This document shows positions 1-39,044 of a stretch of 39,044 nt of DNA, piece after piece. Where the stretch lies: positions 1 through 39,044 of the forward strand of contig RFKQ01000107.1 in assembly GCA_003694635.1 (NCBI GenBank). Reading direction: 5' to 3'. The DNA comes from Planctomycetota bacterium. Its GTDB lineage: Bacteria; Planctomycetota; J132. A model generated the notes under the pieces. That model made no database searches. It was given only the letters and a program-made list of their open reading frames with translations, and was not told the origin of the DNA. A program made the position numbers and the translations under genes. Each line of letters starts with the position of its first letter. The stretch's first letter is position 1.

Positions 1-410
1 GGGGAAGGGGGAGAGGGATGGGGGGGCCAGGATTGCCAGTTGTGGTTGGATTGGAATTCAAAGACACGGGACGGAATTTTCCAACGGGTGGGGATGGAGG
101 CGCGTTCGAGCAGTTTTTGGAGCAGGAGGAGTTTTTCTTTTTGGCTTGCCCGCCCGCTCAGAAGGGCACCGAGGGGGCCTTGTAGGTTTTGTTTGTAGGG
201 GAGGGTTTCTAGGGAGTCGATGAAGTTTAGGATATTTTGGGGTTGTTTGTTTAGCTTTTGGGCGTAGAAAGCAAAGTAGTCAAGGGGGTTGGGAGGGTTT
301 TCTATAGATGTTTTTTGGGAGAAGGTGGAGTACAATATCCAGACAATGACCACCATTGTCATCAGAAGGAAGGCAGCCAAAGCAGTCAAAAAAGTTCGCT
401 TGTTTTTCAT
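1..410 (-). CDS. Membrane-anchored transglutaminase-like protein, N-terminal part (cut by window start)
   Basis: An open minus-strand frame starts at an ATG at 410 and runs off the left edge without a stop, giving about 136 residues. A GAAGG Shine-Dalgarno lies about 9 bases before the ATG. Residues 8-30 form one hydrophobic segment after a basic start, so the protein is probably anchored in the inner membrane with the rest outside. Residues 60-115 resemble the lead-in of bacterial transglutaminase-like proteins: a stretch ending in YKQNLQGPLGALLSG, then a helix of type KEKLLLLQKLLERASIPTR, which matches the 'lLLaaLLraaGIPaR' element of that family. The catalytic Cys-His-Asp region would lie outside the window, so activity cannot be judged. 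The family call is from pattern only. Confidence 0.6.
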   Translation of the reverse strand, partial: MKNKRTFLTALAAFLLMTMVVIVWILYSTFSQKTSIENPPNPLDYFAFYAQKLNKQPQNILNFIDSLETLPYKQNLQGPLGALLSGRASQKEKLLLLQKLLERASIPTRWKIPSRVFEFQSNHNWQSWPPHPSPPS

Positions 411-592
411 TTGGATTTTCCTTCAAAGATTACTGGAGTTTAGCGCAATCCGAAATCCAAAAGTGGTTTTAGAAGAAATATTAGAAAAATAGAAAAGCTT
501 TTTCAACTTTTATTTTTGATTTTTTTTGTCTAGGATGATTTCTTAGGTCTGTATCAGGTATTTCCTGAGGAAAAAAATAGCAAATTTTCCGA

Positions 593-621
593 TTGTCATT
601 TTTGATTTCTAGGAATATACT
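593..621 (+). promoter_or_regulatory. Putative sigma70-type promoter for the PilX-like gene
   Basis: TTGTCA at 593-598 and TATACT at 616-621 are separated by 17 bases, about 150 bases before the gene at 772. The 361-base gap between the two divergent genes (411-771) otherwise shows only a short inverted repeat, TCAGG/CCTGA at 554-568, and AT-rich sequence. No activator site is recognisable. Confidence 0.5.
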
Positions 622-771
622 TTATCATGAAGTGTCTTTTTGGAGAGAGTAGTGATTTTTTAGAGAATTCCTAGGAAAGGAGGTGATGGGAAAAAAAATT
701 AGTAGAAATGGATAGTTAATGGATAGTTGTTAATTTCAGTTGTCTTTTGAGAGAGAGTAGGAGTAATTTTT

Positions 772-2856
772 ATGAAAACCAAGAAAAAGTCCAAGAGAGC
801 GGCGGCTCTTATTTTTACCCTTTTTGTGTTGATTTTACTTGCGGGGATTTCTCTTAGTCTTTACAAGGTAAGTGTAAGTGGGGAGAAACTTACAAGCTCA
901 TTCGGGGATATTCGAAAAGGGGAATTTGCAGCTGAATCTGGCATACGTTATTTCACCTCGCAGATTTTAGCTTTAGAAATGCAAGGGAAGACTCCTGATG
1001 AGATCTTGCTGTGGTTGGAATCAAAAATTGGCCAAAAGATCTATTTGGGAACAAACTCTCAGCTAGCGGCATGGTTTAAGCTGGTCTGCTATGACAAGCA
1101 CAGCCCTTGCGATGTAAACTCCACTCACAGCTCCACCAAGGTAGGGATGTCTGGGGAGGATTTTCTGCTGCGAGTGGAGGGAGGGAGTGATGAGGCTAGT
1201 GTAGCTAGTGCTTCGTTTTTAACAAAATGGCTAAATGTGGCGTATGCGGCGGGCGATTCGGTGGAATTTGTGGCGGTGGTTGGCCCCAAGTCTGTGGATG
1301 GCAGCTCTGGCAGCGGAGGGTTTTTTAGCGTTCTACCCCAGGTGGAAGACAATGCCTCCATTGGAAGTTATGCTGGATCTAGTTCGGTGTTGCGTCTCCC
1401 TTCGGACGCTATGGCAGGCGAGGGGTATTCGGATTTCCAGAACGCATTGCAAGACAATGTGACCGTTCAGCCCTACGAGCAGGATTTAAGCGCCTCCATC
1501 CAGTCTTATATCGATGGACAGTTGGCGGAAGCTAACGATTTGATGAGTGGGGATAATATCACCATTACGGATGTAGGAAAATATGAGGTCAAGGACAGTA
1601 GCTATCAAACGCTGGGAAGCAAGGATAGTTTTTCTTACTATACTGGTACGAAATTAGAGCTAAAAGATAATGCTGTGCTAGTTCTAGGTCCGGGGGTATA
1701 TAATTTCTCTAAGTTGGAATTGAAAGATAATGCAAAACTTATTCTGGACACTACTAATGGGCCGGTGTATTTGAATATTACTGCTCAATCGCCTCCTGCG
1801 GACAGTATTAAAAATAAGCTCAAAGAAAAGCTTCAAAAGTTTATTCAAAGTGATGATTTCAATAAAAATGATTGGGTAAAAAAACTTCAAGATAAGATTA
1901 AGGACGCATTTAAAGAGGAAGAAGCTAAGCTTAAAATTAAAGACAATTCGCAGCTTATTGTATTCAAGGGGCAGAGCACTTCACCAACTACATATGAAGC
2001 CAAAACGGATCAAGCCAATAAGGATGAACCGTTGGGCCCCAATGGCCAGAAGATTGCGAAAATTTTTGTTCAGCCATTGGATGCTTCTTACGCAAATTTA
2101 AAGACGGCTTTTGTATCGGCTTTGCAGAATATAGCTAGCTTGCTGTCGGTGCCGACAAATAAATTACAGCAATTTAATAGCGCTATAACTACGCTTAACT
2201 TTGACCAAATAAAGGAAGATGATGCAGGGAAAGGTGAGATTAAGTTGGAAGGCAGCGCTGCAGTGGGTACATTTGCCAGCGGTGATCAGACTGCCCTTTG
2301 GAATGCGAACTCCTATAGCTCCAGTTTACTGGAGGGTACGGGGAGTGAAATTTCTGGCGCTTCTTCTCCCACGGCTGGTGTTCTGGAGATGTTTTTGGCA
2401 ACTGGAAAAAAGGGAAAGGTGGAATTAGAAGACAATGCAACACTGAATGCAAGCCTTTATATCAGTGGAAATACCGATAAGGTGAAAGTGGAAATGAAAG
2501 ACAGCTCTACCTTAAATGGTCTTTTTGCTATGGCGGGCATTCAGGACAATCAGGATTATGCAAATTTAAGGCAGATTATTAAGGCCTACAACGTTGCTAA
2601 GAAGCTTTATAAAAAGCTAAAAAAAGAATGGAAAAAGACAGGGAATAAGCCTACCGGCTTCGATGCAGCTTTTCAGGCATACCAGCTGAAGAAAAAAGCC
2701 AAAAAGGCAGCGGAAAAGCTACTGAAAAAAGTAAAAATTAAAATTGAACTCAAAGACAATTTCGCTTTCAACATTGATCCCAATATTACCCTCTTCCCTT
2801 CTCCGGAGACTCTGCCCAACTCCTACCACGTCAAGATGATCTCCCGGGTGAACTAG
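772..2856 (+). CDS. PilX-like type IV pilus-associated protein with LKDN repeats
   Basis: 694 residues; the ATG is preceded by GGAG at 8 bases. The N-terminus (basic residues, then a hydrophobic stretch at about 10-30, then FAAESGIRY near 52-60) matches the PilX/pseudopilin-like N-terminal region that inserts in the inner membrane. From residue 290 the chain carries about seven copies of a motif of type hEhKDNxxL (near residues 294, 314, 387, 490, 549, 571 and 657). One is followed by LGPGVYNFSKLEL, as in the beta-helix C-terminal domain (DUF7305-like) of such proteins. Lysine-rich helical inserts at about 350-385 and 595-655 separate the beta blocks. It probably acts in pilus assembly or adhesion, but no other pilus gene is in the window. 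A strong terminator follows, so it is monocistronic. Confidence 0.6.
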   Translation: MKTKKKSKRAAALIFTLFVLILLAGISLSLYKVSVSGEKLTSSFGDIRKGEFAAESGIRYFTSQILALEMQGKTPDEILLWLESKIGQKIYLGTNSQLAAWFKLVCYDKHSPCDVNSTHSSTKVGMSGEDFLLRVEGGSDEASVASASFLTKWLNVAYAAGDSVEFVAVVGPKSVDGSSGSGGFFSVLPQVEDNASIGSYAGSSSVLRLPSDAMAGEGYSDFQNALQDNVTVQPYEQDLSASIQSYIDGQLAEANDLMSGDNITITDVGKYEVKDSSYQTLGSKDSFSYYTGTKLELKDNAVLVLGPGVYNFSKLELKDNAKLILDTTNGPVYLNITAQSPPADSIKNKLKEKLQKFIQSDDFNKNDWVKKLQDKIKDAFKEEEAKLKIKDNSQLIVFKGQSTSPTTYEAKTDQANKDEPLGPNGQKIAKIFVQPLDASYANLKTAFVSALQNIASLLSVPTNKLQQFNSAITTLNFDQIKEDDAGKGEIKLEGSAAVGTFASGDQTALWNANSYSSSLLEGTGSEISGASSPTAGVLEMFLATGKKGKVELEDNATLNASLYISGNTDKVKVEMKDSSTLNGLFAMAGIQDNQDYANLRQIIKAYNVAKKLYKKLKKEWKKTGNKPTGFDAAFQAYQLKKKAKKAAEKLLKKVKIKIELKDNFAFNIDPNITLFPSPETLPNSYHVKMISRVN

Positions 2857-2894
2857 GATCGCTGCTAGAGTTAAGTATATATTGCGTGCAAATG

Positions 2895-2927
2895 AAAAGG
2901 CCTCTTCTCTTGAAGAGGCCTTTTTTT
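2895..2927 (+). terminator. Rho-independent terminator after the PilX-like gene
   Basis: A perfect 13-bp stem (2895-2907 with 2912-2924) closes a TCTT loop and ends in seven T. It lies 38 bases after the stop codon of the PilX-like gene. Confidence 0.9.
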
Positions 2928-2939
2928 CGTGGGATTAGA

Positions 2940-3440
2940 GTGGGAGAAAAGGCTGAGGGGGTAGAATCTTGCTTAGGGAAGGCTGTGGACGTATTTCCGT
3001 GTGTTATGAGGAAACAGGTTGTCGTCTCAGCGCTTATACGTTTGTGATCTCTTCGCAGTTGGATATTTAATCCGTATTCAGAATGGCTTTGTAGAGGGCG
3101 TAAAATGATAGGGGCTGCGGTTTGGGGATGAGGTCGGGCTACCGTTTTTAGAGAGGACTCTCTTTTGGGGCTTGCTTTTTTCTTTGCGTCTTTGGCCCGC
3201 GTTCTGGTGGTCCTTCTCTACGGTGGCTTCTCGGGGTTTGCTTTCGCTTCCATGCTTGCCGCCGGTGCTCCTTTTTCATATCTTGCAGAGCTTGGTCTTA
3301 TCTGCACGCCCCTGCACCTTTATGCCAAGAGGGCTGCGAGATTTTTGAACACCAATTCCTTTAACACCTGAGTTAGCGAGGTTGTTTATTTTTTAAGATT
3401 AAGGTTTCAATAGGGGGGAAAATTTGTTTGTGTGTGGAGG
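2940..3440. other. 500-base gene-poor region, possibly a structured RNA on the minus strand
   Basis: No convincing protein gene. A 68-codon TTG-initiated frame at 3165-3371 (+) is hydrophobic but matches nothing I know. The stretch is richer in G+C than the neighbouring intergenic DNA. On the minus strand, downstream of tRNA-Lys, it is purine-rich with nested stems: GGTGC at 3264-3268 pairs with GCACC at 3314-3318, enclosing TGCAG 3284-3288 with CTGCA 3302-3306. I looked for tmRNA, RNase P and SRP core motifs and found none. Confidence 0.3.
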
Positions 3441-3443
3441 GGA

Positions 3444-3516
3444 TACGCCCTGAAGGACTCGAACCTTCAACCTACGGATTAAGAGTCCGTTGCTCTACCA
3501 ATTGAGCTAAGGGCGT
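3444..3516 (-). tRNA. tRNA-Lys (anticodon CTT)
   Basis: A full cloverleaf reads on the minus strand. The 7-bp acceptor stem is ACGCCCT/AGGGCGT, the D-arm contains TAGCTCAATTGGTAGAGC, and the anticodon stem ACGGA/TCCGT holds the loop CTCTTAA with anticodon CTT. The T-arm has the invariant GGTTCGAGTCC. The 3' CCA is not encoded (the DNA continues TCC after discriminator A), so it must be added enzymatically. It would decode AAG, the preferred Lys codon in the G-rich genes of this window. Confidence 0.97.
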
Positions 3517-3706
3517 AGATCATAGAGGAATTATGGGAGAATTTTCAACAATTATAGCATCTTTTTTTGAACTTTCAAGGAAAAATTTTTTGAGTTTTAA
3601 GGTTTTTAGAGGGTATGGTTGGAGGGAGGTGGAGTGATTTAGTTTTTATGGGGGATGGGAGTTAATTTTAGGATTCTTTTTGATTTAGATAGGTAGTGGT
3701 CAGGGT

Positions 3707-3748
3707 AAAAAAACTCAAGAGGACTCGAGTTGGGGGGAGTCCTCTTGA
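3707..3748 (-). terminator. Rho-independent terminator of the CsgG-like lipoprotein gene
   Basis: A perfect 12-bp stem (3715-3726 with 3737-3748) is followed on the minus strand by seven T (3707-3713). It sits 44 bases after the stop of the minus-strand gene ending at 3793. On the plus strand a looser T tract also follows, but no plus-strand gene precedes it. Confidence 0.85.
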
Positions 3749-3792
3749 TGGGTTGTTTTTTGTGTTATGGGAATAGAGCTAGGAATTACGAT

Positions 3793-4698
3793 TTATCGTC
3801 CGCTCCAGGTGAGATCGCCTCGGAGGCGTTCATCGCCGCCGCGGGGGTCGCTGTTATCGGCAAGGAAGCCGCCGGCCATGACGATGGGGTAGAAGCGGCG
3901 TCCGAGTTTATGGGCGAGGGATTTTAGGGTTTCTTCAGCGGCGCCTTTTAGATCGAACTTAGGGGCTGGTTCGCCTTCTAGGTATTCTCCTTTTAGGGTA
4001 ATGATTTCGGAGTTGAGAGAAATGGATTGCAGGTTTTCGCTGGTGGAGGTGTTTAGGAATTGAATGGTTCCTTTTACTCTTAGCCGTTGGGTGACGGTGA
4101 TGGATTGGCGTCCGGCCACCACTTTAGGTTTCCAGACGGTGCGGGTGCGTCGTTCATAGCGTACTTTTCCTGTTTTTTTATCTTTGACGGGGACGGTGTA
4201 GACTTCTTCGTGGGGGACAAGGGTTTGGTCTTTGCGTGCGGCTTCCATTTGCAGGGTGCAGGTGATGATGCAGACGATATCTACGCCTTTTACTTTTCCG
4301 ATTTTTGCTGCGATAGCGGCTGGATCCACGCGATCGGTTTGGTTGAAGTCCTGCTCTTGAAGCACCACACCGAGTTGTTGTCGGGAGAAGAAGCGCAGGG
4401 GAGCAGGTTTATAGTTGGCAGCATTGGGGATAGGGATTTGATTTTGGGCGGCGAGGCTTTTGTATTTTTCTTTGTTGGTTTGGAAATCTTCGATAAAGTA
4501 GGTTTCGAGTTGGGAGGCTAGGCGGTATTCTAGGGAGGCTTTTTCATGTTTTTTATGCCCATTGATCACAGCGACTTTTATTCCCTCTTTGCTGTTGCTC
4601 CAGTTGGAGGTATCCACTAATGTGGGATAGAGCATGGGTTTGGCGCAACCCGAGAGAAGAGCGAATGTGCAGATAAGAAAGAGTGCAAGCTTTTTCAA
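3793..4698 (-). CDS. CsgG-like outer-membrane lipoprotein
   Basis: 301 residues from a TTG at 4698, chosen because AAAGGAGA lies 8 bases before it and the product then begins with a compact lipoprotein signal: MKKLALF, hydrophobic core, lipobox LLSGC with Cys18. An in-frame ATG at 4716 and longer forms lack this spacing. Residues 106-150 (RQQLGVVLQEQDF, then VDPAAIAAKIGKVKGVDIV) have the layout of the CsgG/LpoB-like fold, in which such lipoproteins assemble in or contact the outer membrane. The middle carries a basic segment with RYERRTRTVWKP, and the C-terminus is basic. It is transcribed alone or together with the upstream DCC gene and ends at a strong terminator. No curli genes are nearby, so export of curli is not implied. 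Confidence 0.65.
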   Translation of the reverse strand: MKKLALFLICTFALLSGCAKPMLYPTLVDTSNWSNSKEGIKVAVINGHKKHEKASLEYRLASQLETYFIEDFQTNKEKYKSLAAQNQIPIPNAANYKPAPLRFFSRQQLGVVLQEQDFNQTDRVDPAAIAAKIGKVKGVDIVCIITCTLQMEAARKDQTLVPHEEVYTVPVKDKKTGKVRYERRTRTVWKPKVVAGRQSITVTQRLRVKGTIQFLNTSTSENLQSISLNSEIITLKGEYLEGEPAPKFDLKGAAEETLKSLAHKLGRRFYPIVMAGGFLADNSDPRGGDERLRGDLTWSGR

Positions 4699-4753
4699 GG
4701 TTTTATCTCCTTTCATTGTGAAAATTTGGGTTATGGAATTTAAAAAGAGCACT

Positions 4754-4774
4754 TCCATTTGTTTTGGAAATGGA
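4754..4774 (-). terminator. Possible weak terminator between the DCC and lipoprotein genes
   Basis: A 7-bp perfect stem, TCCATTT/AAATGGA, with a 7-base loop lies just after the stop of the minus-strand gene at 4789. On the minus strand a run of five T follows only after a further 7 bases, so termination would be inefficient at best. Confidence 0.3.
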
Positions 4775-4788
4775 TTTTAATAGGACAA

Positions 4789-5265
4789 TTAGGTTGGGAG
4801 GTGGCCATAGGATTTCTCTTTTGTAGAGGTTTGGAGGTACACTTTTAGATCTTCCAGATCTTTTTTCTCATTTAAAAATCTGGATTTTTCCTCTGCTGTT
4901 GGTATGGGGCAGCTGTCCAACTTGCCCCACCATTTGTATCGATTTCTGGCCACTAAGTTGTAGAATATATCTCGCACAAAGCGCGGTACAATCCAGAAGA
5001 TTCCTAGCAAACGGTAAAATCCAGCAAGGTGAGAGGCAATTTTCAGCGCGGCATCGCTGCGCAAGAAATATCTTTCTCCTTGGATTAGCACCATGGAATT
5101 GAGGGTAGTGGGGAGACCATAGTGTTGAAGGAGTTTTTGTCCTATGGGGGATTGCAGGGAGGCGAACACAAAGCGAGCTTTGGGATCGCGTTTTATAATG
5201 AATCTTACCGCCCTGTTGCAAAAGTAGCAGACTCCGTCAAACAAAATCACCATTTTTGTTGCCAT
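4789..5265 (-). CDS. DCC-family thiol-disulfide oxidoreductase-like protein (DUF393)
   Basis: 158 residues. The N-terminus MVILFDGVCYFCNRAV carries the family's DxxCxxC signature (Asp10, Cys13, Cys16), followed by residues typical of this thioredoxin-like group such as KRDPKARFVFASLQS and the W-rich C-terminal RNRYKWWGK. Members are small proteins presumed to do thiol redox chemistry; substrates are mostly unknown. The chosen ATG has no clear Shine-Dalgarno, and Met5 is an alternative start. An imperfect inverted repeat (TTCAACT 5283-5289, AGTTGAA 5304-5310) sits just upstream and could be an operator. The 290 bases between this gene and the PilZ gene hold nothing else I can name. Confidence 0.85.
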   Translation of the reverse strand: MATKMVILFDGVCYFCNRAVRFIIKRDPKARFVFASLQSPIGQKLLQHYGLPTTLNSMVLIQGERYFLRSDAALKIASHLAGFYRLLGIFWIVPRFVRDIFYNLVARNRYKWWGKLDSCPIPTAEEKSRFLNEKKDLEDLKVYLQTSTKEKSYGHLPT

Positions 5266-5555
5266 ATTTTACTTTTGCTAAATTCAACTGCTAACTTCTA
5301 CTTAGTTGAATGTTTGAGTTGCCTAGATTTCTTTGTGGTTTGGTGAGCAGGAGAGGGATTTTTTTGGGTTTTGGTGAGTTTTGTAAGATGGATGAAGATT
5401 TTATAGAAAGAAAGACTAGGCGATTGATAAAATATTCGAAAAAATCCAGAAAAACTTTAGGAGATTGCGGCTTTTTTGGTTTAATTTAAATGGAGTATCC
5501 CTTTTTCCAGTCAAAAGGCGATATTTTGGGGAGGGTAAGAAGGTAGAAGTGGATT

Positions 5556-5951
5556 TTAGAGTTTTTGTTCTTTTTTACCTTGGCGGAGTTCAAGTATTTT
5601 TCGGATGATATATACAGAGATTTTTTGTTTGCCGAACTCAGAGACTTTTAGGAACTGCACTCCCATACCTGAATTTTCTTTATTTTCTTTTTTCCACCGC
5701 ACGATTCCGGTGGCAGTGATGGTTTCTGCTTTTTCTTCTTGAGTTTCTTCTGTGGAAGGGTTGTCTTGGAGGGAAAATTCAAGCTCTAGGAGGGTTTCTT
5801 GATCGAAGATATTTTCGCCTTTTAGGAAGGCACCTTCGGGGCCTAGGTTGGTGATGGTGAAGTATTCGAATTTTTGGGCATCTTGGGAGGGAATTTTCCT
5901 TACTTTGACGGGAAAGGAGCATTCCAGACGTCGATATTTTCGCTTATCCAT
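5556..5951 (-). CDS. PilZ-domain protein (c-di-GMP receptor-like)
   Basis: 131 residues forming a single PilZ domain. The RxxxR half of the c-di-GMP site is present as RKYRR (Arg4, Arg8). The second half, usually D/NxSxxG, reads NLGPEGAF (Asn35, Gly40), with Gly in place of the Ser. That is a tolerated but weaker variant, so binding is likely rather than certain. A GMGVQFL block near the C-terminus is also typical. Such stand-alone proteins change motility, surface or envelope functions on binding c-di-GMP. Here the gene is last in a run of minus-strand envelope and regulatory genes, separated from the next by a hairpin. Confidence 0.85.
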   Translation of the reverse strand: MDKRKYRRLECSFPVKVRKIPSQDAQKFEYFTITNLGPEGAFLKGENIFDQETLLELEFSLQDNPSTEETQEEKAETITATGIVRWKKENKENSGMGVQFLKVSEFGKQKISVYIIRKILELRQGKKEQKL

Positions 5952-6044
5952 AATGATTTTCCTGCAATACTTGCCCAGTTAGCGGCTTAAAAGATTGGGG
6001 ATACGTTTTTGGCATTATGGAACATCTACTACAAAAGGTTTGAT

Positions 6045-6070
6045 CTAGAGAGGGATTTTTCCCTCTCTAG
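6045..6070 (-). terminator. Hairpin after the PH-like membrane protein gene
   Basis: An 11-bp perfect stem (6045-6055 with 6060-6070) with a TTTT loop lies 26 bases after the stop at 6096. On the minus strand it is followed by ATCAAACCTTTT, so the U-tract is poor. It may be a weak terminator or a processing and mRNA-stability hairpin before the PilZ gene. Confidence 0.45.
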
Positions 6071-6095
6071 GATGGATTTGGGGGATACAAAATTT

Positions 6096-6995
6096 TTAGA
6101 CTTGTTTGATATAGATTTTGGATAGAAGGACGTTTAGTTTTTTCTCGATTTTATTGATACCAGGTACGGTATCTAGGACAATGGCTTCTTTTTCTGAAGC
6201 GGGGGAGATGACCAGTCGTCCTGATCTCATAAGTAGGTATTCAAAGACGTCGTTGATTTCTTTGGATACCCGCAGGTTGGGGGCGGGGTATCGCTCTACA
6301 TTTCCTAGGATTCCGTGGTAGTGGAGCAGTTCATTGTGGGTGACTACCCAGTAGTCGAAGCGGGTTCTGATATAGGTGGCGATGAATACGGAGATGAGGA
6401 TACCTGCGGTGAAGAAGTAGAAGGAGGCGTTGGCATAGGCGTTGATAGACTTTAGCATAGAGCGAATGGCGGCGAATAGGTTAAATCCGAGTTCTTTATC
6501 TAGCCATAGGCCGACAAAAACAAAGAGGGCGCCGAAGAGCACGAGGGTTAGGGATCCCATTCGTGAGAAATCGAAGGCCATTACGAAGACATTTAGGGCG
6601 AACAGAAGTAGGAAGAGTAGGCCGATCCAATAGTTGACGCTAGGAGCTTCTTCTACTTCTTCCAGGGTACTTTGAGGGATTTTGTAGATTTTTTCCCCAT
6701 CTTCTTGGTGGATGACTTCCACTTGTTTATGGGTGGTGAGTTGTTTCAATGAGATGGAGTGGGGATCGCCTACAATCAGTTGCCAAAATCCGCAGAAGAT
6801 AGCGACGAAGCAGGCAGGGTAAAGGAATACTACTTTAGGGAGGGACCGGATAACTACGTGGGTAATTTCTTCTTCTTTTTTCTTTTTTTTAGGAGGAGAA
6901 AGAGATGGGGTAGAAGGCGGAGGGGAGGGAGAGCCCTCTTTCTCTTTGGGGTCCTGGGGGATTGGGGTAGGCCCCATGGGAGTTTCACCTTGCAT
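6096..6995 (-). CDS. Multi-spanning membrane protein with a C-terminal bacterial PH-like domain
   Basis: 299 residues from the ATG at 6995, chosen because AAAGGAACG lies close before it; an upstream in-frame ATG lacks this. Residues 1-42 are a Pro/Ser/Lys-rich cytoplasmic tail with a KKKKKEEE run. Hydrophobic segments follow near 55-75, 120-142, 148-165 and 190-212. The last 75 residues (DYWVVTHNELLHYHG, then RSGRLVISP and EAIVLDTVPGINK) look like the beta-rich bacterial PH (bPH2/DUF304-type) domain often fused to membrane helices. Function unknown; a membrane-linked scaffold is the usual guess. It lies 57 bases downstream of the HTH gene and is probably co-transcribed with it. Confidence 0.6.
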   Translation of the reverse strand: MQGETPMGPTPIPQDPKEKEGSPSPPPSTPSLSPPKKKKKEEEITHVVIRSLPKVVFLYPACFVAIFCGFWQLIVGDPHSISLKQLTTHKQVEVIHQEDGEKIYKIPQSTLEEVEEAPSVNYWIGLLFLLLFALNVFVMAFDFSRMGSLTLVLFGALFVFVGLWLDKELGFNLFAAIRSMLKSINAYANASFYFFTAGILISVFIATYIRTRFDYWVVTHNELLHYHGILGNVERYPAPNLRVSKEINDVFEYLLMRSGRLVISPASEKEAIVLDTVPGINKIEKKLNVLLSKIYIKQV

Positions 6996-7051
6996 ATTTA
7001 CGTTCCTTTCTTTTTGGGGATATTGGAACAAACGGAATGAAATATACCAAT

Positions 7052-7609
7052 TTACAGAAAAGACTTAGGGTTTTTAGAAATCTGATTTTTGACTTTTTCC
7101 AGATCTGCGATCAGGTATCGTGGGTTTTTCCCTTCTTTACGGGAGATAGGGATTAGGCCTTTTTCCACCAGAAGATGGAACTGGGAGAGGGGAATTCCCA
7201 AGAATTTAGCGGCTTGGACACTGCTTAGTTCTTTGTTTTTGGGAGGTTCTTTGATTTTACCGATAACTTCGTAAATTGCAAATCCCATAGGGGTATCCCA
7301 AAATTCTTCTGGGATAGAATAGTTGGATCCGAACTGGGAGGGCCAGATGAACTCGATGATGCTCATACAATAGGTGGATACTTCCATGGGGTCGTAGTTT
7401 GCGCGTTTTCGTACGTAGTCGAACACCATTTGCATATAGCGCCCCATTGGTCCTTGGAGGAGTTCTTCATCGGAGAAGCTAAATTGGAAATCGCCCAGCA
7501 ATCGGCTACCTTTTGAGAGGATAATTTCCGCTTCTGCTCGTAGAAGTCTTAGGATTTCGTTATGAATGATTTCATCACTGAGCTCTTCTACTTTGCAGAT
7601 AGTGATCAT
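7052..7609 (-). CDS. HTH protein with an excisionase/MerR-like C-terminal domain
   Basis: 185 residues. The last 55 residues read as a winged-helix of the excisionase/MerR kind: LSSVQAAKFLGIPLSQFHLL, then VEKGLIPISRK, then PRYLIADLEKVK. In such domains the first helices hold the HTH and the short hairpin is the wing. The same fold occurs four times in the gene at 9250. The N-terminal 120 residues are acidic and helical, with FIWPSQFGSNYSIPEEFWDTP in the middle, and match no family I can name; they may be a partner-binding domain. Weak Shine-Dalgarno (AAAGGT). Likely in one transcript with the PH-like gene. DNA binding is inferred from the fold only. Confidence 0.6.
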   Translation of the reverse strand: MITICKVEELSDEIIHNEILRLLRAEAEIILSKGSRLLGDFQFSFSDEELLQGPMGRYMQMVFDYVRKRANYDPMEVSTYCMSIIEFIWPSQFGSNYSIPEEFWDTPMGFAIYEVIGKIKEPPKNKELSSVQAAKFLGIPLSQFHLLVEKGLIPISRKEGKNPRYLIADLEKVKNQISKNPKSFL

Positions 7610-7649
7610 AGTTGTGTTGACCTTTTTTATATAGGGAGTTTGAATGGGT

Positions 7650-8060
7650 TTAAGATTCTTCTTGCATAAGTTGTAGAAAAAGAATAGAGATAGGAATATC
7701 CAACATTAGCCCAATGATTTGAACCTCTCGAAGATTTTTTAGCGCGGAGATAAGATTTTTTAGGTTGATTTCGCTATTCTGAAAGATTGGGCGAAACACC
7801 TCTTCAAAGCCGCTGAAAAAAAAAACGGCTTGGGAGAAATATTGTTCGGATTTAAGGGTAATTCCTTGGATCTTATGTTTTTTGATATGAATAGCAACTC
7901 CGTTTTTGATCTGGAGTTTTTGAAAGGCTTGGATATGGGAGTGGGAATCTTCGAGGATTTTAAATTGATGTTGCTTTTCTGAGAGACTTTCTACAAAAAA
8001 TTTATTGAGAGCTGCACGGATATTATAGGAAGTTGGTTGGTCTTGGGATTGGGTTTTCAT
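7650..8060 (-). CDS. Hypothetical protein
   Basis: 136 residues, not recognised. It has no membrane segment or signal peptide. The chain alternates basic helical parts (KNGVAIHIKKHKIQGITLKSE) with hydrophobic ones (YFSQAVFFFSGFEEVF, QIIGLMLDIPISILFLQ). It is a cytosolic alpha/beta protein by appearance. It lies 40 bases upstream of the HTH gene on the same strand, so the two may share a transcript. The Shine-Dalgarno is weak. Confidence 0.55.
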   Translation of the reverse strand: MKTQSQDQPTSYNIRAALNKFFVESLSEKQHQFKILEDSHSHIQAFQKLQIKNGVAIHIKKHKIQGITLKSEQYFSQAVFFFSGFEEVFRPIFQNSEINLKNLISALKNLREVQIIGLMLDIPISILFLQLMQEES

Positions 8061-8211
8061 GATTTTTTATAGGCTTTTCTTTATCCTTGAGAGCTTATGG
8101 CGACACAACTGTAGAATCAAGGTTTAGCCCAAAGAGGTTAGTTCTAACTCTTCAAAGAAACAGGTTTAGGTGATTTTATTGTTGAGGGCAAAATTTTCAA
8201 TCTATCCTTTG

Positions 8212-8239
8212 ATTTTAGTAAATTTTGAACAAAAAGCAA
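8212..8239 (-). promoter_or_regulatory. Possible promoter for the minus-strand genes below 8060
   Basis: On the minus strand TTGCTT (8234-8239) and TAAAAT (8212-8217) are separated by 16 bases, about 150 bases before the ATG at 8060. The rest of the 301-base gap 8061-8361 shows no gene and no clear terminator for LemA. Confidence 0.4.
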
Positions 8240-8361
8240 GTTGGTTTTTTAAGCGCTTGGTGAGGCTGAAAGGTCTTATGAAAGAATTTATTTTGGCCAC
8301 CTCTGAAGTGTTGAGGTAGATATAATCTAAATAGCCAGAATACTAGCGGGATGGGAGTTTG

Positions 8362-8928
8362 CTATTCAAATTCCACTTTTACATTTTCTCTCTCTTCTTC
8401 GTCTGCTTCAAAATATGGAAATTCATCGAGTTGGAAGGTAGCGGCAAACATTCCAGCGATGAGGTTGGTGGGAATGGATTGAAGTTTGATCCGGTAGGTA
8501 CGCACGGTGGAGTTGTAGTGCTGGCGGGCGAATGCGATTCTATTTTCTGTGGAGACCAAATTTTCCGAGAGGTCTTTCATTACCGTATCGGCTTTTAGGT
8601 CAGGGTAATTTTCGGAGACAGCAAAGAGGGAGCGCAAGGTACTGGTTAGCATGTTTTCCGCCTCTATTCGGTCCTGTAGAGATTTGGCATCGATGGCCTG
8701 TTGTCTTGCTTTGATTACACTTTCTAGGGTGTCTTTTTCGTGTTGGACATACTTTTTAGCCACATTCACGAGGTTTGGGATGAGGTCATGGCGCCGTTTG
8801 AGTTGCACATCGATATCTGCCCAAGCAGTTTCGCAAGAGGTTTTGGAGCGGATAAGGCTGTTGTAAGCTCCGATGAACCAGATCACCACAAAGATAGAGA
8901 TTCCCAGAATGATCCACAGTCCAGTCAT
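8362..8928 (-). CDS. LemA family protein
   Basis: 188 residues from the ATG at 8928, chosen for AAAGGAGG ten bases upstream. One N-terminal membrane helix (residues 3-22) is followed by the helical LemA core: YNSLIRSKTSCETAWADIDVQLKRRHDLIPNLV (shown in parts as ETAWADIDVQLKRRHDLIPN), VKKYVQHEK-type and ENRIAFARQHYN blocks are all family hallmarks. The tail is acidic (EADEEERENV). LemA proteins are inner-membrane anchored with a periplasmic helical bundle; their role is not settled. The gene has its own strong minus-strand promoter at 9014-9042. Confidence 0.93.
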   Translation of the reverse strand: MTGLWIILGISIFVVIWFIGAYNSLIRSKTSCETAWADIDVQLKRRHDLIPNLVNVAKKYVQHEKDTLESVIKARQQAIDAKSLQDRIEAENMLTSTLRSLFAVSENYPDLKADTVMKDLSENLVSTENRIAFARQHYNSTVRTYRIKLQSIPTNLIAGMFAATFQLDEFPYFEADEEERENVKVEFE

Positions 8929-9013
8929 GGTTGTTTTTCCTCCTTTTGAAATAGGGAACACTTACAGCTTTTCTGTACGAAAAGTCTAGTTTGTATTCGC
9001 AGTTAAACTATAA

Positions 9014-9042
9014 ATTATATAAAATTTATTTGGAAATGGCAA
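9014..9042 (-). promoter_or_regulatory. Strong sigma70-type promoter for lemA
   Basis: On the minus strand TTGCCA (9037-9042) and a perfect TATAAT (9014-9019) are 17 bases apart, 86 bases before the LemA ATG. It diverges from the plus-strand promoter at 9074-9102. Confidence 0.75.
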
Positions 9043-9073
9043 GGGTTAAATTTGTTTTTGATAGATTTCATAC

Positions 9074-9102
9074 TTGCAAAAAGGGAGGTTGTTTGATACA
9101 AT
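9074..9102 (+). promoter_or_regulatory. Sigma70-type promoter for the envelope cluster
   Basis: TTGCAA (9074-9079) and TACAAT (9097-9102) are separated by 17 bases. It points towards the zinc-ribbon/HTH gene and the mla genes and leaves a leader of about 140 bases. Only 31 bases separate it from the divergent lemA promoter, so a single bound regulator could affect both. Confidence 0.6.
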
Positions 9103-9145
9103 TTGATTGGAAGAAAAACTCAACCCATTTGGAAGGAGAGGTTAG

Positions 9146-9217
9146 ATGCAAAAATTTATAGTTTTTCTACCCACGAGGGAAGTTGACTGGAGAAGAGAAA
9201 GAGATTTTTTAGATTAA
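9146..9217 (+). CDS. Possible 23-codon leader ORF
   Basis: An ATG at 9146 is preceded by AAGGAGAGG at good spacing, better than the signal of the main gene at 9250, and reads 23 codons (starting MQKFIVFLPTREV) to TAA. It lies inside the leader of the envelope cluster. It may be a translated leader peptide that affects the next gene, or simply chance. There is no homology to support it. Confidence 0.3.
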   Translation: MQKFIVFLPTREVDWRRERDFLD

Positions 9218-9249
9218 GATATTTGGCTATTCCGTAGAAAGTAGAGGTG

Positions 9250-10989
9250 ATGAACGCAGAACGTTTTTTAAAGGTTCGGGTCGAGGATTTGATTTTAGGC
9301 CGTTTGGCGATACAGTTTCAGTTTGTTTCTAAAGATCAGGTAAGCCAGCTGTTGCAGATTCAGCAGAGAAAATGGGGGGAAAAGGCGGAAGTGCGTTTGA
9401 GTGAGCTTTTCTTGGAGAACAATCTTCTCACTCCTTCGCAGTTGGAGCGTATTTTGGAGGTTCAGCTAAAGGATTTTATGGTATGCAGCAACCCAAAATG
9501 TCGCAGCCAGTTTAATATCCAGAATTTTGAAGATGGCAAGCGCTTTCAATGCCCCAAGTGCAAGTCCATCCTTACGGTGCAACGTCCTACTTTTGTCAAG
9601 GAGGAATTGGCGCCTACTTTGGGGGAGGCTCTTGCTCGATCTGCTGAGCCCGCTTCTCCGGCCACTTCTTCTGCTCAGACTTCAGGCTCATCTGGGGGGG
9701 GGGCGACAGCGCCAGCGGATGGGAGTAAGGAGTCGATGACGTTTGAGGAGGTTCAGGAGTATTTGTGCATTGATTCGAAGGAGCTAGGGTTGATCATTGC
9801 AAGTGGGGAGTTGAAGGGGTTTTTAGATGGGATGGTGATGAAGTTTAGGCGCAAGGATGTGGACAGGGTTAAGAGGTCGAAGGAGGTTCAGCCTACGATT
9901 ATTTTGGAGCCTGAGGAGGAGGGGACTAGTCCAGGCGACGGGCCTGCATTGGCGGCTCCAGTTGGGGAGGAAGAATCGCCTTCCGCCTCTTCTCCGTTGC
10001 AGGCAGAGGTGGAGAGAAAAGAGATTTCTATGTCGGAAGTGTTAGGGCTTTTACAGGTGGATGAGGCTGGATTGCGAAAATTTATGAAGTTGGGCGAGTT
10101 GATTCCCATTCACAGGGAGGGGGAAATTTTTTTTGACCGGGAGCAGGTGATGAAGATCAAAGAGGCTCGGGAGGCGCAGCCCACGATGATTTTGCCTGAG
10201 AAGGCGTTGGAGGCTAAGCAGGGCTCGCTGGTGAGTTTTGAGGAGGCGTTGGCAGATTTGTCTGTGGATTCCCCCACTTTGCGGGCTGCGTTGGAGGAGA
10301 ATCATATCCACACCATCGCCAAGGGGGGCAAGGAGTTTTTAAAGACTTCGGATTTGGCCCTGCTTCGCTCAAAGTTGTCTTCCAGGGATTCCGGGAAGAC
10401 GATCAAGAAACTTTCCACCACTCGTCTCAAGGGAAAAGATGGCAAGTACTTGACCTTTGAGGAGGTGTTATCGGAGTTGGAGATTGAGCCTCATCAGCTG
10501 CGCCAACTGGTTTCTTCCAAGGAGTTGGTTGGCATCCATCAGGAAGGGATGATTCGGTTTAAGCGAGCGGATGTGGAGGCTCTAAAGCAGCGGCGTCAAG
10601 CTTTGGAGGGGGAGCCTATAGCCTTTGTTTCTTCCCTTCCTTTCCAACTAAGCGTCCAAAACCTTTTTTCCAATCCTGACCTTTTGCCGAGACAATATTC
10701 GATTGTCTTTCCCCCGTTTAAGCCACCGGTGTTTGCGCTAAAAAATCCGGACCGAGGTTTTGGTTCTTTGGAGGATATTTTATTTATTGAGCCCAAGAAT
10801 CCCCGTTCTATTCAGGAGGAAGGAGAGGTGGTGTTGGTGCGTACGAAGGTGGATCCAAAGGTGCATTTGGTGGGCAGATTTCGCTTTTCTCCCTCTTCTG
10901 GAGCGTTTTTGAGCGAGGGGGGACAGAGTTTTGCTCCGGAGAATATAGAGATTCTGGGTAGAGTTGTGGGGCGTTTTAACTGGATTTAG
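9250..10989 (+). CDS. Zinc-ribbon protein with four excisionase-like HTH repeats and an S24-like C-terminal domain
   Basis: 579 residues. Residues 15-75 carry two short helical repeats of type LGRLAIQFQFVSKDQVSQLL and LFLENNLLTPSQLERIL, like the MshEN/GspE N-terminal motif. A zinc ribbon follows (Cys79, Cys84, Cys101, Cys104). After a low-complexity Ala/Ser/Gly linker come four copies of an excisionase-like HTH, starting near residues 163, 259, 328 and 401 with MTFEEVQEYL, ISMSEVLGLL, VSFEEALADL and LTFEEVLSEL. Two copies end in QPTxIL. The last 100 residues (ILFIEPKNPRS, GEVVLVRT, ENIEILGRVVGRF) resemble the LexA/CI S24 peptidase fold but lack its Ser and Lys dyad. The stop overlaps the mlaE start, so translation is coupled. 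A GTG directly before the ATG is an alternative start. Function unknown; DNA or protein binding is inferred. Confidence 0.65.
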   Translation: MNAERFLKVRVEDLILGRLAIQFQFVSKDQVSQLLQIQQRKWGEKAEVRLSELFLENNLLTPSQLERILEVQLKDFMVCSNPKCRSQFNIQNFEDGKRFQCPKCKSILTVQRPTFVKEELAPTLGEALARSAEPASPATSSAQTSGSSGGGATAPADGSKESMTFEEVQEYLCIDSKELGLIIASGELKGFLDGMVMKFRRKDVDRVKRSKEVQPTIILEPEEEGTSPGDGPALAAPVGEEESPSASSPLQAEVERKEISMSEVLGLLQVDEAGLRKFMKLGELIPIHREGEIFFDREQVMKIKEAREAQPTMILPEKALEAKQGSLVSFEEALADLSVDSPTLRAALEENHIHTIAKGGKEFLKTSDLALLRSKLSSRDSGKTIKKLSTTRLKGKDGKYLTFEEVLSELEIEPHQLRQLVSSKELVGIHQEGMIRFKRADVEALKQRRQALEGEPIAFVSSLPFQLSVQNLFSNPDLLPRQYSIVFPPFKPPVFALKNPDRGFGSLEDILFIEPKNPRSIQEEGEVVLVRTKVDPKVHLVGRFRFSPSSGAFLSEGGQSFAPENIEILGRVVGRFNWI

Positions 10990-11828
10990 TGGCAAAGACA
11001 CTTTACGATGGTTTGGCCTTCAAAACGAGGATGAATAGGCAACTTTTTTTGAGTTTTGTAGAGAGGTTGGGGGGTAGGTTGGTGAAGTTTCTTATTGGGC
11101 TGGGGGATGCTATTGGTTTGCTTCTTCGCAACCTCCGGGTAATTTTTATTTTTCAGTCGCGGCTTTCGCTTACGGTGGAGCAGATGTATTATTGCGCCGC
11201 GCGGTCGTTTGGAATCATTGTGGTGGGCTCATTTTTTGTGGGGATGGTGTTGGCGATGCAGACGGCGTACGAGCTTCAGAAGTTTGGCTTAACGCTCCAG
11301 ATTGCCAACATCGTTTGCGTTTCTTTGGTGCGGGAGTTATCGCCTGTGTTTACGGCTTTGTTGCTTGCGGGGCGAGTTGGCTCCGGGATGACGGCGGAGT
11401 TAGGTTCGATGAAGATCAACGATCAGATCAAGGCGATGAAGATGCTCAATCTTGACATTGATCGCTTGCTGATTTCTCCGCGGCTTATCGCCTCCACTCT
11501 AGCGGCGTTTAGCTTGACCATAGTGTTCGATGTGGTGGGAATTGTGGGGGGGTATATGGTGGGAGTTTGGCAGATGAATGTTCCGTTTTATACGTATCAT
11601 AGCACCACGTTGGAGGCTCTTACTTTTAAGGATATGGCTTGCGGGTTGATCAAGGGGATTTTTTTTGGCATGCTGATCGCACTGGTGAGTTGTTATTATG
11701 GCCTCAGTGCGAAGGGGGGGGCCAAGGGGCTGGGAGAAAACACAAAGAAATCAGTGGTTACCTCTTCTATTATCGTGTTGATTTCGGATTTTTTCCTGAC
11801 GAAGCTTTTGATATTTCTGCTGGATTAG
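10989..11828 (+). CDS. mlaE: MlaE-type ABC transporter permease
   Basis: 279 residues of the MlaE/TTG2B permease family, the inner-membrane subunit of the Mla phospholipid transporter that moves lipids between inner and outer membranes. The hallmark LLAGRVGSGMTAELGSMK lies near residues 123-140. Five or so hydrophobic segments span the rest. The GTG start shares one base with the preceding stop (TAGTG), implying translational coupling; an internal ATG at 11031 is an alternative start, since neither has a clear Shine-Dalgarno. It is followed 21 bases later by its ATPase gene. Confidence 0.92.
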   Translation: MAKTLYDGLAFKTRMNRQLFLSFVERLGGRLVKFLIGLGDAIGLLLRNLRVIFIFQSRLSLTVEQMYYCAARSFGIIVVGSFFVGMVLAMQTAYELQKFGLTLQIANIVCVSLVRELSPVFTALLLAGRVGSGMTAELGSMKINDQIKAMKMLNLDIDRLLISPRLIASTLAAFSLTIVFDVVGIVGGYMVGVWQMNVPFYTYHSTTLEALTFKDMACGLIKGIFFGMLIALVSCYYGLSAKGGAKGLGENTKKSVVTSSIIVLISDFFLTKLLIFLLD

Positions 11829-11849
11829 GGAGGCATTGTTGGGGGATAT

Positions 11850-12602
11850 GTGGCTTTGATTGAGGTGAAGAATTTTTCCAAATATTACGAGGAAGACAAG
11901 CCGGTTTTAAAAGATATTTCTCTGCGGGCAGAGCGGGGAAAGACGCTGGTGATCATCGGCAAAAGTGGCTGTGGCAAGAGCACTCTATTGCGCCATATCG
12001 CTGGTTTAGAGGGTGTCCAAAGCGGTCCGATTGAGGGGGAGATTGTGCTGGAGGGGAGGTGGAAAATCACCCATATGCCCGAGCGGGAAATTGTGGAACA
12101 GGGCCTGCGGGGGCGGGTGGTGGGGATGTTGTTTCAAAACTCGGCGCTTTTTGATTTTTTGGACGTGGAGGGCAATCTTCGCTGGGCTATGGAGGAAAAT
12201 CTCCACCTTAGCCCTTCGGAGATTCAGGACAAAATTGCGGAGGTTTTGGAGACGGTGGATATCGATCTTCGCTTTTTGAAGCGGGACGTCTCTACTCTCT
12301 CTGGAGGAGAAAAGAAGCGGGTGGCCCTTGCTCGGGCTCTGGTTTTGGAGCCCAAAATCCTCCTCTATGACGAGCCCACGACTGGATTGGATCCTCCCAC
12401 AGCGGCGGAGATTATTCGCCTGATCAATCGTCTGCGGCAGCGGCGTAGGATTACCTCGGTGGTGACCACCCACGATATGTGGTGCGCGGGCAAAATCGCC
12501 GATAGTATGGCGATGATTTACCAGGGGAGCATTTGTTTTCAAGGCACTTATCAGGAGGCGTTGGAGAACGCGCAGGTTCGGAGTTTTATGGAAGGGAAGT
12601 AG
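11850..12602 (+). CDS. mlaF: MlaF-type ABC transporter ATPase
   Basis: 250 residues; energises lipid transport with MlaE and MlaD. Walker A GKSGCGKST (about 37-45), signature LSGGE, Walker B ILLYDEPTTGLDP and a switch His in TTHDM are all intact. It starts at GTG (11850), because the overlapping ATG is out of frame, with GGGGG upstream. The residue after the Walker B TGLDP is Pro-Thr, within normal variation. Its stop lies 3 bases before mlaD, a typical operon junction. Confidence 0.93.
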   Translation: MALIEVKNFSKYYEEDKPVLKDISLRAERGKTLVIIGKSGCGKSTLLRHIAGLEGVQSGPIEGEIVLEGRWKITHMPEREIVEQGLRGRVVGMLFQNSALFDFLDVEGNLRWAMEENLHLSPSEIQDKIAEVLETVDIDLRFLKRDVSTLSGGEKKRVALARALVLEPKILLYDEPTTGLDPPTAAEIIRLINRLRQRRRITSVVTTHDMWCAGKIADSMAMIYQGSICFQGTYQEALENAQVRSFMEGK

Positions 12603-12605
12603 TTT

Positions 12606-13706
12606 ATGGACAACAATATTCACACCGCATCCAAGACGAACTTTTGGGTGGGGATATTTTCGCTGGTGATTTTGGCGCTTTCTGTGGTGTTGATTGTTTT
12701 TTTTCTTGGCAAGTCTCGCCCCTTTGAGAGTACCATTTTGGTTAAGGTGAACTTCGATAATATTGAGGGGTTGAAGGTAGGGGCTCATGTCAATCTGGAA
12801 GGCTTGAACATTGGTAGGGTTAGTCATATTCAACTGTACGTAGCGCCAAACACCAATCGTCCTCGGCACCAGGTGTTTTTGAAGCTGCGCAATGATCCCG
12901 TGTACCTTCGCTGGATCACCAATAAGTCCAAGTTTCAGATTGTCAATGACAATTTTTTTGGGGACAAGCATGTGGAGATAAGTTTTAGCAATATCGGCGA
13001 GCCCATTTCACATTTGCAGGTGGTGGAGGGGAGCAACACCGCTTCCATCAATAAGGTGTTGGGGAATTTGGAGAAGATTACCGTTAGTGCCCAGGAGTTG
13101 ATCTCTCGCTTAGCGGGGATAGCGTCCAATCCGATGGTTTCGAATGTTTCAATGAGCACGTTGACCAAGGTGGTGGAAATGGTGGATTCTGTGACTTCGG
13201 CGGCGAATTTGTTGGAAAAATTTCTAAAGGGAGAGGAGGTAGGAAAGGTAAAGGATATTTTGGCGAATTTAGAGAGGACTTCCCAGAGCGTGCGCAGCAT
13301 TTCCACGAAGGTGGATGCGCTTTTGAACGAGCGCCAGCAAAAGAGGATTACCCAGAGCATTGCCAAGTTAGAGCGTTCGATGAGCAGTTTAGAGAAGGTA
13401 TCCTCTACGCTGGAAAAGCGAATAGGGGGGAAGCAGGGGCGGGCTCTTTTGTCGATGATTTTTCAGACCATTGAAAATTTTGCCAAGACTTCGAAGGAGT
13501 TGGCTTATCTTACTTCGCAGGCAAGCAAGTCGCTTTCCAGTTCTAACAAGCAGAATATCAATTTGCAGAAGACGCTTCAGGAGATGCAATCGGCGGCGAT
13601 CAACCTCAACAAAATCACCAAAAAGATATTGGATGTTTTGGATGCGCCTAGTCGTTTTATGAACCGGTTTCGTCTTTTTCGCCGCAAGAAGGATAGGGAG
13701 GAGTAG
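12606..13706 (+). CDS. mlaD: MlaD-type MCE-domain protein
   Basis: 366 residues. One N-terminal helix (about 13-36) anchors it in the inner membrane. The MCE domain follows (about 40-125; VKVNFDNIEGLKVGAHVNLEG, then IGRV), which forms hexameric rings that carry lipid across the periplasm. The C-terminal 230 residues are helical and rich in Ser, Lys and Leu heptads (SLEKVSSTLEKRIGG), predicted coiled coil. That makes it about twice the length of E. coli MlaD and closer to Gram-negative forms with a longer helical needle. No mlaB or mlaC gene lies next to it. Confidence 0.9.
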   Translation: MDNNIHTASKTNFWVGIFSLVILALSVVLIVFFLGKSRPFESTILVKVNFDNIEGLKVGAHVNLEGLNIGRVSHIQLYVAPNTNRPRHQVFLKLRNDPVYLRWITNKSKFQIVNDNFFGDKHVEISFSNIGEPISHLQVVEGSNTASINKVLGNLEKITVSAQELISRLAGIASNPMVSNVSMSTLTKVVEMVDSVTSAANLLEKFLKGEEVGKVKDILANLERTSQSVRSISTKVDALLNERQQKRITQSIAKLERSMSSLEKVSSTLEKRIGGKQGRALLSMIFQTIENFAKTSKELAYLTSQASKSLSSSNKQNINLQKTLQEMQSAAINLNKITKKILDVLDAPSRFMNRFRLFRRKKDREE

Positions 13707-13811
13707 GGGGGGATTGTTGGAGGTTTTTTGGTTTTTTATTGATTTTTGTGGTGGAGTGGCAAAGGGGTATTCCGCGGCGGATGGCGGGGTATCCGTTTGT
13801 TTGTAGGTTTT

Positions 13812-14548
13812 ATGGTAGAGCGGCAGGCGCCTTTACTTCAGGCGCAGGGTTTGGTAAAAATCTATGGTCGTCGGATGGTGGTAGATCATCTTCATTTGGA
13901 GGTGGGGTTTCAGGAGATTGTGGGGTTATTGGGGAAGAATGGGGCGGGGAAGTCCACCACGTTTAAGATGATTATGGGGACGATTACCCCGGACGAGGGA
14001 GAGGTTTTTTTTTAGGGGAGAGGATTACGTATTTTCCCATGTATTTGAGGGCCCGCAAGGGGATAGGGTATTTGCCTCAGGAGGTTTGTTTATTTCGCCA
14101 ACTGACGGTTTGGCAGAACATTTATGGGATTTTAGAGGCGGTGGGGATGCCGCGCAAGGCGAGGGTGGAGCGCACCCAGGAGGTCTTGGAGGAGTTGGGG
14201 ATTGCTCATTTGGCGAAGAACAGGGCGATGACGTTATCGGGTGGGGAGAAGAAGCGTTTGGAGATTGGGCGGGTGATTGCGCTTCGGCCGAAGTTGATTT
14301 TGTTGGACGAGCCATTTGCTGCGGTGGATCCTATTGCGAGGGCGGAGATCCAGGGGATTATTCGCTCTCTTAGGGAGAAGGGTTTTAGCTTATTGATCAC
14401 GGACCACAGTGAGCGGGAGATGTTGAAGACAACGGATCGTTCGTACATTATAGATGAGGGGCGTATAATTGCGATGGGTACGTCAGAGGAGATTGCTCAG
14501 AATGCCTTGGCCCGGGAGCGGTATTTGGGGAGGGATTTTACGCTTTAG
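13812..14548 (+). CDS. lptB: LptB, lipopolysaccharide-export ABC ATPase, interrupted by a -1 frameshift at a T9 run
   Basis: Two adjacent frames together encode a full LptB. From the ATG at 13812 the first frame gives QGLVKIYGRRMVVDHLHLEV, Walker A GKNGAGKST and GTITPDEGEVFF, then stops at TAG (14013). The second frame continues with LGERITYFPMYLRARKGIGY, LPQEVCLFRQLTV, signature LSGGEKKR, Walker B LILLDEPFAAVDP and ITDHS. Slipping back one base on the nine T at 14005-14013 joins them with no residue lost against E. coli LptB spacing (21 residues from the Gly of the first block to RARKG). The product would be 245 residues, the usual length. LptB drives LPS transport from the inner membrane and is normally essential. 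So this is either a homopolymer sequencing error, a slippage-dependent gene, or a recent pseudogene. lptA and lptC are not nearby. Confidence 0.85.
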
Positions 14549-14645
14549 GGGAGAGGATTTTGTCAAGGAGAGGAGGAGGATGAATTTTGCTATATTTTGA
14601 TGGATTTTATTATTTAGATGAGTCGTTTTTTTTAGATGAAAACGG

Positions 14646-14674
14646 TTGACTTATGGGGGAAAGAGAGGTTAAAT
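14646..14674 (+). promoter_or_regulatory. Possible promoter before the DUF6677-like gene
   Basis: TTGACT (14646-14651) and TTAAAT (14669-14674) are separated by 17 bases in the 240-base stretch after lptB. Nothing else is evident there. Confidence 0.4.
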
Positions 14675-14788
14675 AGCTAGAATGGATTGGCGGAGATGGT
14701 GGAAAGGGAAGGGGGAAGGGGGAGTTTTTTGTTTTTGCATTTTATTTTGCATTTTATTTTGATGGCTATTCACAAAAGTGGAAATAGG

Positions 14789-15244
14789 ATGAAGAAGAGT
14801 GCTGAGATAGGTTTGCTGTTGGGGATTTTATTTCCTGGGTTAGGTCATTGGTATATTGGCAAGAGGGGGAAGGCGTTGTTTTTTGCGTTTGTGCTGGGGG
14901 GAACGTTTTTATTGGGTTTTTATCTTTGCGATTTCGGGGAGGTGGCGGCATATGATTTTGTGCGCACCAGTGATGGTTATCATCGGGAATGGCGTTATTC
15001 GTTTTTAGCGCAGATGGGGATTGGAGTGTTGAGTTGGGTGCCGGCGGCGTATAGAAAGTTTCGCAATTATCGCGATGAGGATCCGCTTCCCGAGGAGGCG
15101 GAGAGGATGAGGGTGGTTCCGTCTAAGCGGTTGCATGGTCTTTTGTATATGATGGTAGCGGGGATTTTAAATATCTTGGTGGCTTACAATGCGTTTGAGT
15201 TGCTTTCATGTGGGGAGGAGGCAGGGGGAGGGGAGAGAGGTTAG
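14789..15244 (+). CDS. DUF6677-like small membrane protein
   Basis: About 151 residues from the ATG at 14789, which gives a natural basic start (MKKSAEIG) before the first membrane helix. In-frame ATG 14762, ATG 14696 and TTG 14687 are alternatives, and none has a convincing Shine-Dalgarno. The block GILFPGLGHWYIGKRGKALFF is the signature of the TM2/DUF6677-type proteins common in Planctomycetota. Hydrophobic segments lie at about 6-20, 30-50, 70-85 and 118-138. The end of the chain is Gly/Glu-rich. Function unknown. It sits 49 bases before citrate synthase. Confidence 0.6.
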   Translation: MKKSAEIGLLLGILFPGLGHWYIGKRGKALFFAFVLGGTFLLGFYLCDFGEVAAYDFVRTSDGYHREWRYSFLAQMGIGVLSWVPAAYRKFRNYRDEDPLPEEAERMRVVPSKRLHGLLYMMVAGILNILVAYNAFELLSCGEEAGGGERG

Positions 15245-15293
15245 AGAGTGATTTACTGGAAGTAAGTTAGATTTATGGTGAAAGGATGAAGTC

Positions 15294-16451
15294 ATGGCAA
15301 AGCTTCCTTTTACGGTAGAGGAGAAGCATTTGAATACGGGTTTGCGGGGATTTCCTGTCGGGACAGTTTGGACCAGCAAGGTGGATCCTCAGAAGGGGGT
15401 ATCGTATGTGGGGTATCCGATTCAGGAGTTGGTGGAGTTGAGTTCAGAGGAGGTGATTTATTTGCTTTTATATAAGAAGTTGCCTTCGGAGGAGGAGAAG
15501 GCAAGTTTTTCTCAGGAGTTGGTGGAGCGTTCTAAGGTTTCTGAGGAGGTTTTAGATCTTTTGTCGGCCCTTCCTGCCAGGGCTCATCCCATGACGTGGT
15601 TGCAGTGTGGGATTCAGTATTTAGGGATTGATCGTTGTGAGGATTATTTGGAGGATGGTTTAAATTTAATCAGTCGGATTAGCGAGGTGGTGGCGGCGAT
15701 ATTTCGTCTTCGTGCGGGGTGGGGTGATCCGATTCCTTCGAAGCCGGATTTGGGGTATGTGGAGAATTTTGTGCACATGTTGGGGGTACCGCAGTCGCAT
15801 CCTCACTTGATGGATGTATTGAAGGCGTTTCACATTTTGCATTTGGATCATGGTGGTGGGAATTTAAGTACATTTACGGGGAAGGCGGTGGCTTCGGGGT
15901 TAGCGGACATGTACACTTCTCTTTCGGCGGCGATGGGGGGATTATCGGGGCCTCGTCATGGCAGGGCCAATCAAGATTGTTTGCGTTTTGTTCAGGAGAT
16001 TGGTTCGCCGGAGGAGGGGCATATTCGTTCGGTGATTGAGAGGAAGTTGGCGAATAAGGAGTTGATTTATGGTTTTGGCCATGCGGTTTTACGCGCGGAG
16101 GACCCGCGTGCGGCCGTGCAATATGAGTTAGCGGAGAGGTATTTTGCGGACGATCGCAATGTTCAGATCGTTCTTCAGTTGCGCAGGATTGTACCATCGA
16201 TTTTGGGCAAGATTGAGAAGATTGCCAACCCTTATCCCAATGTGGATGCAGTATCTGGGAGCTTGCTCCATGCGGCGGGTCTCAGGGATCCCGAGTATTA
16301 TACGGTGTTGTTTGGTTGGTCGAGGGTGGTAGGGATTGTGGCTCAGATTATTGATGAGCGTCTTTATTTTCGCGGTGGCAAGGGAGTTCCCATTTATCGT
16401 TGTCTTTATCTTGCAGAAAATCAACCTGAGCGGCATTTAGAGAGGGGTTAA
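15294..16451 (+). CDS. Citrate synthase, mitochondrial (eukaryotic) type
   Basis: 385 residues; condenses oxaloacetate and acetyl-CoA to citrate, the entry step of the TCA cycle. The catalytic triad is visible: His in LDHGGGN (about 186), His in GFGHAVLRAEDPR (about 264) and Asp in PNVDAVSG (about 317). The C-terminal YYTVLFGWSRVVGIVAQII and the GLSGPRHGRANQ block follow the eukaryotic-type enzyme rather than the hexameric GltA type. AAAGGA lies 7 bases before the ATG. The gene is slightly shorter than mitochondrial enzymes, which fits lack of a targeting peptide. It ends at a strong terminator. Confidence 0.93.
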   Translation: MAKLPFTVEEKHLNTGLRGFPVGTVWTSKVDPQKGVSYVGYPIQELVELSSEEVIYLLLYKKLPSEEEKASFSQELVERSKVSEEVLDLLSALPARAHPMTWLQCGIQYLGIDRCEDYLEDGLNLISRISEVVAAIFRLRAGWGDPIPSKPDLGYVENFVHMLGVPQSHPHLMDVLKAFHILHLDHGGGNLSTFTGKAVASGLADMYTSLSAAMGGLSGPRHGRANQDCLRFVQEIGSPEEGHIRSVIERKLANKELIYGFGHAVLRAEDPRAAVQYELAERYFADDRNVQIVLQLRRIVPSILGKIEKIANPYPNVDAVSGSLLHAAGLRDPEYYTVLFGWSRVVGIVAQIIDERLYFRGGKGVPIYRCLYLAENQPERHLERG

Positions 16452-16462
16452 AGTTGGAAAAT

Positions 16463-16496
16463 GGGCCCAAGCGAGAGCTTGGTGCCCTTTTTTTTT
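16463..16496 (+). terminator. Rho-independent terminator after citrate synthase
   Basis: GGGC-CCAAGC pairs with GCTTGG-GCCC (one bulged T at 16483) around a GAGA loop, followed by nine T. It separates the envelope/citrate synthase cluster from the ribosomal operon. Confidence 0.93.
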
Positions 16497-16582
16497 CTTG
16501 GAATTTTGCCAAATAGTTTAGGAATTTGAGGGGACTCTGGGAGGTAGGATTTGAAAAAAAAGAAAATAGCAAAAAATTTTTC

Positions 16583-16610
16583 TTGACAGATAGGGTTTGT
16601 TTTATATAAT
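16583..16610 (+). promoter_or_regulatory. Near-consensus promoter of the S10 ribosomal operon
   Basis: A perfect TTGACA (16583-16588) and a perfect TATAAT (16605-16610) are 16 bases apart, in an A/T-rich context (an A/T run lies just upstream, resembling an UP element). It is the only good promoter before rpsJ and implies a leader of about 335 bases. Confidence 0.88.
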
Positions 16611-16616
16611 AACTCA

Positions 16617-16953
16617 CTTTAAAATTGGCGTTTTATGCGCTCTTTTTTTTGTAGCGAGAAAGGCGCGTGGCTTTTTTTATCTGAAAGAAGCGTAGCCAAG
16701 CGCGAATATATCTAAATTTCCGCTCCTCCATCTAAGGGATGGGTATAGGAAAACGCTCTGCGGAGGCTATATCTTGCAGAAGGGAGAGGTAGTTTCATTT
16801 GGCAAATTTGGATTTGTGGTGGGTGGGGAAAGTGGCGGTAAGAGAGGGAGGAGAATTTGGCTGAATGGCTTAGGGGGGAGGCGTGGGCAGGTGGAGGATT
16901 ATAAATCATTTTGACATGGTTTTTTTTAAGTTTGCAGGAGCATTGATGGGTAT
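16617..16953 (+). promoter_or_regulatory. S10 operon leader with a compound hairpin
   Basis: About 335 untranslated bases lie between the promoter and rpsJ. At 16720-16763 nested pairing is possible: CCGC with GCGG outside, TCCT with AGGA, and CCATC with GATGG around a 5-base loop. Two T-rich tracts (around 16645 and 16674) precede it. In other bacteria the S10 leader is the target of feedback by L4; whether this leader does the same is inference. No short protein gene is convincing here. Confidence 0.45.
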
Positions 16954-17259
16954 ATGGGACAGAAAATCCGCATAAAAATGGAAGCTTATGATTATGAGAT
17001 TTTGGATCAATCTGCGCTGGATATTGTGAATACAGCGAAGCGGACGGGGGCAGTTGTTTCTGGTCCGATTCCTTTGCCAACTCGGATTGAGCGGTACACG
17101 GTATTGCGCTCTCCGCACATTGACAAGAAGTCCCGTGAGCAGTTTGAGATTCGCACCCACAAGCGTTTGATTTATATTACGGAGCCGACGCCCAAGACGA
17201 TTGAGGAGTTGAGCAAGCTACACATGCCTGCGGGAGTGGACATTAAGTTGAAGACTTAG
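16954..17259 (+). CDS. rpsJ: Ribosomal protein S10
   Basis: 101 residues, the normal length. S10 belongs to the 30S head and also acts as NusE in transcription antitermination. [20 protein letters not shown] and [20 protein letters not shown] are family blocks, with IDIKLK-type ending (GVDIKLKT). GGAG lies 13 bases before the ATG. It opens the ribosomal operon. Unusually the next gene is not rplC but a HEAT-repeat gene 80 bases downstream. Confidence 0.97.
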
Positions 17260-17339
17260 GAAGTTGATTTGTTTTTTGATTTAGCTGGAAGAGGACAGAG
17301 CGTGTTCTTGCTTTTTTCTTTTTCGTTTGGGATGTATTG

Positions 17340-18386
17340 ATGAAGAAGGTGTTTGCCTCAAAGGCGGCAGATATCATGCAGAGGGGAGGGGATGGAGCGG
17401 TATCTAAGGGCGAGGGTGTTCTGGAGTCTGGTGGTAGGGAGGTGTTGTGGGGAGAGGTGTATGATCGATTATCTCAGGCGCTGGAGAGGGAGGGGGGTGT
17501 TGGGGAGTTGTTGGCGGTTTTGCGGCAGATGGGGGAGGTGGCGAGTTTGGAGTTTTTGCGCGATTTGGGGAGGGCGGAGTGGAAAGTTTCTCCATTGGAT
17601 AGGGCTCGGGTATTGGGGAGGTTGCTTTGTGTTTGTTCGCAGGATAGAGGAGAGGTTTGGGTGGAGCCGATTTTGGAAGGATTGGTTTTGTTGGGAGGAG
17701 AGGCTGTGTTGCCGCTATTGGAGTTGTTTGAGTTGGAGGATAGTTTGATTTGGGACTATGTTTCTTCGGTGATCTTAGAGATGGGGGAGGTGGTGTTGCC
17801 GAAGTTGGTGGCGAGTTTAGAGAGTCCCAATGCCCATGTACGTGCGGGGGGGTGTTATCTTCTTGCCGAGATGGGTCGTGGGGCGAAGGAGGCGTTATTT
17901 GCGCTTTCCCAGAGGGTATGCGACAGAGATCGGAGGGTGCGGCAGGGGGCGGTATATGCGATTTCGGAGATTGGTGGTTCACTTCGGGGGGGGGAGAGTT
18001 CGGAGGAGTTGGATCGTTTTGTGGTGGCTTGTTTGTCGCAGGGGTTGCAGGATAGGGATTGGTTGGTGAGGTATTATGGGGTTCGGGGGTTTGGGAGGTT
18101 AGGGAGTCGGGCTCGGGAGGGATTGGGGGCGTTGATTTTGGCTTTTGAGGATGAAGAGGCTGGGGTTCGTCAGGGGGTGATTGAGGCGTTGGAGTGGGTG
18201 GTGGAGGAGAGGAAGGATTTCGTGGCTGTGCGTGGGATACTTTGTAGGGCATTGGAGGATAGGGATAGTTTGGTGCGCCAAGCGGCGGGAAGAGTGTTTG
18301 AGCGGTTGGATGGCAGTTTCAAGGGAGGTGTGGATGAGGTGGCGGGTAGAGGGGGAGGAGTGGAAGGAATAAGAGATAATTTATAG
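17340..18386 (+). CDS. HEAT-repeat protein inserted between rpsJ and rplC
   Basis: 348 residues of tandem HEAT/PBS-lyase-type helical repeats from about residue 115 onward. Units recur with the pattern 'D xx VR xx A (x)n LG', e.g. SPNAHVRAGGCYLLAEMG, DRDRRVRQGAVYAISEIG, DRDWLVRYYGVRGFGRLG, DEEAGVRQGVIEALEWV and DRDSLVRQAAGRVFERL. HEAT solenoids bind partner proteins. No catalytic motif and no signal peptide are seen, so it is cytosolic. The coding strand is extremely G-rich (many GGG, GAG and TTG codons) like its neighbours, so it does not look recently acquired. It lies 80 bases after rpsJ and 27 before rplC, so it should be co-transcribed with them. The Shine-Dalgarno is weak; a TTG just before the ATG is an alternative start. 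Confidence 0.85.
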   Translation: MKKVFASKAADIMQRGGDGAVSKGEGVLESGGREVLWGEVYDRLSQALEREGGVGELLAVLRQMGEVASLEFLRDLGRAEWKVSPLDRARVLGRLLCVCSQDRGEVWVEPILEGLVLLGGEAVLPLLELFELEDSLIWDYVSSVILEMGEVVLPKLVASLESPNAHVRAGGCYLLAEMGRGAKEALFALSQRVCDRDRRVRQGAVYAISEIGGSLRGGESSEELDRFVVACLSQGLQDRDWLVRYYGVRGFGRLGSRAREGLGALILAFEDEEAGVRQGVIEALEWVVEERKDFVAVRGILCRALEDRDSLVRQAAGRVFERLDGSFKGGVDEVAGRGGGVEGIRDNL

Positions 18387-18413
18387 GTAAGATTTCGAAA
18401 TGGAGCGAAGGAC

Positions 18414-19091
18414 ATGGAAGCGATAGAGAGCATTTTTGGACTTTTGGGTAGGAAGCTGGGGATGACTCAGGTGTTTGACAAGGACACGGGGCAGGTGTCG
18501 CCGGCCACGGTATTGGAGGTAGGTCCTTGTTCGGTTTTATCGATACGGACGAGGGAGAAGGAGGGTTATCAGGCCCTTCAGTTGGGTTTTGGCAAGAAGC
18601 GGGGGAAGAAGGTGAAGAAGCCTCAGCGGCTGTATTATGAGAGGATAGGGTTAAAGGAGTTTCCTGCGTTTGTGCGGGAGGTAGCTTTTGGGAGTGCGGA
18701 GCTTGCGGGGAAGATGAAGATAGGGAGTACTCTTGGGGTGGAGCTTTTTGAAGGGGTGGAGAAGGTAGACGTGATTGGGTGGTCAAAGGGGCGTGGTTTT
18801 GCAGGGACGATTAAGCGGCATGGGTTTCGCCGTGGTCCGGCGGCCCATGGTTCGAAAAATGTGCGTCAGATGGGCTCGACTGGCTGCAGTGCTTATCCGG
18901 GGCGCACGGTGAAGGGGCGGAAGATGCCGGGGCATTTTGGAGCTCATCGGGTGACGGTGCGAAATTTGAAGGTAGTTTCCCTTCAGAAGGAGAGGAATTT
19001 GCTTTTTGTGCGGGGGGCGGTGCCGGGTTCTTCGGGTGGGTATGTGGTGGTACAGAAGAATATAGATTTTCGGAATAAGTGGGCGTTGTGA
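18414..19091 (+). CDS. rplC: Ribosomal protein L3
   Basis: 225 residues, about 15 more than usual, with a short extra N-terminus before the family start GLLGRKLGMTQVF. The loop that reaches the peptidyl-transferase centre is present (HGSKNVRQMGSTGCSAYPGR, then GRKMPGHFGAHRVT). It is one of the first 23S rRNA binders in 50S assembly. GAAGGA precedes the ATG. Downstream rplD follows after 49 bases. Confidence 0.97.
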   Translation: MEAIESIFGLLGRKLGMTQVFDKDTGQVSPATVLEVGPCSVLSIRTREKEGYQALQLGFGKKRGKKVKKPQRLYYERIGLKEFPAFVREVAFGSAELAGKMKIGSTLGVELFEGVEKVDVIGWSKGRGFAGTIKRHGFRRGPAAHGSKNVRQMGSTGCSAYPGRTVKGRKMPGHFGAHRVTVRNLKVVSLQKERNLLFVRGAVPGSSGGYVVVQKNIDFRNKWAL

Positions 19092-19140
19092 TGAGGTTTG
19101 GTGAAAGATTGTTTTTTAAATTTTTATGGAGAGCTGTGCG

Positions 19141-19785
19141 ATGATAGAAGTTCAGGTGATTGATAAAGAGGGGAAGAAGGTGGGGGTGGAGGAGTTAGAT
19201 CCTGCGATTTTAGGTTCAAAGGTGCACCATCGTTTGCTGAAGGAAGCGGTGTTGATGTACCAGGCCAACCGTCGTTTGGGGAATGCACACACCAAGACGC
19301 GGGGAGAGGTTGCCGGGAGTACGCGCAAGCGCTGGAGGCAGAAGGGGACAGGGCGGGCTCGAGTTGGTTCGGGCAAGGTCTCCCATTGGCGTGGTGGTGG
19401 GGTGGTGCATGGTCCTCGGCCTAGGGATTTTTCCTATCGTCTTCCCAAGAAGGCGTTGCGTTTGGCCACAAAGTCGGCGTTATTGGCTCAGTTTTTGGAG
19501 GGGAAGGTGGTGTTGTTGGATGAGCTGGAGCTGGAGCGGCCGAGGACGAAGGAGGTTTATGGGATTCTGCGGAGTGCTTCATTGCTGAAGAAGTGTTTGT
19601 TGGTGATCGATGGTTATGACAAAAATATTTTGCTTTCAACTAGAAATATTCCTAGGGTAAAGCTGTCCGTATTTAAGGATTTGAATGCGTACTGGATATT
19701 AAAATACGAAAATATTTTAATGACAAAGAAAGCGTTTGATTTGATGAAGGCGAGCTATTCGGCCAAAGAAGGATCGGCGGGTTAG
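19141..19785 (+). CDS. rplD: Ribosomal protein L4
   Basis: 214 residues from the ATG at 19141, preferred over the in-frame ATG at 19126 because GGAGAG lies about 8 bases before it. Family blocks: RLGNAHTKTRGEVAGSTRK, then RQKGTGRARVG and GPRPRDFSYRLPKKALR, the long loop lining the exit tunnel. L4 is also the classic feedback regulator of S10 operons. The last 50 residues are AT-richer (KNILLSTRNIPRVKL) than the strongly G-rich middle. Confidence 0.97.
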   Translation: MIEVQVIDKEGKKVGVEELDPAILGSKVHHRLLKEAVLMYQANRRLGNAHTKTRGEVAGSTRKRWRQKGTGRARVGSGKVSHWRGGGVVHGPRPRDFSYRLPKKALRLATKSALLAQFLEGKVVLLDELELERPRTKEVYGILRSASLLKKCLLVIDGYDKNILLSTRNIPRVKLSVFKDLNAYWILKYENILMTKKAFDLMKASYSAKEGSAG

Positions 19786-19844
19786 TTTTGGGGGGGGGAG
19801 TTGGAGCTGAAGCCATTAGTTTTGGAGTATAGAAGGGAAGTGAA

Positions 19845-20132
19845 ATGGAGATAGAAAGCTATTGGAGAGTGATCAAGAAGCCCATTGTGACGGAAAAAAG
19901 TTCTTGGATGCAGGAGAAGTTAAACCAGTACACGTTTTTGGTGGATCCTCGTGCGAACAAGATTCAGATTAAGCAGGCGGTGGAGAAGATTTTTGATGTG
20001 AAGGTGAAGAAGGTTCGGGTGATGAACTACAAGGGCAAGCCCAAGCGGGTGCGTTTTACACGGGGTAGGACGAAGAGTTGGAAAAAGGCAGTTGTGACTT
20101 TGATAGAGGGGGATCGGATTGAGATTATGTAG
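19845..20132 (+). CDS. rplW: Ribosomal protein L23
   Basis: 95 residues, normal length. It sits at the tunnel exit and docks trigger factor and SRP. IKKPIVTEKSSWMQEKLNQY and FLVDPRANKIQIKQAVEKIF are diagnostic. GGAAGTGAA lies next to the ATG. It stands between rplD and rplB as in most bacteria. Confidence 0.97.
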   Translation: MEIESYWRVIKKPIVTEKSSWMQEKLNQYTFLVDPRANKIQIKQAVEKIFDVKVKKVRVMNYKGKPKRVRFTRGRTKSWKKAVVTLIEGDRIEIM

Positions 20133-20219
20133 GGGAGAGAGGGGATTTGGGGGATTGGAGTTTTTTATGTAATTGTGCGATTTGAGAAGCTTTCGAGGAA
20201 TAGTAAGGGTTAGAGAAAG

Positions 20220-21050
20220 ATGGCGATTCGCAAATACAGACCGGACACACCATCTCGGCGGCAGGCGTCGGTGATAGATTATCGCAAAGAGTTGACCACA
20301 AGTGTTCCTGAAAAGACGCTTTTGCGTCCTTTGAAGAAGACGGGAGGGCGCAATGCATTGGGGCGGACGACTTCTCGCTTTCGGGGAGGTGGTCATAAGC
20401 GCAAGTATAGGGTAATTGATTTCAAGCGAGACAAGGACAACTGCGGGGCCAAGGTGGTTTCGATTGAGTATGATCCCAATCGTTCGGCGTTTATTTCTCT
20501 TTTGCAGTATGAGGATGGGGAGAAGCGTTATATTCTTTCGGTGGTGGGTTTGAAGGTGGGGGATCGGGTGTATTCGGGGGAGAAGGTGGAGCCGAAGTTA
20601 GGATGTGCGATGCCTCTTCGCAATATTCCGACGGGGATGTATGTTCACAATGTGGAGTTATCGCCGGGCCGCGGGGGGCAGTTGGCCAAGAGTGCGGGTG
20701 CTCAGGCGCAGATTTTGGGCAAGGAGGGGGATTATGCTCATTTGATGTTGCCGTCTGGGGAGGTGCGGAAGGTGTTGTTGAGCTGCCGCGCTACGATTGG
20801 TCAGGTGAGCAACTTGGATCATCAGAATGTGAAGATGGGCAAGGCTGGTCGGAGGCGTTGGCAGGGGCGTCGTCCCCATGTGCGTGGAGTGGCGCAGAAT
20901 CCGGTTTCCCATCCTTTGGGTGGTGGTGAGGGGCGTTCCAAGGGTGGTCGTCCGCCCTGTTCGCCGTGGGGGAAGTTGGCCAAGGGTGGGAAGACGCGCA
21001 AGAAGCGCAAGCCTTCTGACAAGCACATTGTGCGCCGTCGCAAGAAGTAG
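20220..21050 (+). CDS. rplB: Ribosomal protein L2
   Basis: 276 residues, normal length. Core 50S protein near the peptidyl-transferase centre. [20 protein letters not shown] and [20 protein letters not shown] are family blocks. The C-terminal functional loop, DHPHGGGEG in E. coli, reads SHPLGGGEG here: His229 is kept but Asp228 is Ser and His231 is Leu. The later RHPxTPWG element is RPPCSPWG. The start is well placed after GAGAAAG. L2 is followed by rpsS after 73 bases. Confidence 0.97.
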
Positions 21051-21123
21051 GCGATGGAGGTGTTTGTTTTGGATTTGTTTTTGTTGGATAGGAATAGTAT
21101 TTTGAATAAAGGGCAAGGAATCT

Positions 21124-21393
21124 ATGGGACGTTCGCGGAAAAAAGGTCCTTATGTGGATGCGAAGTTATGGAAGAAGGTGAAGAGGCAGAAGGAGACGGG
21201 GGATAGGGAGCCGATCAAGACGTGGGCTAGGGCTTGCACTATTATCCCGGAGTTTGTGGATCATACCTTTTTGGTTCACAACGGCAAAAACTTTATTAAG
21301 GTGTATGTGGTGGAGGATATGGTGGGGCATAAGTTGGGGGAGTTTGCCCTTACTCGCACGTTTCGTGGACATGCGGGGAGCAAAAAGAAGTAG
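21124..21393 (+). CDS. rpsS: Ribosomal protein S19
   Basis: 89 residues, normal length. 30S head protein that contacts S13 and the A-site finger. [19 protein letters not shown], then [17 protein letters not shown] and [14 protein letters not shown] are typical. AAGGAATCT precedes the ATG. The next gene is rplV after about 100 bases. Confidence 0.97.
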
Positions 21394-21497
21394 ACGGAAT
21401 TTTGGGGTGTATTCCATTGGGAGGGGGATATTGCAGATTGGGGGGATTTGGAAAGGTTTTAGAATGACACTTAAGAGCTAGGAGATTGGAAAGAGCG

Positions 21498-22139
21498 ATG
21501 GAATTTCGAGCGATTTATCGATATGCGAGGATATCGCCGCGTAAGGCGAGATTGGTGGTGGAGCTTATCCGTGGTCGGCCGGTGAATGAGGCCAAGGAGA
21601 TATTGAGCTTTACCAGGAAGCGGGCGGCGTTTTTTACAGAGAAGGTTTTAAACTCGGCCATTGCCAATGCGGAGGATTTGGCCAATACGCGTTCGGAGGA
21701 CATTGACACAGAAAATCTTTACGTGAAGGAGGCGGTGGTGGATGAGGGGCCTCGTCTGAAGCGTTGGTTGCCGAGGGCGAGGGGGCATGCGACTCCGATT
21801 ATTAAGAGGACGTGTCATATTCGGATCGTTTTAGAGGAGTTATCGCCGAAGGAGGAGGAGTTGGAGGAGGGGAAGGAGAAGAAAACCTTGAAGTCTGGAG
21901 GGAAGAAAGCGTCGAAAGGGGTAGAAGAGAAGGGTAAGGGGGAAGAAGTTTCTTCGAAAAAGCCGGAGGAGGGAGATGCTTCAAAGGTTTCGCAGGAGAG
22001 GCCGGCTGTTCAGAAGCCCAAGGAAAAGAATGCGTCTTCTTCGACCAAACCGAAGTCTTCGTCGAAGGCATCGTCTCAGAAGAAGAGAAGGCCGACAAAA
22101 TCGGCGAAGGGTCAAAAGAAATCCAAGAAGGACGAATAA
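21498..22139 (+). CDS. rplV: Ribosomal protein L22 with a long charged C-terminal extension
   Basis: 213 residues from the ATG at 21498 (GGAAAGAG just before); a TTG at 21486 is an alternative. Residues 1-113 are a full L22 (YARISPRKARLVVELIRGR, the beta-hairpin region ending HIRIVLEEL). Residues 115-213 are a low-complexity tail of Lys, Glu, Ser and Pro with many KK and SS runs, ending KKSKKDE. Normal L22 is about 110 residues, so the tail nearly doubles it. Being outside the conserved tunnel hairpin, the tail should lie on the ribosome surface. The tail is in frame, uses the same G-rich codons, and ends just before rpsC. Confidence 0.97.
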   Translation: MEFRAIYRYARISPRKARLVVELIRGRPVNEAKEILSFTRKRAAFFTEKVLNSAIANAEDLANTRSEDIDTENLYVKEAVVDEGPRLKRWLPRARGHATPIIKRTCHIRIVLEELSPKEEELEEGKEKKTLKSGGKKASKGVEEKGKGEEVSSKKPEEGDASKVSQERPAVQKPKEKNASSSTKPKSSSKASSQKKRRPTKSAKGQKKSKKDE

Positions 22140-22162
22140 TTCAATAGAAGGAAGGAATCTTT

Positions 22163-23092
22163 ATGGGACAGAAAGTGCAGCCTACGGGCTTTCGCGTGGG
22201 GGTAAAGATCAAGTCGCCCACGCGTGCAAAGGGAACGAGCAATGTGATCAACTGGTTTTCTCGCTGGTATGCCAAGAAGAATGAGTATGGAGATCTTTTG
22301 ATTGAGGATCAGAAGATACGGGAGTTTATCAAGTTTGGAAATTCCAGGAAGAATATTTTAACTCCTTGTGCTCTGATGCAAAAAGATGATAGGGAGAAGA
22401 GGAAGAAGGGGGGAGACAAGCAGGGGAAGGAGCCTTCCCAGGAGAAGGGGGAGCAGAAGAAGGTAGAGGAGCAGAAGCGTCGCAAGGCGATGATTTTTCA
22501 GGGATTTCGTTTTGCTGGCATTCCTAGGATAGAGATTGAACGCTTTTCCAACGTTGACTATGACATTGATGTACGGATTTTCGTGGCTCGTCCGGCGGTG
22601 ATTATCGGTGCGAAGGGTCAGAAGATTGAGTTGCTTACGCAAGATTTGGAAACGATTACGGGGAAGAAGGTTCGGGTTCGGGTGGAGGAGGTGAAGGAGC
22701 CGGCGAAGAATGCTCAGTTGGTGGCGGAGAATATTGCGGAGCAGTTGGAGAAGAGGGCGGCTTTTCGGCGTTCGATGAAGAAGGCGATTGAGTTAGCGAT
22801 GGCTCCTACGTTGGAGAGGTCTTCGCGTTCGAGGGGGAAGACTCCGGAGAAGTCCGTTCGGGTGGAGGGGATTAAGATTCAGGTTTCTGGGCGTTTGGGT
22901 GGGGCGGAGATGGCTCGCACGGAGTCGATCAGTCGTGGAAAGATTCCGCTTCAGACGTTGAGAGCGGACATTGATTATGGTTTTGCTGAGGCGGCCACGA
23001 CGTATGGGAACATTGGTGTGAAGGTATGGATTTACAAAGGTGATATTATTTCTTCGGAGGAGGATCTTTATGCTGCAGCCCAAAAGAGTTAA
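22163..23092 (+). CDS. rpsC: Ribosomal protein S3 with an internal charged insertion
   Basis: 309 residues versus about 210-240 usual. The N-terminal domain ([14 protein letters not shown]) and the KH domain ([19 protein letters not shown], then [13 protein letters not shown] with a GxxG loop) are intact, as is the C-terminal domain ([31 protein letters not shown]). Between residues about 57 and 110 there is an extra Lys/Glu/Gln-rich segment. A second insert of about 17 residues (near 214-231, [12 protein letters not shown]) precedes [10 protein letters not shown]3 lines the mRNA entry channel and helps unwind mRNA. The last 23 bases overlap rplP. Confidence 0.97.
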
Positions 23093-23483
23093 GCGAAGGA
23101 GGACTCAGAGGGGGAATTTAAAAGGCAATGCCACGAGGGGGAATCGGGTGGTGTATGGGGAGTATGGACTGCAGGCGTTGGAGCCTGCGTGGATCAATTC
23201 TAGGCAGATTGAGGCGGGGCGGATTGCCGGGCGTCATGGCTTGGCGGGGGAGGGGAAGTTGTGGATACGGATTTTCCCTCACAAGCCGGTAACGGCCACG
23301 CCGGCGGAGACTCGGATGGGGAAGGGGAAGGGAGCTCCCATTCACTATGTGGCCTGTGTAAAGCCTGGGATGGTGTTGTATGAGGTGGGGGGAGTATCGG
23401 AGGAGACGGCGAAGGCTGCGTTGGCGCGGATTTCGCACAAGTTGCCCATTCGTTGTAAGCTGATCAAAAAGGAGGTGGTATAG
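23070..23483 (+). CDS. rplP: Ribosomal protein L16
   Basis: 137 residues from the ATG at 23070, fixed by GGAGGAGGA seven bases upstream and by the family start [15 protein letters not shown]. The start lies within the end of rpsC, so translation is probably coupled. L16 organises the 50S A-site region. [20 protein letters not shown], then [19 protein letters not shown] are diagnostic. Confidence 0.97.
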
Positions 23484-23487
23484 GGTT

Positions 23488-23790
23488 ATGAAGCGTCGAG
23501 ACAAGATGAAGGAGTTGCGGAATATGGAGTTATCGGAGCTGCAGGCTCGCTTGGAGGAGTTGGAGGAGGAGTTATTTCGCTTGCGGTTTCAGTCTGTGGT
23601 GGAGGACATCAAGAGCCCGTCTTTGGTCCGTCAGAAGCGGCGGGACATTGCACGCATTAAGACGGTGATACGGGAGGGGGAGTTGGCGGGGAAATTTCCC
23701 CCCCATGCCCTCAGGTCTCGGGTGAGGCCCAAGGTGTCGTCTTCGTCGCCGGCTGCGAAGGCGGCTGAGCAGAAGGAGGAGACGAAGTAG
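23488..23790 (+). CDS. rpmC: Ribosomal protein L29 with a C-terminal extension
   Basis: 100 residues; residues 1-65 are the normal helical-hairpin L29 (MKELRNMELSELQARLEELE, then VRQKRRDIARIKTVIRE). Residues 66-100 are extra, basic then Ser/Ala/Glu-rich (ending AAEQKEETK). L29 flanks the tunnel exit beside L23. GGAGG of the rplP end serves as its ribosome-binding site, 5 bases after the rplP stop. Confidence 0.95.
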   Translation: MKRRDKMKELRNMELSELQARLEELEEELFRLRFQSVVEDIKSPSLVRQKRRDIARIKTVIREGELAGKFPPHALRSRVRPKVSSSSPAAKAAEQKEETK

Positions 23791-23870
23791 GCGTGGATTG
23801 GGGGGGGGAGAGGATGAGTTTCGGGATTTTTGTGAATTTTGGCAAATTTTTCAAAGGAGAGTAGATAGAC

Positions 23871-24170
23871 GTGGAAGCTCAAAAGCAAGAGGATCAAGTT
23901 CAGCCGAAGGTGGAGAGAGGGAGGCGGAAGACGGCGGTGGGGGTGGTCAGCAGCGATAGGATGGATAAGACCATAACTGTGAAGATCACTCGGTTTATTC
24001 AGCATCCTCGCTACAAGAAGTATTATCGGAAGACGTCGAAAATCAAGGCTCACGATGAGAGGAATGAGGCTAAGGTGGGCGATACGGTAGAGATTATGGA
24101 ATGTCGGCGTTTGAGCAAGACAAAGTCTTGGCGTCTGGTGCGCATTTTGAAGCAGGCGGAGATTCGCTAG
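23871..24170 (+). CDS. rpsQ: Ribosomal protein S17
   Basis: 99 residues, with about 15 extra acidic residues at the N-terminus before the OB-fold core ([34 protein letters not shown]-like, [20 protein letters not shown]). It starts at GTG, with AAAGGAGAG upstream; no ATG fits. S17 is a primary 16S rRNA binder. It is followed by rplN after 85 bases. Confidence 0.95.
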
Positions 24171-24255
24171 TGGGATAGGCGTTTTGGGTAGTGTAGAAAG
24201 AGTTTTTGTGTTGGTTGGAATGAGATGTTGGTTTGTTAGGAAGTGAGGTGGAAGC

Positions 24256-24624
24256 ATGATTCAGATGCAATCCATGTTGGATGTAGCGGACAATACTGGA
24301 GCGAAGGTAGCTCAATGTATTCGGGTATTGGGCAGTAGCAAGAAGTACGCCGGGGTGGGAGATGTGATTGTGTTGTCGGTGAAGAAGGCGTTGCCGAGTT
24401 CGGAGATCAAGCCGGGCACGGTGATGCGGGGGGTGGTGGTGCGCACCAAAAATCGCATACGGCGTGAGGATGGGAGTTATGTGCGTTTTGATCGCAATGC
24501 GGTGGTTTTGTTGGACAAGGATGGACAAAATCCCAAGGGTACGCGGATTTTTGGTGCGGTGGCTCGGGAGTTGCGCCAGAAGAATTTTATGAAGATTATT
24601 TCGTTGGCATCTGAGGTGGTGTAA
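24256..24624 (+). CDS. rplN: Ribosomal protein L14
   Basis: 122 residues, exactly the usual length. [20 protein letters not shown] and the C-terminal [19 protein letters not shown] are diagnostic. It lies at the 30S-50S interface and contacts L19. GAGGTG precedes the ATG. rplX follows after 20 bases. Confidence 0.98.
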
Positions 24625-24644
24625 TGTAGGAAGGAGTAGGTGCG

Positions 24645-25076
24645 ATGAAGATCAAAACCGGTGATATGGTGGTGGTGATAGCTGGCAAGCGACAGAAATC
24701 GGATTATCAGGGGGTTCCCCGCAAGGTATTGAAGGTTTTGCCTTCGCAGAATAAGGTGGTGGTAGAGGGGCATCGGGTGGTGAAGAAGCATGTACGTCCT
24801 AGTAAGGACAGGCCTAAGGGAGGGCGTATTGAGAAGGAGTATCCCATTGATGTTTCCAACGTGATGCTTTATTGTGAGCATTGTGAGCGGGGGGTTCGGG
24901 TGGGGAGCAAGTTCACCGCGGAGGGGAAGATTCGGGTGTGTCGTTCTTGTGGCAAGGAGGTTCCTTTGCCAAAGGGGATGCGTCCCAAGCGCTCGAAAAA
25001 TCTTCCTGTTTCCGCTGAAAAAGAAAACTCTTCTTCAGCGCAGGGGGAGGAAAAGGCGGAGGAGGGGAAGGAGTGA
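24645..25076 (+). CDS. rplX: Ribosomal protein L24, zinc-ribbon form
   Basis: 143 residues. The KOW core is clear (MKIKTGDMVVVIAGKRQKSD, KVLKVLPSQNKVVVEG, then EYPIDVSNVMLYC). The C-terminal part carries CEHC and CRSC pairs about 22 residues apart, a zinc ribbon seen in some L24 proteins. A further tail of about 30 Lys/Glu/Ser residues is extra. L24 starts 50S assembly. AAGGAG lies about 8 bases before the ATG. The next gene is not rplE but a WG-repeat gene. Confidence 0.96.
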   Translation: MKIKTGDMVVVIAGKRQKSDYQGVPRKVLKVLPSQNKVVVEGHRVVKKHVRPSKDRPKGGRIEKEYPIDVSNVMLYCEHCERGVRVGSKFTAEGKIRVCRSCGKEVPLPKGMRPKRSKNLPVSAEKENSSSAQGEEKAEEGKE

Positions 25077-25140
25077 GGTTTAGGGGTGTGGGTAGTTGGG
25101 AACCTTTTAAGGGTTTCTGAGACAAAAAGGAGTTTATGGC

Positions 25141-26070
25141 GTGTTTTCCAAGAGGTTTGTTGGTTGGATTTTGGTTTTGGGTGTGCTGTTGGTGCCTTTT
25201 CCCCTGTGGGCGCAGGGGGTGAGTGGCAAGGCAAAGTTAGGGTGTTTGTGGGGGTATATTGATGCCAAGGGGAAGATGGTGATTTCGCCCAAGTTTGAGT
25301 TTGCGAGCATTTTTTTTCAGGGGCGTGCGATGGTGAAGTGGAAGGGGCTTTGGGTGGTGATCAACAAGCAGGGTTTGGTGTTAGGAGGGGGGATTAAGTT
25401 TGGCAACATAGGTCTTTTTTCGGAGGGGTTGGCGGCGGTTCAGATCAATGGGAAGTGGGGGTTTATTGATATAAACGGCAAGATTGTGATCAAGCCTCAA
25501 TTTGATGCTGCGTTGCGGTTTGAGGGAGGGTTAGCGGCGGTTTATGTGAATGGGAAGTGGGGGTTTATCAACAAGCTGGGGATCATGGTGGTTCCGCCTA
25601 AGTTTAAGATGATCGGTATTCCGTCAGCGGGATTGATTCCGTTGATGGTGGAGGGGAAGTGGGGTTTTGCCAATCTTAAGGGGAAGTTGGTGATCCCGGC
25701 GAAGTTTGAGTTGGTGTTGCCGTTTATGAATGGGCTGGCAAGTGTTAAGATCAATGGCAAGTGGGGGGCGATCAACAAGTTTGGGATTATGGTGATTCCG
25801 CCTAAGTTTGAGAGCATTGGCCTGAATTTAGGCGTTGGTTTGATTCGGGTGAAGTTGAATGGGAAATGGGGGTTTATTGGTCCGGATGGGAAGTTTGTGA
25901 TCAAGCCGCAGTTTGAGGGGGTAGGTATTTTTGTTGGTGGATTGGCGAGTGTTAAGATCAATGGCAAGTGGGGGAAGATTGACATCACAGGTCAGATTAA
26001 GATTCCGCCGATTTATGCCGAGATTGGGCCTTTTGTCAATGGGATGATTGCGGTGAAGGTTTGCAAGTAA
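25141..26070 (+). CDS. Secreted WG-repeat protein inserted between rplX and rplE
   Basis: 309 residues from a GTG at 25141, chosen because GGAG lies 8 bases upstream; an ATG five bases earlier is out of frame. Residues 1-24 form a Sec signal peptide (FSKRFVGWILVLGVLL, cleavage near LWA-QG). The rest is eight WG repeats, each about 35-40 residues, with cores such as KWGFIDINGKIVIKPQF and KWGAINKFGIMVIPPKF. WG repeats form beta-propeller-like or solenoid structures, often with binding roles in envelope proteins. Location should be periplasm or surface. Codon use is the same G-rich style as its neighbours. Why an exported protein sits in the spc operon is not evident. Confidence 0.88.
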   Translation: MFSKRFVGWILVLGVLLVPFPLWAQGVSGKAKLGCLWGYIDAKGKMVISPKFEFASIFFQGRAMVKWKGLWVVINKQGLVLGGGIKFGNIGLFSEGLAAVQINGKWGFIDINGKIVIKPQFDAALRFEGGLAAVYVNGKWGFINKLGIMVVPPKFKMIGIPSAGLIPLMVEGKWGFANLKGKLVIPAKFELVLPFMNGLASVKINGKWGAINKFGIMVIPPKFESIGLNLGVGLIRVKLNGKWGFIGPDGKFVIKPQFEGVGIFVGGLASVKINGKWGKIDITGQIKIPPIYAEIGPFVNGMIAVKVCK

Positions 26071-26091
26071 GTAAAGGTTTGCAAGTAAGTA
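26056..26091 (+). repeat. 18-bp tandem duplication at the end of the WG-repeat gene
   Basis: The unit 26056-26073 is repeated exactly at 26074-26091. The first copy encodes the last codons and the TAA stop of the WG-repeat gene; the second is untranslated. Confidence 0.9.
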
Positions 26092-26144
26092 GAATTTTTG
26101 GTAGTAGAGAATTATAACGATAGGACATCAAGGAAAGAAAGGCT

Positions 26145-26687
26145 ATGGCAAGACTGTTTGAGTATTACAGAGAGACGATTGTACCCAAATTGATGGAGGA
26201 GTTTGGCTACCGCAATCGGTTAGCGGTACCAAAGTTGGAGAAGATAGTGGTGAACATGGGGGTAGGTAGGGCGTTGGAGAATCATCGCCGTTTGGAGACG
26301 GCGGTGCAGGATTTGGCTTTGATTACGGGGCAGCGTCCGATCATTACGAAGGCGCGTCAATCGATTTCGGGGTTTAAGTTGCGGCAGGGCAATGCGATTG
26401 GTTGCAAGTCTACCTTGAGGGGGAGGAGGATGTATGAGTTTTTGGACAAGTTGATCTCGATTGCCATCCCTCGTATTCGGGATTTTCGTGGGCTTTCCAC
26501 TCGTTCTTTTGATGGGAGGGGGAATTATTCTTTGGGGGTTTCGGAGCAGATTATTTTTCCTGAGATCAACATAGACAAGGTGGAATTTGTCCAGGGGATG
26601 GATATTACTTTGGTGACCACAGCGAAGACGGACAAGGAGGCTTTTCGTCTTTTAAGTTTGTTTGGGATGCCGTTTAAGAGGAACTAG
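26145..26687 (+). CDS. rplE: Ribosomal protein L5
   Basis: 180 residues, normal length. It binds 5S rRNA and contacts the P-site t[17 protein letters not shown], then [20 protein letters not shown] and the ending [14 protein letters not shown] are diagnostic. AAGGAAAG precedes the ATG. rpsN follows after 62 bases. Confidence 0.98.
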
Positions 26688-26749
26688 GCGGATTGAAGAT
26701 TGGATTTGTTGTTTGATTTTTTTGGTTCATTGGAAGAAGGAGAAAGATT

Positions 26750-26935
26750 TTGGCCAAAAAGTCTTGGATTGCAAAGCAGCGGCGCGAGCCAAAGTTTTCC
26801 ACGCGAAGGTACAATCGTTGTCAGCTTTGTGGACGTTCTCGTGGTTATTATAGGAAGTTTAAGATTTGCCGTATTTGTTTCCGGCAACTTGCCTCTCAGG
26901 GGTGCATCCCAGGGGTTCGCAAGGCGAGTTGGTAA
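26750..26935 (+). CDS. rpsN: Ribosomal protein S14, zinc-binding (type Z)
   Basis: 61 residues, the short zinc form. Cys pairs CQLC and CRIC flank [10 protein letters not shown]. It starts at TTG ([10 protein letters not shown]), with AAGGAG 8 bases upstream and no nearby ATG in frame. S14 completes the 30S head. It is the last gene before the 650-base gap that carries a second promoter and hairpin array. Confidence 0.95.
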
Positions 26936-26976
26936 GGGAATTTTACAAAGAATTTTGTTTTCAAGCAAGAGATCTA

Positions 26977-27004
26977 TTGACAAAATAAAAAATTTCGCTA
27001 TAGT
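26977..27004 (+). promoter_or_regulatory. Strong internal promoter after rpsN
   Basis: A perfect TTGACA (26977-26982) and TATAGT (26999-27004) are 16 bases apart, in A/T-rich DNA. It is as good as the S10 operon promoter. The expected start is near 27011, just before the hairpin array. Confidence 0.8.
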
Positions 27005-27011
27005 TATATTT

Positions 27012-27490
27012 TTTAAGAATTAAGATTAAGGCGCTGGTCGGATTTGGCCAAAAGGCGCCAGAAGTGGCAAATCATCTAACAATTCCCATTTGCTATTCAT
27101 CTGGCCAGAGTGCCCCAACTGGCTATTTTTCCTAGGTTTTAAGGAAAAGATAGGAAGAGAGAGTGCCAGCGAAGAGGAGGGCGAAAGTGGCCGTAGATTC
27201 TTTGCTGGTAAAGAATTTGAGTTTTTCTCTTACTTTCCGGATGGATAGCCCTTCAAATCAAGTTTGGAAAGCCGGCTGGACGTAGTTGTACGTTTTCAGT
27301 GAGCTGGTTATCCCAATTAGCAGTGTAGACGTCATTTTTCTAGGAAGCTCTAGAAAAGGCGCGTTTTCTATTTTCGGTTTTCCATCGCTTTTCTGTTGTG
27401 CCTTCTAGCGCGTTGGGGTGGCTTTGGAGTACCGAAGCTTTGTTGGGCTTTCTTTCTAGTTGCTAGAGTGGCAAATTTGGGGTCTAATTT
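27012..27490 (+). ncRNA. Candidate large structured RNA between rpsN and rpsH (no known family recognised)
   Basis: No protein gene fits these roughly 480 bases, yet successive hairpins fill them. Stems: 27030-27034/27055-27059 enclosing 27035-27039/27046-27050; 27064-27072/27088-27096; 27102-27108/27119-27125; 27127-27133/27142-27148; 27164-27173/27201-27210 (10 bp); 27243-27250/27306-27313 enclosing 27280-27284/27289-27293; 27336-27343/27350-27357; 27358-27362/27398-27402; 27405-27410/27461-27466 enclosing 27421-27427/27432-27438. Many stems contain a G-T wobble where a G-C or A-T pair would do. C content is higher than in the G-skewed genes around it, as pairing requires. It has its own promoter and no clear terminator, so it may be a very long rpsH leader or a processed RNA. 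I found no tmRNA, RNase P, SRP or intron core motifs. Confidence 0.6.
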
Positions 27491-27589
27491 TTGTTTTGTT
27501 CTGTATAGATGTAGAGGTATTGTTGGTATTTTATTTTCATGGAGGATGGGGTTTGTCCGATTGGGCAGACTCTAGCGGTAGATAGAGTT

Positions 27590-28012
27590 ATGTGTATGAC
27601 AGATCCGATTGCAGATATGTTGACACGGATTCGCAACGCCAACGCCATTGGACGCAAGAAAGTGGACGTACCTTTTTCTAAGATTAAGAAGGGGATTTTG
27701 GAGGTTCTCAAACGGGAGGGGTTTATTGAGAAGTTTGAGGAGGTGGAGGGGAGGGTGAGCCGGAGGCGTCGCAAGAAGCGGGGAAAGGTGTTGCGTGTGT
27801 TTTTAAAGTATGGGGAGAATGGAGAGTTTGTTATCAATCAGATTCGGCGAGAGAGCAAGTGTGGGAGGCGGGTATATCGTTCTGTGAAGGAGATTAAGAA
27901 AGTGCTCAATGGGTATGGAATCGGGATTTATTCTACGCCGAAGGGGATTTTAAGCGATAGGGAGTGTCGCTTACAGAAGGTGGGTGGGGAGTATTTGTGT
28001 AGTGTATTCTAA
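27590..28012 (+). CDS. rpsH: Ribosomal protein S8
   Basis: 140 residues from the ATG at 27590, which gives the family start MCMTDPIADMLTRIRNA; ATG 27596 is equally possible, and an in-frame ATG at 27539 would add 17 non-family residues. The rest is typical (VDVPFSKIKKGILEVLKREG, GYGIGIYSTPKGILSD). A basic insert SRRRRKKRGK lies mid-protein. S8 is a primary 16S binder and, in E. coli, represses the spc operon. No strong Shine-Dalgarno is seen, which is unusual here. Confidence 0.95.
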   Translation: MCMTDPIADMLTRIRNANAIGRKKVDVPFSKIKKGILEVLKREGFIEKFEEVEGRVSRRRRKKRGKVLRVFLKYGENGEFVINQIRRESKCGRRVYRSVKEIKKVLNGYGIGIYSTPKGILSDRECRLQKVGGEYLCSVF

Positions 28013-28105
28013 AGTTTGGCGGGGGAGATGGTAGATTTTGATGTTATGTTTATTGTTTAGGATAAGAGAGATTGCGCCAACGGTTTTAAGATGAAGGAAT
28101 AGATT

Positions 28106-28654
28106 ATGTCTCGGATAGGAAGAAAACCCATTCCCATTCCTGCTGGGGTGGAGGTGCAGCACGAGGGGAACACGATTCGGGTGAGTGGTCCAAAGGGCAA
28201 GTTGGAGTGGAGCTATCCTTCTCTGATGGAGGTGGAGATTTCGAAGGAGAAGGGGATGATTTTTGTGCGTCGTCCCAACGATCAGAAGCAGACCCGTGCT
28301 TTGCACGGCCTTACGCGTCAGTTAGTGGCGAACATGGTAGAGGGGGTACACCGGGGTTTTGAGAAGAAGCTTTCTATCAATGGGGTGGGATACAACGCCA
28401 AGGTGCAGGGAGGGAAGTTGCAACTGAACATAGGATTTTGTCATCCTGTGTTAATGGAGATTCCCAAGGATTTGGAGGTGGAGGTACCCAATCCCACGAG
28501 CATTGTGGTTCGGGGGGCGGACAAGCAGAAGGTAGGGCAGTTTGCGGCAAATATTCGAAGAATTCGACCACCGGAGCCTTACAAAGGCAAAGGGATACGC
28601 TATCATGATGAGGTGGTTCGGCGCAAAGCTGGTAAATCTCTGGCTGGTGGTTAA
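28106..28654 (+). CDS. rplF: Ribosomal protein L6
   Basis: 182 residues, normal length. [27 protein letters not shown] and the C-terminal [15 protein letters not shown] are diagnostic. It lies at the base of the L7/L12 stalk. The stop TAA at 28652 overlaps an ATG, but the likely rplR start is 39 bases further on. An upstream 93-base spacer separates it from rpsH. Confidence 0.98.
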
Positions 28655-28692
28655 TGTTCAGAAGAGGACAAACTGTAGGAGAATATTGCGTT

Positions 28693-29088
28693 ATGGATAG
28701 GTTAAAAGCGAAAGCGAAGAGGCGTTTGCGCAGGCGCAGGCATATTCGTAAGCGCGTAATTGGTACGAAAGAGAGGCCGCGCTTGAGCGTTTTTAAAAGC
28801 CACAAGCATATTTATTGTCAAGTGATTGACGACAACATAGGCAAAACTTTATGTGCGGCCTCCACGTTGACCAAAGAGATTAGGAAAGAAATTTTAGAGC
28901 AGAAGAAAGCGTCGGGGGAGAAGAAGTTCACCAAAACGGATGCAGCGGCTTTAGTGGGGCGCCACATTGCTCATTTAATGAAGGAGAAGGGGATTGAGAA
29001 GGTTTGCTTTGATCGAGGTGGGTACAAGTTTCATGGCCGGGTGAAGTCTCTAGCGGAAGCGGCTAGAAAAGAGGGGATTCAATTTTAA
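28693..29088 (+). CDS. rplR: Ribosomal protein L18
   Basis: 131 residues from the ATG at 28693 (GTAGGAG upstream), which gives the family-like basic start [20 protein letters not shown]. An in-frame ATG at 28654 overlapping the rplF stop would add 13 residues. [20 protein letters not shown] and the ending [20 protein letters not shown] are diagnostic. L18 binds 5S rRNA with L5. A Lys-rich insert ([16 protein letters not shown]) is slightly longer than usual. Confidence 0.96.
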
Positions 29089-29148
29089 TTAGGATTAGGT
29101 TTAGAGGATTTGTGATAAATTTTCTTCAGAGAAGAGAGGATAGTAGTT

Positions 29149-29670
29149 TTGGCTAGATTAGATACAAGAAGGTCAAGAGACAGGGAGGCGTCTCCGTTTA
29201 CCGAAAAGGTCATTCGCATTTCCAGAGTGGCCACGGTGGTCAAAGGGGGGCGTCGTTTTAGCTTCAATGCATTGGTGGTTGTGGGGGATCATCAAGGGAA
29301 GGTAGCCTATGGTTTTGGCAAGGCCAAAGAAGTGCCTTTAGCGGTGGAAAAAGCGGTGAAGAATGCGCACAAGAATTTAATTCAGGTTCCCATTGTTGAC
29401 CATACCATTCCCCATCAATATTTGGGTAGGTATGGGGCGTCGAAGGTTCTTCTTTTGCCAGCTCGGCCGGGGACGGGGATCATTGCAGGTCCTGCGTTGC
29501 ACGCCCTTTTGAGCGTGAGTGGAATACACAATATTTTGACCAAATCTTTTGGTTCCAACAATCCCATCAACTTGGTGAAGGCGGCTTTGGAGGGATTGAA
29601 AGCGATGCGCACGAAGGAGCAGGTGGAGAAGTTGCGCGGTGTTTCGTTGGATGTGGACGTATTCCAATAA
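29149..29670 (+). CDS. rpsE: Ribosomal protein S5
   Basis: 173 residues. FTEKVIRISRVATVVKGGRR and VGDHQGKVAYGFGKAKEVP are diagnostic, with the usual C-terminal LTKSFGSNNPINLVKAALEGL. The start is TTG, with GAGAGGA about 9 bases upstream and no in-frame ATG near. S5 acts in decoding fidelity and mRNA unwinding. rplO follows directly; rpmD (L30), normally between them, is absent. Confidence 0.97.
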   Translation: MARLDTRRSRDREASPFTEKVIRISRVATVVKGGRRFSFNALVVVGDHQGKVAYGFGKAKEVPLAVEKAVKNAHKNLIQVPIVDHTIPHQYLGRYGASKVLLLPARPGTGIIAGPALHALLSVSGIHNILTKSFGSNNPINLVKAALEGLKAMRTKEQVEKLRGVSLDVDVFQ

Positions 29671-29708
29671 GCTTCATTGCGTTTAGAGAATTTAAGAGGA
29701 GAATGTTC

Positions 29709-30215
29709 ATGGATTTAAAAGACGTATACCGGGTATCGTTGCCCCGTAAAGGGAAGAAGCGTATTGGTCGAGGCGAGAGTTCTGGTTTGGGCAAAACCGC
29801 AGGCCGGGGTCATAAGGGGGCCAAGTCCCGCTCAGGTTTTGGAGGACGCATTTGGTATGAAGGGGGGCAGATGCCTTTGTTTCGCCGTCTACCCAAGCGG
29901 GGTTTCCACAACAAATGGAAGGTTTCCTACGTTGTGGTAAATGTAGGGACGTTGGAGAAATACTTTGCCGCGGGGGACGAGGTTAGTCCAGAGGTTTTGC
30001 GGCAGAGGGGGATAGTCAAGTCAAGAAAAGCGTTTATTAAGATTTTGTCGCGAGGGGAGCTTACCAAGTCTTTAAAAGTGCAGGCCCACGGGGTAAGTCA
30101 AGCTGCGGAGCAAAAGATTTTACAGGCTGGTGGGAGTGTAGAGCGACTTCTTCTTCCCAAAGAAAAGACCCGTCAAAAATTGAAAAAGGTGAAACAGGGC
30201 AAAGAGGGGAAGTAA
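29709..30215 (+). CDS. rplO: Ribosomal protein L15
   Basis: 168 residues from the ATG at 29709, preferred to ATG 29703 because GAGGAG is 7 bases before it. KKRIGRGESSGLGKTAGRGH and the FRRLPKRGF block are diagnostic. The last 20 residues are Lys-rich, slightly longer than usual. L15 is a late 50S assembly protein. secY lies 199 bases downstream, an unusually wide spacer in this operon. Confidence 0.96.
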   Translation: MDLKDVYRVSLPRKGKKRIGRGESSGLGKTAGRGHKGAKSRSGFGGRIWYEGGQMPLFRRLPKRGFHNKWKVSYVVVNVGTLEKYFAAGDEVSPEVLRQRGIVKSRKAFIKILSRGELTKSLKVQAHGVSQAAEQKILQAGGSVERLLLPKEKTRQKLKKVKQGKEGK

Positions 30216-30414
30216 GGTGAGGTTGAGGAAAAATTTTTATTTATTTGTAGAAAAATCTCTCTAGAACTAGTAAATTATACTAGGAATTTTGTTGGTGAGA
30301 TCTTTTTTGAGAGAAATTTTTGTTTTGTTTATCCCAACCGAAATGCAGAGCAGTGGAAGGGTTTGAAAAAAGCTGAGCTGCAGGGCATGGCATATAGAGG
30401 AGAGTTTTCGTTTT

Positions 30415-31752
30415 ATGTGGGAAACATTTTCGAATATTTTTAAAATCCCTGAATTACGGCGGAAGATCATTGTTACTTTTGCTCTTCTGATTGTGTATCG
30501 TATAGGTTTTTTTATCCCTATTCCCGGGGTAGATCCAAGAAGAATTGCCGATATTTTGCAACAATCTGGAAATATGGGGGGATTTTTTGATGTTTTGGCC
30601 TTTGCCAGCGCTCTTACAGGGGGCGCGTTGGCAAAATCTACCCTTTTTGCTTTGGGGATTATGCCCTATATTAGCGCTTCGATTATGTTTCAGCTTTTAG
30701 TCAAGGTGGTACCTTCCTTGGAGAAGCTTTCCAAAGAAGGGGCTAGTGGCAGGCAGAAGATTAGCCAATATACTCGATATGCAACGGTGGCTTTGTGCGT
30801 TTTGCAGTCTATTTTTATTGTAAAGTGGGTGGTACAAATTGGGATTGTAAATCCATTTCAAGCCACGTTTGGGTTTTACTTTGTGGCGGTTCTCACTCTA
30901 ACCACAGGGACGATGTTTGTGATGTGGCTTGGGGAGCAGATTAGTGCGTATGGGGTAGGCAATGGTGTTTCGTTGATTATTATGGCGGGGATTATTGCTT
31001 CGATGCCTGCGGCGTTGTTTAATTTCTTTACCACAAAGGTGCGCCAGGCGGATCCTACTCAGGTGCCATTGGAGATGACGAAATTGGTGATTATCCTTCT
31101 TTTGTTTGTGATTGTTACTGTGGCGGTGGTGATCATGCAGCAGGCCTCTAGGCGCATTCCTATTCAGCAGCAGAAAATGACCAGAGGGAGGAAGGTCTAC
31201 GGAGGAAGTCGCCATTATATGCCCTTAAAACTTAACCCCGGAGGGGTTTTGCCGGTGATTTTTGCCCAGGCCTTATTGATTCTTCCTACGGCTATTTTGG
31301 CGGGTTTGGGTTGGGATACTCTTCGGCGCTATATCAACATGAATAGTCCCGGGTTTTGGTATATCACGATTTACTGTTTTTTGATAGGTTTTTTTACCTA
31401 TTTTTGGACGTCGCTGATGTTCAATCCAACCGAAATGGCGGATCAGATGAAGGAGCATGGCAGTTTTATCCCCGGAATTCGCCCTGGCAAGAGGACGGCG
31501 GATTATTTGGAAAAGGTGATGAACCGGCTCACTTTTGTCGGTTCGATTTATTTGGCTTTGATTGCAATTTTTCCTTTGATTGTGTCCTCTGTGATGGGTG
31601 TGAGTTTGTTTTTGGCTGCGTTTTTAGGAGGTACGGGGATATTGATTGTGGTGGGGGTTGCTTTGGACTTAGTGCAAAGGGTGGAGTCGTATCTTCTCCA
31701 GCGGCATTATGAGGGATTCATTAGTAGGGATAAACGGGTGGCTGGAAAATAG
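30415..31752 (+). CDS. secY: SecY, protein translocase channel subunit
   Basis: 445 residues with about ten membrane helices. It forms the SecYEG channel for protein export. IPGVDPRRI in the first loop, GIMPYISASIMFQLL, the MTRGRKVYGGSRHYMPLK loop and the conserved cytosolic loop near PGIRPGKRTADYLEKV are family hallmarks. AGAGGAGAG lies about 10 bases before the ATG. The 199-base spacer before it has a possible TATACT -10 element near 30277 but no clear -35. Confidence 0.97.
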   Translation: MWETFSNIFKIPELRRKIIVTFALLIVYRIGFFIPIPGVDPRRIADILQQSGNMGGFFDVLAFASALTGGALAKSTLFALGIMPYISASIMFQLLVKVVPSLEKLSKEGASGRQKISQYTRYATVALCVLQSIFIVKWVVQIGIVNPFQATFGFYFVAVLTLTTGTMFVMWLGEQISAYGVGNGVSLIIMAGIIASMPAALFNFFTTKVRQADPTQVPLEMTKLVIILLLFVIVTVAVVIMQQASRRIPIQQQKMTRGRKVYGGSRHYMPLKLNPGGVLPVIFAQALLILPTAILAGLGWDTLRRYINMNSPGFWYITIYCFLIGFFTYFWTSLMFNPTEMADQMKEHGSFIPGIRPGKRTADYLEKVMNRLTFVGSIYLALIAIFPLIVSSVMGVSLFLAAFLGGTGILIVVGVALDLVQRVESYLLQRHYEGFISRDKRVAGK

Positions 31753-31845
31753 GAAAAAGCGCACTTTTGGGAAAAATTTGTGTAAAAGTGGCACAGGGAT
31801 TTATTGAGACGCTATCATTTTGTTTTGCTTTATTGAGGTTTCGAT

Positions 31846-32517
31846 GTGGACGAGAAGGTAAATATTGTTTTTTTAGGTCCTCCGGGAGCGGGTAAGGGGA
31901 CTCAGGCAGCGGGTATAAGTCGTCGTTTTGCCATTTGTCATATTTCCACGGGCAATCTTTTTCGGCAAGCCGTGGAGGCGCAAACCCCTTTAGGAAGACA
32001 GGTCAAGGCATACATGGAGGCCGGGGCTTTGGTGCCCGATGAGCTTGTCATTCAACTGGTCAAGGACCATATCCAGTCCAAGCGCTGTAAGCGTGGATTT
32101 CTTTTGGATGGTTTCCCCCGCACCGTATCGCAGGCGCAGGGATTGGAGGCTATCCTTCGGCAACAAGGGGATTGTCTTCGTTGGGTGATTTACTTTGATA
32201 TTCAGGAAGAAGATCTGGTCCAGCGCTTGCTCCACCGCCGGGTATGTAGCAATGTTTCCTGTCAGCAAACCTACAATCTTCGCACCTTTCCGCCTCAGCA
32301 GGAGGGGAAATGCGATCGCTGTCATTCTCCGCTAATTCGGCGCAAGGATGATAACCGGGAGAGCATTTCTACACGCTTCCGGGACTTTGAAAAAAAAACA
32401 CAGCCCCTCTTGGATTATTATCGGAAAAAGGGAATTTTGGTCCAAATTCCAGCCAATCGTCCTGCCAAGGAGGTAGAGGAAAGGATTGTACGGCTTTTGG
32501 AGAATGATAATTTCTAA
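31846..32517 (+). CDS. adk: Adenylate kinase, zinc-LID form
   Basis: 223 residues; interconverts ATP, ADP and AMP. P-loop GPPGAGKGT, AMP-binding STGNLFRQ, and LDGFPRT are present. The long LID carries a four-Cys zinc site: CSNVSC (spacing of four instead of the usual two) and CDRC. It starts at GTG with GAGG upstream, because the overlapping ATG is out of frame. It follows secY as in many spc operons, but map, usually next, is missing. Confidence 0.96.
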   Translation: MDEKVNIVFLGPPGAGKGTQAAGISRRFAICHISTGNLFRQAVEAQTPLGRQVKAYMEAGALVPDELVIQLVKDHIQSKRCKRGFLLDGFPRTVSQAQGLEAILRQQGDCLRWVIYFDIQEEDLVQRLLHRRVCSNVSCQQTYNLRTFPPQQEGKCDRCHSPLIRRKDDNRESISTRFRDFEKKTQPLLDYYRKKGILVQIPANRPAKEVEERIVRLLENDNF

Positions 32518-32569
32518 AATGGATGGTGGCTTAGTTTTTTACAAGATAGAAAAAGGATGAGTGAAGGAT

Positions 32570-32800
32570 ATGGCAAAAGAAGAACCTATCCGTTGCAAAG
32601 CAATTGTTAAAGAAGCATTGCCCAATGCTATGTTTCGTGTGGAGTTGGAAGACAGTCACCACCAGGTGTTAGCCCATGTTTCGGGAAAGATGCGGATGAA
32701 TTTTATTCGCATTCTTCCAGGGGATAAAGTGACCATCGAAATGTCTCCTTATGATTTGCAAAAAGGGAGGATTGTCTATCGCCATAGTAAAGACGATTAG
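32570..32800 (+). CDS. infA: Translation initiation factor IF-1
   Basis: 76 residues from the ATG at 32570 ([20 protein letters not shown]), the family start; a GTG at 32561 is an alternative. The OB-fold signature [20 protein letters not shown] is intact. It blocks the A site during initiation. It lies between adk and rpmJ as in other bacteria. Confidence 0.97.
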
Positions 32801-32857
32801 GTGGGTGGGGAGGTTTTGATTGGAAATGGATTTTTAAGTTGAAGAGGGAGAGCAAAG

Positions 32858-32971
32858 ATGAAGGTGAAAGCCAGCATAAAAAGGATTTGTGAGAATTGCA
32901 AGATTATTAAGCGCAAAGGGATTTTGCGGGTCATTTGCACCAACCCTCGCCACAAGCAGAGGCAGGGGTAG
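32858..32971 (+). CDS. rpmJ: Ribosomal protein L36, zinc form
   Basis: 37 residues: [20 protein letters not shown], then [17 protein letters not shown]. The CxxC...CxxxxH zinc ligands are all present. GAGGGAGAGC lies just before the ATG. Position between infA and rpsM is canonical. Confidence 0.97.
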
Positions 32972-33035
32972 AGGGATTTTCCTACTGTAATGGGAAGTTT
33001 CAATGAAGAGTTTAGAGAATTTAAAGGAGTAAACA

Positions 33036-33419
33036 ATGCCACGTATCGCTGGGGTGGATATTCCCAAGGACAAACCGATTATGTATTCGCTGACCTATAT
33101 CCATGGCATTGGCAAGTATAGCGCTCAAAAAATTTGCGAAGCCTGTGGGATTGATCCCATGGAGCGCGCGAGAGATTTAAGTGAGGAAAAGGTCAGCCGG
33201 ATCGCTAGTGAAATCGATAAAAATTATATTATCGAGGGGCAGCTGCGGCGTCAAACAGCTCAAAATATTGCGCGTTTGCGAGATATACGCTGCTACCGGG
33301 GTTTGCGGCATCGTTTGGGATTGCCTGTGCGTGGCCAGCGCACCAGAACCAATGCTCGCACCCGGAAAGGTCCTCGCAAAACGGTGGCCACTAAGAAATC
33401 CATTAAGCAAATGCGCTAG
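33036..33419 (+). CDS. rpsM: Ribosomal protein S13
   Basis: 127 residues, normal length. [20 protein letters not shown] and [20 protein letters not shown] are diagnostic. It bridges the 30S head to the 50S. AAAGGAG precedes the ATG. A 159-base spacer without a gene separates it from rpsK. Confidence 0.98.
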
Positions 33420-33578
33420 GTTTTTGCGCTCTTGCCTCTTTGGCAGTAGGGTAAATCTAACCAAGGCTCTAGAGATAGTCCGGGTATCGTTTGATTTGGC
33501 TCCGGATGGGCCTTAGGATTAAGTTGAGTTCAGTGAGCGTTTTTTGCGAAATATTTTCTAAAAATGAGGAGTGGTTGT

Positions 33579-33968
33579 ATGGCCAAAGCTCGCCAGAAAA
33601 AAAAGAAGAAAATCCGAAAAGACATTCCCAAAGGTATTGCCCACATCAAAGCTACCTTTAACAATACCATCATCACCATTACGGACAAAAATGGACAGGT
33701 GCTATGTTGGGATTCGGCAGGAACCATTGGCTACAAGGGGAGTAAAAAAAGCACCCCTTACGCTAGCCAACGGGCGGCGGAAAGCTGCGCCCAGAAGGCA
33801 CAAAAATTTGGTATGAAGGAAGTGGAGGTGCGAGTGAAAGGTCCCGGAGCTGGACGAGAAGCCGCCATCCGCGCCCTTCAAGCGGCCGGCTTGGAAATTA
33901 AGTCCATCGCTGATGTCACCCCGCTTCCCCACAACGGCTGCCGTCCTAGGAAGAGAAGACGGGTGTAA
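33579..33968 (+). CDS. rpsK: Ribosomal protein S11
   Basis: 129 residues from the ATG at 33579 ([20 protein letters not shown]), preferred over ATG 33564 because GAGGAG lies 8 bases upstream. [20 protein letters not shown] and the ending [13 protein letters not shown] are diagnostic. It is a platform protein near the Shine-Dalgarno helix. From here the coding strand is no longer G-rich. Confidence 0.97.
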
Positions 33969-34149
33969 GTCGAGCAAATTCACCCCGCGTGGGAAGGTGG
34001 ATGAAAAAGATCACGAAAACCGTTGTTCTCTCAAAGGGAGCCCTCACAAAAGTGTAAAGCCTCTCTTCTCCCAAAAGCTGAGAAGGGATTATAGCAAGTT
34101 TCCAGAAAATGGAGTTTGTTTTGTTGTTTTGGAAGGAAAGGTGCCCTAT

Positions 34150-34773
34150 ATGGCTAGATATACAGATGCGGTGTGCCGTCTATGTCGTAGAGAAGGGATG
34201 AAGCTTTTTTTAAAAGGCGAGCGTTGCTTTACAAGAAAGTGCGCTTTTGAACGCCGTCCTTCTATCCCCGGTGTTCATCCTTGGAAAAGACAAAAAACCG
34301 AATACGGGCGGCGGCTGCGGGAAAAACAAAAAGTTAAACGCTACTACGGGATACTGGATAAGCAGTTTAAAAAGTATTTCCGACAGGCCGAACGGCTTAG
34401 AGGAGACACTGGCTTAAATTTGCTTCTGCTGCTGGAGCGCAGATTGGATAACGTGCTTCGCCGTCTGGGATTGGCCGTTTCGGTCGCTCAAGCCCGCCAA
34501 TTTATCCTTCACCGCCATATTCTTCTCAACAATAGACTAGCCACCAGGCCTTCTATTTTGGTAAAGAAAGGCGACACCATCTCTGTGGCCGAAAAAGAAA
34601 AAAGCCAAAATTTGATCAAACAAAATCTGAATGCCAATACAGATCTCGAACCGGCGACTTGGCTTTCCTTCTCCGAAGACACCCTAGAGGGAGTGGTGCT
34701 GGAGCTGCCTATTCGAGAGGAAATTCCCATCCAAATCGAAGAGCAACTGATTGTGGAGTTTGCTTCCAAATAA
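34150..34773 (+). CDS. rpsD: Ribosomal protein S4, zinc form
   Basis: 207 residues from the ATG at 34150 (MARYTDAVCRLCRREGMKLF), with AAAGG at 8 bases. The frame is open back to 33913, but that part does not look like S4. Four Cys (CRLC, then C and C around ERCFTRKC) match the zinc form. The S4 domain reads LERRLDNVLRRLGLAVSVAQ. S4 starts 30S assembly and in E. coli represses the alpha operon. The 181-base spacer before it holds a short CTTCTC/GAGAAG hairpin. Confidence 0.97.
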   Translation: MARYTDAVCRLCRREGMKLFLKGERCFTRKCAFERRPSIPGVHPWKRQKTEYGRRLREKQKVKRYYGILDKQFKKYFRQAERLRGDTGLNLLLLLERRLDNVLRRLGLAVSVAQARQFILHRHILLNNRLATRPSILVKKGDTISVAEKEKSQNLIKQNLNANTDLEPATWLSFSEDTLEGVVLELPIREEIPIQIEEQLIVEFASK

Positions 34774-34947
34774 CGCCATACCCTATCGATTGAGTTGGCT
34801 AGTCAATTTTACTCGCATGAAAAAGTGGCCTTCTTTCTCTAGAGCATGGAGTGTACACGTATCCATCAAAAGGGCAAGCAATGGTGCTCGTCTCTATTTT
34901 CTTCTGAGGGGAAGGCCCAAAACTGCGAATGGAGGAAATACTGAATT

Positions 34948-35979
34948 ATGAAAGTAAAATGGAGAAGCTTTGAGCTGCCCAGCCGCTTGGTTTTTGATAA
35001 AGAAACCCTTACCAATACCTACGGTAAGTTTAGCATTGAGCCGTTTGAGCGGGGATTTGGTATCACGGTAGGGAACGGATTGCGCCGGGTCCTTCTCTCC
35101 TCCATTGAAGGGGCAGCGATCACAAAGGTGAAAATCGAGGGAGTGCAACATGAGTTTAGCAGCATCGAAGGGGTGGTCGAAGACGTCACAGATATCATTT
35201 TGAATATCAAACAAATCCTTATCAAGGTCAAGACGGATGAGGAAATTGAATTTTCGCTAAAAGCCAACCAGCAGGGCGAGGTTACCGCAGCGGCGATTGT
35301 ACCAGATCACCGATTTGAAATCATCAATCCTGACCTCTACATCTGCACGCTGGCGAAGGATATCGAGCTCCGTATGACTCTTTGGGCCAAGCGAGGTCGA
35401 GGTTATGCCTCCGCGGAGGAAAATATGCGCTCCGGTGAGCAGGAAATTGGAATTATCCCCGTCGATTCCCTCTTTTCTCCCATCCGGCGCGTCAAATATT
35501 TTACAGAAAGCGCCCGGGTGGGAGAAATGACCAACTACGATCGCCTAGTCATGGAAATCTGGACCGATGGCACCTTGCACCCGGAAATGGCCATTGTGGA
35601 AGCTGCTAAAATCTTGCGTAAACACCTAAACCCTTTTATCCAATATTCTTACTTGGGCAAACCAATGCACGCTCAAATCCAGGAAGAGGCCAGCGAAGAA
35701 GATGCTGCAGAAGAACAAGAAAATATTTTTCCTCCTAGCTCTGAAGAGGAAAAAGACGCTGCCAGTGCCGAGGATCTATGGAAATCTCGCCCCATTGAAG
35801 AGCTCGGACTGAGCAAGCGACCACTAAACGCCCTAATCAAAAACGCTATCCTCACGGTAGGGGAATTGTTAGAACTAAAGGAAAGCGAACTTCGAAGTCT
35901 CCCACAAATCGGGGAATCTTCGGTGAAAAAAATTCTTCAAGTTCTGGAAAAAAACGGCCTAAGCCTGCAACCGGATTGA
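34948..35979 (+). CDS. rpoA: RNA polymerase alpha subunit
   Basis: 343 residues. The N-terminal dimerisation domain (GFGITVGNGLRRVLLSSIEG) and C-terminal domain (RPIEELGLSKRPLNALIKNA, then VGELLELKESELRSLPQIGE) are intact. The linker between them (about residues 245-280) is longer than usual and strongly acidic (EEASEEDAAEEQEN and SSEEEKDAAS). The CTD contacts UP elements and activators. GGAGG lies about 10 bases before the ATG. Confidence 0.98.
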   Translation: MKVKWRSFELPSRLVFDKETLTNTYGKFSIEPFERGFGITVGNGLRRVLLSSIEGAAITKVKIEGVQHEFSSIEGVVEDVTDIILNIKQILIKVKTDEEIEFSLKANQQGEVTAAAIVPDHRFEIINPDLYICTLAKDIELRMTLWAKRGRGYASAEENMRSGEQEIGIIPVDSLFSPIRRVKYFTESARVGEMTNYDRLVMEIWTDGTLHPEMAIVEAAKILRKHLNPFIQYSYLGKPMHAQIQEEASEEDAAEEQENIFPPSSEEEKDAASAEDLWKSRPIEELGLSKRPLNALIKNAILTVGELLELKESELRSLPQIGESSVKKILQVLEKNGLSLQPD

Positions 35980-36063
35980 GAGGCGTTTGTCCCCGCCCCC
36001 GTTTCTTAAGGTCATCCATCGTATTGCAAAGCCAACCCTCTCTCGTTTAGAAAGGTAGTTTTC

Positions 36064-36642
36064 ATGCGTCATAAAAAATTTGGTAGAAAACTAAACCGAA
36101 CAGGCGCTCATCGCAAAGCCTTGAAGCGAAATCTCGCCATCAACCTTATCGAGCACGAAAGCATACGTACCACTCCCCAAAAGGCCAAGTTTGTACGTCC
36201 TTTTGTGGAAAAACTCATCACACTGGCCAAAAAGCCTACCTTGCATAACCGCCGAAGAGTAGCCTCTATGTTGTACAACGCTTGGGTAAAGGACAAGGAG
36301 GGGAATAAAATCAAAGTCGTAAATAAGCTGTTTGAACATATTGCCCCGCGCTTTAAAAATAGGGCAGGGGGCTACACCCGGATTGTGCGCCTACCTAAAA
36401 ATCGTTTGGGAGATAACGCTCCTCAATGCCTGTTTCAGCTAGTAGAAGGGGAAGAAGTGGTGAAGCCAACCCCTAAGACGGTAGAAGCCGGAAAGAAGGA
36501 ATCTACCAAAGAGGAGAGCGGAAAAAAAGAGGCGACTTCCAAAAGTGATTTTGAAGTGGATGCGTCTTCCAAAAGCGAAGAGGAAAAAGAACAGCAAGAG
36601 GCAGAAGAAAAAGGGCAAGAAAAATCCTCTGACAATCAGTGA
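36064..36642 (+). CDS. rplQ: Ribosomal protein L17 with a charged C-terminal extension
   Basis: 192 residues; residues 1-125 are complete L17 (MRHKKFGRKLNRTGAHRKAL, AGGYTRIVRLPKNRLGDNAP). About 65 further residues are Lys/Glu/Ser low complexity, ending EKSSDNQ. L17 sits near the tunnel exit. GAAAGG precedes the ATG. It closes the alpha operon; no clear terminator follows. Confidence 0.97.
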   Translation: MRHKKFGRKLNRTGAHRKALKRNLAINLIEHESIRTTPQKAKFVRPFVEKLITLAKKPTLHNRRRVASMLYNAWVKDKEGNKIKVVNKLFEHIAPRFKNRAGGYTRIVRLPKNRLGDNAPQCLFQLVEGEEVVKPTPKTVEAGKKESTKEESGKKEATSKSDFEVDASSKSEEEKEQQEAEEKGQEKSSDNQ

Positions 36643-36761
36643 TTTGCTTTTTTCTTTTTTTGGGGGAAGTAGAAATCCACATTATTTACGTCTTCTTCCT
36701 AAAAAGGATCTATCGGTGGTGCAATTTTGGTCCTTTCTTTTAAGGAGAGAAAAGAAGAGTT

Positions 36762-37052
36762 ATGAATCTTCAAGAAAAAATCGATATTATCCAAGAGGCT
36801 CTGGATGAATATGACCTCGAAGATATTGCTCCTGAAGGGCACCTAGAGGACCTGCACAGACTGCTGCGGGGGGAAAAAATTCCGCGGGAACTTGTGGAGG
36901 AGATGTACAAGCGCGTGCGCATTTTAGAAGGCGCTGATGAGGAAGAATTGGAGGAAGAGGATTGGGAAGAGGAAGAGGATTGGGAAGAGGATTGGGAAGA
37001 AGAAGAGGAGGAAGAGGATTGGGAAGAGGATTGGGAAGAAGAAGACGATTAA
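36762..37052 (+). CDS. Small acidic protein with a Glu-Asp-Trp repeat tail
   Basis: 96 residues. Residues 1-60 look like an ordinary helical domain (MNLQEKIDIIQEALDEYDLE, then LLRGEKIPRELVEEMYKRVR). Residues 61-96 are almost wholly Glu and Asp with six evenly placed Trp, built from copies of EEDWEEE. AAGGAGAG lies before the ATG. The repeats are reflected in the DNA as gaagaggattggg units, so expansion by slippage is likely. Not recognised. A strongly acidic tail suggests binding to a basic partner such as a ribosomal protein or a chaperone-like role; this is inference. Confidence 0.65.
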   Translation: MNLQEKIDIIQEALDEYDLEDIAPEGHLEDLHRLLRGEKIPRELVEEMYKRVRILEGADEEELEEEDWEEEEDWEEDWEEEEEEEDWEEDWEEEDD

Positions 37053-37129
37053 ATAGAGCAGTGGTGGTTTGAAAAGCGAAAGTTCCTAGCTTTGCCGTAT
37101 CAATCTTAATAAAAGGGGATAGAGAGAAG

Positions 37130-38887
37130 ATGAAATCTTCCAGTCCATCTGGTTCAGAAAAAAAACCATCCAAGGGAAAAGACCGAGAGTCTTCGAAAAA
37201 AGAGGAGCAGCCTCGGGAACAAACTCAAGAAGAGAAGGACTTGAAAGACGAGAGTTCTTTGCGTCTTCTTGGAGCTCTTTCTGAAAAGGAAATTGACGCC
37301 TCCGAGCAAAAAGTCTCTGCCCTCGAGCAAAAAGAAAAAGGAGAGGGGAAATCCACTCCCTCGGCCACGGAAGCACAGCAGGAGCCCACCGCTCCACCGC
37401 AGGAAGAGGAGAGGGAATCCACTCTCTCAGCCACTTCTGTCGAAGCATCCACTTCCACTTCTTCAGAGAGGTTGTATTTCTCCCATCGTCTGATTTTTTT
37501 TGTGATTCTTCTTGCAGCTAGCTGCATTTTCATAGAACTTCATTTTCTCAACGCTCGGCATCGATGGCGCTGGGACTTAACCCGCTATCAGCGTTTTAGT
37601 CTTTCAGAGAAGACCATTAAAATTCTTCAGTCCTTAAAATCCCCTCTAAAATTTATTGTTCTTGTCCCTCAAACTTCGCCTCTAGGGCGCAATCTCAAAG
37701 ACCTTTTGGAAGAATTTTCCCTCCGTTCCTCCAAGATTTCTATTGAGTACGTGGATCTTTTGCGCAACCCCGCGGTATTCCGAGCCATGAAGGAGAAGTA
37801 CCGCGGCATCACTCCACGCACAGCCTTGGTGGTGGAGCTTGGGCATAAGAAGAAGTATTTTAGTGAAATAGACTTACGGCAAGGTTGGGGACAAAAGGCA
37901 CTATTTAAAGGGGAAGAGGCCATTGCTTCAGCGCTGATCTACCTCTCCCAAGAGAAGAAGCCTACGGTTTATTTTACCACAGGACACGGGGAGCGGGAGC
38001 TATCCCAAGCTCGCCCTACCTCCCTTTTGGAAGCTGTCTCGGCTTTGGAGCTAAACCACTTTGCGGTGAAAGAGCTTGCTTTGGAAGAAAAAGATATCCC
38101 TTCGGATTGCGATATCCTTGCCATTGTTGGTCCTCAGCGTCCGTTTTCCTCCAAAGTGGAGGATAAGATCTTACGCTATCTGCAAAAAGGAGGGCGCCTT
38201 TTCCTAACGGTGGAGCCTGGCACCAAAGTGGGGCTATCCCTTCTTCTAAGGCGCTACGGCATTCGCTTGCTGAAAGGAGTACTGGCCGAACCGGAGCTAT
38301 TTCGCTCTCTAAGCCTGGAGACGACAGAAAAAGATCACACCTATATTATTTGCAAAAATTTCTCTTCCCACCCCATCACCGCACCCTTAAAAGGCCTCGC
38401 TACCTCTCACATTTATACCAGGCCGCTGGAGCTAAGCGTCAAGGATGTGAAAAAAGTCACGGCCGATATCCTCCTCAAGACCTCTCCCAAAAGCTATCGC
38501 AAAATTTTGAAAGGGTACTTCTGGCAAAAAATAGGCTCGCCCCAAAGCTGGCCCATCGCCATTGCAGCGGTGCGCCAAGAAAAAAATAATCGCTCTTCCC
38601 GCTTGGTGGTTTTCGGAGATACAAGTTTCGTGAACAACGGCTACCGTACTCTAAATCGAAGGATTTGGGGCATCCACGCTGACCGGAACCTGGACCTCTT
38701 CCTCAACTCTCTTCACTGGCTAGCCGAGCGCTACGAACTGCTCGCCTTGGGCAAAAAACCCCTCGAGGATCGCCGCCTAGACCTGCAACCAAAAGATCTA
38801 CGCTTGATCTTTATGCTTACTTTTGTTTTCCCGCCTTTACTGGGAATTTTTCTAGGAATTTCCATCTGGAATATCCGACGAAGCTAG
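37130..38887 (+). CDS. GldG-like ABC transporter auxiliary membrane protein
   Basis: 585 residues. Residues 1-118 are a Lys/Glu/Ser low-complexity cytoplasmic tail. A membrane helix follows at about 120-140 and another at about 560-580. Between them is the extracytoplasmic GldG/DUF4350-type domain: RWDLTRYQRFSLSEKTIKIL, then the DLLRNPAVFRAMKEKYRGI block, GHGERELS and LRYLQKGGRLFLTVEPG. In known systems this protein partners an ABC-2 permease and ATPase (gliding in Bacteroidota, undefined in others). No such partners are in view. GAGAGAAG precedes the ATG. The last gene starts 10 bases after its stop. Confidence 0.75.
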   Translation: MKSSSPSGSEKKPSKGKDRESSKKEEQPREQTQEEKDLKDESSLRLLGALSEKEIDASEQKVSALEQKEKGEGKSTPSATEAQQEPTAPPQEEERESTLSATSVEASTSTSSERLYFSHRLIFFVILLAASCIFIELHFLNARHRWRWDLTRYQRFSLSEKTIKILQSLKSPLKFIVLVPQTSPLGRNLKDLLEEFSLRSSKISIEYVDLLRNPAVFRAMKEKYRGITPRTALVVELGHKKKYFSEIDLRQGWGQKALFKGEEAIASALIYLSQEKKPTVYFTTGHGERELSQARPTSLLEAVSALELNHFAVKELALEEKDIPSDCDILAIVGPQRPFSSKVEDKILRYLQKGGRLFLTVEPGTKVGLSLLLRRYGIRLLKGVLAEPELFRSLSLETTEKDHTYIICKNFSSHPITAPLKGLATSHIYTRPLELSVKDVKKVTADILLKTSPKSYRKILKGYFWQKIGSPQSWPIAIAAVRQEKNNRSSRLVVFGDTSFVNNGYRTLNRRIWGIHADRNLDLFLNSLHWLAERYELLALGKKPLEDRRLDLQPKDLRLIFMLTFVFPPLLGIFLGISIWNIRRS

Positions 38888-38896
38888 GAAACGCAC

Positions 38897-39044
38897 GGTG
38901 TGGAAAAATCAAAACGTTCTCATTACTGGAGGCTCACAAGGAATTGGCCTAGCAGTGGCCCAACTCCTAGCCAAACGGCAAGCTCGCCTGTTCCTGGTCG
39001 CCCGCCGCAAAGAGCTCCTAGAACAGGCCATCCACTCCCTCCCC
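38897..39044 (+). CDS. Short-chain dehydrogenase/reductase, N-terminal part (cut by window end)
   Basis: The frame opens at GTG (38897) with AGGA 8 bases upstream and runs off the right edge. The 49 residues seen read WKNQNVLITGGSQGIGLAVA, the Rossmann TGGSQGIG nucleotide motif, then ARLFLVARRKELLEQ, typical of the SDR family. The catalytic Ser-Tyr-Lys part is outside the window. It is 10 bases after the GldG-like gene and probably co-transcribed. Substrate cannot be told. Confidence 0.85.

Follow-up and report, generated by a model that had tools for sequence, protein, structure and literature searches.

The contig carries the S10-spc-alpha ribosomal-protein cluster, whose gene order is among the most conserved in bacteria. 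In the window, which is the whole stretch of 39,044 nucleotides that was analysed, gene order was assigned from position and length, and rplE, rpsN, rpsH, and rplF were identified by Pfam. The upstream half of the cluster ends with rpsN, which encodes a zinc-type S14 (26750-26935, plus strand; Ribosomal_S14, E 1.3e-24). The next ribosomal-protein gene is rpsH, which encodes S8 (27596-28012, plus strand; Ribosomal_S8, E 1.3e-43); its start was set at 27596, with a second in-frame ATG at 27590. The two genes are 660 bases apart. The original prediction had described a separation of about 650 bases as unusual for bacteria, and the comparison bears this out. Among 139 other planctomycetes (the phylum genomes with rpsN and rpsH on one contig) the median distance between the two genes is 30 bases and the longest is 147; about 100 further loci that were measured, in Planctomycetota, Bacilli, and other groups, reach at most 249. 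A second insertion within the spc operon that holds this gap lies between rplX and rplE, where a WG-repeat protein gene occupies 25141-26070 (WG_beta_rep, E 6.4e-77). The source assembly is incomplete (2.52 Mb in 158 contigs, 66.8% complete), and its closest relatives among the genomes compared share the phylum level only. Among named genomes, the contig's S8 finds its best matches mostly in Planctomycetota MAGs, which points to Planctomycetota as the phylum, and a search restricted to the class returns the source genome alone.

No protein gene was found in the gap, in agreement with the original prediction. The short frames tested match no Pfam family beyond one chance match (E 0.23), and none of the six frames shows the codon usage of the genome's long genes, in a weak test in which rpsN itself scores slightly below zero. 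A tblastn search of the gap with the organism's own proteins returned the rpsH extension, as expected, and otherwise only matches at chance level. From the Pfam and tblastn results, a protein remnant was rejected. Moreover, no repeats were found inside the gap, its sequence is single copy in the genome, and it does not match the genome's palindromic repeat family. Phage and plasmid searches with the gap sequence gave no real match, and viral contigs searched with one exact 25-base stretch of it gave none. An interspersed repeat or mobile element was rejected on these grounds. The palindromic repeat family itself (AAAGTTTTTGGAGGTNCGGAACCTTTTTTTGAAAAAGGTTCCGAG...) occupies many intergenic gaps of this genome, for example L163:2997-3299, L174:8286-8572, and dozens more; in the sampled 835 kb, a single gap can have up to about 130 blastn matches.

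A sigma-70 promoter, TTGACA-N16-TATAGT, is found at 26977-27004 on the plus strand. It agrees with the consensus at 11 of 12 positions, confirming the near-consensus promoter first noticed there, and is the best within 14 kb, where all other sites score 9/12 or less. The background sample comprised 835 kb of the source genome, taken as stretches, and contains 51 promoter sites with a score of 11 or 12. Five of these directly precede tRNA-like sequence, including two tRNA genes confirmed by Rfam. Since 42 of the 51 sites are intergenic, compared with an intergenic share of about 14% of the sample, and since some stand directly before tRNAs, TTGACA-N16-TATAGT is very probably the organism's working vegetative promoter type. 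From the usual spacing to the -10 hexamer, transcription would start near 27012. These near-perfect TTGACA-N16/17-TATAAT sites, mostly intergenic and often immediately upstream of tRNAs, allow the vegetative promoter of a deep lineage to be read from sequence. The S10 operon has a perfect promoter of this kind (TTGACA-N16-TATAAT, region 16583-16953), followed by a leader of about 337 nt that carries a small hairpin and, directly past the start, a T8 tract; the fold of this leader is no more stable than that of its shuffles (z +0.35).

Downstream of the 26977-27004 promoter lies a candidate structured core at 27012-27490 on the plus strand, with a sense z of about -4 and an antisense z of about -1.5. 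The predicted folding energy of 27017-27490 is -164.6 kcal/mol, compared with -141.4 +/- 5.6 in dinucleotide shuffles (z -4.1, with none of 200 as low); on the minus strand z is -1.5, and 16 of 200 shuffles match it. The same test gave z -4.2 for the genome's RNase P RNA (antisense -1.9) and -6.3 for its tmRNA (antisense -3.5). Within the core, 27327-27437 reaches z -4.4, with 0 of 500 shuffles as low. The candidate region has the lowest z among 161 contig windows of 480 nt and also among 26 strong-promoter leaders in the 835 kb, where the next lowest is -2.8. The proposal of a structured RNA is thus supported by a fold signal that is confined to the sense strand and matches RNase P RNA from this genome in strength. 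Against the genome background the signal is less extreme, because intergenic windows have a mean z of -1.15 (sd 1.76), and a number of them lie at -3 or below. The most extreme intergenic windows inspected were RNase P RNA, tmRNA, the palindromic repeat family, or A+T-rich palindromes, which does not account for all of the extremes.

The fold model predicts eight or nine hairpins, counting one before rpsH, so the initial count of at least ten was overstated. Five of them are robust, with p of about 0.9 or higher and no dependence on the flanks: 27164-27210, 27270-27309, 27335-27358, 27372-27437, and 27548-27573, all on the plus strand. The pairing of TGCCAGCGAA with TTTGCTGGTA singled out in the original prediction is firmly predicted (27164-27176/27198-27210, p 0.98-1.0) and gives the first of these hairpins its 13-bp stem, TGCCAGCGAAGAG/TTCTTTGCTGGTA. 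The second is the robust inner part of a long interrupted hairpin at 27261-27318, AGCCGGCU-GGACGUA/UACGUUU-AGCUGGUU, whose inner stems have p 0.84-1.0. It is followed by a hairpin at 27327-27366 with a 10-bp stem, UUUUUCUAGG/UCUAGAAAAG (inner stem p 0.93-1.0), and by a further long interrupted hairpin at 27372-27437, with 25 bp in five segments (p 0.86-0.99). An 11-bp hairpin, GGGGUUUGUCC-GAUU-GGGCAGACUCU, is predicted at 27548-27573 (p 0.91-0.98), 22 nt upstream of the rpsH start, and the rpsH start region is itself largely or partly paired in the model. In the 5' part (27030-27148, plus strand) several pairings of CTGG/CCAG-like stretches compete, and the fold varies with context. The other stem named at the outset, TGGCCAG with CTGGCTA (27102-27108/27119-27125), belongs here: it forms with p 0.70 in one context and is replaced in a longer one, as one of several competing pairings of the 5' third. 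The unpaired positions of the candidate RNA are not A-rich in the fold model. In transcripts reading through from upstream, a 13-bp helix could form between the A-rich promoter stretch 26979-26991 and the U-rich 27488-27500 (p 0.88, with one pair at 0.40 when the context is longer), so that read-through and promoter-born transcripts might fold differently.

Folding below the shuffled level also occurs in other intergenic stretches of this genome, so the fold could be incidental. The gap would then be an unselected spacer, produced by insertion or expansion in one lineage, with an internal promoter driving its transcription and that of rpsH and the genes after it. This possibility is strengthened by the WG-repeat gene, as another insertion in the same operon, and by occurrence in a single genome: single-sequence covariance models of the 3' and 5' domains, which reach fairly close relatives only, found only the source window in 392 planctomycete genomes. 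Against a spacer stand the fold signal, which is specific to the sense strand and the lowest of 26 promoter leaders, and the failure to find a repeat or gene remnant in the gap. An unselected origin is less likely than a leader but has a fair probability.

A separate question is whether the core ends as an RNA of its own. The plus-strand U-rich stretch at 27486-27503 follows the core without a canonical terminator hairpin ahead of it, only a weak G-U-rich stem, and a terminator scan gave no terminator-like site there or anywhere between the core and rpsH. A possible long-range pairing could close the fold ahead of the U-rich stretch; such closing pairings shift with context. A free, stable non-coding RNA of about 480 nt, starting at 27012, ending near 27490-27503, and acting in trans, would suit the tRNA-type promoter, the fold signal equal to that of RNase P RNA, and the U-rich stretch behind its possible closing pairing. 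The position directly before rpsH suggests action in cis instead, and the lack of a clear terminator makes a free RNA less likely; we regard it as improbable. The separate RNA of about 480 nt first proposed thus has no recognisable terminator at its end, and the better fit is the alternative offered with it, an oversized leader for the genes in the downstream half of the spc operon. With no terminator-like site before rpsH, the roughly 580 nt are read as a 5' leader.

At gathering score, Rfam yields only a tRNA over the whole window, and with E values up to 10 and permissive filters the candidate region gives only two meaningless weak matches. In particular, the region does not match the covariance models for OLE, GOLLD, ROOL, HEARO, or other Rfam families. 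The genome encodes full copies of RNase P RNA (314 bits, contig C22) and tmRNA (194 bits, contig C145) elsewhere, and with neither RF00010 nor RF00023 matching the region, both identities were rejected. The stated absence of any tmRNA, RNase P, SRP RNA, or intron signature is in line with these searches. A divergent form of a known RNA (RNase P RNA, tmRNA, 6S, SRP RNA, an intron, or OLE/GOLLD/ROOL/HEARO) is thus highly improbable, even though the candidate's size and fold density are within the range of such RNAs. Like the large ornate RNAs OLE, GOLLD, and ROOL, the candidate is non-coding and has hundreds of nucleotides and many helices; unlike them, it comes without a sequence or covariance-model match, homologues, or multimer or partner evidence. 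The resemblance to ornate RNAs that had been suggested found no positive evidence. A new class of large structured RNA, limited to a single deep lineage of planctomycetes, transcribed from a promoter of its own within the spc operon and either free or controlling S8-SecY without rRNA mimicry, appears unlikely.

Control of the S10-spc-alpha cluster is known chiefly from E. coli, where it acts via S8, and the known ribosomal-protein leaders are far shorter than about 580 nt. In E. coli, the spc mRNA mimics the core of 16S helix 21 to which S8 binds (PMC4176348). To compare helix 21 directly, 16S rRNA was sought in the source genome, but the assembly yielded none; the S8 motif was therefore drawn from the literature. 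The descriptor comprised the helix-21-like internal loop, the A595-A596-U644 and G597-C643-U641 triples, and A642 (PMC4176348). This core is absent from 27012-27595, whereas the same descriptor recovers helix 21 from a control excerpt of E. coli 16S written from general knowledge. The candidate shares with the E. coli S8 site a structured RNA in the spc operon ahead of ribosomal-protein genes, with autogenous control as the expected function. The E. coli site, however, is one short hairpin at the rplE start, whereas the candidate spans about 580 nt before rpsH, lacks a helix-21-like S8 core, and has an internal promoter. No published spc or rpsH leader of comparable kind was found in literature searches. 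Another structured RNA next to a ribosomal-protein gene is the L17 downstream element, which is backed by comparative alignment and located in what may be a 3' UTR (PMC2864571). The candidate is similar in its narrow distribution, in adjoining a ribosomal-protein gene, in a strand set by G-U pairs, and in that no rRNA similarity was noticed (PMC2864571). In contrast to that element, it lies 5' of rpsH and behind a promoter, without a known homologue. It directly precedes rpsH and follows the promoter, which would put it in the 5' UTR of a ribosomal-protein transcript.

The reading preferred here, to which we give a probability of roughly 45%, is that of an oversized, structured 5' leader, specific to this lineage and probably regulatory, for a second spc transcript that would run from rpsH past secY. 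It draws on a gap of 660 bases against at most 147 in the 139 phylum genomes, on a promoter of the type used by the genome's tRNAs, and on a sense-only fold signal that equals RNase P RNA and is the lowest of 161 windows and 26 leaders. It also draws on the absence of a gene, Rfam family, repeat, or second copy, on the lack of a terminator-like site before rpsH, and on a start region that the model leaves largely paired, with a stable hairpin just upstream. From these computed results, we infer transcription from the 26977-27004 promoter, continuation into rpsH, and regulation. The leader interpretation is weakened by the lack of a homologue in the 392 phylum genomes, in a class represented by the source genome alone, and by the missing S8-binding motif. 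The length, the unpaired positions that are not rich in A, and the low intergenic background z count against it as well.

If this leader is real, the strong internal sigma-70 promoter would start a second spc transcript and thereby split the cluster in two, with one transcript from the S10 promoter (16583) and another that starts at 27012 and continues through rpsH and past secY. The first 580 nt or so of the latter, from 27012 to about 27590, would form a highly structured untranslated leader ahead of rpsH-rplF-rplR-rpsE-rplO-secY. The product of a downstream gene, another ribosomal protein, or some other ligand may bind the folded leader, and the 27548-27573 hairpin together with the paired rpsH start region could then serve as the control point for translation or read-through. 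It would be a variant of the ribosomal-protein leader that exceeds the usual length by far and lacks the established S8 motif. For now, the case consists of a single candidate in a single incomplete genome. RNA regulation in planctomycetes is little described, and a leader of about 580 nt that divides the spc operon would, if true, represent a new way of setting S8-SecY levels. It would also mean that deep lineages known from single genomes can hide RNAs that are invisible to covariation screens.
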